Below are positions 1-64,000 of a DNA stretch of 64,000 nt, piece after piece (positions within the stretch are counted from its first letter, which is position 1; every line of letters starts with the position of its first letter). Source of the stretch: Rathayibacter sp. VKM Ac-2754. GTDB lineage: Bacteria; Actinomycetota; Actinomycetes; Actinomycetales; Microbacteriaceae. The translations under genes were made by a program, and so were the position numbers. The DNA is taken from assembly GCF_009807095.1 (NCBI RefSeq), contig NZ_WUCC01000002.1:248001-312000 (forward strand). The letters are read 5' to 3'. The notes under the pieces were generated by a model. That model was not told the origin of the DNA. It worked only from the letters and a program-made list of their open reading frames with translations, and did no database searches.

Positions 1-1411
1 TGAAGAGCTCGCTGTTCTCGACGTCGTTGCTGCGGCAGTCGACGAGCTTCGCCGGCAGGGACGAGGACTCGAGGGCGTTCTTGCGCCGCTGCGTCTCCTT
101 GTGGGCGCGCGCCGAGATCCGCGACTTCATCTCGGCCACGAGCTTCTCGAGCAGCTGCGACATCTGTGCCTTGTCCTCGCGCTTGGTCGAGGAGAAGATC
201 GCGCCGAGGGTCGAGGTGATGGTCTGCGCGACGATCGCGCGCACGGCCGGCGTGCCGAGCACCTCCTTCGTCTGGCCCTCGAACTGCGGCTCGGGCAGGC
301 GCACGGTGAGCACCGCCGTCAGCCCCGCGAGGACGTCGTCCTTCTCGAGCTTGTCGGAGCCCACCTTGAGGCGCCGGGCGTTCGCCTCGACCTGCGAGCG
401 GAGGAGCTTCAGCAGCCCCTGCTCGAACCCCGTCTGGTGCGTGCCGCCCTTGGGCGTCGAGATGATGTTGACGAAGCTGCGCACGACGGTCTCGTAGCCG
501 GTGCCCCAGCGCAGGGCGATGTCGACCTCGCACGAGCGCTCGACCTCGGTGGGGACCATCGCACCGCCCGGAGTGAGCACGGGGACGGTCTCGGTGAAGG
601 TGCCCGTGCCGGTCAGTCGGAGGACGTCGGTCACGGCCGCGTCGGGGGCGAGGAACTCGACGAACTCCGAGATCCCGCCGTCGTAGCGGAACATCTCGGC
701 GCGACGCTCGGCCTCGCGGTCGTCGACGATGTCGATCGTCAGGCCGGGGACCAGGAAGGCGGTCTGCCGGGCGCGGGTGACGAGGTCGTCGGTCTGGAAC
801 GCCGCGCCCTTGGTGAAGATCTGCCGGTCGGCCCAGTACCGCACGCGGGTTCCGGTGACGCCCCGCTTGACCTTGCCGACGACATCGAGCTCCGACCCGT
901 TCTCGAAGGGGGTGAACGGCGCATCCGGAGTCGGCTCGCCGCCGGCGTCGGCGAAGCGGCCGGGCTCCCCGCGGTGGAACGACATCCGGTAGGTGCGGCC
1001 GTCGCGGTCGACCTCGACGTCGAGACGCTCCGACAGGGCGTTGACCACCGAGGCGCCGACACCGTGCAGACCACCCGAGGCCGCGTACGAGCCGGAGCCG
1101 AACTTGCCTCCGGCGTGCAGCTTGGTGAAGACCACCTCGACGCCGGTGAGGCCGGTCTTGGGCTCGAGGTCGACCGGGATGCCGCGCGCGCTGTCGCGGA
1201 CCTCGACGCTGTCGTCGGCGTGCAGCACGACGCTGATCTCGGAGCCGTGCCCGGCCAGCGCCTCGTCGACGGAGTTGTCGATGATCTCCCACAGGCAGTG
1301 CATCAGGCCGCGCGAGTCGGTCGAGCCGATGTACATGCCCGGACGCTTCCGGACCGCCTCGAGCCCCTCGAGGACGGAGAGGTGCCGGGCGGAGTAATCG
1401 GAGGAGGCCAT
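1..1411 (-). CDS. parE: Type IIA topoisomerase subunit B (ParE/GyrB family), C-terminal part beyond window
   Basis: ATPase subunit of a type II topoisomerase that relaxes or decatenates DNA with a GyrA/ParC partner not in this window. About 470 N-terminal residues are visible. The GHKL ATPase signature is clear: KRPGMYIG near residue 23, WEIIDNSVDEA with the catalytic Glu42 and Mg-binding Asn46, Asp73 in RDSARGIP, and the ATP-lid GGLHGVGASVVNAL near 113. The transducer domain follows, with FVNIISTPKGGTH. The gene runs off the left edge, so the TOPRIM and C-terminal parts are unseen. The start at 1411 is supported by a TAAACT hexamer 6 nt upstream (leaderless pattern). Position next to sigA favours the topoisomerase IV-like paralogue over the gyrB beside dnaA, but that is inferred from synteny. 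Confidence 0.93.
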   Translation of the reverse strand, partial: MASSDYSARHLSVLEGLEAVRKRPGMYIGSTDSRGLMHCLWEIIDNSVDEALAGHGSEISVVLHADDSVEVRDSARGIPVDLEPKTGLTGVEVVFTKLHAGGKFGSGSYAASGGLHGVGASVVNALSERLDVEVDRDGRTYRMSFHRGEPGRFADAGGEPTPDAPFTPFENGSELDVVGKVKRGVTGTRVRYWADRQIFTKGAAFQTDDLVTRARQTAFLVPGLTIDIVDDREAERRAEMFRYDGGISEFVEFLAPDAAVTDVLRLTGTGTFTETVPVLTPGGAMVPTEVERSCEVDIALRWGTGYETVVRSFVNIISTPKGGTHQTGFEQGLLKLLRSQVEANARRLKVGSDKLEKDDVLAGLTAVLTVRLPEPQFEGQTKEVLGTPAVRAIVAQTITSTLGAIFSSTKREDKAQMSQLLEKLVAEMKSRISARAHKETQRRKNALESSSLPAKLVDCRSNDVENSELF

Positions 1412-1417
1412 TCGATC

Positions 1418-1423
1418 AGTTTA
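1418..1423 (-). promoter_or_regulatory. -10 element of parE (leaderless)
   Basis: TAAACT on the minus strand, followed by 6 nt and the ATG at 1411. This spacing puts the transcription start at or next to the start codon. No convincing -35 box was seen. Confidence 0.5.
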
Positions 1424-1598
1424 CTTTCGGCGGGTCCGTCCCCGGCCGAGGCGCGGCAGGCCGTGCGAGGTCCAGTGTGCTGGGGCACCTACGCGCACAG
1501 CGAAATGCCGCGGGATCGTCTCTACCCGGAAACAATCGCGTGCTTTGATGGTTGCACCAGACAGAAGAAGTCGAAGAACGAGTGCAGGAGGCCAAGTC

Positions 1599-1832
1599 AT
1601 GTCGACCACAGCAACCCAGAACGGCGTGGACGAACTCGCTGGCGCCCACCAGCTCTCAGCCGCCGACCGCTGCGACAGCTGCGGCGCGCAGGCGTACATC
1701 CGGGTCGTCGTGAACAGCGGAGAGCTCCTCTTCTGCTCGCACCACGGCAAGAAGTACCAGGAGAAGCTCTCCAGCATCGCTCAGAGCTGGCACGACGAGT
1801 CCGCGCGGCTCTTCGAAGAGCAGCGCCCCTAG
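1599..1832 (+). CDS. Small zinc-ribbon-like protein (DUF7455-type)
   Basis: A 77-residue soluble protein. Two metal-site half motifs are visible: CDSCG (Cys25, Cys28) and FCSHHGKKY (Cys46, His48, His49), which together could hold one zinc. Small proteins of this kind, often annotated DUF7455, sit beside sigA in many actinobacteria, but I know of no assigned function. The ATG at 1599 is chosen because an AGGAG-like ribosome binding site lies 8 nt upstream. The gene is transcribed away from parE and converges on gatD. Confidence 0.8.
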   Translation: MSTTATQNGVDELAGAHQLSAADRCDSCGAQAYIRVVVNSGELLFCSHHGKKYQEKLSSIAQSWHDESARLFEEQRP

Positions 1833-1866
1833 TCCTCGACCGCTGTCGGTCCGACGCTCAGGCGTC

Positions 1867-2589
1867 CTACCGGGAGACACCGAGCCGCTTCGCGATCACT
1901 TCGCGAGCGGCTCGTGCTGTTTCATCGGCGGCACGGAGGCGATCGTCCGTCGTCGAGTACTCGAGGGAGTGACGAGCGGCGACCCTGGTGAGGATCGCAT
2001 CCGCCAGTACCGGGTTCTTCGCGAGGACGGGACCGTGCAGGTGGGTGCCGAGCAGTCCGCCGCTCAGGTACCCCTCGACGCCGCGGCCGTCTCCGACTCC
2101 GTGCAGCACCGCGCCGAGGACGTGCGCCGGGTCGATGCCGTCGACGCGTCGGACATGGTTCTCGAAGCCGACCAGTACGTCGGCTCCGGACGAGACCACG
2201 AGGTCGTCGGTCGCCCGCTCCCCCGCGACCGAGCGCCCGGGGAACACTCCGACACCGCCGACGACGCCCTCGGGTGTGGTGAACGACTCGGTGAGGAGCT
2301 GCCAGCCGGCTCCGACGGCGACGATCTCGGTCCCGTCCGCAACCCAGCCCTTCAGCACGGAGCCGATGTCGCGCAGGAGCTCCAGCACGACGGGCAGATC
2401 CTGGTCGGCGCCGGTCCCCGCGACGACGACGTCCGTGCGGGTGGTGACATCGTCGACCGAGCGGAGCGGCACGAGCTCGGCGTCGAGCCCCGCCCAGCGC
2501 GCCCGCGCCACCAGGACCCGCGCGTTGGCGGCGTCCCCGTTGCTGTCGAGGACCTCCGGCGCCAGAACGCCGATGCGGAGAGCGGTCAC
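1867..2589 (-). CDS. gatD: GatD-like glutamine amidotransferase subunit lacking the catalytic cysteine
   Basis: In characterised bacteria GatD hydrolyses glutamine and feeds ammonia to MurT, which amidates the alpha-carboxyl of D-Glu in lipid II. This 240-residue protein has the class I amidotransferase fold, seen in NGDAANARVLVARARW near residue 17, GFENH at 141, and GTHLHGPVLAKNP with His183 and His185. The nucleophile motif reads AVGAGWQLL at residues 91-99: where family members have Cys (Cys94 in S. aureus) this one has Gly93, codon GGA at 2311-2313. No cysteine occurs anywhere in the protein. His185 aligns with the catalytic His189. The GTG start at 2589 overlaps the murT stop by 4 nt, so the two are translationally coupled. 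The loss of glutaminase activity is inferred, not shown. Confidence 0.88.
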   Translation of the reverse strand: MTALRIGVLAPEVLDSNGDAANARVLVARARWAGLDAELVPLRSVDDVTTRTDVVVAGTGADQDLPVVLELLRDIGSVLKGWVADGTEIVAVGAGWQLLTESFTTPEGVVGGVGVFPGRSVAGERATDDLVVSSGADVLVGFENHVRRVDGIDPAHVLGAVLHGVGDGRGVEGYLSGGLLGTHLHGPVLAKNPVLADAILTRVAARHSLEYSTTDDRLRAADETARAAREVIAKRLGVSR

Positions 2590-3851
2590 GAGTCCTCCTC
2601 GCGGTTCGAGGCGAGCTGCAGGTGCGCACGGGTGCGGCGCATCGAGTCGGCCGAGAAGACGATGGTCTTGCGGCCGGAGGCGGGCGCGGGAAGCGCGAGG
2701 AACGTGTCCAGGGCGCGGCCGAGATCCTCGTCGACGGCGTCGATCGCGACTCCGTCATAGCGCAGCTGGAGCGCCGCCTCGTGGGCCTTCGATCCGGACA
2801 CCACGCGCACGCGTCCGAGCCTCGCCGTGTCGACGGGCCAGAAGTAGGACGGATCGCGGACGTCGGATCCGATCGCCAGCATCACCTGATCGGTGCCCTC
2901 GGGGATCTCCGCGAGGTTCAGCCGGTAGCTCGCGGGGTTCTGCACGAGCACGAACTCCACCTCCTGCCCGCGCACGGTGACGACCTCGCCGCGACCGAAC
3001 ACGGGATCGATCGACGAGAGGGCGGCGGAGGCGGTGCCGGCGTCGAAGCGCTCGCCCAGCACGGCCCGCGCGGCAGAGACGGCGGCGGCGGCGTCGACCG
3101 CGTAGTGGACACCGCGCGCGGGCAGCCGCACCGGCAGGGAAGCGCCGTCGCTCACGATCGTGGCCGCCGCACCCGACGTCGTCTCGACGACGGTGGTCGC
3201 GCGATCCGCGACCGGATCGGCGTCGGCCGCGTAGCCGAGCCCGCCCGTGGCCGCGCTGCGGACCTCGGAGGAGACTCCGTACCAGCGGACAGCGTCGGCG
3301 GGGAGCGTCGTCGCGATCTCGGCGACGTGCCGGTCGTCCGCGTTCAGGACCACCGGGCCCGTCGCCCGTGTCGCGATGGTGCTGAGCATGCGGGCGACCA
3401 TCGCCGGGTCGAAGAAGCGGTCGATCTGGTCGACCACGACGTTCGTCAGCAGCACGACCCGCGGGCTCATGCGCGGAGCGAGGCGCGCTCCGTGGCCCTC
3501 GTCCATCTCGAGGACGGCGATGTCCGCGTCGATGCGGCCGCGCAGATCCGCCCGTTCGAGGAGCGCCGAGGTCAGGCCCTGCGCGATGTTCGCGGTCGAG
3601 GGGTTCGTGAAGACGCTCAGCCCGTGCGCGCGCAGGACGGCGACGAGCATCTTGGTGGTCGTCGACTTTCCGGCCGAGCCGGTGACGACGACGAGCCCCT
3701 CCGGGAAGCCGCCGAGGACGGCGGGGAGGAACCCGGGTGCGACGCGGTTGACGACGAGCCCGGGAACGGCGGAGCCGCCGCCCGGCTTGCGCAGCCGCGC
3801 TGCGACACGGGCGGCCCTCCCCAGGAGGACCGCCGGCGCGTAGCGGATCAC
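2586..3851 (-). CDS. murT: MurT-like Mur-ligase subunit, zinc ribbon absent
   Basis: MurT is a Mur-ligase relative that phosphorylates the alpha-carboxyl of D-Glu in lipid II so that GatD-derived ammonia can amidate it. This 421-residue protein shows a Mur P-loop VTGSAGKSTTTKM (residues 56-68), a Mur central domain with TNVVVDQIDRF (136-146), and the C-terminal DUF1727 region with VQNPASYR (303-310) and VRDPSYFWPVD (331-341). Known MurT proteins carry a four-cysteine zinc ribbon around residues 200-230; here that stretch is Ala/Asp rich and the protein has no cysteine at all. The conserved DVSWIWD-type motif is altered to DPSYFWP. I use the GTG at 3851, which leaves 4 nt after the sigA stop. 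It overlaps gatD by 4 nt. Confidence 0.88.
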   Translation of the reverse strand: MIRYAPAVLLGRAARVAARLRKPGGGSAVPGLVVNRVAPGFLPAVLGGFPEGLVVVTGSAGKSTTTKMLVAVLRAHGLSVFTNPSTANIAQGLTSALLERADLRGRIDADIAVLEMDEGHGARLAPRMSPRVVLLTNVVVDQIDRFFDPAMVARMLSTIATRATGPVVLNADDRHVAEIATTLPADAVRWYGVSSEVRSAATGGLGYAADADPVADRATTVVETTSGAAATIVSDGASLPVRLPARGVHYAVDAAAAVSAARAVLGERFDAGTASAALSSIDPVFGRGEVVTVRGQEVEFVLVQNPASYRLNLAEIPEGTDQVMLAIGSDVRDPSYFWPVDTARLGRVRVVSGSKAHEAALQLRYDGVAIDAVDEDLGRALDTFLALPAPASGRKTIVFSADSMRRTRAHLQLASNREEDS

Positions 3852-3855
3852 CGGC

Positions 3856-5148
<1,293 letters not shown>

Positions 5149-5278
5149 GGCGGCACCTCTCCATCCGTTGCGTCCCGGTAGCGGACGGCGCCGAGTGAGC
5201 GTCGTCCGTCGGTGGGCATTACGAGGACCCATGTCAAGTCGGGGACGTCGCACGCCCGACGTGGGCGTGGTGCTCCTC

Positions 5279-5312
5279 GACCCGAACGGGTCCTATTGAC
5301 AATTATTGCACG
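5279..5312 (-). promoter_or_regulatory. AT-rich patch and small palindrome upstream of sigA
   Basis: The 289-nt gap between the MFS gene and sigA is GC-rich except for 5293-5312, where the minus strand reads AATAAT and TTGTCA within 16 nt. A GACCCG-AA-CGGGTC palindrome (5279-5292) lies just downstream of it on the minus strand. This is the likeliest place for the sigA promoter, but I cannot assign firm -10 and -35 boxes. Confidence 0.35.
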
Positions 5313-5437
5313 CCTGGGTAGTGGGATCGTGCCGCCGAGCCGTTCGGCGAGCGCGGATCCGCCGGAACGCCGATCAGGACGCCCCGTACCGGCGGCGGTT
5401 CCGAGAGGAGTGCGGCGGGACGGAGCCGAAGCGGCGG

Positions 5438-6766
5438 TCAGCGTCCCGAGCGCCCGCGACGCAGCCGATCACTCAGTGCAACCCAGAGAGGGGCCACCAT
5501 TATTCCCTCGTCCTCGGCCAGGCGACGGCGCGTCCTGCGCCTCGCGCTGACGAGTCCGACGACGCCTGCGCCGACGACGACGTACTGCACGCACCAGGCG
5601 AGACGGAAGTGCTCCATCGAGTAGAGCTCGGCGGAGTCGGCGCCGGGACCTGCGAGGGCGTCGAGGACGAGGCCCATCGCGAACATCATCGTGAAGCTGG
5701 CGAGGAACCCGCCGACGTTGACGACTCCGTTCGCCGCGCCGAGGCTCCGCTTCGGATTGAAAGTGCGGGCGAAGTCGAAGCCGATCATCGAGCCCGGCCC
5801 GCCCGCGCCGATCACGACGAGCAGAAGCACGATCAGCCAGTACGGCGGGACACCGGGCCAGAGCAGGACGACGGTCCAGGCGATCCCCATCGTCGAGACG
5901 ATCCCGATGACCAGGTTGCTCCGGCGCATCGGATGCCTCGCCGTCAGCACGCCGAGCACAGGACCGACCACGATGCCGGCCACGACCACGATCGTCAGAG
6001 TGGGAGCGGCCTGGCTCGGCGGGAGGCCGATCGCGTAGACGAGGAACGGGTAGCCCCAGAGCAGCGTGAACACGGTCCCCGACGACTGGGTCACGAAGTG
6101 CGACCAGAAGCCGAGCTGCGTGCCCGGCCGTCTCAGGCTGACGGCGAGCTGCGCGATCGTGGCCCGCAGGGTGGGCGGCACGAGGACTATCGGCTCCGTG
6201 CGCGGCGGGACGTCGTTCACGAGCAGGAGCACGCCGAGGAACGACACGGCGCCCAGGCTCGCGGCGGAGAGGAAGGCGGGGGTCCAGCCGGCGGAGTGCA
6301 GGAGCGCGGCGAACGGCAGGGCGGACAGGATCTGCCCGATCTGCCCGATGTTGCCGATCCACTGCGACAGCTGAGGGACGAGCGGTCCGCTGAACCAGGT
6401 GACGGTGAGCCGGATGACGGAGGTGAAGATCGCCGCGTCCCCGGCTCCCACGAGGATGCGGCCACCGATCGCGACGCCGATCGAGGGGGCGACCGCCAAG
6501 ACGATCTGGCCGGCCATCATCAGCGCCGTCCCGCTGAGGATCAGCGTCTTCGGCCCGAACCGGTCGATCAGGATCCCGACCGGGATCTGCATCGCCGCGT
6601 AGACGATCAGCTGGACGACGGCGAGCGAGGAGAGGACGGCCGCCGCCACGCCGAACCTGTCGGCCGCGTCGACGCCGGCCACGCCGAGGGTGGTGCGGTC
6701 CAGCACCGCGACGAGATACGCGAACGCTCCGGCACCGAAGACGAACCAGGCTCGAGAAGATCGCAC
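5438..6766 (-). CDS. Major facilitator superfamily transporter
   Basis: A 442-residue inner-membrane protein with about twelve hydrophobic segments. The MFS loop signature between helices 2 and 3 is visible as GILIDRFGPKTLILSG. A long hydrophilic loop follows helix 6 (VNDVPPRTEPIVLVPP). The Arg-rich tail suggests a cytoplasmic C-terminus. The substrate cannot be told from sequence; nitrate/drug-type MFS proteins look similar. The GTG at 6766 is chosen because TAGGCT lies 7 nt upstream, the pattern seen at many starts here, whereas the reading frame itself extends 36 codons further towards the PAC2 gene. Confidence 0.85.
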   Translation of the reverse strand: MRSSRAWFVFGAGAFAYLVAVLDRTTLGVAGVDAADRFGVAAAVLSSLAVVQLIVYAAMQIPVGILIDRFGPKTLILSGTALMMAGQIVLAVAPSIGVAIGGRILVGAGDAAIFTSVIRLTVTWFSGPLVPQLSQWIGNIGQIGQILSALPFAALLHSAGWTPAFLSAASLGAVSFLGVLLLVNDVPPRTEPIVLVPPTLRATIAQLAVSLRRPGTQLGFWSHFVTQSSGTVFTLLWGYPFLVYAIGLPPSQAAPTLTIVVVAGIVVGPVLGVLTARHPMRRSNLVIGIVSTMGIAWTVVLLWPGVPPYWLIVLLLVVIGAGGPGSMIGFDFARTFNPKRSLGAANGVVNVGGFLASFTMMFAMGLVLDALAGPGADSAELYSMEHFRLAWCVQYVVVGAGVVGLVSARRRTRRRLAEDEGIMVAPLWVALSDRLRRGRSGR

Positions 6767-6773
6767 TCGTCCG

Positions 6774-6779
6774 AGCCTA
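6774..6779 (-). promoter_or_regulatory. -10 element of the MFS gene (leaderless)
   Basis: TAGGCT on the minus strand with 7 nt to the GTG at 6766. It lies in the 31-nt gap after the PAC2 gene, so the transporter can be transcribed on its own. Confidence 0.5.
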
Positions 6780-6797
6780 GCAAGCGGGCTCCCGCGG

Positions 6798-7721
6798 CTA
6801 GGAGGCGGCGGGCTCGTCCCCGGGGCGGCGGATCGCGAGGAACTTCTCGAGCTCGGCCGCGAGGGCGTCGGCACTCGGGACGAACCCGTCCTCGTCGGTG
6901 AGCGGCGAGCGGAGGCTCGTCCCCTCCATGTAGGTGTCGTGCCGCGCCTCGAGGGCGGCGACCAGCTTCTGCAGCTCCTCGTTGCCGCCGACCTGCTCGT
7001 CGACCTTCGCGAGGAACTCGCGGCCGCTCTCGCGCAGGCGATCGGTCGGGAAGATGAGGCCGGTCGATGCCGAGATGCTCTCGAGGGCAGCGACGGCGGC
7101 CTGCGGGTACTCCGTGTCGGAGAGGTAGTGCGGGATGAGCAGGGCGAAGCCGACCGCCGACAGCCCGCGCTCGTACAGCCGGTACTCGAGCAGGTGCAGG
7201 ACGTTCGAGGGGACCTGGGTGTGCGGCTTCCACACCGACATCGCCTCGACGAGGTCTTCGCGGTTGCCGCTCACCGTGACGCCGACGGGCCTCGTGTGCG
7301 GGACCGGCATCGGGATCGCGTGGACCCACGTGGTGCTCGCCACCTCGAGCCGGTCGATCAGCGCGACGATCGCCCGCGTGAAGCGCTCCCACTGGAAGTC
7401 GGGCTCGAAGCCGGTCAGCAGCAGGAACGGCTGGTGGAGCTCGTCGTGCGCGAGCGAGAGGCGGAGCGTCGCCGGACGGTAGTCGGTCAGGTGGTCCTGA
7501 TCGAAGGTGATGATGGGGCGTCGGGCGCGGTAGTCGAGCAGCTGGTCCTGGTCGAACTCGACGATCACGCGGTGCTGCAGCGTGTCGAGGAGGTACTCCC
7601 CCAGCTGTCCCACGGCGCCCCCCGCGTCGGCGAAACCGGTGAGCCCGGCGACGAGGTGCAGCCCGCGCGGAACCTCCGACAGGTCGCCCTCGATCTCGAA
7701 CAGGTCTTCCGGATCCAGCAT
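6798..7721 (-). CDS. PAC2 family protein (proteasome assembly chaperone-like)
   Basis: A 307-residue soluble protein of the PAC2 superfamily, common in actinobacteria and related by fold to eukaryotic proteasome assembly chaperones. Recognisable stretches are LVAGLTGFADAGGAVGQL near the N-terminus, RPIITFDQDHLTDYRPATL, and PTDRLRESGREFLAKVDEQV in the C-terminal third. Its biochemical role in bacteria is not established. I start at ATG 7721 and not at GTG 7730, because TACAGT at 7729-7734 sits exactly 7 nt before the ATG and would overlap the GTG. It is divergent from pepA, and the two -10 boxes are about 55 bp apart. Confidence 0.85.
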   Translation of the reverse strand: MLDPEDLFEIEGDLSEVPRGLHLVAGLTGFADAGGAVGQLGEYLLDTLQHRVIVEFDQDQLLDYRARRPIITFDQDHLTDYRPATLRLSLAHDELHQPFLLLTGFEPDFQWERFTRAIVALIDRLEVASTTWVHAIPMPVPHTRPVGVTVSGNREDLVEAMSVWKPHTQVPSNVLHLLEYRLYERGLSAVGFALLIPHYLSDTEYPQAAVAALESISASTGLIFPTDRLRESGREFLAKVDEQVGGNEELQKLVAALEARHDTYMEGTSLRSPLTDEDGFVPSADALAAELEKFLAIRRPGDEPAAS

Positions 7722-7728
7722 GCGATCC

Positions 7729-7734
7729 ACTGTA
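7729..7734 (-). promoter_or_regulatory. -10 element of the PAC2 gene (leaderless)
   Basis: TACAGT on the minus strand with 7 nt to ATG 7721. It decides the start codon, since the alternative GTG at 7730 lies inside this hexamer. Confidence 0.5.
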
Positions 7735-7789
7735 GACGGCGGTGCTCCGACCCCCGGGCGACCGCGCTGAGCCCTCAGCGAACAGCGCC

Positions 7790-7795
7790 TAGCAT
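7790..7795 (+). promoter_or_regulatory. -10 element of pepA (leaderless)
   Basis: TAGCAT with 7 nt to the ATG at 7803. No Shine-Dalgarno sequence lies before the ATG, which fits a leaderless message. Confidence 0.55.
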
Positions 7796-7802
7796 TGCGC
7801 GC

Positions 7803-9293
7803 ATGCCCCTCTCCTCACTCGAGTTCACGACCGTCCCCGTCTCCGACATCGCCTCCGACGCCCTCGTCCTCGGGGTCGCGCCGGGTCCGGACGGTCCGCG
7901 GCTGGTCGGCGCCGAGGGTCTCGACGAGCTCACCGCGGCACTTCCGGCCCTCGGGGTGACCGGAGCGGTCGAGACGCTGGTCCGCGTCCCCTCGCCGCTG
8001 CGTGCGGGTGTCGTCGTCCTGGTCGGCCTCGGGTCGCCCGACCCCTCCGACACGGTGCTGCGCGCCGCCGCAGGGCTCGCCGTGCGCTCGCTCGCGGGCA
8101 CCGCCTCCGTCGCCCTGGCACTGCCCGTCGCCGCCGAGGGCGCTCTCGCCGCCGTCGCAGAAGGAGCCGCGCTCGGCGCCTACGCCTTCTCGGCGTTCCG
8201 CAGCAGCACGGTCGAGTCGGTCAAGCAGCCCGTCCAGAGCGTCGTCCTCCTCGCTCCGGAGGGCGCCGACCCGGCGATCCTCGAGCGTGCGCTGGCCGTC
8301 GGTCGGGCCGTCTCCACCGTGAAGGACCTGGTCAACACGCCGCCGTCGCACCTCTACCCGCAGACGCTCGCCGAGGCCGTGCAGAGCGGGGTCGAGGGGC
8401 TGCCGCTCGAGGTCACCGTCTGGGACGAGAAGACGCTCGAGGAGGAGGGCTTCGGCGGGATCCTCGGGGTCGGCGCCGGATCCTCGCGTCCGCCCCGCCT
8501 CGTCAAGGTCGCCTACTCCCCCGACGGAGCGGGCACCCACCTGGCGCTGGTCGGCAAGGGCATCACCTTCGACAGTGGCGGACTCTCGCTCAAGCCGCCG
8601 ACCTCGATGGTCGGCATGAAGTACGACATGACCGGAGCCGCGACCGTCTACGCCGTCGTGCGGGCCGTCGCCGAGCTGCGCCTCCCCGTCCGCGTCACCG
8701 CGTGGCTCTGCATCGCCGAGAACCTGCCGTCCGGCACCGCGATCCGCCCCAACGACGTCCTGATCATCCGCGGCGGCAAGACCGTCGAGGTCCTCAACAC
8801 GGACGCCGAGGGGCGCCTCGTCCTCGCCGACGGCCTCGTCGCGGCGAGCGAGGAGCAGCCGGACGCGATCATCGACGTCGCGACGCTCACCGGTGCCGTG
8901 TCGGTCGCGCTCGGCAACCGCTACGTGGCCGCGATGGGCGACGACGAGCTGATCCGCACCGTGCTGGCCGCCGCCGCCCGGGCGGGCGAGCCGTTCTGGC
9001 ACATGCCGCTCCCCGCGGAGCTGCGCCCCCTGCTGAACTCCGATGTCGCCGACATCGCCAACGTCAAGCCGGGGAACACGGCGGGCGGCATGCTGATCGC
9101 GGGCCACTTCCTCCGCGAGTTCGTCGGCACGCGCGGCGAGGGCGACGAGGCGAGCACCATCCCGTGGGTGCACCTCGACATCGCGGGCGCCGCCAACAAC
9201 GGGGGCGGGGCGCACGGCTTCACCGCCGGCGGCCCGACCGGTGTCTCGGTGCGGGCGCTGCTCGCCCTGGCCGAGCACTTCGCGAGCGCGTAG
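7803..9293 (+). CDS. pepA: Leucyl aminopeptidase (M17 family)
   Basis: Cytosolic hexameric metallopeptidase that removes N-terminal residues from peptides and helps recycle products of intracellular proteolysis. It has 496 residues, the usual length. The M17 catalytic core is intact: VGKGITFDSGGLSLKP with metal ligands Lys252 and Asp257, and NTDAEGRLVL with Asp334, Glu336 and Arg338. The N-terminal third (1-170) is the variable macro-like domain. The start at ATG 7803 is supported by the -10 hexamer 7 nt upstream. A short GC hairpin follows the stop. Confidence 0.95.
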   Translation: MPLSSLEFTTVPVSDIASDALVLGVAPGPDGPRLVGAEGLDELTAALPALGVTGAVETLVRVPSPLRAGVVVLVGLGSPDPSDTVLRAAAGLAVRSLAGTASVALALPVAAEGALAAVAEGAALGAYAFSAFRSSTVESVKQPVQSVVLLAPEGADPAILERALAVGRAVSTVKDLVNTPPSHLYPQTLAEAVQSGVEGLPLEVTVWDEKTLEEEGFGGILGVGAGSSRPPRLVKVAYSPDGAGTHLALVGKGITFDSGGLSLKPPTSMVGMKYDMTGAATVYAVVRAVAELRLPVRVTAWLCIAENLPSGTAIRPNDVLIIRGGKTVEVLNTDAEGRLVLADGLVAASEEQPDAIIDVATLTGAVSVALGNRYVAAMGDDELIRTVLAAAARAGEPFWHMPLPAELRPLLNSDVADIANVKPGNTAGGMLIAGHFLREFVGTRGEGDEASTIPWVHLDIAGAANNGGGAHGFTAGGPTGVSVRALLALAEHFASA

Positions 9294-9305
9294 TAGGGTC
9301 GACGG

Positions 9306-9321
9306 GGCGGGAGATCCCGCC
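9306..9321 (+). terminator. Short GC hairpin after pepA
   Basis: GGCGGG and CCCGCC separated by AGAT, 12 nt after the pepA stop. There is no T-run. It could be a weak terminator or a 3' end stabiliser. Confidence 0.35.
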
Positions 9322-9405
9322 TCGTCCCCCTTCTCAGGCCCCGAGCGCATCGCGCCGGTACGGCTGAGGAGGCGAGGGAACCGCACGTCGCAAGGGAGTC
9401 ACTCG

Positions 9406-10779
9406 GTGTCGGAAGAGCGCTACGACCTCGTCGTGCTCGGTGGTGGCAGCGGCGGGTACGCGGCGGCCCTCCGTGCGACCCAGCTCGGCATGAGCGTCGC
9501 GATCGTCGAGCGGGACAAGCTGGGCGGCACCTGCCTGCACCGCGGCTGCGTCCCCACGAAGGCGCTCCTGCACGCGGCGGAGCTCGCCGACGGCGCCAAG
9601 GACGCGCAGAAGTACGGAGTCCTGGCCTCGTTCCAGGGCATCGACATCGCCGGAGTGACCCGGTACCGCGAGGGAGTCGTCGCGGGCAAGTACAAGGGGC
9701 TGCAGAGTCTCGTGTCCTCGCGCGGCATCACCGTCGTGAACGGCGAGGGACGCCTGACCGGACCGACCACGGTCTCGGTGGGCGAGCACGTGCTGCACGG
9801 CACCTCCGTCGTCCTCGCGACGGGATCGTCCTCGCGGACGCTGCCCGGCATCGAGATCGGCGGTCGCGTCGTCACCAGCGACCAGGCCCTCGAGCTCGAC
9901 CACGTCCCCGAGCGCGTCATCGTGCTGGGCGGCGGCGTCATCGGAGTCGAGTTCGCCAGCGTGTGGCGGTCCTTCGGCGCCGAGGTGACGATCGTCGAAG
10001 CCCTCCCCCACCTCGTGCCCAACGAGGACGAGAGCGCCAGCAAGCAGCTCGAGCGCGCGTTCCGCAAGCGCGGCATCGCCTTCACCCTCGGCTCCCGGGT
10101 CTCGTCCGTCTCGCAGAGCGAAGACTCGGTCACCGTCTCGCTCGAGTCCGGCGCGAGCCTCGAGGTCGACCTCCTGCTCGTCGCCGTCGGGCGCGGACCT
10201 GTCACCGCCGGCCTCGGCTTCGAGGAGGTCGGTGTCGCCCTCGATCGCGGCTACGTCGTCACCGACGAGCGCCTGCAGACCTCGGTCCCCGGTCTCTACG
10301 CGGTCGGCGACATCGTCCCCGGCCTCCAGCTCGCGCACCGCAGCTTCCAGCAGGGGATCTTCGTCGCCGAGGAGATCGCCGGGCTCGGCCCGCAGGTCGT
10401 CGCCGACGTCAATGTGCCGAAGGTGACCTACAGCGACCCCGAGGTCGCCTCCGTCGGACTCACCGAGGACCTTGCCGTGGCGGAGTACGGCGCCGACCGC
10501 GTCGCCAGCTACGACTACGGCCTCGGCGGCAACGCGCGGAGCACCATCATCGGCACCACCGGGTCGGTCAAGGTCGTCCGGCTCGTCGACGGACCGGTCG
10601 TGGGCGTGCACATGGTCGGCGCGCGGGTGGGCGAGCTGATCGGCGAGGCCCAGCTGATCGTGAACTGGGAAGCCCATCCCGAGGACGTGGCCCCTCTCGT
10701 GCACGCGCACCCCACCCAGAACGAGGCGCTCGGCGAGGCGCACCTCGCTCTGGCCGGGAAGCCGCTGCACGCCCTCTAG
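9406..10779 (+). CDS. lpdA: Dihydrolipoyl dehydrogenase (E3)
   Basis: FAD enzyme that reoxidises dihydrolipoamide for the pyruvate and 2-oxoglutarate dehydrogenase complexes, passing electrons to NAD. It has 457 residues. The N-terminal FAD motif is LGGGSGGYAA. The redox-active disulfide is Cys43 and Cys48 in GGTCLHRGCVPTK. A NAD-binding GGGVIGVEFAS and the C-terminal dimerisation domain with HAHPTQNEALGEA (the His/Glu catalytic pair) are present. The GTG at 9406 is chosen because GGGAG lies 8 nt upstream and the mature N-terminus SEERYDLVVLG begins there. sucB follows 78 nt later, but with its own promoter-like sequence. Confidence 0.96.
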   Translation: MSEERYDLVVLGGGSGGYAAALRATQLGMSVAIVERDKLGGTCLHRGCVPTKALLHAAELADGAKDAQKYGVLASFQGIDIAGVTRYREGVVAGKYKGLQSLVSSRGITVVNGEGRLTGPTTVSVGEHVLHGTSVVLATGSSSRTLPGIEIGGRVVTSDQALELDHVPERVIVLGGGVIGVEFASVWRSFGAEVTIVEALPHLVPNEDESASKQLERAFRKRGIAFTLGSRVSSVSQSEDSVTVSLESGASLEVDLLLVAVGRGPVTAGLGFEEVGVALDRGYVVTDERLQTSVPGLYAVGDIVPGLQLAHRSFQQGIFVAEEIAGLGPQVVADVNVPKVTYSDPEVASVGLTEDLAVAEYGADRVASYDYGLGGNARSTIIGTTGSVKVVRLVDGPVVGVHMVGARVGELIGEAQLIVNWEAHPEDVAPLVHAHPTQNEALGEAHLALAGKPLHAL

Positions 10780-10857
10780 AACCACCGAGAGCGGCGACCC
10801 GCTGCTCCCGGTTCAATACACTGAAGATCGAACAACGCGTCTTAAGGAGACAGGCTC

Positions 10858-12309
10858 ATGAGCGAATCCGTCAGCCTCCCGGCACTCGGAGAGAGTGTCA
10901 CTGAGGGAACGGTCACCCGCTGGCTGAAGAACGTCGGGGACCGCGTCGAGGTCGACGAGCCCCTGCTCGAGGTCTCGACGGACAAGGTCGACACCGAGAT
11001 CCCGTCGCCCATCGCCGGTGTCATCGAGGAGATCCTCGTCCAGGAGGACGAGACCGTCGAGGTCGGTGCGGAGCTGGTGCGCATCGGCGACGGTTCGGGT
11101 GCCGCCGCTGCGGCCGAGCCCGAGGCCCCCGCGGAGGAGGCCCCCGAGGTCGCCGCCGCCGAGGAGGAGCCGACCGACGTCGCGACCCCCTCGGTCGACG
11201 CCGACAGCGACGACGAGGCCCCCGCGCCCGCCGAGCCCGAGCCGGCTCCCGCCGCCGCGAAGCCCGCCCCCGAGGTCTCGGCCCCCGCGCCGTCCACCCC
11301 GGCTCCGACCCCCGCCGCGGCCACTCCCGCGGCCCCGGCAGCCTCGGCGCCGGCACCCGCCGCGACTCCCGAACCGACCGACTCGAACCCGGGCTACGTC
11401 ACGCCCCTCGTCCGCAAGCTGGCGAGCGAGCACGGCATCGACCTGACCACCCTCACCGGTACCGGTGTCGGCGGCCGCATCCGCAAGCAGGACGTCCTCG
11501 ACGCCGTCGAGGCCGCCAAGTCGGCTCCGGCGCCCGTGTCGGCCCCCGCCGCCGCTGCGGCCAAGGCCGCGCGCACGCCGCTCGAGACCTCGCCCCTGCG
11601 CGGGACCACCCAGCCGATGTCGCGTCTGCGCAAGGTCCTCGCCCAGCGCGCCGTCGAGTCGATGCAGTCGACCGCTCAGCTCACCTCGGTGGTCGAGGTC
11701 GACGTCACCGCCGTCGCCCGCTTCCGCGACTCCGTGAAGAAGACCTTCCAGGAGAAGACCGGCGCCAAGCTGTCCTTCCTCCCGTTCTTCGCTCTCGCCG
11801 CCGCCGAGGCGCTGAAGGCCTACCCGGTCATCAACTCGACTCTCGACGGCGACTCGATCGTCTACCCCGACCACGAGAACATCAGCATCGCGGTGGACAC
11901 CGAGCGCGGACTCCTCACCCCGGTGCTGAAGAACGCGGCCGACCTCTCGCTCGCGCAGATCGCCTCGACGATCGGCGACCTCGCCGAGCGCACCCGCAAC
12001 AACAAGCTGAAGCCCGACGAGCTCGCCGGCGGCACCTTCACGCTGACCAACACCGGCTCGCGCGGCGCGCTGTTCGACACCCCCGTGGTGTTCCTCCCGC
12101 AGACCGCGATCCTCGGGACCGGCATCGTCGCGAAGAAGCCGGCCGTCGTCCAGGTCGACGGTCAGGACGCCATCGCGATCCGCTCGACCGTCTACCTCGC
12201 GCTGTCGTACGACCACCGCACGGTCGACGGGGCCGACGCCGCTCGGTTCCTCGTCGCCATCAAGGAGCGCCTCGAGGAGGGCTCGTTCGAGAACGACCTC
12301 GGCATCTGA
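10858..12309 (+). CDS. sucB: Dihydrolipoamide acyltransferase (E2; SucB/SucB-DlaT type)
   Basis: Acyltransferase core of a 2-oxo acid dehydrogenase complex. In actinobacteria one E2 often serves the mixed pyruvate/2-oxoglutarate complex. It has 483 residues: a single lipoyl domain (about 1-78) with the lipoylated Lys43 in [12 protein letters not shown], an Ala/Pro/Glu-rich swinging linker (80-175), a peripheral-subunit-binding domain starting [16 protein letters not shown] (about 180-215), and the catalytic domain ending with the active-site DHRTVDG. The frame opens at ATG 10858 with an AAGGAG site 9 nt upstream. A TACACT hexamer at 10817-10822 suggests a separate promoter. Which acyl group it prefers is not decidable here. 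Confidence 0.95.
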
Positions 12310-12321
12310 CCCGCCGACGTC

Positions 12322-12347
12322 GGTGACCTCCCCTAGGGAGGATCACC
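12322..12347. terminator. Hairpin between convergent sucB and the membrane pseudokinase gene
   Basis: GGTGACCTCCC and GGAGGATCACC flank CTAG, an imperfect inverted repeat. It overlaps the stop codon of the leftward gene, so it could serve both directions. No T-run follows. Confidence 0.4.
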
Positions 12348-13604
12348 GGAGAAGACGTCGCGGATGAGCCAGCCGGCCTCCGTCCTGATGATCAGGACGG
12401 AGGCCGCTGTCGTTCCCGCTGAGGACTCGAGGGACACGAGCGCCGAGCCGCCGTTCTCATCGGCCAGAACGGCGCGGATCTCGGATCCGTCGGGGATCAG
12501 TGCCTCCTCGGTCTCGTCATCGGCGCGCAGGGGTGAGTCGCCGGTCGTCAGTGCCGCGAGACACGGCGCGCCCGCTCCGATGCAGGCCGAGGCCGCCGAC
12601 ACCAGCTCCTCAGCTGCCGACTCCGGACTCGTTCCCGCGTCGGGAGGCGTCGCGATCGGCGACGGGACGGCGGAGGACGCGGTCACCGGGACCGGCGATG
12701 CGCGGTCGGTCGCAGGACCTGCGCTGACGGCGGAGGCGACGGCCGCTCCGAGGACGATCGCGACCCCGGCGGCGAGCGGCCCGCGGTGCGTCCTCGCGAC
12801 TCCGAGCAGGCGCTCCTGCCAGCCGTCGAGCGGATGGCTCCGCCGATGCCGCCCGGGTGACTCCGGCGTCGAGCTCGCAGCCTCCGCCGGAGCCGCCCGT
12901 CGGCGGTGGACGACCGCCGCAGCGCTCCGGGCGCGCCGGAGTACCGTGCCCGGCGCCCACGGCCGTCTCGGCACCGGCCCCGAGACGAGCGACTCCGCGG
13001 TGGCGGGCTCGGCCAGCAGGAGACTGCCGAGCGGTCGCGGAGGAGCGACCCGGTAGAGGAAGGCCTCGAGCGCCTCCAGCTCCGACCCGTGCTCCGGGAC
13101 CACGAGTCGATCGACGCAGGCCCCTGCGCAGCGCGCGAGGAGGCTCCGGAGGGCCTCGGCCGGCGTCTCCTTCGAGTCAGTGAGGTCGGCGACCAGCACG
13201 ACCGGTGCGCCGTCGCTGGTCAGGCCGATCGTGTCCGCTCCGACGACGAGATCGACACCGCTGCCGGCCGCCGCGCGGACCGCCTCGATGACCGGGCCGA
13301 GCACCGTGACGACGACGCCGGCCGACAGCGGCTCGTGCGAGGCGAGGATCCTGCCCAGAGTGGTGATCACGGGCGGCTCCATGAGCAGCACGAGCCCGCC
13401 GGGGACGACCCCGACGTCGACCAGGGACTCCCGGTGCTCGTGGCGGGGCAGTATCGCGAGCGGTCCGCGCAGCGCCTGCTCGGCGGCCTGCCTCGACCGG
13501 ACCAGCGCCGAGAACCGCCTGCCGTCGTCTCCGACGACGAGCGCCCCGCGCGGAGTGGATCCGACGATCTCGAGGTCGCCCAGCCGCTCGGTCTCGCGCG
13601 CCAC
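12333..13604 (-). CDS. Membrane protein with degenerate protein-kinase-like domain and extracellular domain
   Basis: I do not recognise a named family. The 423-residue product has three parts. Residues about 20-170 follow the layout of a Ser/Thr kinase: LPRHEHRESLVDVGVVPGG matches the HPHVVRVLDVG-type stretch, LVLLMEPP the hinge, and GVDLVVGADTIGLTSDGAP the catalytic loop. The HRD motif reads LVV and the DFG motif reads ADL, so catalysis looks impossible. One transmembrane helix lies at about 276-296. A Ser/Pro/Thr linker and a C-terminal domain (about 328-423) with Cys341 and Cys348 and an NTF2/SnoaL-like ending (TEAGWLIRDVF) should be outside the cell. I choose GTG 13604 because AGGTGG lies 7 nt upstream; ATG 13625 is the alternative. 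It is divergent from the DUF4191 gene. Confidence 0.7.
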   Translation of the reverse strand: MARETERLGDLEIVGSTPRGALVVGDDGRRFSALVRSRQAAEQALRGPLAILPRHEHRESLVDVGVVPGGLVLLMEPPVITTLGRILASHEPLSAGVVVTVLGPVIEAVRAAAGSGVDLVVGADTIGLTSDGAPVVLVADLTDSKETPAEALRSLLARCAGACVDRLVVPEHGSELEALEAFLYRVAPPRPLGSLLLAEPATAESLVSGPVPRRPWAPGTVLRRARSAAAVVHRRRAAPAEAASSTPESPGRHRRSHPLDGWQERLLGVARTHRGPLAAGVAIVLGAAVASAVSAGPATDRASPVPVTASSAVPSPIATPPDAGTSPESAAEELVSAASACIGAGAPCLAALTTGDSPLRADDETEEALIPDGSEIRAVLADENGGSALVSLESSAGTTAASVLIIRTEAGWLIRDVFSGDPP

Positions 13605-13755
13605 GGTCCGCCCACCTGATCCCATGCTCCGACACTGGACGGTCGGAGGGCCGGAGTACGACGGATCCGCCGGGTCCGTGGAAGGATCCGGCGCCGTCGC
13701 GCCTGGGGAGGACGTCCGATCCCGGCTATCGGTCCCCCACCGCGGGTCGGCTCGG

Positions 13756-13761
13756 TATCCT
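13756..13761 (+). promoter_or_regulatory. -10 element of the DUF4191 gene (leaderless)
   Basis: TATCCT with 7 nt to ATG 13769. Confidence 0.55.
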
Positions 13762-13768
13762 TGACCCC

Positions 13769-14479
13769 ATGGCACGCAGCACGGAACCGTCGACGAAGGC
13801 GGTCAAGGAACCCGGACGTCTCAAGCAGATGTGGCAGGTGTTCCAGATGACCCGCCGCTACGACAGCAGCGCGGTCTGGATCATCCTCCTCGCCGCCCTC
13901 CTGCCGGTTCTCGTCGGCGTGATCCTCGGGATCCTGCTCGGCGACGGCAACGGCTTCGTCATCGCCCTCTGGGTGCTCGTCGGCGTCATGGCCGGCCTCG
14001 TCGCCGGCCTCGCGGTGCTCTCGCGCCGGGCGGAGCGGGCCGCCTACGGACAGATCGCCGGTCAGCCCGGTGCCGTCGGCGCCGTCCTGCGCAGCGGACT
14101 CCGCGGCAGCTGGACCGGTGGCGAGATGCCCGTCGCCGTCAACGGCAAGACGCAGGACGCGGTCTACCGCGCCGTCGGCCGCGGGGGCGTCGTCCTCATC
14201 GCCGAGGGCCCCTCCGGTCGCACCAAGCGCATGCTCGACGACGAGCGCCGCAAGGTCACCCGCATCCTCCCCAACGTCCCCGTCACGTTCGTCCACGTCG
14301 GTCCCGACGCCGACGCGGTCCCGCTGCACCGCGTCCCGCGCACCCTTGCGAAGACCAAGAAGGTCCTGACCAAGGCCGAGGTGCTGGCCGTCAAGAACCG
14401 GCTCGCGTCCCTCAACACCTCTCTGCCGATCCCCAAGGGCGTCGACCCGTTCAAGGTCCGCCCCCAGCGCTCCCGCTGA
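13769..14479 (+). CDS. DUF4191 membrane protein
   Basis: A 236-residue protein with two adjacent transmembrane helices (about 34-55 and 60-82, the first in SSAVWIILLAALLPVLVGV) and a basic cytosolic remainder containing AVYRAVGRGGVVLIAEGPSG and DDERRKVTRILPNVPV. It matches the actinobacterial DUF4191 family, which usually sits near lipA/glnA as here. Its function is unknown. The ATG 13769 is set by the -10 element 7 nt upstream. A strong hairpin follows the stop. Confidence 0.88.
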   Translation: MARSTEPSTKAVKEPGRLKQMWQVFQMTRRYDSSAVWIILLAALLPVLVGVILGILLGDGNGFVIALWVLVGVMAGLVAGLAVLSRRAERAAYGQIAGQPGAVGAVLRSGLRGSWTGGEMPVAVNGKTQDAVYRAVGRGGVVLIAEGPSGRTKRMLDDERRKVTRILPNVPVTFVHVGPDADAVPLHRVPRTLAKTKKVLTKAEVLAVKNRLASLNTSLPIPKGVDPFKVRPQRSR

Positions 14480-14487
14480 CCACTGCC

Positions 14488-14531
14488 ACGACGACGAGCC
14501 CGCGCCCATGACGGCGCGGGCTCGTCGTCGT
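14488..14531. terminator. Bidirectional terminator between DUF4191 and RDD genes
   Basis: A perfect 18-bp inverted repeat (GAGCCCGCGC in its lower half) with an 8-nt loop CCATGACG, located between two convergent genes and only 9 nt and 6 nt from their stops. It likely ends both transcripts. Confidence 0.85.
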
Positions 14532-14537
14532 CGCGGG

Positions 14538-14960
14538 TCAGTAGCGGACGAGGACCGTGCCGGCGACCTTGTCGTGGAAGCCGCGCTGGTCCGAGTCCCA
14601 GACGAGCGCGGGAACGAGGACCGCGAGGAGCACCGAGCGCACCAGGGGGCGCCAGACGCCGACCCAGCCGCCACCGAGGCGGATGACCCGCATCCCCAGC
14701 AGACGGTGGCCGATGCTGCCCCCGATGGTCGGGATGAACACGGCCTGCAGCACGACGAAGAGGATCAGGCTCGCCCAGCGGTCGTAGTCGAAGAACGCCA
14801 GCGACAGCAGCGCGGACACCGCCAGATCGACGGCGAGGGCGGCGACGCGGCGCCCGACGCGGCCCACCGACATCCGCCCCGCTTCGGGCAGCCCGAGGCG
14901 CTCACCCGGCCACGAGCTGGGGCCGACATCTCCGAAGGTCCTGCGCGCGTCCGATGGCAT
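14538..14960 (-). CDS. RDD family membrane protein
   Basis: A 140-residue integral membrane protein. The family signatures are present: GRRVAALAVDLAVSALLS with the Arg and Asp residues, GGSIGHRLLGMRV in the middle, and a final helix before RGFHDKVAGTVLVRY. Three hydrophobic segments are visible. RDD proteins are poorly characterised; a few act as ion antiporters. The ATG 14960 has TAGGAT 6 nt upstream. It is divergent from glnA1. Confidence 0.88.
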   Translation of the reverse strand: MPSDARRTFGDVGPSSWPGERLGLPEAGRMSVGRVGRRVAALAVDLAVSALLSLAFFDYDRWASLILFVVLQAVFIPTIGGSIGHRLLGMRVIRLGGGWVGVWRPLVRSVLLAVLVPALVWDSDQRGFHDKVAGTVLVRY

Positions 14961-14966
14961 CCCCCG

Positions 14967-14972
14967 ATCCTA
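14967..14972 (-). promoter_or_regulatory. -10 element of the RDD gene (leaderless)
   Basis: TAGGAT on the minus strand with 6 nt to ATG 14960. Confidence 0.5.
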
Positions 14973-15131
14973 TCCTCGGCGTGTCGGAGCCGGTCGGGAG
15001 TCCGCCGCGAGGCGTCCCCGCGCGCTCCGTAACACGCCGGAAACAAACGGGACACGGGAGGGAAACCCCCTGTCACTACCCTGGGACGGCTGCGTCCCGC
15101 AGCAACCCGTTATGCCATTGGAGACCTTTGC

Positions 15132-16556
15132 ATGTTTAAAGATTCTTCCGAGGTGCTCAAGTTCATCAAGGACACGGATGTCAAGTTCCTCGACATCCGG
15201 TTCACCGATCTCCCCGGTGTCCAGCAGCACTTCAACATTCCCGCCTCGACCGTGGACGAGGAGTTCTTCTCCGTCGGCCAGCTGTTCGACGGGTCGTCGA
15301 TCCGCGGCTTCGCCAACATCCACGAGTCGGACATGCAGCTGATCCCCGATGTGACGACGGCCTACGTGGACCCGTTCCGCGTCGAGCGCACGCTCATCCT
15401 CGTCTTCGACATCTACAACCCGCGCAACGGCGAGATCTACTCGAAGGACCCGCGTCAGGTCGCCAAGAAGGCCGAGAAGTACCTCGCGTCGACCGGCATC
15501 GCCGACACCGCGTTCTTCGCCCCCGAGGCCGAGTTCTACATCTTCGACGACGTCCGCTACGAGGTCACCCAGAACGCCGCGTTCCACGTCGTCGACTCGG
15601 TCGAGGGCGCCTGGAACTCCGGCCGCGTCGAAGAGGGCGGCAACCTCGGCAACAAGACGCCCTACAAGGGCGGCTACTTCCCCGTCTCGCCGGTCGACAA
15701 GACCGCCGACCTCCGCGACGACATCTGCCTCAAGCTGATCGACGCCGGCCTCATCCTCGAGCGCTCGCACCACGAGGTGGGCACCGGCGGGCAGCAGGAG
15801 ATCAACTACCGCTTCGACACGATGGTCCACTCGGCGGACGACATCCTGAAGTTCAAGTACATCGTCAAGAACACAGCCGAGCAGTGGGGCAAGACCGCCA
15901 CGTTCATGCCCAAGCCCCTCTTCGGAGACAACGGCTCGGGCATGCACACCCACCAGTCGCTCTGGAACGACGGCAAGCCGCTGTTCTACGATGAGAACGG
16001 CTACGGCGGCCTCTCGGACATCGCCCGCTGGTACATCGGCGGCCTGCTCAAGCACGCCCCCGCCGTCCTCGCGTTCACGAACCCGACGGTCAACTCGTAC
16101 CACCGCCTGATCCCGGGCTTCGAGGCTCCGGTCAACCTGGTCTACTCGGCCGGCAACCGCTCCGCGTCGATCCGCATCCCGATCACGGGCACGAACCCCA
16201 AGGCCAAGCGCATCGAGTTCCGCGCCCCCGACGCCTCGGGCAACCCTTACCTCGCGTTCGCCGCGCAGCTCATGGCGGGTCTCGACGGCATCAAGAACCG
16301 CATCGAACCGCACGAGCCCGTCGACAAGGACCTGTACGAGCTGCCCCCGGAGGAGGCCAAGCTCATCCCGCAGGTCCCCGCGACGCTCGAGGAGGCCCTG
16401 GCCGCCCTCGAGGCCGACCACGAGTTCCTGCTGCAGGGCGGCGTGTTCACCCAGGAGCTCGTCGACACCTGGATCGACTACAAGCGCGAGAAGGAGATCA
16501 AGCCGCTGGCCCAGCGTCCGCACCCCTTCGAGTTCGAGCTGTACTACGGGGTCTGA
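15132..16556 (+). CDS. glnA: Glutamine synthetase type I (GlnA1)
   Basis: Dodecameric enzyme that joins ammonia to glutamate using ATP, the main ammonia assimilation step. It has 474 residues, typical for GSI-beta. The beta-grasp motif [14 protein letters not shown], the latch DGSSIRGF, the catalytic [13 protein letters not shown] and ATP-site [16 protein letters not shown] are intact. The adenylylation loop is [10 protein letters not shown] with Tyr402, so it can be modified by the GlnE encoded next door. It ends ELYYGV as regulated forms do. The ATG has GGAG 10 nt upstream and a leader of about 170 nt separates it from the divergent RDD gene. A terminator follows at once. Confidence 0.97.
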
Positions 16557-16574
16557 TCCTCGAAGCACGACCAC

Positions 16575-16606
16575 GAGGGCCGCTCTTCTCCGGAAGGGCG
16601 GCCCTC
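16575..16606 (+). terminator. Terminator of glnA
   Basis: GAGGGCCGC and GCGGCCCTC form a 9-bp stem around a 14-nt loop, 18 nt after the glnA stop. glnE converges from the right. Confidence 0.7.
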
Positions 16607-16643
16607 CGTCGTTCCCGGGCACCGTGCGCTCGATGGCTCCCGG

Positions 16644-19600
16644 TCAGCGGTAGGAGGGGGCCTCGCCCTCGACCGGGCCGTAGAAGCGCCGCTCGAAGAC
16701 CGCGCGGGCGCGACGCGTGATGCCGAGGTAGTCGTCCTCGAGCTGCGTGGCCGAGCCGGCCGGGTACTCGAGCAGGCGGGCGACACCGTCGAGCTGCCGG
16801 CGGTCGGTCGGGAGGACGTCGCTCGTGCGGTTCGTCCACAGGGTCATCGCCGAGCGCACCCGGGAGGCGAACAGCCAGGCCGCGCGCAGGCGCTCCGCGT
16901 CCACAGGGGTCACCAGCTCCGCCTCCTCCGCCACGGCGAGGGCCGTGAGGGTCGACGTCGTCCGGAGGGCCGGCACCGAGCGGGCGTGCTGCAGCTGCAG
17001 GAGCTGCACGAGCCACTCCACGTCGCTCAGGGAGCCGCGGCCGAGCTTGAGGTGGCGGAGCGGGTCGGCACCCTGGGGCAGGCGCTCCTTCTCGACGCGC
17101 GCCTTGATCCGCTTGACCTCGCGCACGTCGCGGTCGGGGATCGCGACCGGGTAGCGGACCTCGTCGGCGAGGGCCTCGAAGTCGGCGATGAGCGTCGCGT
17201 CGCCTGCGACGCCCCTGGCCCGCAGGAGTGCCTGCGCCTCCCACGTCAGCGACCAGCGGGCGTAGTAGGCGCGGTACGAGTCGAGCGAGCGGACCAGCAG
17301 ACCGTTCTTGCCCTCGGGGCGGAGATCGGCATCGAGGTCGAGCGGGAGCCGGGAGTCCTCGGTGAGCCGCACCAGCTCGGCGACCAGGAACTGCGCGTAC
17401 AGCTGGGCGGCCCGGGGCTCCCCCGCCCCTGGCCGCTGGACGTACATGACGTCGGCGTCCGATCCGAAGCCGAGCTCCGCTCCCCCGTAGCGCCCCATCC
17501 CGATGACCGCGAACTCGGCGTCGGAGCCGGGTCGGGCGGTGCTCGACCGGCGGACGGCGGCGAGGACGCCGTTCAGCAGGGCCGAGATGATGTCGGTGAG
17601 GCTGCAGGCGATCTCCTCGATCGTGCTGAGCCCCAGCACGCCGCCCATGGCGGTCCGGAGGACCTCGCGGCGGCGCATCGCGCGGAGGACCGCCGCCACC
17701 GTCTCCGGAGTGTCGTGTCTCAGCAGGACGGCGCGCACCTCCTCCGCGAGGGCCGCGGCGCTGCGGGGTCGGAGGGCGTCGTCGTCCTCGAGCCAGGCCG
17801 CCGCCTCCGGGATGCGGTCGAGCAGCTCGCCGACGAAGCGCGAGCCCGCGAGCACCGTCGTCAGGCGCTTCGCCGCCCCGGAGGAGTCGCGCAGCATCCG
17901 CAGGAACCAGGGCGTTCCGCCGAGGGTGTCGCTGAGGCGCCGGAACGCGAGGAGGCCGTAGTCGGGGTCGGCGCCGTCGGCGAACCACTGCAGCATCACC
18001 GGGACCAGGTGCCGCTGGATGCTCGCGCGGCGCGACACTCCGGAGGTCATCGCCGCGATGTGGCCGAGCGCCCCCCGCGCGTCGGTGAACCCGATGGCCG
18101 CCAGACGCGCCTCCGCCTGCCCGGTCGAGAGCTCTGCTCCGCCGTCCGAGAGCGCGGCGACCGCCGACAGCAGCGGGCGGTAGAACAGCCGCTCGTGCAG
18201 GCCGCGCACGCGGTGCTTGATGCCGTTCCAGACGACGAGGAGCTCCTCGGCGCTCCGCGCGAGACCGCTCGAGCGCGCGAGGGTCCGCAGCTCGTGCTCG
18301 TCGCGGGGCATGAGGTGCGTGCGTCGCAGGCGCCGCAGCTGGAGGCGGTGCTCCAGCAGCCGGAGCGCGCGGTAGTCCTTCGCGAACTCGTCGGCCGCCG
18401 CCCGGCCGATGTAGCCCCGGTCGGCGAGGGCGCCGAGGGCGAGCAGCGTGCCCGGCATGTGGATGGCGTCGTCGGTCTGCCCGTGCACCAGCTGGAGCAG
18501 CTGCACCGTGAACTCGATGTCGCGCAGCCCGCCCGGCCCGAGCTTGATCTGGTAGTGGACGTCGTTCTGGGGGATGTTCTCGGTGACGCGCTCGCGCATC
18601 CGCTGGACCGACTCGACGAAGTTCTCGCGGGACGCGCTCGACCAGACCTTCGGTGCGACGGCCTCGACGTAGGCGCGGCCGAGCTCGGGGTCGCCGGCGA
18701 GCGGGCGGGCCTTCAGCAGGGCCTGGAACTCCCAGCTCTTCGCCCACCGGTCGTAGTAGGTGACGTGCGATTCGAGCGTGCGGACGAGGGCGCCCTGCTT
18801 GCCCTCGGGCCGGAGGTTGGGGTCGACCTCCCACAGCTCGGGCTCGAGGGCGAGAGCGGAGGTCCCTCGCATCAGGAGCACGGCCATGCGCGTCGCGATG
18901 TCGATCGCGCGCGCGTTCGACAGCTCGCGCTCGGGGTCGCCCTCGGCCACGAAGATGACGTCGACGTCGCTCACGTAGTTCAGCTCGGAGGCGCCGGCCT
19001 TCCCCATCCCGATGACGGCGAAGCGCGTCGCCTCGACCTCCTGGCGGGAGAACCTGCCTGGCCCGGATCCGTCGACGAGGTCGGTCCGGGCGACGGCGAG
19101 CGACGCCTCGAGCGCCGCGCCTGCGAGGTCGGCGAGCGTGCGGGCGACCCGGTCGATCGCGGCGACCGGATCGGCCTGGCTCAGGTCGTGCACGACGATG
19201 CGGGTCAGCAGGCGGCGGTAGCGGATGCGCAGGGCCGTCCAGCCCTCCTCCTCACGCAGTGTCGCGAATCCGTCGACCGCGCCGACCGAGTCCAGCAGCT
19301 CGCTCCGAAGCTCTGACCGGCCCGGCAGCGTGATGACGGGGTCGAGGAGGCCCGCGAGCTCAGCGGGGCGGCGGTGCAGGAAGTCGGCGAGGCCGGAGGA
19401 CGCGCCGAGGACCAGCAGCAGTCGCGTGAGGGCGTCGTCGTCGGCGAGGACGACGCTCATCTGCTCGCGGTGACTCCGGAGCAGGTCGATCAGAGCGCGC
19501 AGCGCCGCGTCGGGATCGGCGACCCCGGCGAACGCGGGATCGATCGAGTCGAGCGACCGGCCGGCGAGCTCCTCGGCCTCGGCGAGGCGCGCCCCGGTCT

Positions 19601-19658
19601 CGCCGAGCTCGGCGAATCCGAGGCGCGCGAAGTCGCTGAGAGTGCGTTCGCGAGCCAT
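16644..19658 (-). CDS. glnE: Glutamine synthetase adenylyltransferase/adenylyl-removing enzyme
   Basis: Bifunctional enzyme that adds AMP to, or phosphorolytically removes it from, the regulatory tyrosine of glutamine synthetase. It has 1004 residues, in the actinobacterial size range. Two nucleotidyltransferase domains are visible, each with a GxGxxG plus acidic motif: GMGKAGASELNYVSDVDVIF in the N-terminal half and GMGRYGGAELGFGSDADVMY in the C-terminal half. Each is followed by a helical domain with conserved LRPEGK. It lies between glnA1 and glnA2, 13 nt after the latter, so it is probably cotranscribed with glnA2. Of the two neighbours only GlnA1 keeps the target tyrosine. Confidence 0.96.
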   Translation of the reverse strand: MARERTLSDFARLGFAELGETGARLAEAEELAGRSLDSIDPAFAGVADPDAALRALIDLLRSHREQMSVVLADDDALTRLLLVLGASSGLADFLHRRPAELAGLLDPVITLPGRSELRSELLDSVGAVDGFATLREEEGWTALRIRYRRLLTRIVVHDLSQADPVAAIDRVARTLADLAGAALEASLAVARTDLVDGSGPGRFSRQEVEATRFAVIGMGKAGASELNYVSDVDVIFVAEGDPERELSNARAIDIATRMAVLLMRGTSALALEPELWEVDPNLRPEGKQGALVRTLESHVTYYDRWAKSWEFQALLKARPLAGDPELGRAYVEAVAPKVWSSASRENFVESVQRMRERVTENIPQNDVHYQIKLGPGGLRDIEFTVQLLQLVHGQTDDAIHMPGTLLALGALADRGYIGRAAADEFAKDYRALRLLEHRLQLRRLRRTHLMPRDEHELRTLARSSGLARSAEELLVVWNGIKHRVRGLHERLFYRPLLSAVAALSDGGAELSTGQAEARLAAIGFTDARGALGHIAAMTSGVSRRASIQRHLVPVMLQWFADGADPDYGLLAFRRLSDTLGGTPWFLRMLRDSSGAAKRLTTVLAGSRFVGELLDRIPEAAAWLEDDDALRPRSAAALAEEVRAVLLRHDTPETVAAVLRAMRRREVLRTAMGGVLGLSTIEEIACSLTDIISALLNGVLAAVRRSSTARPGSDAEFAVIGMGRYGGAELGFGSDADVMYVQRPGAGEPRAAQLYAQFLVAELVRLTEDSRLPLDLDADLRPEGKNGLLVRSLDSYRAYYARWSLTWEAQALLRARGVAGDATLIADFEALADEVRYPVAIPDRDVREVKRIKARVEKERLPQGADPLRHLKLGRGSLSDVEWLVQLLQLQHARSVPALRTTSTLTALAVAEEAELVTPVDAERLRAAWLFASRVRSAMTLWTNRTSDVLPTDRRQLDGVARLLEYPAGSATQLEDDYLGITRRARAVFERRFYGPVEGEAPSYR

Positions 19659-19671
19659 GGTGGGGAGTGGG

Positions 19672-21009
19672 TCAGAGCATCTCGAGGTTGCTGCGCAGCT
19701 CGTACGGCGTCACCTGGGCGCGGTACTCGGCCCAGTCCTTGCGCTTGTTCAGCAGCACGAAGTTGAACACCTGCTCGCCCAGCGTCTCGGCGACGAGCTC
19801 CGACTCCTCCATCAGCGAGATGGCGCGGTCGAGGCTCGCCGGGAGCGGACTGTACCCGAGGGCGCGGCGCTCGGCGTCGGACAGCGACCAGACGTTGTCC
19901 TCGGCCTCGGCGGGGAGCTCGTAGCCCTCCTCGATGCCCTTGAGGCCCGCCGCCAGCAGCAGCGAGTACGCGAGGTAGGGGTTCGCCGCGGAGTCGAGAG
20001 CGCGGTACTCGATGCGGGAGGACTGGCCCTTGTTCGGCTTGTACAGCGGCACCCGCACGAGCGCGGAGCGGTTGTTGTGGCCCCACGAGACGTAGCTCGG
20101 TGCCTCGTCGCCGCCCCAGAGGCGCTTGTACGAGTTGACGAACTGGTTCGTCACCGCGGTGATCTCGGGAGCGTGCTTGAGCAGACCGGCGATGAACTGG
20201 CGGCCGAGCTTCGAGAGCTGGTACTCCGCGCCCTGCTCGTAGAACACGTTGACGTCGCCCTCGAAGAGCGAGAGGTGGGTGTGCATGCCCGAACCGGGGT
20301 GACCGGAGAGGGGCTTGGGCATGAAGGTCGCGTAGACGCCCTGCTCGATCGCCACCTCCTTGATGACCGTGCGGAAGGTCATGATGTTGTCGGCCGTGGT
20401 GAGCGCGTCCGCGTAGCGGAGGTCGATCTCGTTCTGACCGGGGCCCGCCTCGTGGTGGCTGAACTCGACCGAGATGCCGAGGTCCTCGAGCATGCGGACC
20501 GAGCGGCGACGGAAGTCGTGCGCCGTGCCCCCGGGGACGTTGTCGAAGTAGCCGGCCGAGTCGACGGGCTCGGGACCCTCGGCGCCGAACGTCGACGACT
20601 TGAGCAGGTAGAACTCGATCTCGGGGTGCGTGTAGAACGTGAACCCGCGCTCGGCGGCCTTCGCGAGGGTGCGCTTGAGCACGTTGCGCGGGTCGGCGAC
20701 CGCGGGCTGCCCGTCGGGAGTCGTGATGTCGCAGAACATCCGCGCGGTCGGATCGATCTCGCCGCGCCACGGGAGGATCTGGAAGGTCGACGGATCCGGG
20801 TGCGCCAGGACGTCGGCCTCGAAGGAGCGGGTGAGGCCCTCGATCGCGGAGCCGTCGAAGCCGAGGCCCTCGGCGAAAGCGCCCTCGACCTCGGCCGGCG
20901 CGATGGCGACCGACTTGAGCGTGCCGACGACGTCGGTGAACCAGAGGCGAACGAATTTGATCCCTCGCTCTTCGATCGTGCGAAGAACGAAGTCCCGTTG
21001 CTTGTCCAT
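19672..21009 (-). CDS. glnA2: Glutamine synthetase, GlnA2 type
   Basis: Second type I glutamine synthetase, 445 residues, close in length and ending (SNLEML) to GlnA2 of other actinobacteria. Catalytic motifs THPEIEFYLL, SHHEAGPGQNEIDLRY and MPKPLSGHPGSGMHTHLS are present. The adenylylation loop reads DNVWSLSDAE, with Trp where GlnA1 has Tyr, so GlnE cannot modify it. In Mycobacterium and Streptomyces such paralogues are not the main ammonia-assimilating enzyme; whether this one uses ammonia efficiently is not visible. I use ATG 21009 (MDKQRDFVL), which has an AGGAAGG site upstream, and not the longer frame. glnE follows after 13 nt. Confidence 0.93.
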   Translation of the reverse strand: MDKQRDFVLRTIEERGIKFVRLWFTDVVGTLKSVAIAPAEVEGAFAEGLGFDGSAIEGLTRSFEADVLAHPDPSTFQILPWRGEIDPTARMFCDITTPDGQPAVADPRNVLKRTLAKAAERGFTFYTHPEIEFYLLKSSTFGAEGPEPVDSAGYFDNVPGGTAHDFRRRSVRMLEDLGISVEFSHHEAGPGQNEIDLRYADALTTADNIMTFRTVIKEVAIEQGVYATFMPKPLSGHPGSGMHTHLSLFEGDVNVFYEQGAEYQLSKLGRQFIAGLLKHAPEITAVTNQFVNSYKRLWGGDEAPSYVSWGHNNRSALVRVPLYKPNKGQSSRIEYRALDSAANPYLAYSLLLAAGLKGIEEGYELPAEAEDNVWSLSDAERRALGYSPLPASLDRAISLMEESELVAETLGEQVFNFVLLNKRKDWAEYRAQVTPYELRSNLEML

Positions 21010-21097
21010 CAAGGCCCTTCCTGTTTCGCCCCTAAGGCTAGTGGCTCCGCGCCGGGTGCGGCGGAGGGCTCCCCCTGCTCGCGCGCCGGTCCGCACC

Positions 21098-21103
21098 TAG
21101 ACT
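21098..21103 (+). promoter_or_regulatory. -10 element of panB (leaderless)
   Basis: TAGACT with 7 nt to ATG 21111. No -35 match is evident. Confidence 0.55.
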
Positions 21104-21110
21104 TGCTGCC

Positions 21111-21923
21111 ATGTCAGCGCAGCCCGTGAAACGCGTTCGAACCCGCCACTTCCAGAACGCGAAGGACTCGGGGGTGCGGATCACCGGACTGACGAGCTAC
21201 GACCAGCTGACCGCCCGCATCTTCGACGAGGCGGGCATCGACTTCCTGCTCGTGGGCGACTCCGCCGGCAACAACGTGCTGGGCTACGACACCACGCTGC
21301 CCGTCACCGTCGACGAGCTGATCCCCTTCGCACGAGCCGTCGCCGGGGCGGTGGAGCGCGCCTTCGTCGTCGCCGACATGCCGTTCGGCTCCTACGAGTC
21401 GGGCCCCGACGACGCGCTGCACACCGCGTTCCGCTTCATGAAGGAGACGCACGCGCACGCCGTGAAGCTCGAGGGCGGAGTGCGCTCCTCCGAGCAGATC
21501 CGGCGGATCGTCGACGCCGGCATCCCGGTGATGGCCCACATCGGCTTCACTCCGCAGAGCGAGCACGGGCTCGGCGGCCACATCGTCCAGGGCCGTGGCG
21601 ACGGACTCGAGCAGCTCCTCGCCGACGCGCGGGCCGTGCAGGAGGCGGGAGCGTTCGCCGTCGTGCTCGAGATGGTCCCCAGCGACGCCGCCCGCCAGGT
21701 GACCGAGGAGCTGCGCATCCCGACCATCGGCGTCGGCGCCGGCCCGCACGTCGACGGGCAGCTGCTCGTCTGGACCGACTTCGCCGGCTTCACGACCGGC
21801 CGCGTCCCCCGCTTCGTCAAGCAGTACGCCGACCTCCGCGGGGTGCTGACCGGAGCCGTCACGGCCTACCGCGACGACGTCGAGTCGGGCGCGTACCCCG
21901 CACCCGAGCACAGCTACGAGTAG
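21111..21923 (+). CDS. panB: 3-methyl-2-oxobutanoate hydroxymethyltransferase
   Basis: First committed step of pantothenate (vitamin B5, coenzyme A) synthesis: transfers a hydroxymethyl group from methylene-tetrahydrofolate to 2-oxoisovalerate. It has 270 residues. Family motifs: TSYDQLTARIFDEAGIDFLL, the Mg-binding LVGDSAGNNVLGY with GDS, ADMPFGSY, KLEGG, HIGFTPQ and GVGAGPHVDGQ. The catalytic Glu lies in LEMVPSD. It stands alone from other pan genes, divergent from glnA2, as also seen in Mycobacterium. Confidence 0.96.
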   Translation: MSAQPVKRVRTRHFQNAKDSGVRITGLTSYDQLTARIFDEAGIDFLLVGDSAGNNVLGYDTTLPVTVDELIPFARAVAGAVERAFVVADMPFGSYESGPDDALHTAFRFMKETHAHAVKLEGGVRSSEQIRRIVDAGIPVMAHIGFTPQSEHGLGGHIVQGRGDGLEQLLADARAVQEAGAFAVVLEMVPSDAARQVTEELRIPTIGVGAGPHVDGQLLVWTDFAGFTTGRVPRFVKQYADLRGVLTGAVTAYRDDVESGAYPAPEHSYE

Positions 21924-21926
21924 AGC

Positions 21927-22115
21927 TCAGCGGTCCTCGGCCGCGTCCTCCTCGGCCCACTTGCGGCTGTTCTCGTGCAGCTTCTCGAGCGCGTGCTCCG
22001 CCTCCTGCCGAGACGAGAAGGGCCCCACACGGTCGACGGAGGGGGACACGAACCCCTGCTCCACCGCGCCGGACTTGAGGTTGTACCACCAGGAGTTCGC
22101 ATCACCGTCAGACAT
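21927..22115 (-). CDS. Small SPOR-like protein
   Basis: A 62-residue acidic protein rich in aromatic residues near its start (SWWYNLKSGAVEQGF). The pattern VGPFSSRQEAEHALEKL resembles the strand-helix unit of SPOR domains. Short proteins of this form are common and conserved in actinobacteria but have no assigned role. There is no signal peptide or membrane segment. The ATG 22115 has TAGGAT 7 nt upstream. It converges on panB with 3 nt between stops and is divergent from ppgK. Confidence 0.78.
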   Translation of the reverse strand: MSDGDANSWWYNLKSGAVEQGFVSPSVDRVGPFSSRQEAEHALEKLHENSRKWAEEDAAEDR

Positions 22116-22122
22116 GCGGCCG

Positions 22123-22128
22123 ATCCTA
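22123..22128 (-). promoter_or_regulatory. -10 element of the SPOR-like gene (leaderless)
   Basis: TAGGAT on the minus strand with 7 nt to ATG 22115. Confidence 0.5.
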
Positions 22129-22180
22129 CGCGGCACCGCGGCCGCGGGTCCCGCCCCCGATCCGACCGGTCCCGCTTCGC

Positions 22181-22186
22181 TAGCAT
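22181..22186 (+). promoter_or_regulatory. -10 element of ppgK (leaderless)
   Basis: TAGCAT with 7 nt to ATG 22194. It overlaps an earlier in-frame ATG at 22185, which therefore is unlikely to be the start. Confidence 0.55.
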
Positions 22187-22193
22187 GACCCCT

Positions 22194-22958
22194 ATGACTG
22201 CTGCGACGACCGCCATCGGAATCGACATCGGGGGGACCGGCATCAAGGGGGCGCTCGTCGACCTCGCGGAGGGGACGCTCCTCAGTGACCGGATGAAGGT
22301 CCCGACGCCCGAGGGCGGGCGCCCGAAGGACATCGTCGCGACGGTGCAGCAGATCCTCGCAACGATCCCCGGCGCCGCCCCCGGGACGCCGGTCGGGATC
22401 TGCTTCCCCGCCGCTGTGGTGCACGGCCGGACGATGTCGGCGGCGAACGTCTCGGACGAGTGGATCGGCCTCGAGGCCGAGAAGCTGTTCGAGGACGCGA
22501 TCGGCCGCGACATCTTCTTCGTCAACGACGCCGACGCCGCCGGCTACGCGGAGTCGCGGTTCGGCGCCGCGAAGGACAAGAAGGGCCTGGTCCTCATGAC
22601 CACCCTCGGCACCGGCATCGGCACCGCGCAGATCTACGACGGTGTCCTCATCCCCAACGCCGAGCTCGGCCACCTCGAGATCCACGGCGGCGACTACGAG
22701 AAGAAGGCGTCGTTCGCCGCGAAGGAGCGCGACGACCTCGACTACAAGCACTGGGCGAAGCGCCTCCAGCGCTACTACTCCCACCTCGAGGCCCTGCTCT
22801 GGCCCGACCTGATCATCGTCGGCGGAGGCGTCTCGAAGCACCATGAGGAGTTCCTCCCCCTCCTCGACCTCCGCACCCCCATCGTCCCCGCCACCCTCCG
22901 CAACAACGCCGGCATCCTCGGCGCCGCGGCCCTCGCGGGCGGCGGCGTGCGACGCTGA
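22194..22958 (+). CDS. ppgK: Polyphosphate glucokinase
   Basis: ROK-family kinase that phosphorylates glucose using polyphosphate (and usually ATP). It has 254 residues. Phosphate-binding GIDIGGTGIKGALVD at the N-terminus, VNDADAAGYAE with the catalytic Asp, TLGTGIGTAQIYDG and ELGHLEIHGGDYE are all present. The two lysine-rich stretches AAKDKKG and YEKKASF are typical of PpgK. I start at 22194 on the basis of the -10 element, three codons after the first ATG of the frame. A repeat-rich island follows the gene. Confidence 0.94.
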   Translation: MTAATTAIGIDIGGTGIKGALVDLAEGTLLSDRMKVPTPEGGRPKDIVATVQQILATIPGAAPGTPVGICFPAAVVHGRTMSAANVSDEWIGLEAEKLFEDAIGRDIFFVNDADAAGYAESRFGAAKDKKGLVLMTTLGTGIGTAQIYDGVLIPNAELGHLEIHGGDYEKKASFAAKERDDLDYKHWAKRLQRYYSHLEALLWPDLIIVGGGVSKHHEEFLPLLDLRTPIVPATLRNNAGILGAAALAGGGVRR

Positions 22959-22967
22959 GCCGTTCGC

Positions 22968-23338
22968 TGCGGTGGTCCCCGCCTGCCGCAGCCGCAGTCG
23001 ACTCGATCAGTCGGTAGCGCTCCATGGAGCGTCCTGCGTCCGGCTACGACGAAACGCTGACACGCGCTTCGCCGGTTCGGCTGTTCTCATACCGCGGCGG
23101 TCCCCGCCCGCCGCGGCGCGGTCGGCTCGGTCAGGTGGTTGCGATCCGCAGAGCGTCCCGCGTCCGGCTACGACGAAACGCTGACACGCGTTTCGCCTGT
23201 TCGGCTGTTCTCATACCGCGGCGGTCCCCGCCCGCCGCGGCGCGGTCGGCTCGGTCAGGTGGTTGCGATCCGCAGAGCGTCCCGCGTCCGGCTACGACGA
23301 AACGCTGACACGCGTTTCGCCTGTTCGCCTCGCGGAGG
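22968..23338. repeat. Tandem repeat of 124 bp, three units (left arm of repeat element A)
   Basis: The sequence CGGCTACGACGAAACGCTGA recurs at 23041, 23165 and 23289, exactly 124 bp apart, and the flanking sequence repeats with it. The second and third units are nearly identical; the first (from about 22968) is diverged. Each unit contains GCGGTCCCCGCCCGCCGC and ends in a hairpin CGAAACGC-TGACAC-GCGTTTCG (23174-23195 and 23298-23319). No coding signal beyond chance frames is seen. Confidence 0.85.
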
Positions 23339-23420
23339 GTGGCTGGTCTGAAGGTCAGCTCGCTGGGCGGGGCTGCTTCGCGGCTCGAAGCTGAGGGAGA
23401 CGACCCCTGGCGCTGCCGTC

Positions 23421-23550
23421 CCTGCTGGTCGAGTAGCCCCGGAGCGGCGTATCGAGACCCACCCGCGCCAGCAGATCAGCCTTTCGTTCCTGTCTTCTGA
23501 AGCTGGTGGATCTCGATACGCCCGCTGCGCGGGCTACTCGATCAGCGGGC
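23421..23550. repeat. Dispersed palindromic unit, copy A
   Basis: Two inverted halves. The left half (about 23424-23462) reads TGGTCGAGTAGCCCC then GTATCGAGACCCACC. The right half (about 23502-23548) reads TGGATCTCGATACGCCC then GGGCTACTCGATCAGC. The same unit recurs at 37673-37805 and, inverted, at 47368-47491. Confidence 0.85.
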
Positions 23551-23704
23551 TACGAGACCGCGTGGTCCGCTCCCCCGTGAGGCGCTGCTCTCAGCCCGAT
23601 CCTCCTGAGCGCCGCCCGCAAGGAGTCGACGGCGCAGCCGAGCCATTCTGCACACCCACCCGACGCCCTTCTCAGCGGTGCAAGGGCGATCGTGCGGCAG
23701 CACG

Positions 23705-23826
23705 GCCGAGGCGAGTCGGGAAAACGCGTGTCAGCGTTTTGCCGGAGCCGGACGCACGACGCTCTGCGGAACGCGACCATCTGATGGGGCCGACCGCGCC
23801 GCGGCGGGCGGGGACCGCCGCGGAAG
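23705..23826. repeat. Inverted copy of the 124-bp unit (right arm of repeat element A)
   Basis: On the minus strand this stretch matches the 124-bp unit: GCGGCGGTCCCCGCCCGCCG, then CCGCAGAGCGT, then the hairpin AAAACGC-TGACAC-GCGTTTT (23721-23740 on the plus strand). With the left arms it makes a long inverted repeat around palindromic unit A. It abuts the rnpB terminator. Confidence 0.8.
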
Positions 23827-23838
23827 ACAGGCATTGAG

Positions 23839-23884
23839 CCCAGAAACGCCCCGCCGCGCGGATGCGCGACGGGGCGTTTCTGGG
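23839..23884 (-). terminator. Terminator of rnpB
   Basis: A 21-bp stem with one mismatch, containing CCCAGAAACGCCCCG and its complement around the loop GGAT, directly after the 3' end of the RNase P RNA. Confidence 0.8.
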
Positions 23885-24270
23885 CGAAGGGGTCGGCTGT
23901 TACGCCGGGTTCTGTTCACGCCGCGCCTCTCGGCGGGCGCTGGACGGCCATCTCTCTCGGAGTCACGTTGCCGTGACCCTCCAGCGGTCTACCCGAGGAC
24001 CCGACGAGCAGCCGCATCGTCCTCTGTCTGACCTTGCTCCGGGCGAGGTTTACCGAGCGAGCCGGATCACTCCGGCCCCTGGTGGTCTCTTACACCACCG
24101 TTTCACCCTTACCGCGGGCGTGAGCCCGTGGCGGTCTGCTTTCTGTGGCACTGTCTCGCGGGTCGCCCCGGGTGGGTGTTACCCACCGCCCTGCTCTGCG
24201 GAGCCCGGACGTTCCTCGGCGCCGGGGCTCTCGCTCCGGCGACGCGACCGTCTTGCCGGCCCGTTCGCGG
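23884..24270 (-). ncRNA. rnpB: RNase P RNA, type A
   Basis: Catalytic RNA that removes 5' leaders from pre-tRNAs. On the minus strand the universally conserved blocks are visible: GAGGAACGTCCGGGCTC near the 5' end (CR I), the GGTAAACCTC and GGAGCAAGG region (CR II/III), GGGTAGACCGC (CR IV) and the 3' block ACAGAACCCGGCGTAACAG (CR V). The terminal P1 helix pairs GCGAACGGGCCGGC (24268-24255) with GCCGACCCCTTCGC (23897-23884). A TACACT hexamer at 24280-24275 is the probable -10 box and gives a 5' end near 24268. Ends are good to a few nt only. Confidence 0.93.
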
Positions 24271-24289
24271 ACCCAGTGTACGGCTCCGG

Positions 24290-25027
24290 TCAGGCCAGGG
24301 TCGACTCGTCGCCGCGCACGAGGATGCACTGGCTGTCGGGGCAGAGCACGACGTCGTCGGGGGCCGAGGCGCGGATCCACGAGAGGTCGGACTCGGTGAG
24401 GGCCACGCCGCTGCCCTCGGAGACCTTGCCGCGGAGCAGGGCGGCGCCCATGCCGTAGCGGGCGCGCTGCTTCTCGTAGAGCTCGACGAGGTCCTCGGGG
24501 AGGGTGGCGACGAGGGAGGCGCGGTCGCGGGCGAGCGCCTCCTGCTTGTCGGCCAGCTTCGCGGCCTGCGCGTCGCGTTCCTCGGCGAGCGTCTGCAGGG
24601 CGGCGACGACCTCGTCGCGCTCGGCCTGAGCGGCGGCGACCTCGGCCTCGATGCCCTCGATGCGCTCCATGAGGGTGAGCTCGATGTCCTCCAGGTCGCC
24701 GCGGCGCTTGACCAGGGAGGTGATCTCGCCCTCGAGCGCGGCGATGTCCTTCGAGGACGACGCGGTCTGCAGTCGCTCGCGGTCGCGGGCGAGGCGCTTC
24801 TCGACGACGGTGACGTCGGACTCGATGCGGCCGAGCTCGGTGCGGACGTCCTCGACTCGGCCCACGTGCTCGGCGAGGGTCCGGCGGGTCCGAGCGTCGC
24901 GAGCCTGCATCGCCTGGATCTTCGCGATCTGCGGCAGGGTCGCGATCGCGTGGCGCAGCTGGGCGCCTCGCGTGTCGAGACTCTGCAGGGTCAGGAGCTC
25001 GCGCTGGTCTGCGGGGCTGGCTTTCAC
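24290..25027 (-). CDS. Coiled-coil protein with degenerate C4 zinc ribbon (DUF164/zf-RING_7-like)
   Basis: A 245-residue protein whose residues about 25-180 form a long antiparallel coiled coil (heptad-rich, with TLMERIEGIEAEVAAAQAER). Family members end in a two-CxxC zinc ribbon. Here the first pair is lost (GKVSEGSGVALTESDLSW) and the second is CPDSQC, with four residues between the cysteines and not two. The family is conserved next to Nif3-like proteins, often with rnase HI, and may bind nucleic acid; no role is established. The GTG 25027 has GAGG 8 nt upstream and is preferred over the ATG at 25054, which lacks a site. Confidence 0.83.
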   Translation of the reverse strand: MKASPADQRELLTLQSLDTRGAQLRHAIATLPQIAKIQAMQARDARTRRTLAEHVGRVEDVRTELGRIESDVTVVEKRLARDRERLQTASSSKDIAALEGEITSLVKRRGDLEDIELTLMERIEGIEAEVAAAQAERDEVVAALQTLAEERDAQAAKLADKQEALARDRASLVATLPEDLVELYEKQRARYGMGAALLRGKVSEGSGVALTESDLSWIRASAPDDVVLCPDSQCILVRGDESTLA

Positions 25028-25094
25028 GTCGCGGTCCTCGTTCCCGGCATGCAAGGGTGGCGTGCCGCGTCCATTCTCCCGTGCCGACCGGCGG

Positions 25095-25910
25095 CTAGTG
25101 GACGATCGCGAAATCCCAGGGGTCGGTGCGGGTCTCGCTGACGGCGACGGAGACGGTGGGCAGGGCCTCCCGCAGCGCCGACGCCGCCACCTCGAGCCAC
25201 AGCCATTCGCTGGCCCAGTGCGAGACGTCGATGAGGGCGGGGCCGGTGCCGTGCAGGGCCTTCTCGCGCGCCTCCGACGCCGGGTGGTGCCGCAGGTCGG
25301 CGGTCACGTAGACATCGCTGGTCCGGACGGCGGGCTCCCCGAGCAGTGAGTCCCCCGCGCCTCCGCAGAGCGAGACGCGACGGACGGGCGCGTCGTAGCC
25401 TCCGGCGACCCGCACTCCCCCGGCGGTGGCGGGCAGCAGATCGGCGACGGCGCGGGCGAGGCGACCCAGCGTCACCTCCTCCGGGAGGTCGCCGACGCGG
25501 CCGAGACCGACGGACGGGTCCGCTCCGGGGACGATCGGGGTGGTGCCGGTGAGCCCGAGCCGCGTCGCGATGACGTCGGAGACGCCGTCGGCGACGATGT
25601 CCGCGTTCGTGTGCGCGGAGACGAGGGCGCAGCCGCCCCGGATCAGATCGGCGAGCAGGCGGCCCTTGTAGCCGTCCTCGGCGATCGAGGTCACTCCGCG
25701 CAGGAGCAGCGGGTGGTGCGCGATCAGCAGCTGGCGACCTCCGGCGATCGCCTCGGCGACGGTGTCGGAGACGACGTCGACGGTGAGCAGGATCCGCTCG
25801 ACGGAGGCGTCGGGGTCTCCGGTGACGAGGCCGGGAGCATCCCACCCCTCCGCACCCTCCTCGGGCCAGAGTCGGTCGATGACGGCATGGACGTCGCGCA
25901 GGCTGGGCAT
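25095..25910 (-). CDS. Nif3-like dinuclear metal protein (YbgI/YqfO family)
   Basis: A 271-residue member of the Nif3 family, hexameric proteins with a two-metal site; some are annotated GTP cyclohydrolase I type 2, without firm proof of function. Metal-site motifs: LIAHHPLLLRG (two His), AHTNADIVADGV (His and Asp) and, near the end, DVSHWASEW with the conserved His. The ATG 25910 has TACCCT 6 nt upstream. The coiled-coil gene follows after 67 nt, a conserved pairing. Confidence 0.9.
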   Translation of the reverse strand: MPSLRDVHAVIDRLWPEEGAEGWDAPGLVTGDPDASVERILLTVDVVSDTVAEAIAGGRQLLIAHHPLLLRGVTSIAEDGYKGRLLADLIRGGCALVSAHTNADIVADGVSDVIATRLGLTGTTPIVPGADPSVGLGRVGDLPEEVTLGRLARAVADLLPATAGGVRVAGGYDAPVRRVSLCGGAGDSLLGEPAVRTSDVYVTADLRHHPASEAREKALHGTGPALIDVSHWASEWLWLEVAASALREALPTVSVAVSETRTDPWDFAIVH

Positions 25911-25916
25911 GAGACC

Positions 25917-25922
25917 AGGGTA
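25917..25922 (-). promoter_or_regulatory. -10 element of the Nif3-like gene (leaderless)
   Basis: TACCCT on the minus strand with 6 nt to ATG 25910. Confidence 0.5.
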
Positions 25923-25932
25923 GGGGTCGGCC

Positions 25933-26676
25933 TCAGCGCGCGTGATCCGACTCGACGTCGCGGATCTCGGCGTCGGCGGCGGAGGCGTCCTCGTCGAGGT
26001 CTGCGGCGAGGTAGTCGTCGGAGTCGGGCAGGACGACGGTGATGCCGGCGTACTGCTCGACGGCCAGCTCGCCACGCACTCCGGAGGCGGCCAGCACGTG
26101 GCCGCCGATCGCCCCGGTCGTGTCGACGAAGTGCGTGTGGAGCCCCGCGACGCTGATGCCCTGGAAGGGCTTCGGGCCGATGAAGCCGACCAGGGTTCCC
26201 TCGACTGCGGTCAGGTGCATCTCTCGCTGGTCGTGCATCGCGTCGGCGAGGCGGAGGTACGGCTTGATCTGGGCGATCGGCTGGCGGAGAGTCAGGCTCT
26301 CGAAGCGGCCCCGGACGCGGACGCCGACGAAGACGTTCGGGCTCGGGACGGCCCTCCGCACCGCCCCCAGGAGGGCGTCGAGCGAGTCGATCCCGTCGAG
26401 CGTCGACGAGGAGCTCGGCGTGAAGCGGGCGAGCTCGGCGAAGGCGATCGTGTCCTCCGGCTCGAGGACCCGGACGGAGCCGTCGCCCCGGAACAGACGG
26501 TGGACGCCGTCGAGCACGACGAGCTCGCCGTCCATGTGGTCGCCGCAGCCCAGACCGAAGTCTCCGGCGCGGTCGGCCTCCGACCGGGAGACGACTCCGT
26601 CGAACAGACCCGCGAGCAGCGCGTCGACGATCGAGAACTGGGTGATGAGGCCGCGCGGGGCGGTCGGGTTCGGCAT
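25933..26676 (-). CDS. budA: Alpha-acetolactate decarboxylase
   Basis: Zinc enzyme that converts (S)-2-acetolactate to acetoin, diverting pyruvate-derived carbon to a neutral product and limiting acid build-up. It has 247 residues. Motifs: QFSIVDALLAGLFDGV at the N-terminus, DFGLGCGDHMDGELVVLDG, and the metal-binding GLHTHFVDTTGAIGGHVL, whose three histidines match the family's zinc ligands. The acidic C-terminal tail (DEDASAADAEIRDVESD) is extra. No acetolactate synthase or butanediol dehydrogenase gene is nearby. The ATG 26676 is the family start; the frame itself stays open up to the tRNA. It lies downstream of tRNA-Ala and its terminator. Confidence 0.92.
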   Translation of the reverse strand: MPNPTAPRGLITQFSIVDALLAGLFDGVVSRSEADRAGDFGLGCGDHMDGELVVLDGVHRLFRGDGSVRVLEPEDTIAFAELARFTPSSSSTLDGIDSLDALLGAVRRAVPSPNVFVGVRVRGRFESLTLRQPIAQIKPYLRLADAMHDQREMHLTAVEGTLVGFIGPKPFQGISVAGLHTHFVDTTGAIGGHVLAASGVRGELAVEQYAGITVVLPDSDDYLAADLDEDASAADAEIRDVESDHAR

Positions 26677-26772
26677 GGTCACAGTCTGGCCGAGAGCCGT
26701 GCGGCGGCCGTGGCCCCTCTTCGGCCCGTCGACCTCGTGCAGAGCGGCGTCCGGGACCGTCGGCGTTAACCA

Positions 26773-26800
26773 GAAGAAGCCGCCCTGAGGCGGCTTCTTC
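26773..26800 (-). terminator. Terminator of tRNA-Ala
   Basis: A perfect 12-bp stem, GAAGAAGCCGCC and GGCGGCTTCTTC, with tetraloop CTGA. On the minus strand it follows the tRNA by about 9 nt and ends in TTCTTC. Confidence 0.8.
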
Positions 26801-26808
26801 TCGTTCGG

Positions 26809-26881
26809 TGGATCCGAGGGGATTCGAACCCCTGACCCCCTGCATGCCATGCAGGTGCGCTACCAGCTGCGCCACGGACCC
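26809..26881 (-). tRNA. tRNA-Ala (GGC)
   Basis: A minus-strand cloverleaf of 73 nt. The acceptor stem is GGGTCCG/CGGATCC with one G-U pair, the anticodon stem-loop CCTGC-ATGGCAT-GCAGG gives anticodon GGC, and the T-arm contains GGTTCGAATCC. The discriminator is A. The 3' CCA is not encoded (ACCG follows), so it must be added by the CCA enzyme. Confidence 0.95.
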
Positions 26882-27008
26882 TTGGTGCGCTTCTCGAACA
26901 GGAGATGCAGACCGTGGGGCCTGCTCCTCCGCCCGGCGGAAGCAACTCGAATAAACTACAACACGAAATGCGTGAGGAGAAATCGGGTGCCGTCGCCGGG
27001 CGTGTTCG

Positions 27009-27419
27009 TCAGGACGAGGACGCTGCGGTGTCGACCGCGAGAGGGCTGTCGACCGCGGGGCCGTCGACAGTGAACGGGACCGTCGGGCAGTCCTTCCAGA
27101 GGCGCTCGAGCGAGTAGTACATGCGGTCCTCCTCGTGGAAGACGTGCACGACGAGGTCGCCGAAGTCGAGGAGGATCCAGCGGCCCTCGGCGCGGCCCTC
27201 GCGGCGCAGGAGCTTGGCGCCCGAGTCGTTCAGGCGGTCCTCGACCTCGTTCGCGATCGCGACGACGTTGCGCTCGGAGCGGCCGGTGACGAGGAAGAAG
27301 ATGTCGACGAGCGGGAGCGGACCGGACACGTCGAGCGCGACCAGATCCTCCCCGCCCTTGGAGTCGGCGGCGGTGGCCGCGAGCTGGAGCAGTGCGCGGG
27401 CGGAGTCGGTCGCAGTCAT
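27009..27419 (-). CDS. rsfS: Ribosomal silencing factor RsfS
   Basis: Binds ribosomal protein L14 and blocks joining of the subunits when nutrients are scarce. It has 136 residues. The core motif SERNVVAIANEVEDRL, the conserved RAEGRWILLDFGDLVVHVFHEEDR and YYSLERLWKDCP are diagnostic of the RsfS/DUF143 family. The C-terminal tail after residue 115 (Val/Asp/Ala/Ser rich) is an extension. It is the last gene of the nadD cluster, 24 nt after the tail-anchored protein; GAAGG lies just before the ATG. Confidence 0.95.
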   Translation of the reverse strand: MTATDSARALLQLAATAADSKGGEDLVALDVSGPLPLVDIFFLVTGRSERNVVAIANEVEDRLNDSGAKLLRREGRAEGRWILLDFGDLVVHVFHEEDRMYYSLERLWKDCPTVPFTVDGPAVDSPLAVDTAASSS

Positions 27420-27443
27420 GAAGCCTTCAGTGTCGGTGGTGGG

Positions 27444-28475
27444 TCAGAAGATGTTGAGGACGAAGCCGCCGATGAACAGCGCGATCGAGGCCACGAGGAG
27501 GACGGCCGCCGTGATGGCGAGCACGACGGGGGTGCTGATCCCGCTGCGCTTCTGCGGCGCGATCATCGCCGTGCCGGCGGCGTGCGTCGAGACGGCGCTC
27601 GAGGCCCGCACGGGCTCCGAGTCGGCGGCGGGCTGCTCCCGGTCGATGCGGTCGACATAGCGATCGACGTCCGGGGAGTCGTAGAGGTTGGGGTGCTGGC
27701 CGGTCGAGCCGAGGCTGCGCGGGAGGTCGAACGATCCTGTGACGAGCACCTCGCCGGTGTCGGCCTTCGTCTCGCCCGAGGTCGGCAGGATGAGCGCGTT
27801 CGTCGTCGTCACCGCGCCGGTCGAAGCCACACCGCTCGCGATGAGCGAGTCGAACGAGGCGTCGACCTCCTCCTTCGACTTGCTGTCGAGCTCGTCGGTG
27901 ATGGCCAGGTGCTCGATCGGCGGGTGGAAGCTGCCGGTGATCTCGGTGGCCTTCTCGTCGGCGATGTCGAGGGATCCGCCGACGGTGGCGAACAGGGCGG
28001 TGTTGAGCTTGGGCTGCTCGGCGACGGCGACCTCGCCGGTGGCGGGCAGAGTCGAGGCGCGGCCGAGGGCGCGCGACACCTCCGACTCCTCCTCGCGGTC
28101 AGGCTCCGCGGGCTCCCCCTCGGCGACGAGCGGCGCGGGATCGTCGACGGGTGTCGCGGCGACCTGCTCGGCCTGCTGCTGGGCCAGGAGGGCGCGGAGC
28201 TCGCGACGCGTGAGGGGGCGCTCACCGTCGGGCGTGACGACGTCGATCGAGGACGTGCGCAGCTCGGGCTCGCTCGCGGGGGTCGGCGCGACGGGGTCGA
28301 TGCGGATCGTCTGCGTCGGCGTGAGCACCGGCATCTCACCGGCGGCCGTCACGGAGGCGGTCGCGGCTCGTCGGGACGTGGTCGGCACGGCGGCGGGAGC
28401 GGCACCGGCCTCGCGTCGCTCGCGCTCGCGGATCTCGCGCCGGGTGAGCGGCTTCTCCTCGGGCTGAACTGTCAT
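27444..28475 (-). CDS. Tail-anchored membrane protein of unknown function
   Basis: I do not recognise this 343-residue protein. Two copies of a [16 protein letters not shown] motif occur near residues 9 and 86, each followed by a charged helix. A long, low-complexity, probably disordered acidic and Thr/Ser/Pro-rich cytosolic part runs to about 310. A single transmembrane helix ([20 protein letters not shown]) ends the protein, leaving fewer than ten residues beyond it: a tail-anchored layout. The start ATG overlaps the nadD stop (ATGA), so expression is coupled to nadD. In many actinobacteria a LytR-CpsA-Psr protein gene sits in this slot between nadD and rsfS, but no such domain is visible here. 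Confidence 0.75.
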
Positions 28476-29083
28476 GACGTACTCCGATACAGGTGGTGCT
28501 TCGAGATGTACTGGACGACACCATCGGGAACCAGATACCAGACCGGATGACCCCGGTTCACGCGGCTCCGACAGTCCGTCGAGGAAATCGCTAGCGCCGG
28601 AATTTCCAACAAGGATACGTCCTGGGCCGGTAAACCCGAAACGTTGAGCACGTGACCCGGGCGGCTCACCGCGACGAAGTGGGCCAGCTCCCACAGCTCG
28701 TCGTAGTCCTTCCAGCTGAGGATCTGCGCGACCGCGTCGGCTCCCGTGATGAAGAACAGCTCGGCATCGGGGTGCGCGGCGTGGATGTCGCGCAGGGTGT
28801 CGATCGTGTAGGTGGTGCCGATCCGGTCGACGTCGACCCGGCTCACGGTGAAGCGGGGATTCGAGGCGGTGGCGATGACCGTCATCAGGTAGCGGTGCTC
28901 GGCCGAGGTCACCGTCTTCTTGTGCCAGGGCTGCCCGGTCGGCACGAAGACGACCTCGTCGAGGTCGAACGACTGCGCCACCTCGGAGGCGGCGACCAGG
29001 TGGCCGTGGTGGATCGGGTCGAACGTGCCGCCCATCACACCGATGCGGGGACGTCGCGGGTCTCCGCTGACGGCGGACGTCAC
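28472..29083 (-). CDS. nadD: Nicotinate-nucleotide adenylyltransferase
   Basis: Adenylylates nicotinate mononucleotide to deamido-NAD, a late step in NAD synthesis. It has 203 residues. The nucleotidyltransferase motifs [12 protein letters not shown] at the N-terminus and [13 protein letters not shown] (the ISSTxxR signature) are present, as is [18 protein letters not shown]. The GTG at 29083 is the first good start, with GGAGG about 10 nt upstream. Its stop overlaps the next gene's ATG. The order proA, small membrane protein, nadD, tail-anchored protein, rsfS follows the common actinobacterial arrangement. Confidence 0.95.
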
Positions 29084-29101
29084 GATCGCGGCGCCTCCGG
29101 A

Positions 29102-29299
29102 CTAGTGGCCGTGGCCGTGCTGGTCGTGGGAGGAGCCAGCCGTCTTGTGCGAGTGGCGGTTCGCGACGTCGCGGTAGCTCCAGGTGACGAAGCCGAGCGC
29201 CGTGAAGGCCACGGCCGCGATCAGGCCGAAGACGATGGCCGGGAACGGCAGCTCCACGTGCGTGGAGGCTTCTGCGAGGACGGTCGTCGCCAGGGACAT
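29102..29299 (-). CDS. Small membrane protein with His-rich tail
   Basis: A 65-residue protein with one transmembrane segment (FPAIVFGLIAAVAFTALGFV) and a hydrophilic tail rich in histidine (HSHKTAGSSHDQHGHGH), which might bind divalent metal. Not recognised beyond that; similar short proteins occur at this place between proA and nadD in related genomes, from memory. An AAGGAG site 6 nt before the ATG supports the start. Confidence 0.72.
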   Translation of the reverse strand: MSLATTVLAEASTHVELPFPAIVFGLIAAVAFTALGFVTWSYRDVANRHSHKTAGSSHDQHGHGH

Positions 29300-29366
29300 G
29301 CGGTGCTCCTTGAGGGTCGGGACGCCCCGAGGGGCTCGGTCGAGTCTAGCCCGCCGCTGCCGGGAG

Positions 29367-30638
29367 CTAGGCGCGGACCTGCCCGGCGCCGCGCAGGAGC
29401 CACTTCGTGCTCGTCAGCTCGGGCAGACCCATCGGGCCCCGGGCGTGCAGCTTCTGGGTCGAGATGCCGACCTCGGCGCCGAAGCCGAACTCGCCTCCGT
29501 CGGTGAAGCGCGTCGAGGCGTTCACCATGACGACCGCGGAGTCGACCTCGGCGAGGAACCGCTCGGCACTGCGGAGGTCCTCGGTGACGATCGACTCGGT
29601 GTGGTGCGTCGAGTACCGCGCGATGTGGTCCATCGCGGCGTCGAGGTCGTCGACCACCGCCACCGCGATGTCGAGCGAGTAGTACTCGGCCGACCAGTCC
29701 TCCTCCGTCGCCTCGACGGCGTCGGCGAAGAGCGCGCGGACGCGCTCGTCGCCGTGCACGGTCACTCCGGCCTCGGCGAGACGACCCAGCACCGGCGGCA
29801 GGAGGCGTGCGGCGGCGTCGCGGTGCACGAGGAGGGTCTCGAGCGCGTTGCAGGTGCTCGGGCGCTGGGTCTTGGCGTTGTGCACGATGTCGACGGCCCA
29901 CTGCTCGTCGGCGCTCGCATCGAGGAAGACGTGGACGACTCCCGCACCGGTCTCGATGACCGGCACGGTCGACTCCGTCACCACCGACTCGATGAGCCCC
30001 GCGCTCCCCCGCGGCACGAGGACGTCGACGTAGCCGCGCGCGCGCATCAGCGCCTTCGCGCCCTCGCGGCCGTGGTCGTCGACGGTCTGGATCAGCTCGG
30101 CCGGGAGACCGACGGAGGCGACGGCCTCCTGCAGCAGCTCCACGAGGATGCGGTTGGTGTTCTCTGCCGCGCTGCCACCGCGGAGGATCACGGCGTTGCC
30201 GCTCTTGAGCGCGAGCGCCGCGATGTCGATCGTGACGTTCGGACGGGCCTCGTAGATCGCTCCGACGACGCCGAAGGGCACCCGCACCTGGGTCAGCGAG
30301 GCGCCGTTGGGCAGCAGGGAGCCGCGGACGGTCTGCCCGACGGGATCGACCAGGCCGGCGACCGCGACGACGGCGTCGGCGAGCGAGCCGAGGCGCGCCT
30401 CGTCGAGTCGGAGCCTGTCCTGGAGGCCTGCGCTCATGCCGTTCTCGCGACCGTTCGCGAGGTCGAGCTCGTTGGCGGGGACGATGCGCGCGGCGCCGGC
30501 GCGGACCGCCTCGGCGATCGCGAGGAGCGCGCGGTTCTTGAGGTCTGTGGTCGCGCTGCGAAGCGAGCGGGAGGCCGTGCGGGAGGCGGCGAACCGCTCG
30601 GTCAGTGCGTCGCTGCGCTCGAGGGTGGTCTGCGGCAT
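29367..30638 (-). CDS. proA: Gamma-glutamyl phosphate reductase
   Basis: NADPH-dependent reduction of gamma-glutamyl phosphate to glutamate semialdehyde, second step of proline synthesis. It has 423 residues. The aldehyde-dehydrogenase-like fold is marked by PFGVVGAIYEARPNVTID, KSGNAVILRGGSAA, and the catalytic cysteine in QRPSTCNALETLLVH. HTESIVTEDL and FGFGAEVGISTQKLHARGPM complete the family pattern. The ATG 30638 is fixed by TACACT 6 nt upstream, whereas the frame extends 49 codons further. proB is not in this window; obgE lies upstream where proB sometimes follows. Confidence 0.95.
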   Translation of the reverse strand: MPQTTLERSDALTERFAASRTASRSLRSATTDLKNRALLAIAEAVRAGAARIVPANELDLANGRENGMSAGLQDRLRLDEARLGSLADAVVAVAGLVDPVGQTVRGSLLPNGASLTQVRVPFGVVGAIYEARPNVTIDIAALALKSGNAVILRGGSAAENTNRILVELLQEAVASVGLPAELIQTVDDHGREGAKALMRARGYVDVLVPRGSAGLIESVVTESTVPVIETGAGVVHVFLDASADEQWAVDIVHNAKTQRPSTCNALETLLVHRDAAARLLPPVLGRLAEAGVTVHGDERVRALFADAVEATEEDWSAEYYSLDIAVAVVDDLDAAMDHIARYSTHHTESIVTEDLRSAERFLAEVDSAVVMVNASTRFTDGGEFGFGAEVGISTQKLHARGPMGLPELTSTKWLLRGAGQVRA

Positions 30639-30644
30639 CCGGCC

Positions 30645-30650
30645 AGTGTA
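30645..30650 (-). promoter_or_regulatory. -10 element of proA (leaderless)
   Basis: TACACT on the minus strand with 6 nt to ATG 30638. Confidence 0.5.
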
Positions 30651-30816
30651 TTCGGTGGCGCGGGCGGGCGGCGGGGGTGCAGCCGGGCCGGGTGGAGATG
30701 CGATCTGCAGGAGCTGACGCGGAATACGGGGGAATCTGCGCGGAGGAGGGAGCATTTCGGCCCCGTGGCCTGCAGACCGCACCATCGCCTGCAGATCGCA
30801 CCGTCACCGAGACGGA

Positions 30817-30851
30817 GATCGGGCTCCTGCAGATCGTGCAGGAGCCCGATC
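30817..30851 (-). terminator. Terminator hairpin after obgE
   Basis: A perfect 15-bp inverted repeat, GATCGGGCTCCTGCA and its complement, loop GATCG, 3 nt after the obgE stop. No T-run. It separates obgE from proA. Confidence 0.7.
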
Positions 30852-30854
30852 GGG

Positions 30855-32525
<1,671 letters not shown>

Positions 32526-32783
32526 CTAGAGGGCCGCCGCCACGATGTTGACGACCTTGCGGCCGCCCTTGGTGCCGAACTCGACCGCACCGGCCGACAG
32601 GGCGAACAGGGTGTCGTCGCCACCGCGTCCGACGTTCGCGCCGGGGTGGAAGTGGGTGCCGCGCTGGCGGACGATGATCTCGCCCGCGTTGACGACCTGA
32701 CCGCCGAAGCGCTTCACGCCGAGACGCTGCGCGTTCGAGTCGCGCCCGTTGCGAGTGGAGCTCGCGCCCTTCTTGTGTGCCAT
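32526..32783 (-). CDS. rpmA: 50S ribosomal protein L27
   Basis: Ribosomal protein whose N-terminus reaches the peptidyl transferase centre. It has 85 residues with the family start [17 protein letters not shown] and the conserved [10 protein letters not shown] and [10 protein letters not shown]. No N-terminal cleavage extension of the Firmicutes type is present. It is 113 nt downstream of rplU and upstream of obgE, the standard L21-L27-Obg cluster. Confidence 0.97.
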
Positions 32784-32896
32784 TTCTCATCTCCTCGAGA
32801 CCGGGGGGCCGCAGCCCCGTGCTGATTCCCTGCGGCGATGGCTCGCGGTGCAGGTCAGCTGATGTGCCGGAGGGCCGGATCAGCCCGTCGGCAGGG

Positions 32897-33205
32897 TTAC
32901 TTGATGCCCGTGACCTTGACGCGCGTGAGGTCCTGACGGTGCCCCTGGCGCTTCTTGTAGCCGGTCTTGTTCTTGAACTTCTGGATGATGATCTTCGGAC
33001 CGCGGAGATCCTCGAGCACCTCGGCGGTGACCGAGACGCCCGCGAGGGACGCGGCGTCCGAGGTGATCGACTCTCCGTCGACGAGGAGCACGGCAGGAAG
33101 CTGCACGGTGCTGCCCTTGCCGGCCTTGATGCGGTCCATCGTCACGATGGTGCCGATCTCGACCTTCTCCTGCCGACCGCCGGCGCGCACAACTGCGTAA
33201 ACCAC
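32897..33205 (-). CDS. rplU: 50S ribosomal protein L21
   Basis: 23S rRNA-binding ribosomal protein of 102 residues. Motifs: [20 protein letters not shown] at the N-terminus, [20 protein letters not shown], and [18 protein letters not shown] at the end. The reading frame opens 14 codons earlier at 33247, but the L21 family begins at VVYAVV and the GTG at 33205 matches the usual length. A promoter and a roughly 190-nt leader with two hairpins lie upstream. Confidence 0.95.
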
Positions 33206-33394
33206 TTCTCGTACCTGTTTCTCGTCTGGACGGAGCGAGTGCGCCATCCGGGGCTTGTAGGGACGGGGCGGAGCCCCGATCTTCCGGTTCCCGCCTCGAG
33301 GACGATGCGAGGGAACCGGTACCGCGGCTCACCGTCCCGGAGGAGGCGAGCGACAGCGGAAATCTGCGTGAGCACATGGATCGCGCCACACCAA
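33206..33394 (-). promoter_or_regulatory. Structured 5' leader of rplU
   Basis: About 190 nt separate the predicted transcription start from the rplU GTG. Two hairpins are visible: CCGGTTCCC with GGGAACCGG (33284-33319) and CGGGGC-GGA-GCCCCG (33264-33278). Leaders controlling L21 operons exist in other phyla; a link to those is only suggested by position. The 368-nt gap between rplU and the DUF4031 gene holds this leader and the two promoters. Confidence 0.45.
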
Positions 33395-33400
33395 CAGTCA

Positions 33401-33429
33401 AGAGTACGGGATACGGGGCCACCGGTCAA
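33401..33429 (-). promoter_or_regulatory. Promoter of rplU-rpmA-obgE
   Basis: On the minus strand TTGACC (33429-33424), a 17-bp spacer, and TACTCT (33406-33401). This is the best consensus sigma-70 promoter noticed in the window and predicts a start near 33394. Confidence 0.7.
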
Positions 33430-33561
33430 ACGCTCCGGTACCGCCCGACCCACGGCGACGAGGCACCGGAGGCGCAGTGCACCGACCGACCGCGTCGTCC
33501 TGTACCGACGACTCCGCCACGTTAGTCGAGCAGGAGCGGCTGACGGCCGCGGCACGCCGCC

Positions 33562-33567
33562 TACGAT
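33562..33567 (+). promoter_or_regulatory. -10 element of the DUF4031 gene (leaderless)
   Basis: TACGAT with 6 nt to ATG 33574. Confidence 0.5.
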
Positions 33568-33573
33568 CGACGG

Positions 33574-33885
33574 ATGGCGATCCTCCTCGACGCGGCGCGC
33601 TGGCCGGCGCACGGCCGGCTCTGGGCGCACCTCGTCAGCGACGCCTCCCTCGACGAGCTGCACGCGTTCGCGCGTCGCGCAGGGGTCCCCGAGCGCAGCT
33701 TCGACCTCGATCACTACGACGTCCCGGAGGAGCGCCGGGCGGAGCTCCTCGAGGCGGGCGCGGTCGCGGTGACCGCCCGCGAGCTGGTGGTGCGGCTGCG
33801 CGACAGCGGGCTGCGGGTGAAGGGCCGGGACCGCGACACGGAGAGGGCCCGGCGCCGGCTCTCGCCGGGCACCGGGCCCCACTGA
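33574..33885 (+). CDS. DUF4031 domain protein
   Basis: A 103-residue soluble protein. ILLDAARWPAHGRLWAHLVSD at the N-terminus and FDLDHYDVPEERR in the middle match the DUF4031 family, small proteins found in many actinobacteria and proteobacteria with no known function. The conserved His and Asp residues (Trp-Pro-x-His-Gly, Asp-x-Asp-His-Tyr-Asp) suggest a metal or active site. The C-terminus is basic. It converges on the RNase E/G gene with a 15-nt gap. Confidence 0.85.
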   Translation: MAILLDAARWPAHGRLWAHLVSDASLDELHAFARRAGVPERSFDLDHYDVPEERRAELLEAGAVAVTARELVVRLRDSGLRVKGRDRDTERARRRLSPGTGPH

Positions 33886-33900
33886 CCATCGGAGGACGGG

Positions 33901-36492
33901 CTACTGCTGCTCTGCGCGCCGAGGGGTCTGCTCCGGGATGACCGCGACGCCCGTGAGGGCCGCCGTCGTCACGCGGCGGCTCTTCGCCCGGCCCTGGCCG
34001 GGCTGCTTGGGCGCAGGAAGGGCGTCGAGGACGGAGTCGAGCAGGTGCTCGGCGACCTCGCTGCGCACGCGGCGCTCCACCGCGGGCGGAGCGGGCGGGA
34101 TCGGGATGTCGAGGATCGGCACCGCCGGGGCGGCCTCGACGGGCGCCGGAGCGCTCGCCTCCTCGGTCGGCGCATCGGCCGTCTCGGGGCGCGGCTCGCG
34201 GTCGCGGCCACGACGACGACGCTCACCCCGCGCAGGGCGGTCGCCCCGCCGGGAGGAGGTCTCGCGCTCGGACGACTGCTCCTCGGCGACGGCCTCGGGT
34301 GCCTCGATGCGGGTCGACTCCTCGGCGGCCTCGTCGACGAGCGCAGCCGCCTCCTCGGCGGCCTGACGGACGGCCGGCGGGTGGATCGTGCTGGCGGCGA
34401 TCTGCGCGAGGGCGTTCTTGGCGTCGTCGGTGATGGCGTGGGTGCTGACGGCCTTGGGCGCCGAGCCGTTCTGCGCGCCTCCGCTGCCGTTCGAGCGCCG
34501 GGACGGTGCCTGGTCGCCGTTCGAGCCGCCACGACGGCGCTCCTGCTGGGGAGGGAGCGTCGAGCGGTGCTTCAGCACCGGGTCGTGGTGCACGATGACG
34601 CCGCGGCCGGCGCAGACCTCGCAGTTCTCGCTGAACGTCTCGAGCAGGCCCAGGCCCAGCTTCTTGCGGGTCATCTGCACGAGTCCGAGCGAGGTGACCT
34701 CCGCGACCTGGTGCTTCGTGCGGTCGCGGCTGAGGCACTCGACGAGGCGTCGCAGCACGAGGTCGCGGTTGGACTCGAGCACCATGTCGATGAAGTCGAC
34801 GACGATGATGCCGCCGATGTCGCGCAGGCGCAGCTGTCGGACGATCTCCTCCGCCGCCTCGAGGTTGTTCTTGGTGACGGTCTCCTCGAGGTTGCCGCCC
34901 GAGCCGACGAACTTGCCCGTGTTGACGTCGACGACGGTCATGGCCTCGGTGCGGTCGATGACCAGAGAGCCGCCGCTGGGCAGCCACACCTTGCGCTCGA
35001 GCGCCTTCTCGATCTGCTCGGTGATGCGGAACGCGTCGAACGCGTCCTCCTCGCCGGAGTAGACCTCGACCCGCTCGAGCAGGTCGGGGGCGACCTGGCT
35101 GAGGTAGAGCTCGATGGTCTCGCGGGCGTCGTCGCCGGCGATGACCATCTTCTCGAAGTCCTCGTTGAAGACGTCCCGCACGATCTTGATGAGCAGGTCG
35201 GGCTCGCTGTGCAGGAGTGCCGGAGCCTGGCCCGACGCGGCCTTCTCGCTGAGCGCCGTCCACTGCGCGGTGAGGCGCTCGACGTCGACGGTGAGCTGCT
35301 CCTCGGTGGCGCCCTCGGCCGCCGTGCGCACGATGACGCCGACGTTCTCGGGGAGGACCTCCTTGAGGATCTTCTTCAGGCGCGCTCGCTCGGTGTCGGG
35401 GAGCTTGCGCGAGATGCCGTTCATCGAGCCGTTGGGCACGTAGACGAGGTAGCGGCCCGGGAGCGAGATCTGGCTGGTGAGCCGGGCTCCCTTGTGGCCG
35501 ATCGGGTCCTTCGTCACCTGGACGAGGACGCGGTCGCCGGGCTTCAGGGCGAGCTCGATGCGTCGGGGGCCACCGGCGTTGTTCGCGGCGTCCCAGTCGA
35601 CCTCGCCGGAGTAGAGGACGGCGTTGCGGCCGCGGCCGATGTCGACGAACGCGGCCTCCATGCTGGGGAGGACGTTCTGCACCCGGCCGAGGTACACGTT
35701 GCCGATCAGCGACGCCTCCTGCGAGCGGGCGACGTAGTGCTCGGCGAGGACGCCGTCCTCGAGGACGCCGATGCGGATGCTGTCCTGCTGCGAGCGGACG
35801 ACCATCACGCGGTCGACGGCCTCGCGGCGAGCGAGGAACTCGGACTCGGTGACGACGGTGCGGCGACGACCGGCGTCACGGCCGTCGCGGCGACGCTGTT
35901 TCTTGGCCTCGAGGCGCGTGGAGCCCTTGATGCGCTGCGGCTCGGTGATGAGCTCGGGCTCGCGCTGCTCCCTCTGCTCCCGCGGCTGCCGGACGCGGAC
36001 GACGGTGTTCTCGGGGTCGTCGACGCCGCCCCGGTCGTTCTCTCCGCTGCGACGGCGCGAGCGGCGGCGGACCGAGCCCTGCTCCTCGGCGGGGGCCTCG
36101 CGCTCCTCGCGGACGTCGAGCGGGGCGCCGCGCGGAGGGAGCGGGGTCAGCTCGACGTACGCCGGCAGGTCAGGCGCCTGGAACAGCAGCGACGTGCTCG
36201 GGAGGGCCGGACGGACCGACCGCTCCTCCTCCGCCATCGGCGTCTGCGGGAGCGCGTTGAAGAACACGGCGCCCGTCGACGTCGACGGCTCGTCGACGCC
36301 GGGCTCGACGGTCTCCTGCACGGTCTGGTCGGTCTCGTCGGTATCGATGATCGTTCCCCCTGTCGCTGGCGCGCTCGAGTCGGTCCGTCGGGAGGCCCGA
36401 CGGCCACCGAAGAGGCGGCTGATCTTCTTGGCCCCGCTGCGGGGCTCGTCGCGGTCCGGATCGGAACCGCTCGTGCTGTTGTCTTCCACCAT
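33901..36492 (-). CDS. rne: Ribonuclease E/G
   Basis: Endoribonuclease for rRNA and tRNA maturation and mRNA decay. It has 863 residues. A disordered, charged N-terminal extension (about 1-225, rich in Arg/Glu) precedes an S1 domain (about 240-300, with GNVYLGRVQNVLPSMEAAF). The RNase H-like/DNase I-like catalytic core follows, with VVDFIDM at 565-570 (the Mg-binding Asp pair) and the zinc-link CEVC (Cys624, Cys627) used for tetramerisation. The C-terminal quarter is again disordered and Arg/Ala/Glu rich. Extensions on both sides of the core are typical for actinobacterial RNase E. GGAG lies 10 nt before the ATG. Confidence 0.95.
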   Translation of the reverse strand: MVEDNSTSGSDPDRDEPRSGAKKISRLFGGRRASRRTDSSAPATGGTIIDTDETDQTVQETVEPGVDEPSTSTGAVFFNALPQTPMAEEERSVRPALPSTSLLFQAPDLPAYVELTPLPPRGAPLDVREEREAPAEEQGSVRRRSRRRSGENDRGGVDDPENTVVRVRQPREQREQREPELITEPQRIKGSTRLEAKKQRRRDGRDAGRRRTVVTESEFLARREAVDRVMVVRSQQDSIRIGVLEDGVLAEHYVARSQEASLIGNVYLGRVQNVLPSMEAAFVDIGRGRNAVLYSGEVDWDAANNAGGPRRIELALKPGDRVLVQVTKDPIGHKGARLTSQISLPGRYLVYVPNGSMNGISRKLPDTERARLKKILKEVLPENVGVIVRTAAEGATEEQLTVDVERLTAQWTALSEKAASGQAPALLHSEPDLLIKIVRDVFNEDFEKMVIAGDDARETIELYLSQVAPDLLERVEVYSGEEDAFDAFRITEQIEKALERKVWLPSGGSLVIDRTEAMTVVDVNTGKFVGSGGNLEETVTKNNLEAAEEIVRQLRLRDIGGIIVVDFIDMVLESNRDLVLRRLVECLSRDRTKHQVAEVTSLGLVQMTRKKLGLGLLETFSENCEVCAGRGVIVHHDPVLKHRSTLPPQQERRRGGSNGDQAPSRRSNGSGGAQNGSAPKAVSTHAITDDAKNALAQIAASTIHPPAVRQAAEEAAALVDEAAEESTRIEAPEAVAEEQSSERETSSRRGDRPARGERRRRGRDREPRPETADAPTEEASAPAPVEAAPAVPILDIPIPPAPPAVERRVRSEVAEHLLDSVLDALPAPKQPGQGRAKSRRVTTAALTGVAVIPEQTPRRAEQQ

Positions 36493-36820
36493 CGCTGGTG
36501 CACTCCTCGGCCGGGTCGTCCGCCGCGCCTTCTCACCCGGGTGCTCTTCTCGTGCGAGCGGGCCGCCTGGGGCCCGTCGCGAATCCTTCCGCTCCCCCGG
36601 TTCCGTCGCTCACGTGGCGCGGACTCTGGGTGCAGCTTCTCTCGGAACTGACTATCCGACACGTGCTCCCCCGCGGTGCGACCGTCGGTCGTCTCGCGGT
36701 GGAACGCTGATCCGTCGCGTCCATTCGCGGAACGCTGTCGATCTCCTGTGGCCCGGTACTCGCCCGGTAAACCTTCTTCGCGTCGGTGCGGGGTCTTGCC
36801 GACCGACGGATCCGATTATC
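36493..36820 (-). promoter_or_regulatory. Promoter and long 5' leader of rne
   Basis: GATAAT on the minus strand at 36820-36815 is the best -10 match in the 375-nt gap between the divergent rne and VKOR genes. It predicts a start near 36808 and a leader of about 315 nt before the rne ATG. E. coli rne has a similarly long leader through which RNase E regulates itself; the parallel is inference. No gene was found in this gap. Confidence 0.4.
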
Positions 36821-36855
36821 GCACGCATTCCCAGAGGCGCCGATCCGCCGCGTGC

Positions 36856-36861
36856 CATAAT
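36856..36861 (+). promoter_or_regulatory. -10 element of the VKOR gene (leaderless)
   Basis: CATAAT with 6 nt to GTG 36868. Confidence 0.45.
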
Positions 36862-36867
36862 CCCCCG

Positions 36868-37485
36868 GTGTCCAGCGATCACGCGGAGTCCCGCGCCCCG
36901 AGCAGCCCTCAACCGATCGGATTCGCGGTCCTGCTGATCGTGCTCGGAGCGATCGGATGGACGGCGGCGTTCGCCCTCACGCTCGACAAGTTCGCCGCGC
37001 TGACCGACCCGACCGCCGGGCTCGGCTGCGACTTCAGCCTGCTGGTGCAGTGCAGCGCCAACCTGGACTCGCCGCAGGGCGCGATCTTCGGGTTCCCGAA
37101 TCCGCTGATCGGAGTCGCGGCGTGGATCGCGCCGGTCGTGGTCGGCGCGGGGCTGCTCGCCGGTGCACGCTTCGACCGCTGGTTCTGGGCGCTGTTCAAC
37201 CTGGGCTTCGTCTTCGCCCTCGGCTTCGTCTGCTGGCTGATCGCGACGAGCGTCTTCGCCCTCGGCACCCTCTGCCCGTGGTGCATGCTCACCTGGGCCG
37301 TGGTGATCCCGGCCTTCTGGCTGGTGACGCTGCGCAACCTCCGCGAGGGCGTCTTCCCCGTGCCGGAGCCGGTGCGGCGGTTCGCAGCCGCCGCCTACGG
37401 CTGGATCCCGTTCATCACCCTGATCTGCTATCTGGCGATCGCGGTGCTGGCGCAGGTGCGTCTCAACGTCCTCTCCTACCTCTGA
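36868..37485 (+). CDS. Vitamin K epoxide reductase (VKOR) family protein
   Basis: A 205-residue membrane protein with about five hydrophobic segments. Bacterial VKOR homologues reoxidise a DsbA-like partner using menaquinone to make disulfide bonds outside the cytoplasm. The loop cysteine pair is seen in LGCDFSLLVQCSANL and the active-site CxxC in GTLCPWCMLTW. GFPNPLIGV is a further family motif. No fused or neighbouring thioredoxin-fold protein is present. The GTG 36868 fits the -10 element 6 nt upstream; the frame stays open 64 codons earlier. Confidence 0.9.
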   Translation: MSSDHAESRAPSSPQPIGFAVLLIVLGAIGWTAAFALTLDKFAALTDPTAGLGCDFSLLVQCSANLDSPQGAIFGFPNPLIGVAAWIAPVVVGAGLLAGARFDRWFWALFNLGFVFALGFVCWLIATSVFALGTLCPWCMLTWAVVIPAFWLVTLRNLREGVFPVPEPVRRFAAAAYGWIPFITLICYLAIAVLAQVRLNVLSYL

Positions 37486-37496
37486 ATTCTTGCATC

Positions 37497-37625
37497 GCGA
37501 TAATCCGCGATGCCGCAGTCGGCTTCCCGGGTGGTCGCGGTCCGCAGAGCGTCCTGCGAACGGCGACGGGAAAGCGCTACGACGCGCTTTCCCGGATACG
37601 CCTCGAGGATGGCGGGCCATCTGCA
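37497..37625. repeat. Left arm of repeat element B
   Basis: Imperfect inverted copy of 37850-37990. Shared blocks, read on the same strand, are AATCCGCGA, CCGCAGTCGGC, AGAGCGTCC, GGCGACGGGAAAGCGCT and CGCGCTTTCCCGGATACGCC. The arm contains the hairpin GGGAAAGCGC-TACGAC-GCGCTTTCCC at 37568-37593. It also resembles the 124-bp unit of element A over TCCGCAGAGCGTCC. Confidence 0.82.
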
Positions 37626-37672
37626 GGCCGCGCCCTCGGATGTGGCGGGGCAGAGGTGACGTCCGCGAGCCA

Positions 37673-37805
37673 GCCTGTCGGTCGAGTAGCCCCGCAGGGG
37701 CGTACCGAGACCCACCTCCCTCAGAAGGAGGGACTGACGACTTCCTCTTCTGAAGCTGGTGGATCTCGATACGCCCGCTGCGCGGGCTACTCGATCAGCG
37801 GGCTG
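37673..37805. repeat. Dispersed palindromic unit, copy B
   Basis: Same unit and orientation as at 23421-23550: GGTCGAGTAGCCCCGC then GCGTACCGAGACCCACC on the left, and GCTGGTGGATCTCGATACG then GGGCTACTCGATCAGCGGGC on the right. It lies midway between the inverted arms of element B. Confidence 0.85.
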
Positions 37806-37849
37806 GCAGGCAGCGACCGCCCGAGGCAGACGCGTGACGGTGTCGTCAC

Positions 37850-37990
37850 CGTGCAGAATGGGCGACCACCTGGAAGGCGTATCCGGGAAAGCGCGTCGGA
37901 GCGCTTTCCCGTCGCCGAAGGCGGGACGCTCTTCGGAGCGCAACCGCCTCTGGAGGCCGACTGCGGTTTCGCGGATTACCGCGAAACGCG
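37850..37990. repeat. Right arm of repeat element B
   Basis: Reverse-complement partner of 37497-37625. It carries the hairpin GGGAAAGCGC-GTCGGA-GCGCTTTCCC at 37885-37910. It stops 6 nt before the ndk stop codon. Confidence 0.82.
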
Positions 37991-37995
37991 AGGAC

Positions 37996-38412
37996 TCAGC
38001 CGAACCAGAGCGCGAGCTCTCTCGACGCGGATTCGGCGGAGTCCGAGCCATGGACGAGGTTCTGCTGGACCTTGAGGCCCCAGTCGCGTCCGAGGTCGCC
38101 GCGGATGGTGCCGGGGGCGGCGGTGGTGGGGTCGGTGGTGCCGGCGAGGGAGCGGAAGCCCTCGATGACGCGGTCGCCCGCGATGCGGAGGGCGACGATG
38201 GGGCCGCTCTCCATGAACTCGACGAGGGGCTCGTAGAAGGGCTTGCCCTCGTGCTCCGCGTAGTGTGCGGCGAGCAGCTCGCGATCGGCCTCGACGAGCT
38301 TGATGTCGACGAGGGAGTAGCCCTTCGCCTCGATGCGGCGGAGGATCTCGCCGGTGAGGTTGCGCGCGACGCCGTCGGGCTTGACGAGGACGAGTGTCTC
38401 CTGGATGGCCAT
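37996..38412 (-). CDS. ndk: Nucleoside diphosphate kinase
   Basis: Balances nucleoside triphosphate pools by transferring the terminal phosphate from ATP via a phosphohistidine. It has 138 residues. ETLVLVKPDGVARNLTGEIL at the start, RIAGDRVIEGFRSLAGTTDP in the middle, and the active-site His in NLVHGSDSAESA are diagnostic. It follows DUF4233 by 3 nt and is the last gene of the ileS-folC-DUF4233-ndk cluster; repeat element B lies just downstream. Confidence 0.97.
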   Translation of the reverse strand: MAIQETLVLVKPDGVARNLTGEILRRIEAKGYSLVDIKLVEADRELLAAHYAEHEGKPFYEPLVEFMESGPIVALRIAGDRVIEGFRSLAGTTDPTTAAPGTIRGDLGRDWGLKVQQNLVHGSDSAESASRELALWFG

Positions 38413-38415
38413 GGT

Positions 38416-38808
38416 TCAGCGGTCTCCTTCGATGGGGTCGGTGGGCCCGGGGGCCGGTGGGCGTCCCTGGGCGTCGAGTCGGGTGCCGGTCACCATGCAG
38501 TACGTCCACAGGGCGACGAACGCCGCTCCGATGACGAACATGATCGGGACGAGCAGACCCGTGGCCACGATAACGAACTGGAGCGCCCAGCCGATCCGGA
38601 AGCCTACGGGTCGGTTCAGGAGGCCGAGGGTCGCGACCATCGCCAGGCAGAGCACGCCTCCGCCGACGAGCACCACGACCGGGTCGGCGGCCTTCAGCCC
38701 GAAGGCGACGAGCGTCGCCAGGAACACGATCACGACCTCGAAGCCGAGCACGATCGATCCGAGGCTCTCCCGGACCGTCCTGCTGCGCCGCGGGCGCCCG
38801 GCTCTCAC
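38416..38808 (-). CDS. DUF4233 membrane protein
   Basis: A 130-residue protein with four hydrophobic helices, the first in SIVLGFEVVIVFLATLVAFGL, and RPVGFRIGWALQFVIV in the middle. It matches the actinobacterial DUF4233 family, regularly encoded between folC and ndk. No function is known. The GTG start overlaps the folC stop (GTGA), so the two are coupled. Confidence 0.9.
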   Translation of the reverse strand: MRAGRPRRSRTVRESLGSIVLGFEVVIVFLATLVAFGLKAADPVVVLVGGGVLCLAMVATLGLLNRPVGFRIGWALQFVIVATGLLVPIMFVIGAAFVALWTYCMVTGTRLDAQGRPPAPGPTDPIEGDR

Positions 38809-40175
38809 GCGCCGAGCCAGTTCTCGTCGCGGGCGACGGTGATCGTGCGGCCGACGAGGGTGATCGATCCCGTCACGATCAGCGCGCCCTTGTCGGTGCG
38901 CGCGGCGAGGAGGCGGCCGGCCGTGAGCGCGCCGTGCGGGTCATCGGCGACGTGGACCGCCTCCTCCGGGAACACGGTGCGCGCGAGGGCCGCGAGCTCG
39001 TCGGCGGGGAGCGCCCTGTCGCTCGGCGCTGTCGTGACGATCAGCTCGTCGACGACCGGGAGCAGGGCCCGCAGGATCCCCTCCGCGTCCTTCTCGGCCA
39101 GCACGCCGACGACGGCCGTCACGCGGTCGAAGTCGAAGTAGCGGCCGAGCGCGGCGGTGAGGGAGGCGGCGCCGTGCGGGTTGTGCGCGGCGTCGACGAT
39201 CGTGCGCGGCGAGAGGCCGACGAGCTGCAGGCGTCCGGGCGAGGTGGCGGCGGCGAAGCCCTCGTCGAGCACGTCGCCGGTGAGCTGCTGCGTGCCTCCG
39301 CCCAGGAACGTCTCGACCGCGGCGACCGCGACCGCCGCGTTCTCGGCCTGGTGGTCGCCGAAGAACGGCAGCAGGAGCTGCTCGTACGAGGCGACGAGTC
39401 CGCGGACGGACACGAGCTGGCCGCCGACGGCCACGGTCATCGAGGCGACGTCGAAGTCTGCGCCCTCGAACACGATCGACGACTCGGTGACGGACGCCGC
39501 GTCGCGCAGCACCGCCTCCGCCTCGGGGGTCTGCTTCGCCGAGACGACCGAGGCCAGCGGCTTCACGATGCCGGACTTGGTGCGCGCGATCTCCTCGATC
39601 GTGGAGCCGAGGCGGTTCATGTGGTCGAGCGCGATCGGCGTGAAGACGGCGACCTGCGCGTCGGCGACGTTCGTCGAGTCCCACTCGCCGCCCATGCCGA
39701 CCTCGACGACGGCGACGTCGACCGGGGCGTCGGCGAAGGCCGCGAAGGCGAGCACGGTGATCGCCTCGAAGAACGACAGCGGCGCCTCGCCCTGCTCGGC
39801 GAGCTCTGCGTCGGTCATCCGGATGTACGGCTCGACGTCGTTCCAGTTCTCGACGAGGCTCTCGTCCGAGATCGGCTCGCCGTCGATGACGATCCGCTCG
39901 TTGAAGCGCTCGAGGTGCGGGCTGGTGAACAGCCCGACGCGCAGTCCGTGGGCGCGCAGCAGGCTCTCGATCATGCGGCTGGTCGACGTCTTGCCGTTCG
40001 TGCCGGCGATCTGGATGACCGGGTACGCGCGTTGCGGGTCGCCGAGGATCTCGACGGCGCGCCGCGTGGGAGCGAGGCGAGGGCGGACGCTCGCCTCGCC
40101 GAGGCGCTCGAGCAGGGTCGCGTAGACGGCGTCGGCCGCCTGGCGACGGCCCTCCTCGTCGAAGAGATCAGACAT
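38805..40175 (-). CDS. folC: Dihydrofolate/folylpolyglutamate synthase
   Basis: Adds glutamate to dihydropteroate or folates using ATP. It has 456 residues. The Mur-ligase-like P-loop is [18 protein letters not shown]; the omega-loop [14 protein letters not shown], the [15 protein letters not shown] block and [20 protein letters not shown] with the carbamylated-lysine region follow; [12 protein letters not shown] marks the C-terminal domain. The ATG 40175 overlaps the end of ileS by 8 nt, and the frame's earlier extension lies inside ileS. It is coupled upstream to ileS and downstream to DUF4233. Confidence 0.96.
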
Positions 40176-43100
40176 CGGCGCCCTCGACCTTCTCGATGCG
40201 GATGATGGCGGTTCCCGCGGGGCCGAACGCCACAGCGCCCTCTCCGCCCTCGAGCGCCGTGGTGAGCGGAGCGAAGGCGAAGCCGGTCGCGAGGGTCTCC
40301 TCGGCGATCCACACGGCGTGAGGCTCGAGCGCCGCGAGGCTCGGCTCGTCGAGCACCACCTCGAGGACGATGCGGTCGCTGACGTCGAGACCGGCGCCCT
40401 TGCGCGCGTCCTGCACCGCGCGGATGAGGTCGCGGGCGAGCCCCTCGGCCTCGAGCTCGGGAGTCGTCGCCGTGTCGAGCAGCACGAACCCGCCGCGGGG
40501 AAGCAGCGCGATGGCGCGGTCCTCGCCCGCACCGCCGACCTCGAGGGTCAGCTCGTACTCGCCCTCGACCAGCTCGACACCGCCCGCGGTGACGACGCCG
40601 TCGGTCTCGCTCCAGTCGCCGGCCTTCGCCGCCCTGATGACGGTCTGGACGCCCTTGCCCAGTCGCGGTCCCGCGGCGCGGGCGTTGACCGAGAGGCGGG
40701 AGGTGACGCCGTAGTCGGCGGCGCTGGAGTCGACGAGCGGCACGAGCACGACCTCCTTCACGTTCAGCTCGTCGCGCAGGATCGCCTCGAAGGCGGCGAG
40801 CTCGTCGGCCTCGGACACGACCACCGTCAGGCGGGCGAGCGGGAGCCGGACGCGCAGCCCGGCCTGCTTGCGCAGGGAGAGCGCGGTGGACGAGATGGCG
40901 CGCACGGCGTCCATCGCGTGCACGAGGGTCTCGTCGACCGGGAACTCGGAGGCGTCGGGCCAGTCGGTCAGGTGCACGCTGCGGCCGCCGGTGAGCCCCT
41001 GCCAGATCTCCTCGGAGACCAGCGGGAGCAGAGGCGCGGCGACGCGGCACACCGTCTCGAGCACCGTGTACAGCGTGTCGAAGGCCTCGGATCCGCGACC
41101 CTCGTCGTCGACGCCCTGCCAGAAGCGGTCGCGCGAGCGCCGCACGTACCAGTTGGTGAGCACGTCGGCGAAGTCGCGGAGCGCCGCCGCGGCGAGCGTC
41201 GAGTCGAGCGCCTCGAGGTGACCGGTGACGGTCTCGATCAGGTCGTGCGTCTTGGCGAGCAGGTAGCGGTCGAGCACGTCCCGTGAGTCGGTGCGCCGGG
41301 TCGCGCTGTAGCCCTCGGGCCCGGAGGCGTTGGCGTAGAGCGAGAAGAAGTACCAGGTGTTCCAGAGTGGCAGCAGCACCTGGCGGACGCCCTCGCGGAT
41401 GCCCTCCTCGGTGACGACGAGGTTGCCTCCGCGCAGCACCGGGCTCGACATCAGGAACCAGCGCATCGCGTCGGAGCCGTCGCGGTCGAACACCTCGGCG
41501 ACATCGGGGTAGTTGCGCAGCGACTTCGACATCTTCTGGCCGTCGTTGCCGAGGACGATGCCGTGGCTGACGACATTGCGGAACGCGGGCCGATCGAACA
41601 GCGCGGTCGAGAGCACGTGCAGCGTGTAGAACCAGCCGCGCGTCTGCCCGATGTACTCGACGATGAAGTCGGCCGGGTTGTGCGAGTCGAACCAGTCGGC
41701 GTTCTCGAAGGGGTAGTGCACCTGCGCGAACGGCATGGACCCGGAGTCGAACCAGACGTCGAGGACGTCGCTGATCCGGCGCATGGTCGAGCGGCCGGTC
41801 GGGTCGTCCGGGTTCGGCCGGGTGAGCTCGTCGATGAACGGGCGGTGCAGGTCGTCGGGGCGCACGCCGAAGTCGCGCTCGAGCTCGTCCAGCGAGCCGT
41901 AGACGTCGATGCGCGGGTACTCGGGGTCGTCGCTCTTCCAGACGGGGATCGGCGAGCCGAAGTAGCGGTTGCGGCTGATCGACCAGTCGCGGGCGCCCGA
42001 GAGCCACTTGCCGAACTGGCCGTCCTTAACGTTTCCGGGAACCCAGGTGATCTCCTGGTTGAGCTCCTCCATCCGGTCGCGGATCGCCGTGACGCGGACG
42101 AACCAGCTCGAGACGGCCTTGTAGATCAGCGGATTTCGGCAGCGCCAGCAGTGCGGGTACGAGTGCTCGTAGCTCGCCTGGCGGAGCAGGCGGTGCTCGG
42201 CGCGCAGGAGCTGCGTCAGCGGCTTGTTCGCCTCGAAGACCTGGAGGCCGGCGACCTCGTCGATCTGCGGCAGGAACCGGCCGCCGTCGTCGACGGAGAT
42301 GATGACGGGGATGCCCGCCGCCTCGCAGACCTTCTGGTCGTCCTCACCGTAGGCGGGAGCCTGGTGCACGATGCCCGTGCCCTCGCTGGTCGTGACGTAG
42401 TCGGCGACGAGGATGCGCCACGCGTTCTGCGTGCCCCAGAGCTCGGTGTCGGCGTAGTGGTCCCAGAGCCGGTCGTAGCTGACGCCCTCGAGCTCGCGGC
42501 CGCGGTGCGTGCGGGAGACGGCGGCGAGGGCGTCCTCGGCGGAGGCGTAGCCCAGGTCCTTCGCGTAGGCGCCGACCTGGTCGATCGCGAGGAGGTACTC
42601 GGCGGCGAGCTCGCGCTCCTCCGGCTCGCCCTTGCCGTCGGCGGCGCCGTTCGGCCCGGCGGGAACGACCGCGTACTCGATGTCGGGACCGACCGCGAGA
42701 GCCAGGTTGGTCGGGAGGGTCCACGGAGTCGTCGTCCACGCGAGCGCGCGCACCGCGGTCAGGCCCAGCGCCTCCGCCGTCTCGCCGACGAGCGGGAAGG
42801 TGACGGTGACCGTCTGGTCCTGACGCATCTTGTAGACGTCGTCGTCCATCCGCAGCTCGTGGTTCGACAGCGGGGTCTGGTCGCGCCAGCAGTACGGCAG
42901 GACCCGGTAGCCCTCGTAGGCGAGGCCCTTGTCGTAGAGCTGCTTGAACGCCCAGATCACCGATTCCATGAAGGTGGGGTCGAGCGTCTTGTAGTCGTCG
43001 TCGAAGTCGACCCAGCGTGCCTGGCGGGTGACGTAGTCCTGCCACTCCCCCGTGTAGCGCAGCACCGACTCCTTCGCCGCGGCGTTGAAGGCGGCGACGC

Positions 43101-43476
43101 CCATCTCCTCGATCTGCGACTTGTCGGTGATGCCGAGCTGCCGCTCCGCCTCGAGCTCGGCGGGCAGGCCGTGGGTGTCCCAGCCGAAGCGGCGGTGCAC
43201 CTGCTTGCCGCGCATCGTCTGGAAGCGCGGGAAGACGTCCTTCGCGTAGCCCGTGAGCAGGTGCCCGTAGTGCGGGAGGCCGTTCGCGAACGGCGGGCCG
43301 TCGTAGAACACCCACTCGGGGGCGCCCTCGCGCGCGCGGATCGACTCCTGGAAGGTGTCGTCGGCCTTCCAATGCGCGAGGACCCGCTCCTCGATCTCGG
43401 GGAAGCGCGGCGACGCGCTCACTCCGCGCCCGAAGGCGGAGTCTCGGCGGGCGGGCGGGGTCAGCGGATAGCTCAC
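40168..43476 (-). CDS. ileS: Isoleucyl-tRNA synthetase
   Basis: Charges tRNA-Ile. It has 1102 residues, the long class I form. [18 protein letters not shown] holds the HIGH-type motif (HYGH) and [13 protein letters not shown] holds KMSKS. The editing domain threonine-rich stretch [17 protein letters not shown] is present. The C-terminal region is of the archaeal/eukaryal-like IleRS type common in actinobacteria, ending with [10 protein letters not shown] and lacking the FPG-type zinc-finger cysteines of E. coli IleRS. I choose GTG 43476, which has AGGAG 7 nt upstream; the frame continues 11 codons into the leader. A T-box riboswitch precedes it. Confidence 0.95.
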
Positions 43477-43483
43477 GTGCGGT

Positions 43484-43703
43484 CTCCTGGCAATGATGCT
43501 GGTCTGCACGAGGACGGCCCGCCCGGATATTCCTGCCCGGGCCGGGTCGCGGTACCACCTCGCTTGGTCCGCTCAGCTGACGCTGGTCGTTCCCACTCGA
43601 TCGGCTGTCACGGGCCGTACCCGTCCGGTTCTACCGGGCTCGGGCCGGGGCCCTCGCCGTTCTTCCGGAGACTCGCCGGTGATGGCCGGGTCGATGTCGT
43701 CCA
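43484..43703 (-). promoter_or_regulatory. T-box riboswitch of ileS
   Basis: On the minus strand the leader holds the T-box consensus AGCGAGGTGGTACCGCG (43548-43564), which pairs with the 3' end of uncharged tRNA. Upstream is a short stem-loop with ATC in GACATCGACCC (43688-43698), an isoleucine specifier. A hairpin GGCCCGGGCAGG...CCGGGCGGGCC lies between the T-box and the ribosome binding site AGGAG at 43484-43488, so control is probably at translation initiation, as reported for actinobacterial ileS T-boxes with a short stem I. A TACGAT at 43715-43710 is the likely -10 box. Confidence 0.88.
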
Positions 43704-43746
43704 CCCGATATCGTAGCGCGTCGGCGGAGGCGGGGCAGGAGCGGTC

Positions 43747-44367
43747 ATGGCGGGCACAGCAGCACGAGGACGGCCCCGCGCGTCGTCGCGATCGATGCTC
43801 GAGGACGCGGCCCTCGACCTCTTCGTCGAGCAGAGCTACGCGGGCACGACGGTCGAGCAGATCGCCCAGCGTGCCGGAGTCTCGCGCAACACCTTCTTCA
43901 ACTACTTCGAGTCCAAGAGCGACGTCTTCTGGGTGCTCGTCGACGACCGTCTCGCCGAACTGCCGGAGGCGCTCGCCGCGGCCGATCCCGAGCTGCCCGC
44001 CATGGAGGCGCTCCGTTCCGCCCTGCTCGCGGTCGGCTCGGGATTCGGGCCGTCGACGGTGCCCTGGGCGCTCACCCAGTCCGAGCTCATCGGCAGTGTG
44101 CACGAGCTCCAGGCGTCCGCTCTCTCGCGGCTCGTGCGGCAGGCCGCCGTGGTCGCCGCGTTCGTCGAGCGGCGCTCCGCGCATCCGCTGCCCTCGCACG
44201 TCACCCGGGCCGTCGCCTACGCGAGCGTCGGAGCCGCCGTCGCCGCCGTGCAGGCCTGGGCCGCCGCCGGGCCCACACGGGGCGAGCTGGTGCCCTACCT
44301 CGACGAGGCGCTCGACCCGGTCTGCGCGGGCTTCTCCCCCGTCGTGGACGCCGCGCTCCCCCGGTAG
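43747..44367 (+). CDS. TetR family transcriptional regulator
   Basis: A 206-residue repressor-type protein. The N-terminal helix-turn-helix reads TTVEQIAQRAGVSRNTFFNYF (about residues 38-58), preceded by MLEDAALDLFVEQSY, the standard TetR layout. The C-terminal ligand domain is Ala/Val rich and not diagnostic. It stands between ileS and valS without an adjacent transporter, so the target is unclear; self-regulation is likely. The ATG has GGAG upstream, and its promoter region overlaps that of the ileS T-box. Confidence 0.9.
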   Translation: MAGTAARGRPRASSRSMLEDAALDLFVEQSYAGTTVEQIAQRAGVSRNTFFNYFESKSDVFWVLVDDRLAELPEALAAADPELPAMEALRSALLAVGSGFGPSTVPWALTQSELIGSVHELQASALSRLVRQAAVVAAFVERRSAHPLPSHVTRAVAYASVGAAVAAVQAWAAAGPTRGELVPYLDEALDPVCAGFSPVVDAALPR

Positions 44368-44460
44368 AATCGGGGCGGCCGTCGAGCGATCCTGCTCCAG
44401 CGCCCCCATCCAGGCATCATCACCACCGACACGGTGCCGCCCATATCGAACCGGAGAACC

Positions 44461-47010
44461 ATGACTTCCGCCGAGCACCTCCCCGCCAAGCCCGCCCTCG
44501 AGGGGCTCGAGAGCAAGTGGGGCCTCGTCTGGCAGACCGACGGGACCTACCGGTTCGACCGCACCGGGCTCACCCGCGACGACGTCTACTCGATCGACAC
44601 CCCGCCGCCCACCGCCTCGGGCTCGCTGCACATCGGCCACGTCTTCTCGTACACGCACACCGACGTCGTCGCCCGGTTCCAGCGCATGCGCGGCCGGAGC
44701 GTCTTCTACCCGATGGGCTGGGACGACAACGGACTGCCGACCGAGCGCCGGGTGCAGAACTACTACGGGGTGCGCTGCGACCCGACCCTGCCCTACGAGG
44801 CCGGCTTCACGCCTCCGTTCGAGGGCGGCGACAACAAGAGCAGCAAGGCGGCCGATCAGAAGCCGATCTCGCGCCGCAACTTCATCGAGCTGTGCGAGCG
44901 GCTGACCGTCGAGGACGAGAAGCAGTTCGAGGACCTCTGGCGCACCCTCGGCCTCTCGGTCGACTGGACGCAGAGCTACCGCACCATCGGCGAGGAGTCG
45001 CAGGCCGCCTCGCAGCGCGCCTTCCTGCGCAACCTCGCCCGCGGCGAGGCCTACCAGGCGCAGGCTCCGACTCTCTGGGACATCACCTTCCGGACCGCGG
45101 TCGCCCAGGCCGAGCTCGAGGACAAGGACCAGCCCGGCGCTTACCACCGCATCGCCTTCCACGGCGCCGAGGACGTCTTCATCGAGACCACGCGGCCCGA
45201 GCTCCTCCCCGCCTGCGTCGCCCTCGTGGCGCACCCGGACGACGAGCGCTACCAGGCGCTGTTCGGCACCACCGTGCGCACCCCGCTCTTCGACGTCGAG
45301 GTGCCCGTGCTCGCGCACCACCTCGCGCAGAAGGACAAGGGATCGGGCATCGCGATGATCTGCACCTTCGGCGACGTGACCGACGTCGTCTGGTGGCGCG
45401 AGCTCGACCTGCCCAACCGGGCGATCCTCGGCTTCGACGGCCGCATCGTCTCGGAGGCGCCGGCGGTCATCACGAGCGAGGCGGGCCGTGCCGCGTACGA
45501 GCAGCTCGCGGGCAAGACCGTCTTCTCGGCCAAGCAGGCCGTGGTCGCGCTGCTCCAGGAGTCGGGCGAGATGGTCGGCGATCCCCGCCCGATCACGCAC
45601 CAGGTCAAGTTCTTCGAGAAGGGCGACAAGCCGCTCGAGATCGTGTCGACCCGGCAGTGGTACATCAGCAACGGCGCTCGCGACGCCGACCTCAAGGCGC
45701 GCCTGCTCGAGCTCGGCCGCGACGTGCGCTTCGTGCCCGAGTTCATGCGGGTCCGCTACGAGAACTGGGTCAACGGCCTCTCGGGCGACTGGCTGATCTC
45801 CCGCCAGCGCTTCTTCGGCGTGCCCATCCCGGTCTGGTACCCGCTCGACGGCGACGGCAACCCGGTGTTCGACGCCCCGATCGTGCCGGAGGAGTCGACG
45901 CTGCCCGTCGATCCCTCCTCCGATGCGGCGCCCGGCTACTCCGAGGACCAGCGCGGCGTCCCCGGCGGCTTCCAGGGCGAGCTCGACGTGATGGACACCT
46001 GGGCGACGTCGTCGCTCACGCCGCAGCTGGCCGGCGGGTGGGAGCGCGACGACGAGCTCTGGCAGCTCGTCGCGCCCTACGATCTGCGCCCCCAGGGCCA
46101 GGACATCATCCGCACCTGGCTCTTCTCGACTCTCCTGCGCTCGCAGCTCGAGGACGGGCGGGCCCCGTGGAGCAACGCCACCGTCTCGGGCTTCATCGTC
46201 GATCCCGACCGCAAGAAGATGTCGAAGTCGAAGGGCAACGTCGTCACCCCGGCGGGCATGCTCGAGCAGCACGGCTCGGACGCGGTGCGCTACTGGGCGG
46301 CCTCGTCGCGCCTCGGCACCGATGCGGCGTTCGATCCGCAGAACCCGACGCAGATCAAGATCGGGCGGCGCCTGGCGATCAAGGTGCTCAACGCGGCCAA
46401 GTTCATCCACGGGTTCGCGGTGCCGGCCGAGGGCGCCGAGATCACGGATCCGCTCGACCTCAGCATGCTCGCGACCCTCGACCGGGTCGTGACGGAGGCG
46501 ACGACCGCGCTCGAGAACTACGACCACGCCCGCGCGCTCGAGACGACCGAGGCGTTCTTCTGGACCTTCTGCGACGACTACCTCGAGCTGGTCAAGGAGC
46601 GCGCCTACGGCGAGGACGGCGCCTCGGCGGCGGCCGCGCTGCACCTCGCGCTCGACGTGCTGCAGCGGCTCTTCGCCCCGTTCATCCCGTTCGCGACCGA
46701 GGAGACCTGGTCGTGGTCGCACGACGGGTCGGTGCACGTCCAGGCGTGGCCCGAGGCGGGCGGGCTCGGCGGCGACCCCGTCGTGCTGTCGGCGGCCAGC
46801 TCGGTGCTCACCGCCGTGCGCCGCGCCAAGACCGATGCGAAGGCCTCGCAGAAGACGCCTGCGCGCAGGGCCGTCGTGACCGCGCCCGCCGAGCTGGTGG
46901 CGCCCCTGCGGCTCGCCGCCGCCGACCTCGCCGCGGTCGGCCGGATCGCCGAGCTCGAGGTCGTCGAGGGTGCGACACTGGCGGTCGAGATCGAGCTCGA
47001 GACCGAGTAG
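44461..47010 (+). CDS. valS: Valyl-tRNA synthetase, archaeal/rickettsial-like type
   Basis: Charges tRNA-Val. It has 849 residues. TPPPTASGSLHIGHVF holds HIGH at 57-60, and KKMSKSKGN holds KMSKS at 586-590. The sequence after HIGH reads WDDNGLPTE (87-95), where the usual bacterial enzyme has a GTDHAGIATQ-type motif; RRNFIELCERL and the region around 110-180 also follow the archaeal/rickettsial branch as I remember it. No long C-terminal coiled coil is evident. GGAGAACC directly precedes the ATG. A small acidic protein gene follows. Confidence 0.94.
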   Translation: MTSAEHLPAKPALEGLESKWGLVWQTDGTYRFDRTGLTRDDVYSIDTPPPTASGSLHIGHVFSYTHTDVVARFQRMRGRSVFYPMGWDDNGLPTERRVQNYYGVRCDPTLPYEAGFTPPFEGGDNKSSKAADQKPISRRNFIELCERLTVEDEKQFEDLWRTLGLSVDWTQSYRTIGEESQAASQRAFLRNLARGEAYQAQAPTLWDITFRTAVAQAELEDKDQPGAYHRIAFHGAEDVFIETTRPELLPACVALVAHPDDERYQALFGTTVRTPLFDVEVPVLAHHLAQKDKGSGIAMICTFGDVTDVVWWRELDLPNRAILGFDGRIVSEAPAVITSEAGRAAYEQLAGKTVFSAKQAVVALLQESGEMVGDPRPITHQVKFFEKGDKPLEIVSTRQWYISNGARDADLKARLLELGRDVRFVPEFMRVRYENWVNGLSGDWLISRQRFFGVPIPVWYPLDGDGNPVFDAPIVPEESTLPVDPSSDAAPGYSEDQRGVPGGFQGELDVMDTWATSSLTPQLAGGWERDDELWQLVAPYDLRPQGQDIIRTWLFSTLLRSQLEDGRAPWSNATVSGFIVDPDRKKMSKSKGNVVTPAGMLEQHGSDAVRYWAASSRLGTDAAFDPQNPTQIKIGRRLAIKVLNAAKFIHGFAVPAEGAEITDPLDLSMLATLDRVVTEATTALENYDHARALETTEAFFWTFCDDYLELVKERAYGEDGASAAAALHLALDVLQRLFAPFIPFATEETWSWSHDGSVHVQAWPEAGGLGGDPVVLSAASSVLTAVRRAKTDAKASQKTPARRAVVTAPAELVAPLRLAAADLAAVGRIAELEVVEGATLAVEIELETE

Positions 47011-47022
47011 TCGTTCGCGTGG

Positions 47023-47040
47023 GGCCGCCTCCGGGCGGCC
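47023..47040 (+). terminator. Short hairpin between valS and the small acidic protein gene
   Basis: GGCCGCC-TCCG-GGCGGCC, a 7-bp stem with tetraloop, 13 nt after the valS stop. There is no T-run; it may only attenuate. Confidence 0.4.
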
Positions 47041-47075
47041 TCTCGCGCCATCGTCCTGACGAGAGGAAATCCCCC

Positions 47076-47351
47076 ATGCAGCTCGGAACCCGCTGGCCCG
47101 TCGGCGCGCAGCCGCCCCAGACCCTGCCCGAGATCGTGGTGACCGCGATTCAGGATGTCGAGGAGGAGCTGGGCTCCTCCGGCACCGACGCCTCCGACTG
47201 GCGCTGGCAGCTGACCTGGCTCGAGGGCAAGCCGGTGCTCGAGCTCGACGACGGGACGACGATCACCTACAAGCCCGACGAGGACGCGGCGTACATCACG
47301 CAGCCGCAGGGCCGCGTCGAGGGCGAGGACGACGACGACGACTGGGGCTGA
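47076..47351 (+). CDS. Small acidic protein of unknown function
   Basis: A 91-residue soluble protein, strongly acidic, ending in a run of aspartates (GEDDDDDWG). SDWRWQLTWLEGKPVLELDDG forms a probable beta-hairpin core. GAGAGGAAAT lies before the ATG. I know no family function; related genomes carry a similar short gene after valS, from memory. It overlaps nothing and is followed by palindromic unit C. Confidence 0.75.
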   Translation: MQLGTRWPVGAQPPQTLPEIVVTAIQDVEEELGSSGTDASDWRWQLTWLEGKPVLELDDGTTITYKPDEDAAYITQPQGRVEGEDDDDDWG

Positions 47352-47367
47352 GGGCTGCTGGCAGCCT

Positions 47368-47491
47368 TGCTGATCGAGTAGCCCGCGCAGCGGGCGTATC
47401 GAGATCCACGTTCGTCAGAAGAACAGGGCAGAAGCCCCCTGTTGACGCCGGCGGGTCTCGGTACGCCCCTGCGGGGCTACTCGACCAGCAT
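47368..47491. repeat. Dispersed palindromic unit, copy C (inverted, no arms)
   Basis: The left half GCTGATCGAGTAGCCCGC then GGGCGTATCGAGATCCAC is the reverse complement of the right half of copies A and B; the right half GGGTCTCGGTACGCCCC then GGGGCTACTCGACCAGC is that of their left half. So the unit is inverted relative to the others. No long flanking arms were found here. Confidence 0.83.
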
Positions 47492-47505
47492 GGGGTCGGC
47501 GCCCG

Positions 47506-47511
47506 TAGGCT
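47506..47511 (+). promoter_or_regulatory. -10 element of the M3 peptidase gene (leaderless)
   Basis: TAGGCT with 6 nt to ATG 47518, 14 nt after the end of palindromic unit C. Confidence 0.5.
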
Positions 47512-47517
47512 CGCAGG

Positions 47518-49581
47518 ATGAGCGCCCCCGAGAACGTCGCCGTCCTGCTGGAGCCGAGCATCCTGCCGCACGGGCTGCCGGATTTCGCGGCGGTCGACGC
47601 CGGCGCCTACCGGGAGGCGTTCGAGGAGGCGCTGCGCCGGCACCGCGCCGAGATCGAGGCCGTCGCCGGCTCGCCGGACGAGCCCACCGTCGAGAACACG
47701 CTCGTCGCTCTCGAGCGCTCCGGACGCGCGCTCCGCCGGGTGAGCGCGGTCTTCTTCACCGTCAGCGCGTCCGACCGCACCGAGCTCACCGACGCCCTCG
47801 AGGAGGAGCTGGCGCCGCTGCTCTCGGCGCACGACGACGCGATCACCTTCGACCCTCGACTCGTGGCGCGCCTCCGACTCCTGGCCGACCGGGCGCCGGA
47901 ACTCGACCTCGACCCCGAGACCGCCTACCTGCTCGAGCGCGTGCTGACCCGCTTCGAGCGCGCCGGCGCTCTGCTCGACGAGGAGGACAAGGCGCGGCTG
48001 AGCATCCTCAACGAGCAGCTCTCGGCCCTGACCACCCGCTTCGAGAAGAACCTGCTGGCCGAGACGAACGAGCGGGCGGTGCTGCTCGACTCCGCCGCCG
48101 AGCTCGACGGCCTCGACGCCTCCGAGATCGCCGCGGCCGCCCGCGCCGCCGCCGAGCGCGGGCTCGAGGGGCACCTGGTCACCCTGCCGCTGTACTCCGG
48201 TCACCCCTGGCTCGCCCGCCTCCGCGACCGCGCGGTCCGCGAGCGGATCCTCCGCGCCTCCGTCGGTCGTGCGGGCGAGGGAGGCGAGCACGACAACCGC
48301 GAGGCTCTGCAGCGGATCGCCGCCCTCCGCGCGGAGCGCGCGCAGCTGCTCGGCTTCTCCTCGCACGCCCACTTCGTGATCTCGGGCCAGACCGCCGGCT
48401 CTCCCGAGCGCGTCCGCGCCCTGCTCGAGGAGCTCGCCGTCCCCGCGGCGCGCAACGTCCGCGCCGAGCTCGAGCGGATGCAGGAGCTCGCCGACGCCGA
48501 GCAGGACGCCGCCGGTGCCCCGCGCTTCGCCCTCGAGGCCTGGGACCGCGCGTACTACGAAGAGCGCGTGCGGGCCGCGAGCTACGCCGTCGACTCCAGT
48601 GCGCTGCGCCTCTACTTCGAGCTCGAGCGCGTGCTCCGCGAGGGCGTGTTCGCCGCGGCCGAGGGCCTGTACGGCATCCGGTTCGAGGAGCGGAGCGATC
48701 TCGTCGGCTACAGCGCGCACGTCCGCGTGTTCGAGGTGCTCGAGGAGGGCGGGACCCCGCTCGGGCTGTTCCTCTTCGACCCGTTCACCCGCGACTCGAA
48801 GCGGGGCGGCGCCTGGATGAACTCGCTGTCGACGCGAACGACGCTGCTGGGCGACTCCGCCGTGGTCGTCAACAACCTCAACATCAGCGACCCGGGGCCC
48901 GGTCGCCCCGCGCTGCTCAGCCTCGACGAGGTCGAGACGCTCTTCCACGAGTTCGGTCACGCTCTGCACGGACTCTTCGCGACCACGCGCTACCCGCGCT
49001 TCGGCGGGACGAGCGTGTTCCGCGACTTCGTCGAGTTCCCCAGCCAGGTCAACGAGATGTGGGTGCGCTGGCCGACGCTGCTGCCCCGCTACGCCCGGCA
49101 CGTCGAGACCGGCGAGGCCCTGCCGGCCGAGACCGTCACCCGGCTCGAGGCCGCAGCGCTCTGGGGCGAGGGCTTCGCGACCGCCGAGTACCTCGCCTCC
49201 GCTCTGCTCGATCTCGCCTGGCACGAGCTCGAGGCGCCGGTGGCCGAGCGCGACGTCGCCGCCTTCGAGGCGACGGTGCTCGGCGACGCGGGTCTGCTCC
49301 TGCCCGCGGTTCCCCCGCGCTACCGCAGCAGCTACTTCGCCCACGTCTTCTCGGGCGGCTACTCGGCGGGCTACTACTCCTACATCTGGAGCGAGATCCT
49401 CGACGCCGACACGGTCGAGTGGTTCACCGAGAACGGCGGACTGGACCGAGCTGCCGGCGAGCAGTTCCGCCGGATGATCCTCGGCATCGGGGGCTCCCGC
49501 GATCCGCTCGTCGCCTACCGCGAGTTCCGCGGTCGCGACGCGCGCACCGAGCCGCTCCTGCGCCGCCGCGGCCTGGTCTGA
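47518..49581 (+). CDS. M3 family metallopeptidase (peptidyl-dipeptidase Dcp/oligopeptidase A type)
   Basis: Zinc peptidase that trims oligopeptides in the cytosol. It has 687 residues, the usual size. The zinc site is HEFGHALHG with His477, Glu478 and His481. [17 protein letters not shown] and [20 protein letters not shown] are further M3 landmarks that shape the substrate pocket. No signal peptide is seen. Whether it acts as a dipeptidyl carboxypeptidase or an endopeptidase cannot be told. Confidence 0.94.
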
Positions 49582-49627
49582 TCGGGCGGCGCCCTCCGGT
49601 CCGATCGACCGGCGCGGTCCGAACCGT

Positions 49628-50776
49628 TCAGGCCGCGCGGCGGGGTCGGAGCCAGGCGAGCACGACGAGCCCGACGACCAGCCCCCAGAAGGCCGAGCCG
49701 ATACCGGCGATCGCCGTTCCGGACGCCGTGACGAGGAGTGTCGCCGCGGCCGGCAGGCGCAGGCTCGCGTCCTCGACCGCCCCCTGCACCGCCGAGACGA
49801 AGACTCCGAGCAGCGCGAGGCCGGCGACGGCCTCGATGAGGAGGGGGCTGGCGGAGGAGACCAGCGCGCTGGCGGCTCCTGCGACGGCACCGAGCACGAG
49901 ATAAGAGGCACCGGCGCTGACGGAGGCGATCCAGCGCTTCTCGGGCAGCGGAGACGCCTCCGGCCCCGCGGTCAGCGCGGCGCTCAGCGCGGCGAGGTTG
50001 ATCGGCACTCCGCCGAACACCGCGGCGACTCCCGACAGCGCTCCCGACGAGACGATCGCGGGTCGCGAGGGGGCCTCGTAGCCGAAGCTGGAGAGGACGG
50101 CGATGCCGGGGATGTTCTGCCCCGCCATGGTGACGACGTAGAGCGGCAGCCCGATGCCCACGACTGCGCCGATCTCGAAGACGGGAGTGACGAACTCGAG
50201 GCTCGGCAGCAGCGGAGCACCGGCGAGCGCTCCTCCGTCGGTCACGAGCAGCAGCACGATAGCGAGGGCGATCGATGCGGGCACCGCCCAGCGCGGCAGG
50301 AGGCGCAGCAGGATCAGCCACAGCAGGATCACCGGCAGAGCGAGCAGCGGGATCTCCACCGCAGCGCGCACCGGCGCCAGCACCAGCGGGAAGAGGATCC
50401 CCGCGAGCATCGCGTTCGCGATCGGGCGCGGGATCCGGCCGACCAGCCTGCCGAGCGCCGGCCACAGGCCCGTCACCACGAGCAGAGCGGAGGCGACCAG
50501 GAAGGCACCGACGGCCCGGTCGAATCCCCCGGGCAGCGTCGCCGTGGCCGCGAGCAGGGCGGCGCCCGGGGTGCTCCAGGCGAAGGTGACCGGGATCCGG
50601 TAGCGGACGCTCAGCGCGATGCAGAGGACGCCCTGGAGGATGCAGACCGCGAGCAGACCCGATGCGGCCTGACGGCCGGTCGCCCCGACCGCGACGACGC
50701 CGGCCAGGACGATCGCGAACGAGCTCGAGAAGCCGGTGAGCGCGGCGACGATCCCGGCGAGGAGCGGCTGGACGAT
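49628..50776 (-). CDS. benE: Benzoate/H+ symporter BenE family, no canonical start codon
   Basis: Integral membrane permease of about 382 residues with 11-12 helices. Family motifs: [20 protein letters not shown] at the very start, [30 protein letters not shown], and [20 protein letters not shown]. Homology begins at the codon ATC at 50776, and between it and the in-frame stop TGA further upstream there is no ATG, GTG or TTG. A GGAGG site sits 6 nt before that ATC. Either ATC is the start, or a single-base frameshift links the gene to ATG 50828. The first canonical start inside the gene (GTG 50479) would remove the first three helices. Confidence 0.8.
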
Positions 50777-50919
50777 GGTGTGCCTCCGGTCGCGGTCTCC
50801 GCGCGATCAACGACCGACGGGCGCCCATCCGAGGCGCTCCGCCAGAGTAGGGAGCGCCGTCGGCGGCAGTCGGCCGCCGGAGCGTGCCAATCGGCGCGAA
50901 CTGGACGCGCCGAGCGGAC

Positions 50920-52197
<1,278 letters not shown>

Positions 52198-52435
52198 GGG
52201 GAGCCCCACTTCCTTGTCGTGCGTCTTGACGGCGAGCGTCGGTTCGTCGGTCGTGTCGTGCGCCCTGGGGCACGGATCCCGCGCGGTCTGCGGGGACCGC
52301 CGATCTCTGGTTCGAGCCTAGCCGCTCCCTCGCGCGGGCCCGGCAGGCGGGCCGCTTTCAGCGCCCATTGCCGCGGACGGTGTCGGTTTGCTACGGCGAT
52401 CGGGTACGGAGAGCGCTCCGCGGCACTCCTGACAT

Positions 52436-52481
52436 GCCGAAGGGCCGGGCGGCGGATCGCTCCGCCTCCCGGCCCTTCGGC
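52436..52481 (-). terminator. Terminator after clpP2
   Basis: A perfect 14-bp stem, GCCGAAGGGCCGGG and its complement, with a central GC-rich loop, 6 nt after the clpP2 stop. It separates clpP1P2 from clpX. Confidence 0.75.
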
Positions 52482-52487
52482 TCCCGA

Positions 52488-53153
52488 CTACGCCGTGAGA
52501 GCGGGGAGGCTCTTGCGGCTGGTCAGGATCTGATCGATCAGACCGTACTCGAGCGCGTCGTCCGCGCCGAGGATCTTGTCGCGGTCGATGTCCTTCTTGA
52601 CCTGCGCCGGGGTGCGGTTCGAGTGGTGCGACAGAGTCTCCTCCAGCCACTCGCGCATGCGCATGATCTCGGCGGCCTGGATCTCGATGTCCGAGGCCTG
52701 GCCTCCGCCCTGCTGCACGGCGGGCTGGTGGATGAGGATGCGCGCGTTCGGCAGGGCGAGGCGCTTGCCCGGCGTGCCGGCCGCAGTGAGCACGGCGGCA
52801 GCCGAGGCGGCCTGACCGAGCACGACCGTCTGGATGTGCGGACGGATGTACTGCATCGTGTCGTAGATCGCCGTCATCGCGGTGAAGGATCCACCGGGCG
52901 AGTTGATGTACATGACGATGTCGCGGTCGGGGTCCTGGCTCTCGAGGACGAGCAGCTGCGCCATGATGTCGTCGGCCGACGCGTCGTCGACCTGGACGCC
53001 CAGGAAGATGATGCGGTCCTCGAAGAGCTTGGCGTAGGGGTCCTGGCGCTTGTAGCCGTAGGCCGTGCGCTCCTCGAACGTGGGGAGGATGTAGCGCGAG
53101 CTCGGCGCGGCACCTGAGCCGAACGCCGTGCCGCCGAAGGTGGGGATGGTCAT
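52488..53153 (-). CDS. clpP2: ATP-dependent Clp protease proteolytic subunit ClpP2
   Basis: Serine protease subunit; actinobacteria use mixed ClpP1/ClpP2 tetradecamers. It has 221 residues. The nucleophile is Ser117 in GQAASAAAVL and the catalytic His is His142 in ILIHQPAVQQ. The family helix [20 protein letters not shown] is conserved. An N-terminal extension of about 20 residues before RYILPTFEERT may be processed. The start is 34 nt downstream of clpP1, so they form an operon. Confidence 0.96.
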   Translation of the reverse strand: MTIPTFGGTAFGSGAAPSSRYILPTFEERTAYGYKRQDPYAKLFEDRIIFLGVQVDDASADDIMAQLLVLESQDPDRDIVMYINSPGGSFTAMTAIYDTMQYIRPHIQTVVLGQAASAAAVLTAAGTPGKRLALPNARILIHQPAVQQGGGQASDIEIQAAEIMRMREWLEETLSHHSNRTPAQVKKDIDRDKILGADDALEYGLIDQILTSRKSLPALTA

Positions 53154-53187
53154 TGTCTGTTCCTGATCTCTCGGCTCGTCTGGTGCG

Positions 53188-53778
53188 TCAGTCGTCGATG
53201 GCGGTGCCGCCGCCGCCGGCGACGTCGGTCGCGGAGGCGCGGATGTGGTCCACGAATCCGTAGGCCAGGGCCTCCTCGGCGCTGAACCAGCGGTCGCGGT
53301 CGCCGTCCTCGTTGACCTGCTCGACGGTCTTGCCGGTCGCCTTGGCGGTGATCTCGGCGAGGCGCTTCTTCATGTCGAGGATGAGCTGCGCCTGGGTCTG
53401 GATGTCGGACGCCGTTCCGCCGAAGCCGCCGTGCGGCTGGTGGAGCAGGACGCGGGCGTTCGGCGTGATGTAGCGCTTGCCCTGGGTCCCCGCGGTGAGC
53501 AGGAGCTGACCCATGGACGCCGCCATGCCGATGCCGACCGTCACGATGTCGTTCGGGACGAACTGCATGGTGTCGTAGATCGCCATGCCCGCCGTGATCG
53601 AGCCACCGGGCGAGTTGATGTAGAGGAAGATGTCCTTCTCGGCGTCCTCTGCCGCGAGGAGCAGGAGCTTCGCCGCGATCTCGTTCGCGTTCTCGTCGCG
53701 CACCTCAGAACCGAGCCAGATGATCCGGTCCTTGAGCAGGCGGTCGAAAACACTGTTGGGCATAACCATGTCGGCCAT
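53188..53778 (-). CDS. clpP1: ATP-dependent Clp protease proteolytic subunit ClpP1
   Basis: Second ClpP paralogue, 196 residues, first in the operon. Ser88 in [11 protein letters not shown] and His113 in [12 protein letters not shown] form the active site with an Asp further on. [19 protein letters not shown] is conserved. The C-terminal tail is glycine-rich ([12 protein letters not shown]). The N-terminus [19 protein letters not shown] has no long propeptide. Confidence 0.95.
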
Positions 53779-53845
53779 GTGTAGCTCCGTTTCAGTTGTC
53801 GCTTCGGAGGCGAATCTATCGGACGCTCCCCGGCCGATCCGGCCG

Positions 53846-53899
53846 TGTTCGCCCGGGGCGGAGCCTGAGCCCCCGGTGTTCGCCCGGGGCGGATTCCCG
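53846..53899. repeat. Short direct repeat between clpP1 and tig
   Basis: GTGTTCGCCCGGGGCGGA occurs twice, about 30 bp apart (from 53846 and 53876). No function is evident. Confidence 0.5.
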
Positions 53900-53914
53900 C
53901 CCCTGTGCGAACGA

Positions 53915-53950
53915 CGAGAGCCGCCCCCGACGGATCGGGAGCGGCTCTCG
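53915..53950 (-). terminator. Terminator of tig
   Basis: The outer stem CGAGAGCCGC/GCGGCTCTCG (10 bp) plus an inner CCCGA/TCGGG closes on loop CGGA, about 18 nt after the tig stop. Confidence 0.75.
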
Positions 53951-53968
53951 GAGGGGGTGACGCGTCGG

Positions 53969-55438
53969 CTACTCGGCGGCCGGGGTCTCGTCGGCGGCGG
54001 CCTCGTCGGCGGCGGGCTTCTTCTTGGCCGGTGCGCGCTTGCGCTTGGGAGCGGGAGCGGGCTCCTCCTCCGCGGCGGGCTCGGCGACGGCCTCGGTCTC
54101 GGCGACCTCGTCGGTGCCCGCCTCGATCGACTCGTCGGCGTCGTCGGCCGCGTCGTCGTCCCCGGGGACGGCCGTGAAGCTGGTCAGGTCGACCGGGTTG
54201 CCCTCGGTGTCGGTGACCTTCGCCTTGCCGAGGACGATCGCGAGCGCCTTGTTGCGGGCGACCTCGCCGACCATCTGGCCGATCTGGTTGTTCTCGGACA
54301 GGATCCTGATGAACTCGTTCGGCTCCATGCCGTACTGCGCCGCACCCTGGATCAGGTACTGCGTGAGTTCGTCCTGGCTGACCTGGACCTTCTCCTGCTC
54401 GACGACGTGGTCGAGGAGGATCTGCGTCTTGAAGGTCTTCTCGCTGGCCTCGGTGACCTCGGCGCGGTGCTCGTCGTCCTCGAGGCGGTTCTCGCCCTCG
54501 AGGTGGCGGTGCACCTCGTCCTCGACGAGCGACGCCGGCACGGGGACCTCGACGAGCGCGAGGAGCGCCTCGACGAGCTTCTCGCGGGCCTGGCCGCCCT
54601 GGCCGAAGACCTTCTGCTGCGACGCCTGCTCCTTGAGCGACTCGCGCAGCTCGGCGATGGTGTCGAACTCGCTCGCGATCTGAGCGAAGTCGTCGTCGGC
54701 CTCGGGGAGCTCGCGCTCCTTGACCGCGGTCAGCGTGACGGCGATCTCGGCCTGCTCGCCGGCGTGGTCGCCACCGAGCAGCGGAGCGGTGAACGTGGTG
54801 CTCTCACCCGCGGTGAGCGAGTCGAGCGCCTCGTCGATGCCCTCGATGAGCTCGCCCGAGCCGAGCTCGTACGAGATCGCGTTGGCGGTGTCGACCTCGA
54901 CGCCGTCGATCGTCGCGATGAGGTCGATCTGGGCGAAGTCGCCCGTGGTCGCCGGCCGGTCGACCGTGACGAGCGTGCCGAAGCGGCTGCGGAGGTTGTC
55001 GAGCTCGGTGTCGACGTCGACGTCGGTGACCTCGGCGGCGTCCACGGTCAGCTCGATGCCGTCGTAGTCGGGGACGGTGATCTCGGGCCGCACATCGACC
55101 TCGATGGCGAGCTCGAGGTCGCCGGTGAAGTCCTTGTCGCTGGGCCAGGTCACGATGTCGGCCTGCGGGCGGCCCAGGGGGCGCACCTCGCTCTCGCGGA
55201 CGGCCTCGCGGTAGAAGCCGTCGAGGCCCTCGTTCACCGCGTGCTCGAGGACGGCGGCCTTGCCGACGCGCTGGTCGACGATGGCCGGCGGGACCTTGCC
55301 CTTGCGGAAGCCGGGGACGTTGATCTGCTCGGCGATGTGTCCGTAGGCGTGCTTGATGCTCGGGCCGAGCTCGTCCGGGCTGACCGAAATCGCGAGCTTC
55401 ACGCGGGTCGGGCTGAGCTTTTCTACCGTGGTCTTCAC
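53969..55438 (-). CDS. tig: Trigger factor
   Basis: Ribosome-bound chaperone with peptidyl-prolyl isomerase activity. It has 489 residues. The ribosome-binding loop is [20 protein letters not shown] (about 40-59). A PPIase domain (about 150-245) and a helical chaperone arm follow. The last 70 residues are acidic, then Lys/Ala/Pro rich ([10 protein letters not shown]), a tail common in actinobacterial trigger factors. The GTG 55438 has AGGAG 11 nt upstream and begins with the family start [14 protein letters not shown]. tig-clpP1-clpP2-clpX is the conserved order. Confidence 0.96.
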
Positions 55439-55520
55439 GTGAGGGGATCTCCTGTGCTGGTTGGTGTCGGCGCCGTATGACGGGTCGTCACGGGTCGAGG
55501 TCGTCACGATGAGTTCTCGT

Positions 55521-55597
55521 GGTCGGGGCGACAGGATTCGAACCTGCGACCTCCCGCTCCCAAAGCGGGCGCTCTAGCCAAGCTGAGCTACGCCCCG
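55521..55597 (-). tRNA. tRNA-Pro (TGG)
   Basis: A minus-strand cloverleaf of 77 nt. The acceptor stem is CGGGGCG/CGCCCCG, the anticodon loop TTTGGGA within CCCGC/GCGGG gives TGG, and the T-arm reads AGGTTCGAATCCT. The discriminator A is followed by an encoded CCA. Confidence 0.95.
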
Positions 55598-55861
55598 GAG
55601 TGCCCGGGCCAGCGGACCGTACCGGCCGTGGTCCACGCGATGAGGACTCTCGTCGAGCCCTTCCCGCCCGTCCGCTCGCGCGACACGCCGAAATGGCCTT
55701 CGCAAGTGTACTGCACGGCGGCTCGGCCGCCGGGGACCCGTCCCGCGCTCGGCGCGGTGGAGACCGCTCCGGCGATGCACTACAGTTTCGGGGGAGCCGA
55801 CGCGGGAACCTCCGCCCGGCGCCACCGGATCAGCCGGCGATCTCGATCGCCCGCCGAATTC

Positions 55862-55932
55862 GGGGCTGTAGCTTAGTGGTAAAGCCTCTGTCTTCCAAAC
55901 AGATGATGCGAGTTCGATTCTCGTCAGCCCCT
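55862..55932 (+). tRNA. tRNA-Gly (TCC)
   Basis: A plus-strand cloverleaf of 71 nt. The acceptor stem is GGGGCTG/CAGCCCC, the anticodon loop CTTCCAA within TCTGT/ACAGA gives TCC, and the T-arm reads GAGTTCGATTCTC. The discriminator is T and CCA is not encoded. Confidence 0.95.
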
Positions 55933-55939
55933 CCCAGGA

Positions 55940-55969
55940 GAGAGACCCCCGGTTCGCCGGGGGTCTCTC
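55940..55969 (+). terminator. Terminator of tRNA-Gly
   Basis: A 13-bp stem, GAGAGACCCCCGG and its complement, with a TTCG loop, starting 8 nt after the tRNA. A short T-stretch (GTTT) follows. A second inverted repeat made of GTTCGGCTCG and CGAGCCGAAC lies at 56010-56048. Confidence 0.85.
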
Positions 55970-56099
55970 CGTTTCCGGGCGCGGATCGACCCCGGGCTCG
56001 TGGAATCGCGTTCGGCTCGTCGAATCGGTCGATTCCCGCGAGCCGAACGGCTTCTCACGAGCCGAACCGTGTTCCGCGAGCCGGAGGCGGCGCCGGCGG

Positions 56100-57764
56100 T
56101 CAGCGGACCGTCAGCGTCACCGGCGCGCTGGTCGAGGCGTTGCCGGTCCGGTCGACCGGCTTGGCGACCACCGGGTGCGGGCCCTTCGCGAATCCGGCGG
56201 TCGAGACGGTCAGCCTCCACGTGCCGTCGGTCGCCTGCTTCGCCGTCCCGATGCGGACACCGCCCGTCCAGAAGACGAGCGAGGCGGTGTCCGGGTCGGA
56301 GACCGCGACGAGGGTCACGGTGCCGACCACGGTGCTCCCCGCGGCAGGGCTGGTGATCCGCGCGACGGGTGCCGTGCTGTCGCGAACGGGCGTCGGCGTG
56401 GTCGAGGGCGCTCGGGAGGGGGTCGCGGTCGGCGTGGGCGTGCGCGTCGGGGTGGGCGCCGCGGTCGCTGTGGGTGTCGCAGTCGCAGTCGGCGACGGCG
56501 TGGCGGTGGGCGCAGGAGCCGTGGTCGGCGACGGGGTCGGCGCGGCGGTCGGCGACGGGGTCGGCGCGGCGGTCGGCGACGGCGTGGCCACAGGAGTCGG
56601 CGAGACGGTGGGCGCGGGGGTCGCCGTGATCGACGGGGTCGGAGTCGCAGCAGGAGACGGAGTCGATGACGACGTCGCAGGGACGGACGGTGTCGGAGTC
56701 GGCGTGACCGACGGCGCCGCGGTCGGTGCGGGCGCGGACGTCGCCGTCGGCGTCGGGGTCGGATCCGCGGTCGGGGCGACCGTCGAGGTCTCCGTCGGCA
56801 CAGCAGTCGGCACAGCGGTCGGCACGGCCGTCGGACCGCTCGAGGTCGGCACGGGCGTCGGGCCCTGCGTCCCCTCGGGCACGGCCCACGCCGGCACCGG
56901 CGCCGGCCCCCAGAGCACGCCGGCGATCAGCGCCTGGCCGCGCGGGTTCGGGTGGAACCAGTCCACCGTCGAGACGATGTCGGGCGTCAGCGGTGTCGCG
57001 GTGAAGGCGCCACCGTCCCAGACGCAGCGCGGGCCCACCGCGGAGCAGGCCGCGGCGAGCGCGGAGTTGAAGTCCTTCGTGCGGGTGGCCGCCGCGAGCA
57101 AGGAGGCGGCGTAGGCGTCTCCGGTCAAGGCCACGTTCTCGGACGTCACGCCCCGGGTCGTCCGGCACAGCTTGCTCTTCGGCCATGCGGTCTCGGCGGG
57201 TCCGCCCCGCAGGCCCGCCCACTCCGAGGCGACGTCCGGCAACGAGCCGAGAAGGATCGTCGCCTCGGGCCAGGTGGTGCCGATCTGCCGCAGGAGGCTC
57301 GAGGCCGACGCCGAGAACGCGGCGGTCGTGGTCATCGTGTAGCCGTCGGCCGCCGCCTTGAGGTCGCCGTGGCAGAGGTCGTTGCCGCCGATCAGCAGCG
57401 TGACGTAGTCCGGTTCGAGCCGCGCGCCTGCGGCTGCGGTCACCATCGCCGACACGGCGCTGATCCTGCTCCCGCTCTTGGCGTAGTTCTCCGCGGTCAC
57501 GACGCTGCCGGGATTCACCTCCTGCAGCCTGGTCGCGATCGACCGGACGAGCGGCGCGGATCCGGTCGCCCACGAGTTGACGGGGCAGTCGGCCCTCGAG
57601 GTGCAGCTCGCGGTGCCGCGCGTGACGGAGTCGCCGAACGAGACTACGGAGATCGCGGGCGGCTCGGCGGCGGAGACCGGCACGGCGACGGCGCTGCCGA
57701 GGAGCAGCAGTGCTACGAGCACGACGAGCGATCGGATCGGTCGCCGGTGGGCGGGGGCGGGCAT
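56100..57764 (-). CDS. Secreted SGNH/GDSL hydrolase with Pro-Thr linker and C-terminal Ig-like domain
   Basis: A predicted secreted esterase/lipase of 554 residues. A signal peptide (about 1-32, with SLVVLVALLLLGSAVAVPVSA) precedes the SGNH domain (about 36-295): block I FGDSVTRG with Ser46, block III IGGNDLCHGD, and block V DWFHPNPRG with the Asp and His. A long Pro/Thr/Ser/Ala linker (about 305-455) follows, then an Ig-like domain (about 460-554: DSTAPVARITSPAAGSTVVG). The same Ig module occurs twice in each of the two LamG proteins downstream. There is no LPXTG signal. The substrate is unknown. The frame extends 39 codons before this ATG, but the signal peptide begins here. Confidence 0.87.
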   Translation of the reverse strand: MPAPAHRRPIRSLVVLVALLLLGSAVAVPVSAAEPPAISVVSFGDSVTRGTASCTSRADCPVNSWATGSAPLVRSIATRLQEVNPGSVVTAENYAKSGSRISAVSAMVTAAAGARLEPDYVTLLIGGNDLCHGDLKAAADGYTMTTTAAFSASASSLLRQIGTTWPEATILLGSLPDVASEWAGLRGGPAETAWPKSKLCRTTRGVTSENVALTGDAYAASLLAAATRTKDFNSALAAACSAVGPRCVWDGGAFTATPLTPDIVSTVDWFHPNPRGQALIAGVLWGPAPVPAWAVPEGTQGPTPVPTSSGPTAVPTAVPTAVPTETSTVAPTADPTPTPTATSAPAPTAAPSVTPTPTPSVPATSSSTPSPAATPTPSITATPAPTVSPTPVATPSPTAAPTPSPTAAPTPSPTTAPAPTATPSPTATATPTATAAPTPTRTPTPTATPSRAPSTTPTPVRDSTAPVARITSPAAGSTVVGTVTLVAVSDPDTASLVFWTGGVRIGTAKQATDGTWRLTVSTAGFAKGPHPVVAKPVDRTGNASTSAPVTLTVR

Positions 57765-57917
57765 GTCACTGCTCTCGAAGGAGGTGGCGCGGTGCACGGC
57801 GGCCGGCGGTCGGAGGAGACCGGCGATGGGGCGCCGGATCCGAAGGGACGGATCGGCCCGAGTCTGTCGGCGTCCGCACACCCGGGCAAGTGCCCGGACC
57901 TCCGATCGCCGAATCAG

Positions 57918-58463
57918 TCAGTCAACGGCCATCGCTCCGCGGTGCAGATCGACGAGGGCGATGTACGAGGCCGCATTGCGCCGGATCCCCGCGCGCTCCT
58001 CCTCCGTCAGCTCGCGTCGCACCTTCGCCGGGACACCTGCCACCAGCGAGCCCGGAGGGACCCGCGTGCCCTCGAGGACGACGGCCCCGGCGGCGACGAG
58101 CGAACCGGTGCCGATGACGGCCCCATTGAGCACCGTGGAGTTCATGCCGACGAGCACCTCGTCCTCGAGCATGCAGCCGTGGAGCACTGCGTTGTGCCCA
58201 ACGGAGACGCCCGCACCGATCGTGGTGTCGAACCCCGCATCGACGTGGACCACCACACCGTCCTGCAGATTGCTGCCTCGGCCCAGACGGATGCGGGCGC
58301 TCTCGGCGCGGAGGACGGCGCCGTACCAGACGCTCGACTCCTCCCCCAGCTCGACCGAGCCGACGAGCACCGCGCCCGGAGCGACCCACGCGGAGGCCGC
58401 CAGCATCGGCGAGCGGCCCGCGCCGAGATCGAGTAGTCGGGGCTGATCGTGAGACGAGGTCAT
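57918..58463 (-). CDS. Gamma-carbonic anhydrase family protein
   Basis: A left-handed beta-helix hexapeptide-repeat protein of 181 residues. The metal-ligand pattern of the gamma class is visible in DGVVVHVDAG and VGHNAVLHGC (three His). NAVLHGCMLEDEVLVGMNS and VVAAGAV-type repeats form the helix. Such proteins (YrdA/PaaY-like) may hydrate CO2 or act on thioesters; which is not known here. The ATG 58463 has GGAAGGA 8 nt upstream. It precedes the SGNH hydrolase gene on the same strand with a 153-nt gap. Confidence 0.9.
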   Translation of the reverse strand: MTSSHDQPRLLDLGAGRSPMLAASAWVAPGAVLVGSVELGEESSVWYGAVLRAESARIRLGRGSNLQDGVVVHVDAGFDTTIGAGVSVGHNAVLHGCMLEDEVLVGMNSTVLNGAVIGTGSLVAAGAVVLEGTRVPPGSLVAGVPAKVRRELTEEERAGIRRNAASYIALVDLHRGAMAVD

Positions 58464-58666
58464 GGGTACGGTCCTTCCGAGGAGTTCCCAGTATCGACAG
58501 TGACGAGGAATCGACAGCGATGGAGCCGCGCCTGTTCCTGGGGCTGATTCCGGGCGTGTCACCGCCTCGGGCTCGCGCCGACAGGACGGCGGGTCCTATC
58601 CTACGAACGTCGCGATCTGTCCCCGGTTCAGGGGGACTGCCTCTCGACTCCACCGGGGGGAACGAC

Positions 58667-60391
58667 ATGCAACGACCGACTCTGCGCGCGATGACCGTGG
58701 GACTGCTCGCCGCGGTCCTGGTCGTGCCGCTCGCGCTCTCGGCGGGCAGCAGCGCTGTGGCCGCCGCTGACACGGTGAAGCCGGCCGTCTCGATCACGGC
58801 TCCGACCGCGGGGGCGACCCTCGGCGGGTCGACGACCCTCAAGGCCACCGCGACCGACAACGTCGGCGTCACCGCGGTCTCGTTCTGGGAGGGGTCGCGC
58901 CGACTGGGCTACGCCACGGCGCAGGGGTCGGCCTGGTCGCTCCCTCTCGACACGCGCACGCTCGCCGAGGGCTCGCACGTCGTCGTGGCGAAGGCGCGCG
59001 ACGCGGCGGGGAACCTCCGCGACAGCGTCGCCGTGCGCTTCTCGGTCGCGAACACCGGCACGACTCCCACTCCGACTCCGACTCCGACCGCCACGGCGAC
59101 CCCGAAGCCGACCGCGACCCCGACCGCGACCCCGACCGCGACTCCGACTCCCACCGCGACTCCGAAGCCCACCGCGACCGCCACCCCCGCTCCGACAAGC
59201 ACCGGGTCGCCCCGCCCCGACACCATTAAGCCCACCGCGAGGATCGTGTCGCCCGCGAGCGGCACGAGCGTCTCGGGCAGCACCACCCTGGTCGCGACGG
59301 CGACGGACGATGTCGCCGTGACCGCCGTGTCGTTCTGGTCGGGGTCGCTGAGGGTCGGCAATGCCACGCAGAACAGCGCGGGCGAGTGGGTCCTGGTGAC
59401 CTCGGCCACGATCCTCCCCGTCAAGACGCACACGATCATCGCGAAGGCGCGCGACGCCGTCGGCAACATCGGGAGCAGCGCTTCGATCACCCTCGTAGTG
59501 ACGGCGACCCCGGGCCCCCCCGCAACGCCCACCCCGACGGCCACGCCCGCCCCGACAGCCACGCCCACCCCCACGCGGACGCCCACGGCGAGTCCGACCG
59601 CCACGCCCGGCCCGACCGCCACTCCCGCGCCCTCGAACCCCGCCGTGCCCGCACCGCTGGCCCAGTGGGACTTCACCCAGCCAGCGGCGCCGTACTACTC
59701 GACCGCGAACGACCTCCCGCTCCTCCAGGCCGGCCGGACCAAGGCGACGAGCGTCGGCACCCCCTGGGGCTCGGGCATCCTGATGACGGGATCGAGCTAC
59801 CTGCGCATCCCGGCCGAATCGACCGGCCGGCTGACCGTCGGAGCCAGCGGCAACGCCGTGACCGTCGCGAGCTGGGTCTACATGACGGACGCCAGCACCG
59901 GCTACGTCGCCGGGTCGTGGACCGAGCACACGGGCAACCCCACCCGCTCGTACGGCCTCTTCTACGACCTCGGTCTCTATGGAGGCGATGAGCGCTCCGT
60001 CTTCCACGTCTCGCGCACCGGAGGCGCGACGCCGGGCTACCCCTTCTCGCGCGACTACTCCGCGTCGGGCAACCTCTTCACCCGCAACACCTGGCAGCTG
60101 CACGTCGGCACCTACGACGGCACCTACGCGACCTCGTACCTCGACGGGAGCGCCGTCGCGTATCCGCGCTTCGTCGACAACCAGGGCAGCACCTACGCCA
60201 AGAACCCCTACCTCTTCACCGAGGGCCTGAACCCGAAGGCCGGCGACTTCACGGTCGGAGCGGTCGAGCTCACGTCAGGGCCGGGGAACTACGCGCAGGG
60301 GACGTTCGCGAAGGTCCGCGTCTGGGACAGGGCGCTCACCCCCGCGCAGGTCAAGGCGCTCTACGACACGGAGCGCACGGCGCTCGGCTAG
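58667..60391 (+). CDS. Secreted protein with two Ig-like domains and a C-terminal LamG domain (paralogue 1)
   Basis: A 574-residue exported protein. A signal peptide (about 1-33) precedes Ig-like domain 1 (about 35-128, DTVKPAVSITAPTAGATLGG), a Pro-Thr linker (132-180), Ig-like domain 2 (185-278), a second Pro-Thr linker (280-325), and a LamG/concanavalin-like domain (about 330-574: [50 protein letters not shown]). LamG domains often bind glycans. There is no sortase motif or C-terminal helix, so it is released or held by binding. The start has GGGGGG 7 nt upstream. A second copy lies at 61385-63352. Confidence 0.87.
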   Translation: MQRPTLRAMTVGLLAAVLVVPLALSAGSSAVAAADTVKPAVSITAPTAGATLGGSTTLKATATDNVGVTAVSFWEGSRRLGYATAQGSAWSLPLDTRTLAEGSHVVVAKARDAAGNLRDSVAVRFSVANTGTTPTPTPTPTATATPKPTATPTATPTATPTPTATPKPTATATPAPTSTGSPRPDTIKPTARIVSPASGTSVSGSTTLVATATDDVAVTAVSFWSGSLRVGNATQNSAGEWVLVTSATILPVKTHTIIAKARDAVGNIGSSASITLVVTATPGPPATPTPTATPAPTATPTPTRTPTASPTATPGPTATPAPSNPAVPAPLAQWDFTQPAAPYYSTANDLPLLQAGRTKATSVGTPWGSGILMTGSSYLRIPAESTGRLTVGASGNAVTVASWVYMTDASTGYVAGSWTEHTGNPTRSYGLFYDLGLYGGDERSVFHVSRTGGATPGYPFSRDYSASGNLFTRNTWQLHVGTYDGTYATSYLDGSAVAYPRFVDNQGSTYAKNPYLFTEGLNPKAGDFTVGAVELTSGPGNYAQGTFAKVRVWDRALTPAQVKALYDTERTALG

Positions 60392-60478
60392 GGTCTGTCG
60401 AGCACGATCCCGTGTGCTCCGCTCGGCCTGATCGCACGATCTGCGACGGCGGTCCCGTGTTCAGCAGCCCCTAGGGCG

Positions 60479-61147
60479 TCAGCGGCCGTTCCGCAGCCAG
60501 GCGAGCACGGCCAGCACCCGCCGGTGGTCGGAGCCCGAGTCCTCCAGGCCCAGCTTCTGGAAGATCGACGTCACGTTCTTCTCGACGGCCCCGACCCCGA
60601 TGAACAGGGCGGAGGCGATCCCGGCGTTGGTCCGTCCCTCGGCCATCGCCTCGAGCACCTCGCGCTCGCGCGGGGTGAGACCGGCGAGCGGATCGCGGTT
60701 GCTCTGCAGCAGTGACGCGACCACCTGCGGGTCGAGAACGGTCCCGCCGGCGGACACGCGCTCGACCGCGTCGCGCAGTTCGTCGACCGAGGCGACCCGG
60801 TCCTTGAGCAGGTAGCCCATCCCGCCCTCGCCCGATCCGAGCAGCTCGTGGGCGTAGGTGACCTCGACGTACTGGCTCAGGAGGAGCACGGCGACGCGCG
60901 GGTGTCGGCGCCGGATCTCGAGGGCGGCGCGCACTCCCTCGTCGCGGAAGGTCGGCGGCATGCGCACGTCGAGGACGGCGACGTCGACCGAGGACGGCGC
61001 GGCCGCGAGGGCTGCGAGGAGTCCGACGGCATCGCCGTACGCGCCGACCGAGGCGAAGCCGGCGTCCTCGAAGAGTCGGACGAGACCCTCGCGCAGGAGC
61101 ACGGAGTCCTCGGCGATGGCGACACGGATCACAGCAGCGGGCGGCAC
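60479..61147 (-). CDS. NarL/LuxR-type response regulator
   Basis: Two-component response regulator of 222 residues. The receiver domain (about 7-128) has the acidic pocket AEDS, the phosphoacceptor Asp60 in VAVLDVRMPP, and the conserved Lys in GYLLKDRV. A LuxR helix-turn-helix (about 155-215: LTPREREVLEAMAEGRTNAG) binds DNA. Its likely kinase partner is the histidine kinase at 63371 and beyond, but a LamG gene on the other strand now lies between them. The GTG 61147 has TATCCT 6 nt upstream. It converges on LamG paralogue 1. Confidence 0.93.
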   Translation of the reverse strand: MPPAAVIRVAIAEDSVLLREGLVRLFEDAGFASVGAYGDAVGLLAALAAAPSSVDVAVLDVRMPPTFRDEGVRAALEIRRRHPRVAVLLLSQYVEVTYAHELLGSGEGGMGYLLKDRVASVDELRDAVERVSAGGTVLDPQVVASLLQSNRDPLAGLTPREREVLEAMAEGRTNAGIASALFIGVGAVEKNVTSIFQKLGLEDSGSDHRRVLAVLAWLRNGR

Positions 61148-61153
61148 GACCCC

Positions 61154-61159
61154 AGGATA
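61154..61159 (-). promoter_or_regulatory. -10 element of the response regulator gene (leaderless)
   Basis: TATCCT on the minus strand with 6 nt to GTG 61147. It gives the regulator its own promoter despite the gap to the kinase gene. Confidence 0.5.
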
Positions 61160-61384
61160 GGGCGACCGGACGGCCCCGCCCGGGGCCCGTTCTCGCCGGC
61201 GGAGCCGTCGTCGGCGGCCCCCGTGCGTTCCGCGGACGCCGTCTCCGTCGGCGAGAACGGCGGAGTCTGAGAATGCGCTCCATCCCGGTGACCCTGTGTC
61301 CCCCCGCCGGGCGCGCGGCGTCGAGGCCGCCTCTCCTAGGCTGATTTCGCGTCAGGACTTCCTGTCGAGGCGACAGGGGGCGTA

Positions 61385-63352
61385 GTGCATCGATCCGGCA
61401 GGCGCGCGACGCTGATCGGAGTGCTGGCCGCCCTCCTCGTCGTGCCGATCGCCCTCTCCGGGCCGGGGAGCACGGCGGTCGCCGCCCCCGACACCGTGAA
61501 GCCCGCCGTCACCATCACGGCGCCGACAGCGGGCTCGAGCGTCGGAGGGACGACCTCTCTGGAGGCGAGAGCGACGGACGACGTCGCGGTCACCGTCGTC
61601 TCGTTCTGGGAGGGCTCGCGCCGACTCGGCTACGCGACCGCCCAGCCCGACGGCTGGACGCTCCTCCTGGACACCCGCTCGCTGACCGACGGCAGTCATC
61701 TCCTCCTCGCGAAGGCTCGCGACGCCGCCGGCAACATCAAGGACAGCGCCACCGTCCGCTTCTCGGTCGCGAACGCCGCGACTCCCTCGCCGACACCGAC
61801 GACCAGCCCGTCGCCGACTCAGGGGCCGACGTCCTCCGCGACGCCCGCACCCAGCCCGACCGCGACGCCCGTGCCGTCAGCGACGCCCACGACCGGCGCG
61901 ACACCCACGGTCGCGCCGACTCCGTCGCCCACCGCGTCGTCGCCGACACCCCGACCGACGCCGACCGCGTCGCCGACGCCGACCGCGACGCCCTCGCCGA
62001 CCGCTGCTCCGACGCCGACCGCGGCGCCCACCGGCTCGCCCCGGCCCGACACCGTCAAGCCGACCGCGGGGATCACGTCGCCCTCGAGCGGAGCGACGGT
62101 CGGCGGCACGACCACGTTGACCGCCACCGCGGCGGACGACGTGGGCGTGACGAACGTCTCCTTCTGGTCGGGCTCGACCCGGCTGGGGAACGCCGCCCAG
62201 ACCAGCGCCGGTGAGTGGGTGCTCGTCACCTCACCCTCGACTCTGACGGTCGGGACCCACACGGTCCTCGCGAAGGCCCGCGACGCGGCGGGCAACATCG
62301 GGAGCAGCCGGACGATCTCCCTGACCGTGGTCGCTGTACCGCCGTCGCCCACCGTCACCCCTACGCCGACACGGACACCGACAGCGACGCCGACCGCCTC
62401 CGCGACGCCCACAGCGACGCCGACCGCCTCCGCGACGCCGACGCCGACGCCGACCGCCTCCGCGACGCCGACGCCGACCAGGAGCCCGACCCCGACCGCC
62501 TCTCCGACGCAGACCCCGACTCCGACTCCGACCGCGACGCCCACGCCGACCGCGACGCCCACGCCCACCGCGAGCCCGACTCCCTCCCCCGCCCCCGGGG
62601 TGCCCGCGCCCCTGGCCCAGTGGGACTTCTCCCAGCTCTCCGCCCCCTTCTACTCGACGGCGAACGACCTCCCGCTGGTACAGGCGGGACGCACCCAGGC
62701 CGTGAGGACCTCGACCCCCTGGGGCACCGGCATCCGCATGACGGGGACGAGCTACCTGCGGATCCCGGCCGAGTCCACCGGCCGCCTGACCATCGGCGCC
62801 ACCGGCAACGCCGTGACCGTCGCGAGCTGGGTGTACATGACCGACAGCAACACGGGGTTCGTCGCGGGCTCGTGGAAGGAGAACGCCGCGAACCCGAGCC
62901 GCTCCTACGGTCTGTTCTACGACCTCGGCACCTACGGCGGTGACGAGCGGGCCAACTTCCACGTCTCGCGCTCGGGCGGACCGACGCCCGGCTACCCGTA
63001 CTCCCGCGACTACTCCGCGTCGGGCAACACGTTCTCGAGGTACAGCTGGCAGCTCCACGTCGGGACCTACGACGGTGCCGCCGCGATCTCGTACCTCGAC
63101 GGCACGGCCGTCGAGTATCCGCGGTTCACCGACAACAAGAAGAACACCTACGCCAAGAACCCCTACGTCTTCACCGAGGGCCTCAACCCCACCCCGGGTG
63201 ACTTCACCGTGGGGGCGGTCGAGCTCTCGGGCGGGCCCGGGAACTACGCGCAGGGCACCTTCGACAAGATCCGGGTCTGGGACACGGCGCTCACCGCCGA
63301 CCAGGTGAAGGCGCTGTACGATGCCGAGCGCCCGCCGCTGCTCGGTCGCTGA
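61385..63352 (+). CDS. Secreted protein with two Ig-like domains and a C-terminal LamG domain (paralogue 2)
   Basis: A 655-residue paralogue of the protein at 58667-60391 with the same order: signal peptide (about 1-33), Ig-like domain 1 ([20 protein letters not shown]), a long Pro-Thr-Ser linker (about 128-215), Ig-like domain 2, a second and longer linker (about 311-405, many [10 protein letters not shown] units), and a LamG domain (about 407-655). The LamG domains share long identical runs, for example [10 protein letters not shown] and [13 protein letters not shown], while the linkers differ in length. The GTG start has GGGGGCG upstream. It lies on the opposite strand between the response regulator and its probable kinase and stops 18 nt before the kinase stop. 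Confidence 0.87.
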
Positions 63353-63370
63353 GCCGGGAGCGGTACCGCC

Positions 63371-64000
63371 TCAGGACGGATCGGGCGGCACGGGCCGGAA
63401 GGGCACTTGCACCCCGATCGTCGTCGGTCCGCCCGGGGGCGACTCCACGGTGAGCACCCCGCGGAGACCGCGGACACGGCCCTCGAGCCCCTCGAGACCG
63501 TGGCCCGGCGTCTGCGCGGCACCGCCGACTCCGTCGTCGATCACCCACACGTCGAGCCAGCGCTCCCCCGCAGCCCCGGCGTCTCGCACGTCGAGGTGCA
63601 CTCGCACGGCCTGCGCCGAGGCGTGCTTGGAGGCGTTCGCGAGCAGCTCCGCCACGACGAAGTAGACGCTGCGCTCGACCTCGGGAGGCACGCCGTCGAT
63701 CGCGTGCTCGGTGAGGACCTGCACGGGGACCGGGCTCATCACCGCGAGCGAGTGCACCGCGGCCTCGAACCCGCGGTCCTGCAGGATGGGCGGCGCGACT
63801 CCGCGGGACAGCGCACGCAGCTCGTCCAGGGCCGATCTGACGTGCTCGCGCGCCTCGTCGATCAGCACCGCCGCCGCCTCGGGATCGGTGCCGACCCGAC
63901 TCCGCGCCGACCCGAGGTCCATCTGCACCCGGATCAGTCGCTGCTGCGGACCGTCGTGGATGTCGCGCTCGAGCTGCCGCAGCGCCCGGTCCTCGGCCGC
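63371..64000 (-). CDS. NarL-type sensor histidine kinase, N-terminal part beyond window
   Basis: The C-terminal 209 residues of a HisKA_3-type kinase. The phosphoacceptor motif ERDIHDGPQQRLIRVQMDL is at the visible start, followed by the dimerisation helices (LDELRALSRGVAPPIL) and an HATPase domain with the N-box VVAELLANASKHA and G-box IDDGVGGAAQTPGHGLEGL. The sensor and any membrane segments are outside the window to the right. It should phosphorylate the regulator at 60479-61147. Confidence 0.93.
   Translation of the reverse strand, partial: AAEDRALRQLERDIHDGPQQRLIRVQMDLGSARSRVGTDPEAAAVLIDEAREHVRSALDELRALSRGVAPPILQDRGFEAAVHSLAVMSPVPVQVLTEHAIDGVPPEVERSVYFVVAELLANASKHASAQAVRVHLDVRDAGAAGERWLDVWVIDDGVGGAAQTPGHGLEGLEGRVRGLRGVLTVESPPGGPTTIGVQVPFRPVPPDPS

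Follow-up and report, generated by a model that had tools for sequence, protein, structure and literature searches.

We report a MurT/GatD pair from Rathayibacter sp. VKM Ac-2754 in which the glutaminase-like subunit GatD carries glycine in place of its catalytic cysteine, encoded near one end of the window (the whole stretch of 64,000 nucleotides analysed here). The sequences compared indicate that Cys-less GatD is a family-wide subfamily of the Microbacteriaceae and no accident of one genome. We propose, with a probability of about one half, that the Cys-less MurT/GatD pair acts as an ATP-dependent amide ligase on a lipid-linked wall precursor, using as donor an amino acid, likely the D-diamino acid of type B peptidoglycan.

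The window pair and its neighbours

The pair and its surroundings comprise the following features:

1..1411, minus strand: B subunit of a gyrB/parE-like type II topoisomerase, truncated where the window ends (PF00204, PF02518)
1599..1832, plus strand: DUF7455 small protein, downstream neighbour of the pair (PF24254, 82.3 bits)
1867..2589, minus strand: gatD, Cys-less glutaminase-like subunit of 240 aa with a GTG start (open reading frame, PF07685, match to S. aureus GatD)
2035..2037, minus strand: codon of His185, equivalent of the catalytic His189 (alignment)
2215..2217, minus strand: codon of Arg125, corresponding to S. aureus Arg128, which captures glutamine (alignment; role as given in excerpts of PMC5871853 and PMC6085368)
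2311..2313, minus strand: codon of Gly93, at the site of the catalytic Cys94 (alignment to S. aureus GatD)
2586..3851, minus strand: murT, Mur-ligase-like subunit of 421 aa with a GTG start (Pfam profiles, structure model)
3856..5253, minus strand, start codon unsettled: sigA/rpoD-like principal sigma factor, upstream neighbour of the pair (Sigma70 regions 1.2, 2, 3 and 4)

The murT gene precedes gatD, and the two share the tetranucleotide GTGA (2586-2589), in which the murT stop codon and the gatD start codon overlap. GatD was recognized as a class I GATase of the GatD/CobQ kind by profile search (PF07685, 48 bits at a cut-off of 27) and by its match to S. aureus GatD (E 2.4e-18). The MurT subunit scores 51.1 bits with Mur_ligase_M (PF08245, cut-off 24) and 24.2 bits with MurT_C (PF08353), the latter marginally below the cut-off of 25. 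The open reading frame and the alignment to S. aureus GatD confirmed what the earlier note had read at the nucleophile position: the segment AVGAGWQLL aligns to LTICGGYQFL with Gly93 on Cys94, the protein contains no cysteine at all, and His185, the GFENH motif and the coupled murT gene are kept. Arg125 is retained as well. The structure model of GatD (pLDDT 96) agrees with this fold and has its best match in S. aureus GatD (5n9m, TM 0.87), and that of MurT (pLDDT 91.5) finds S. aureus MurT as its top match by E-value (TM 0.51) and reaches TM 0.60-0.64 to streptococcal MurTs. The window MurT scores 89.3 of 800 bits on its NCBIfam equivalog, and the window GatD stays below the equivalog cut-offs (83.6 of 450 and 52.6 of 400 bits), a weak test of GatD membership.

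A sequencing error and a pseudogene or decaying gene were both ruled out. The gatD frame is intact, the gene is present in all 15 Rathayibacter genomes searched with Gly in each of the 15 copies, and pairwise dN/dS between the window gatD and 12 of 14 congeners lies at 0.15-0.38; the uniform Gly and the low dN/dS thus bear out the earlier note, which had considered a sequencing error unlikely. Profile searches of the strain's own genome returned one GatD and one MurT, and no second pair, canonical or otherwise, was found there, a search that the earlier note had suggested. The other three PF07685 matches in this genome are PurQ, PdxT and HisH.

Distribution and catalytic residues of Cys-less GatD

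For the family sample, 149 Microbacteriaceae genomes were drawn from a larger group and 110 GatD loci were read (111 alignment rows); the counts across the family include species within genera, which are related and not independent. The nucleophile residue was Gly at 68 of the 110 loci, Ala at 16, Ser at 4, Asn at 3, Thr at 2 and Cys at 17. Sorted by pair, 88 genomes carry only a Cys-less pair, 14 only a Cys pair and 3 both, while 5 hold another diverged pair with His (four genomes) or Asn (one) at the nucleophile site. GatD was missing from the main alignment in 39 of the 149 genomes. Twenty-seven of these are without MurT, meaning that search matches occur only at the level of other Mur ligases; the other 12 gave weak or partial, unclassified matches, two of which (G112 and G143) were later read as Gly. 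The operon murTgatD is stated to be universal in Actinobacteria in an excerpt of PMC6085368, and the 27 MurT-less Microbacteriaceae genomes narrow this universality.

Aligning GatD across actinobacteria, a check put forward in the earlier note, gave Cys outside the family in all 63 GatDs read from the order sample (248 genomes, with some matches unread) and in all 12 read from the phylum sample (396 genomes). Within everything sampled, Cys-less GatD is confined to the Microbacteriaceae.

The Cys-less pairs form a single clan, with FastTree support of 1.0 for the two proteins together and 0.978 for GatD. Support for this clan is also 1.0 (FastTree) in a MurT-only tree from which the odd row L114 had been removed. 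The clan has a locus of its own: sigA adjoins 93 of 98 Cys-less pairs compared with none of the 80 Cys pairs, 30 of which were read with just 1.5 kb on each side. Among 120 named sigA loci, GatD was readable in 65, with Gly in 52, Ala in 6, Asn and His in 2 each, Ser in 1 and Cys in none, the nucleophile site being uncovered in 2. Both kinds of pair occur together in five genomes (G050, G060, G113, Leifsonia aquatica DSM 20146 and the MAG G2_29), which argues that their functions differ.

Some loci deviate from this pattern. Two genomes that hold a Gly pair (G111 and G145) also contain a second Cys-less pair with Ala, located away from sigA (L045 and L085), and in the tree these second pairs join L072 at the root of the group that contains the window's pair. 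A third, very diverged class of MurT/GatD has His (L521, L522, L523, L527) or Gln (L526) at the GatD nucleophile, with the GatD motif FLFT-H/Q-NA, Ile or Leu replacing His189, and NLTRDSIKR at the MurT gate. In this class, to which the named loci L376, L416, L465 and L472 belong, sigA is adjacent wherever the locus includes it.

Residues were compared between 98 Cys-less and 80 Cys loci, with roles taken from excerpts of PMC6085368, PMC6113224, PMC5871853 and PMC3266927. In the Cys-less MurTs, Lys59 (P-loop), Asn85 (acceptor), Glu110, Glu113 and Asn132 are each present in 97 of 97 rows, Asp112 in 96 of 97, the hinge Arg304 in 98 of 98 and Asp355 (Asp349 in S. aureus) in 97 of 98, and the window MurT itself has equivalents of all of these residues. 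The ammonia half presents another picture. Cys94 is found in none of the 98 Cys-less GatDs (Gly or Ala in 89, Ser in 4, Thr in 2) and the Tyr17 plug in none of 97 (Asn in 76), while 4 of 97 retain the second oxyanion Gly. The gate Arg135 (S. pneumoniae MurT numbering) is absent from all 97 Cys-less MurTs, with Val in the window, whereas it is present in 79 of 79 partners of Cys GatDs. In addition, the MurT loop ahead of Asp349 is about 3 residues shorter, and the two Asn proposed as adenine contacts are mostly Tyr and Asp. The Arg128 equivalent is kept in 93 of 98 Cys-less GatDs, His189 in just 66 of 97. Judged by these residues, the ligase site of the Cys-less MurT is intact and the glutaminase and the ammonia gate are lost. 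The earlier note was therefore right in that the pair is not a normal glutamine-dependent amidotransferase, with Cys94, Tyr17 and Arg135 gone and the ligase half conserved. By this evidence from sequence, a glutaminase subunit has lost its chemistry family-wide, yet it is retained alongside its partner MurT.

The S. aureus variants C94S, C94A and C94G no longer show glutamine-dependent or glutaminase activity (excerpts of PMC6113224, PMC5871853 and PMC3266927), and by analogy with these mutants the glutaminase activity of the window GatD is expected to be absent. Compared with the lipid II isoglutaminyl synthase MurT/GatD, solved for S. aureus, S. pneumoniae and S. pyogenes, the window type belongs to the same two-subunit family and shares its gene order and overlap, the GatD fold and the ATP, metal and acceptor residues of MurT. 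Unlike the canonical pair, it is without catalytic Cys, Tyr plug and gate Arg, with the shortened loop and the changed adenine-side Asn residues, and the Cys-less pairs lie in a separate clan and at a separate locus. The missing CxxC (zinc-ribbon) in the MurT insert was rejected as a hallmark of the Cys-less type, 62 of 79 canonical MurTs also being without it.

The sigA slot, racemase-like genes and wall type

At the 120 named sigA loci, the slot beside sigA holds a window-like MurT in 73, an F420-ligase-like gene in 17 and a third-class pair in 4, and it is empty in 15 (Leucobacter 10, Agrococcus 2, Pseudoclavibacter 2, Amnibacterium 1). The remaining loci have another insert (2), are cut off (8) or are unclear (1), and both ligases in one locus were found in none of the 120. 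In the empty slots, the sigA match lies 53-295 bases from DUF7455 or 8-24 from parE.

The second occupant is one branch of the F420-0:gamma-glutamyl ligase family (CofE, PF01996), which forms amide bonds and is unrelated to MurT/GatD; this branch takes the slot in MurT-less genomes. PF01996 scored above its cut-off in 7 of 7 slot proteins tested, and 11 slot sequences share 56-74 % identity with a twelfth. On the CofE equivalog, the five proteins tested reach only 28-42 of 181 bits, so the substrate of the slot enzyme is probably not F420. In the 13 MurT-less genomes where this gene and the sigA pattern share a contig, the distance from the pattern to the start of the gene is 110-178 bases (12 genomes) or 1,550 bases (one genome), which places the gene in the sigA slot wherever both positions are known.

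When 80 family genomes were searched (maximum E 1e-10), the F420-ligase-like gene was found in 21 of the 27 MurT-less genomes, at E 1e-110 or better, and in none of the 14 Cys-only genomes, the 3 with both pairs or the 5 with other diverged pairs. One of 31 Cys-less-only genomes (G134) has a diverged relative (E 2e-38) on a different contig, and at slot-branch similarity the gene is present in none of 34 genomes holding a Cys-less pair. The two ligases exclude each other almost completely. An exception is provided by the g49 loci L114, L205, L206 and L524, where a very diverged MurT/GatD and an F420-ligase-like gene stand side by side; the MurT of these loci is a fourth, odd class with cysteine pairs, and the GatD has Gly. 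In genera g7, g9, g53, g70 and g77, species with either ligase occur. The sigA slot offers two concrete and testable candidates for an enzyme that attaches the type B cross-bridge and, with these five genera in which species have one or the other, a natural experiment.

An alanine-racemase-like gene adjoins 27 of 95 Cys-less pairs compared with none of 76 Cys pairs, counting only loci where the sequence read extends 1.4 kb or more beyond gatD; it was not seen at the other 68 Cys-less loci, some of which are short. Within 8 kb at the named loci, such a gene is found beside 5 of 17 F420-ligase-like genes, 16 of 73 MurTs and none of 15 empty slots. At least two PF00842 genes per genome were counted in 18 of 31 Cys-less genomes, in 3 of 3 with both pairs and in 14 of 21 with the F420-ligase-like gene, and in 0 of 5 with other diverged pairs, 1 of 14 Cys-only genomes and 2 of 6 with neither ligase. 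In Rathayibacter, each of the two genomes counted has one PF00842 gene, with none in the slot or the window. A racemase-like gene also accompanies the diverged MurT and the F420-ligase-like gene at L524 (g49), and one lies near a Cys-less GatD with Ser (L092) in a genome of 927,303 bases (G013). The racemase-like genes of the slot often come in pairs of a short frame (~240-300 aa) and a long one (~370-400 aa, with a weaker C-terminal domain match), for example at G128:C3:69744-71176, G070:C1:1758956-1760388 and G071:C3:532989-534433, and the short and long proteins might form a mixed dimer.

The Microbacteriaceae are described as having type B peptidoglycan, in which the bridge is carried by the alpha-carboxyl of D-Glu, and an amidated D-Glu is unable to carry such a bridge. 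The earlier note had suggested testing whether GatDs without Cys coincide with type B walls. Among the genomes sampled, Cys-less GatD was met only in Microbacteriaceae, in line with the note's interpretation. Subtercola, Agreia and Frondihabitans, given as type B2 in an excerpt of PMC5945732, carry the Cys-less pair (loci L415, L381, L403, L437, L446 and L430), and excerpts of PMC4156110 and PMC5945732 give type B2 with Dab or D-Orn for these three genera and for Rhodoluna. As a strict rule, the equation of Cys loss with type B is contradicted by Leucobacter. L. celer subsp. astrifaciens CBX151 (L434, G411), whose cross-link is type B according to an excerpt of PMC4804768, has one MurT, a GatD with Cys and no Cys-less pair, and all 9 Leucobacter genomes searched have a Cys pair like that of L. 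celer. The wall of Leucobacter may be assembled along a different path, or it may contain amidated stems next to bridged ones. Since this type B organism has only a Cys pair and 27 of 149 family genomes are MurT-less, the Cys-less pair can represent no more than one route among several to such a wall.

FemAB (PF02388), searched in 130 of the 149 family genomes, was found in 11 of 14 Cys-only genomes compared with 7 of 81 Cys-less-only genomes, in 5 of 27 without MurT, and in none of the 5 with other diverged pairs or the 3 with both pairs. FemAB thus tends to occur with the Cys pair in the Microbacteriaceae, as if those lineages took another bridge route. Six of the 27 MurT-less genomes are without the F420-ligase-like gene; four of them have FemAB, and G047 and G110 have neither.

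Proposed function and competing explanations

In the function that we propose, MurT would phosphorylate a carboxyl as ordinary MurT does. The D-Glu alpha-carboxyl of lipid II is the most likely one, as suggested by the conservation of the residues that serve ATP, metal and acceptor. The loss of the GatD nucleophile together with the rebuilt ammonia gate argues for an amine donor other than ammonia derived from glutamine. GatD would be a needed partner that probably helps to hold the amino acid, with the Arg128 equivalent binding its carboxylate. Most likely the donor would be an amino acid, above all the D-diamino acid at the start of the type B interpeptide bridge, which differs between lineages (D-Dab, D-Orn or D-Lys), as suggested by the racemase-like neighbours, the exchange with an F420-ligase-like gene at the same locus and the type B walls of the family. 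Acceptor, donor, the role of Arg128 and the link to the bridge are what we infer from these patterns. The earlier note had suggested that the complex joins an amino acid to the MurT acyl-phosphate; the exchange in the sigA slot with an unrelated amide ligase and the racemase-like neighbours point the same way, and its interpretation as a whole is partly supported.

A wider reading is put forward more tentatively, at slightly less than an even chance, namely that the sigA slot is where the hitherto missing enzyme for the first step of the type B bridge is encoded. The slot would be filled in at least two unrelated ways, by MurT/GatD with GatD as a scaffold holding the amino acid or by the F420-ligase-like enzyme, and racemase-like genes would often supply the D-diamino acid. 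Against the proposed bridge ligase speak L. celer, the genus of the window with its racemase-free slot, the 68 of 95 Cys-less loci at which no racemase-like gene was seen, the MurT-less genomes without F420-ligase-like gene (6 of 27) and the g49 loci. Searches of open-licence papers turned up neither a Cys-less GatD nor an enzyme attaching the type B cross-bridge to D-Glu, which is weak evidence of absence.

The pair might instead attach an amine elsewhere than in the type B bridge, to a precursor of the wall or of something else, be it a non-bridging substituent, a polyamine or an amine placed on a different acceptor carboxyl. L. celer, in print type B (PMC4804768) and without any slot ligase, would fit such a role, which draws further strength from the fact that we infer both acceptor and donor. 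However, the acceptor residue Asn85, kept in 97 of 97 rows, favours the usual acceptor, and the racemase-like neighbours of both ligases are in keeping with a D-amino acid, so that we consider a role outside the bridge unlikely, although worth keeping in mind. Amidation with free ammonia, by which the Cys-less pair would still make D-isoglutamine, appears rather improbable. Its closest parallel is the S. aureus GatD variant C94G, the identical Cys-to-Gly change, which loses glutamine-dependent activity and keeps NH3-dependent activity at pH 8.5 but not at pH 7.5, with GatD still required, as S. aureus MurT without GatD is inactive (all from excerpts of PMC3266927). The intact ligase residues of the Cys-less MurT would likewise permit such a reaction. 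That mutant, however, departs from a canonical pair by one designed substitution and has ammonia as sole donor, whereas in the window type the whole donor side is rebuilt, including the gate Arg135, the Tyr17 plug and the loop before Asp349, well beyond a mere loss of Cys. Free ammonia would also leave the exchange with the F420-ligase-like gene and the racemase-like neighbours unexplained, and the Cys pair kept besides the Cys-less one in five genomes, as well as the inability of an amidated D-Glu to bear the type B bridge, speak against it.

Two further explanations carry still less weight. Many pseudoenzymes arise by loss of a catalytic Cys, and the pair is dispensable insofar as 27 of 149 family genomes are without MurT, which would suit an enzymatically inactive complex, relic or regulator, retained for protein contacts. 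This is very improbable given that each ligase residue examined is kept in 96-98 of 97-98 rows and that dN/dS is 0.15-0.38. A glutaminase that still works with an alternative nucleophile could be imagined for the rows with Ser (4 of 98) or Thr (2 of 98), but it deserves hardly any credence: 89 of 98 rows have Gly or Ala, the S. aureus C94S, C94A and C94G variants cited above are inactive with glutamine, Tyr17 has gone along with the second oxyanion Gly, and His189 is missing in 31 of 97.

The ligase reading also invites comparison with the amino-acid-adding enzymes of the same fold. MurC, MurD, MurE and MurF and the pseudomurein peptide ligases have the Mur ligase fold in common with the window MurT, and the MurT model reaches TM 0.64-0.66 to MurF (4qf5) and to the pseudomurein ligases (6vr7, 7tzi) compared with 0.49-0.64 to solved MurTs, a difference that domain posture may explain. 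Despite this, the window MurT is clearly MurT-like in sequence. Unlike it, the amino-acid-adding Mur ligases have no GatD partner, possess a full N-terminal domain and act on soluble, nucleotide-linked precursors. A natural fusion of MurT and GatD was not found among the loci read. Elsewhere in the window, at positions 39918-40100 on the minus strand, a stretch of 63 aa weakly resembles MurT (36.5 %, E 4e-5) and may represent a different Mur ligase.
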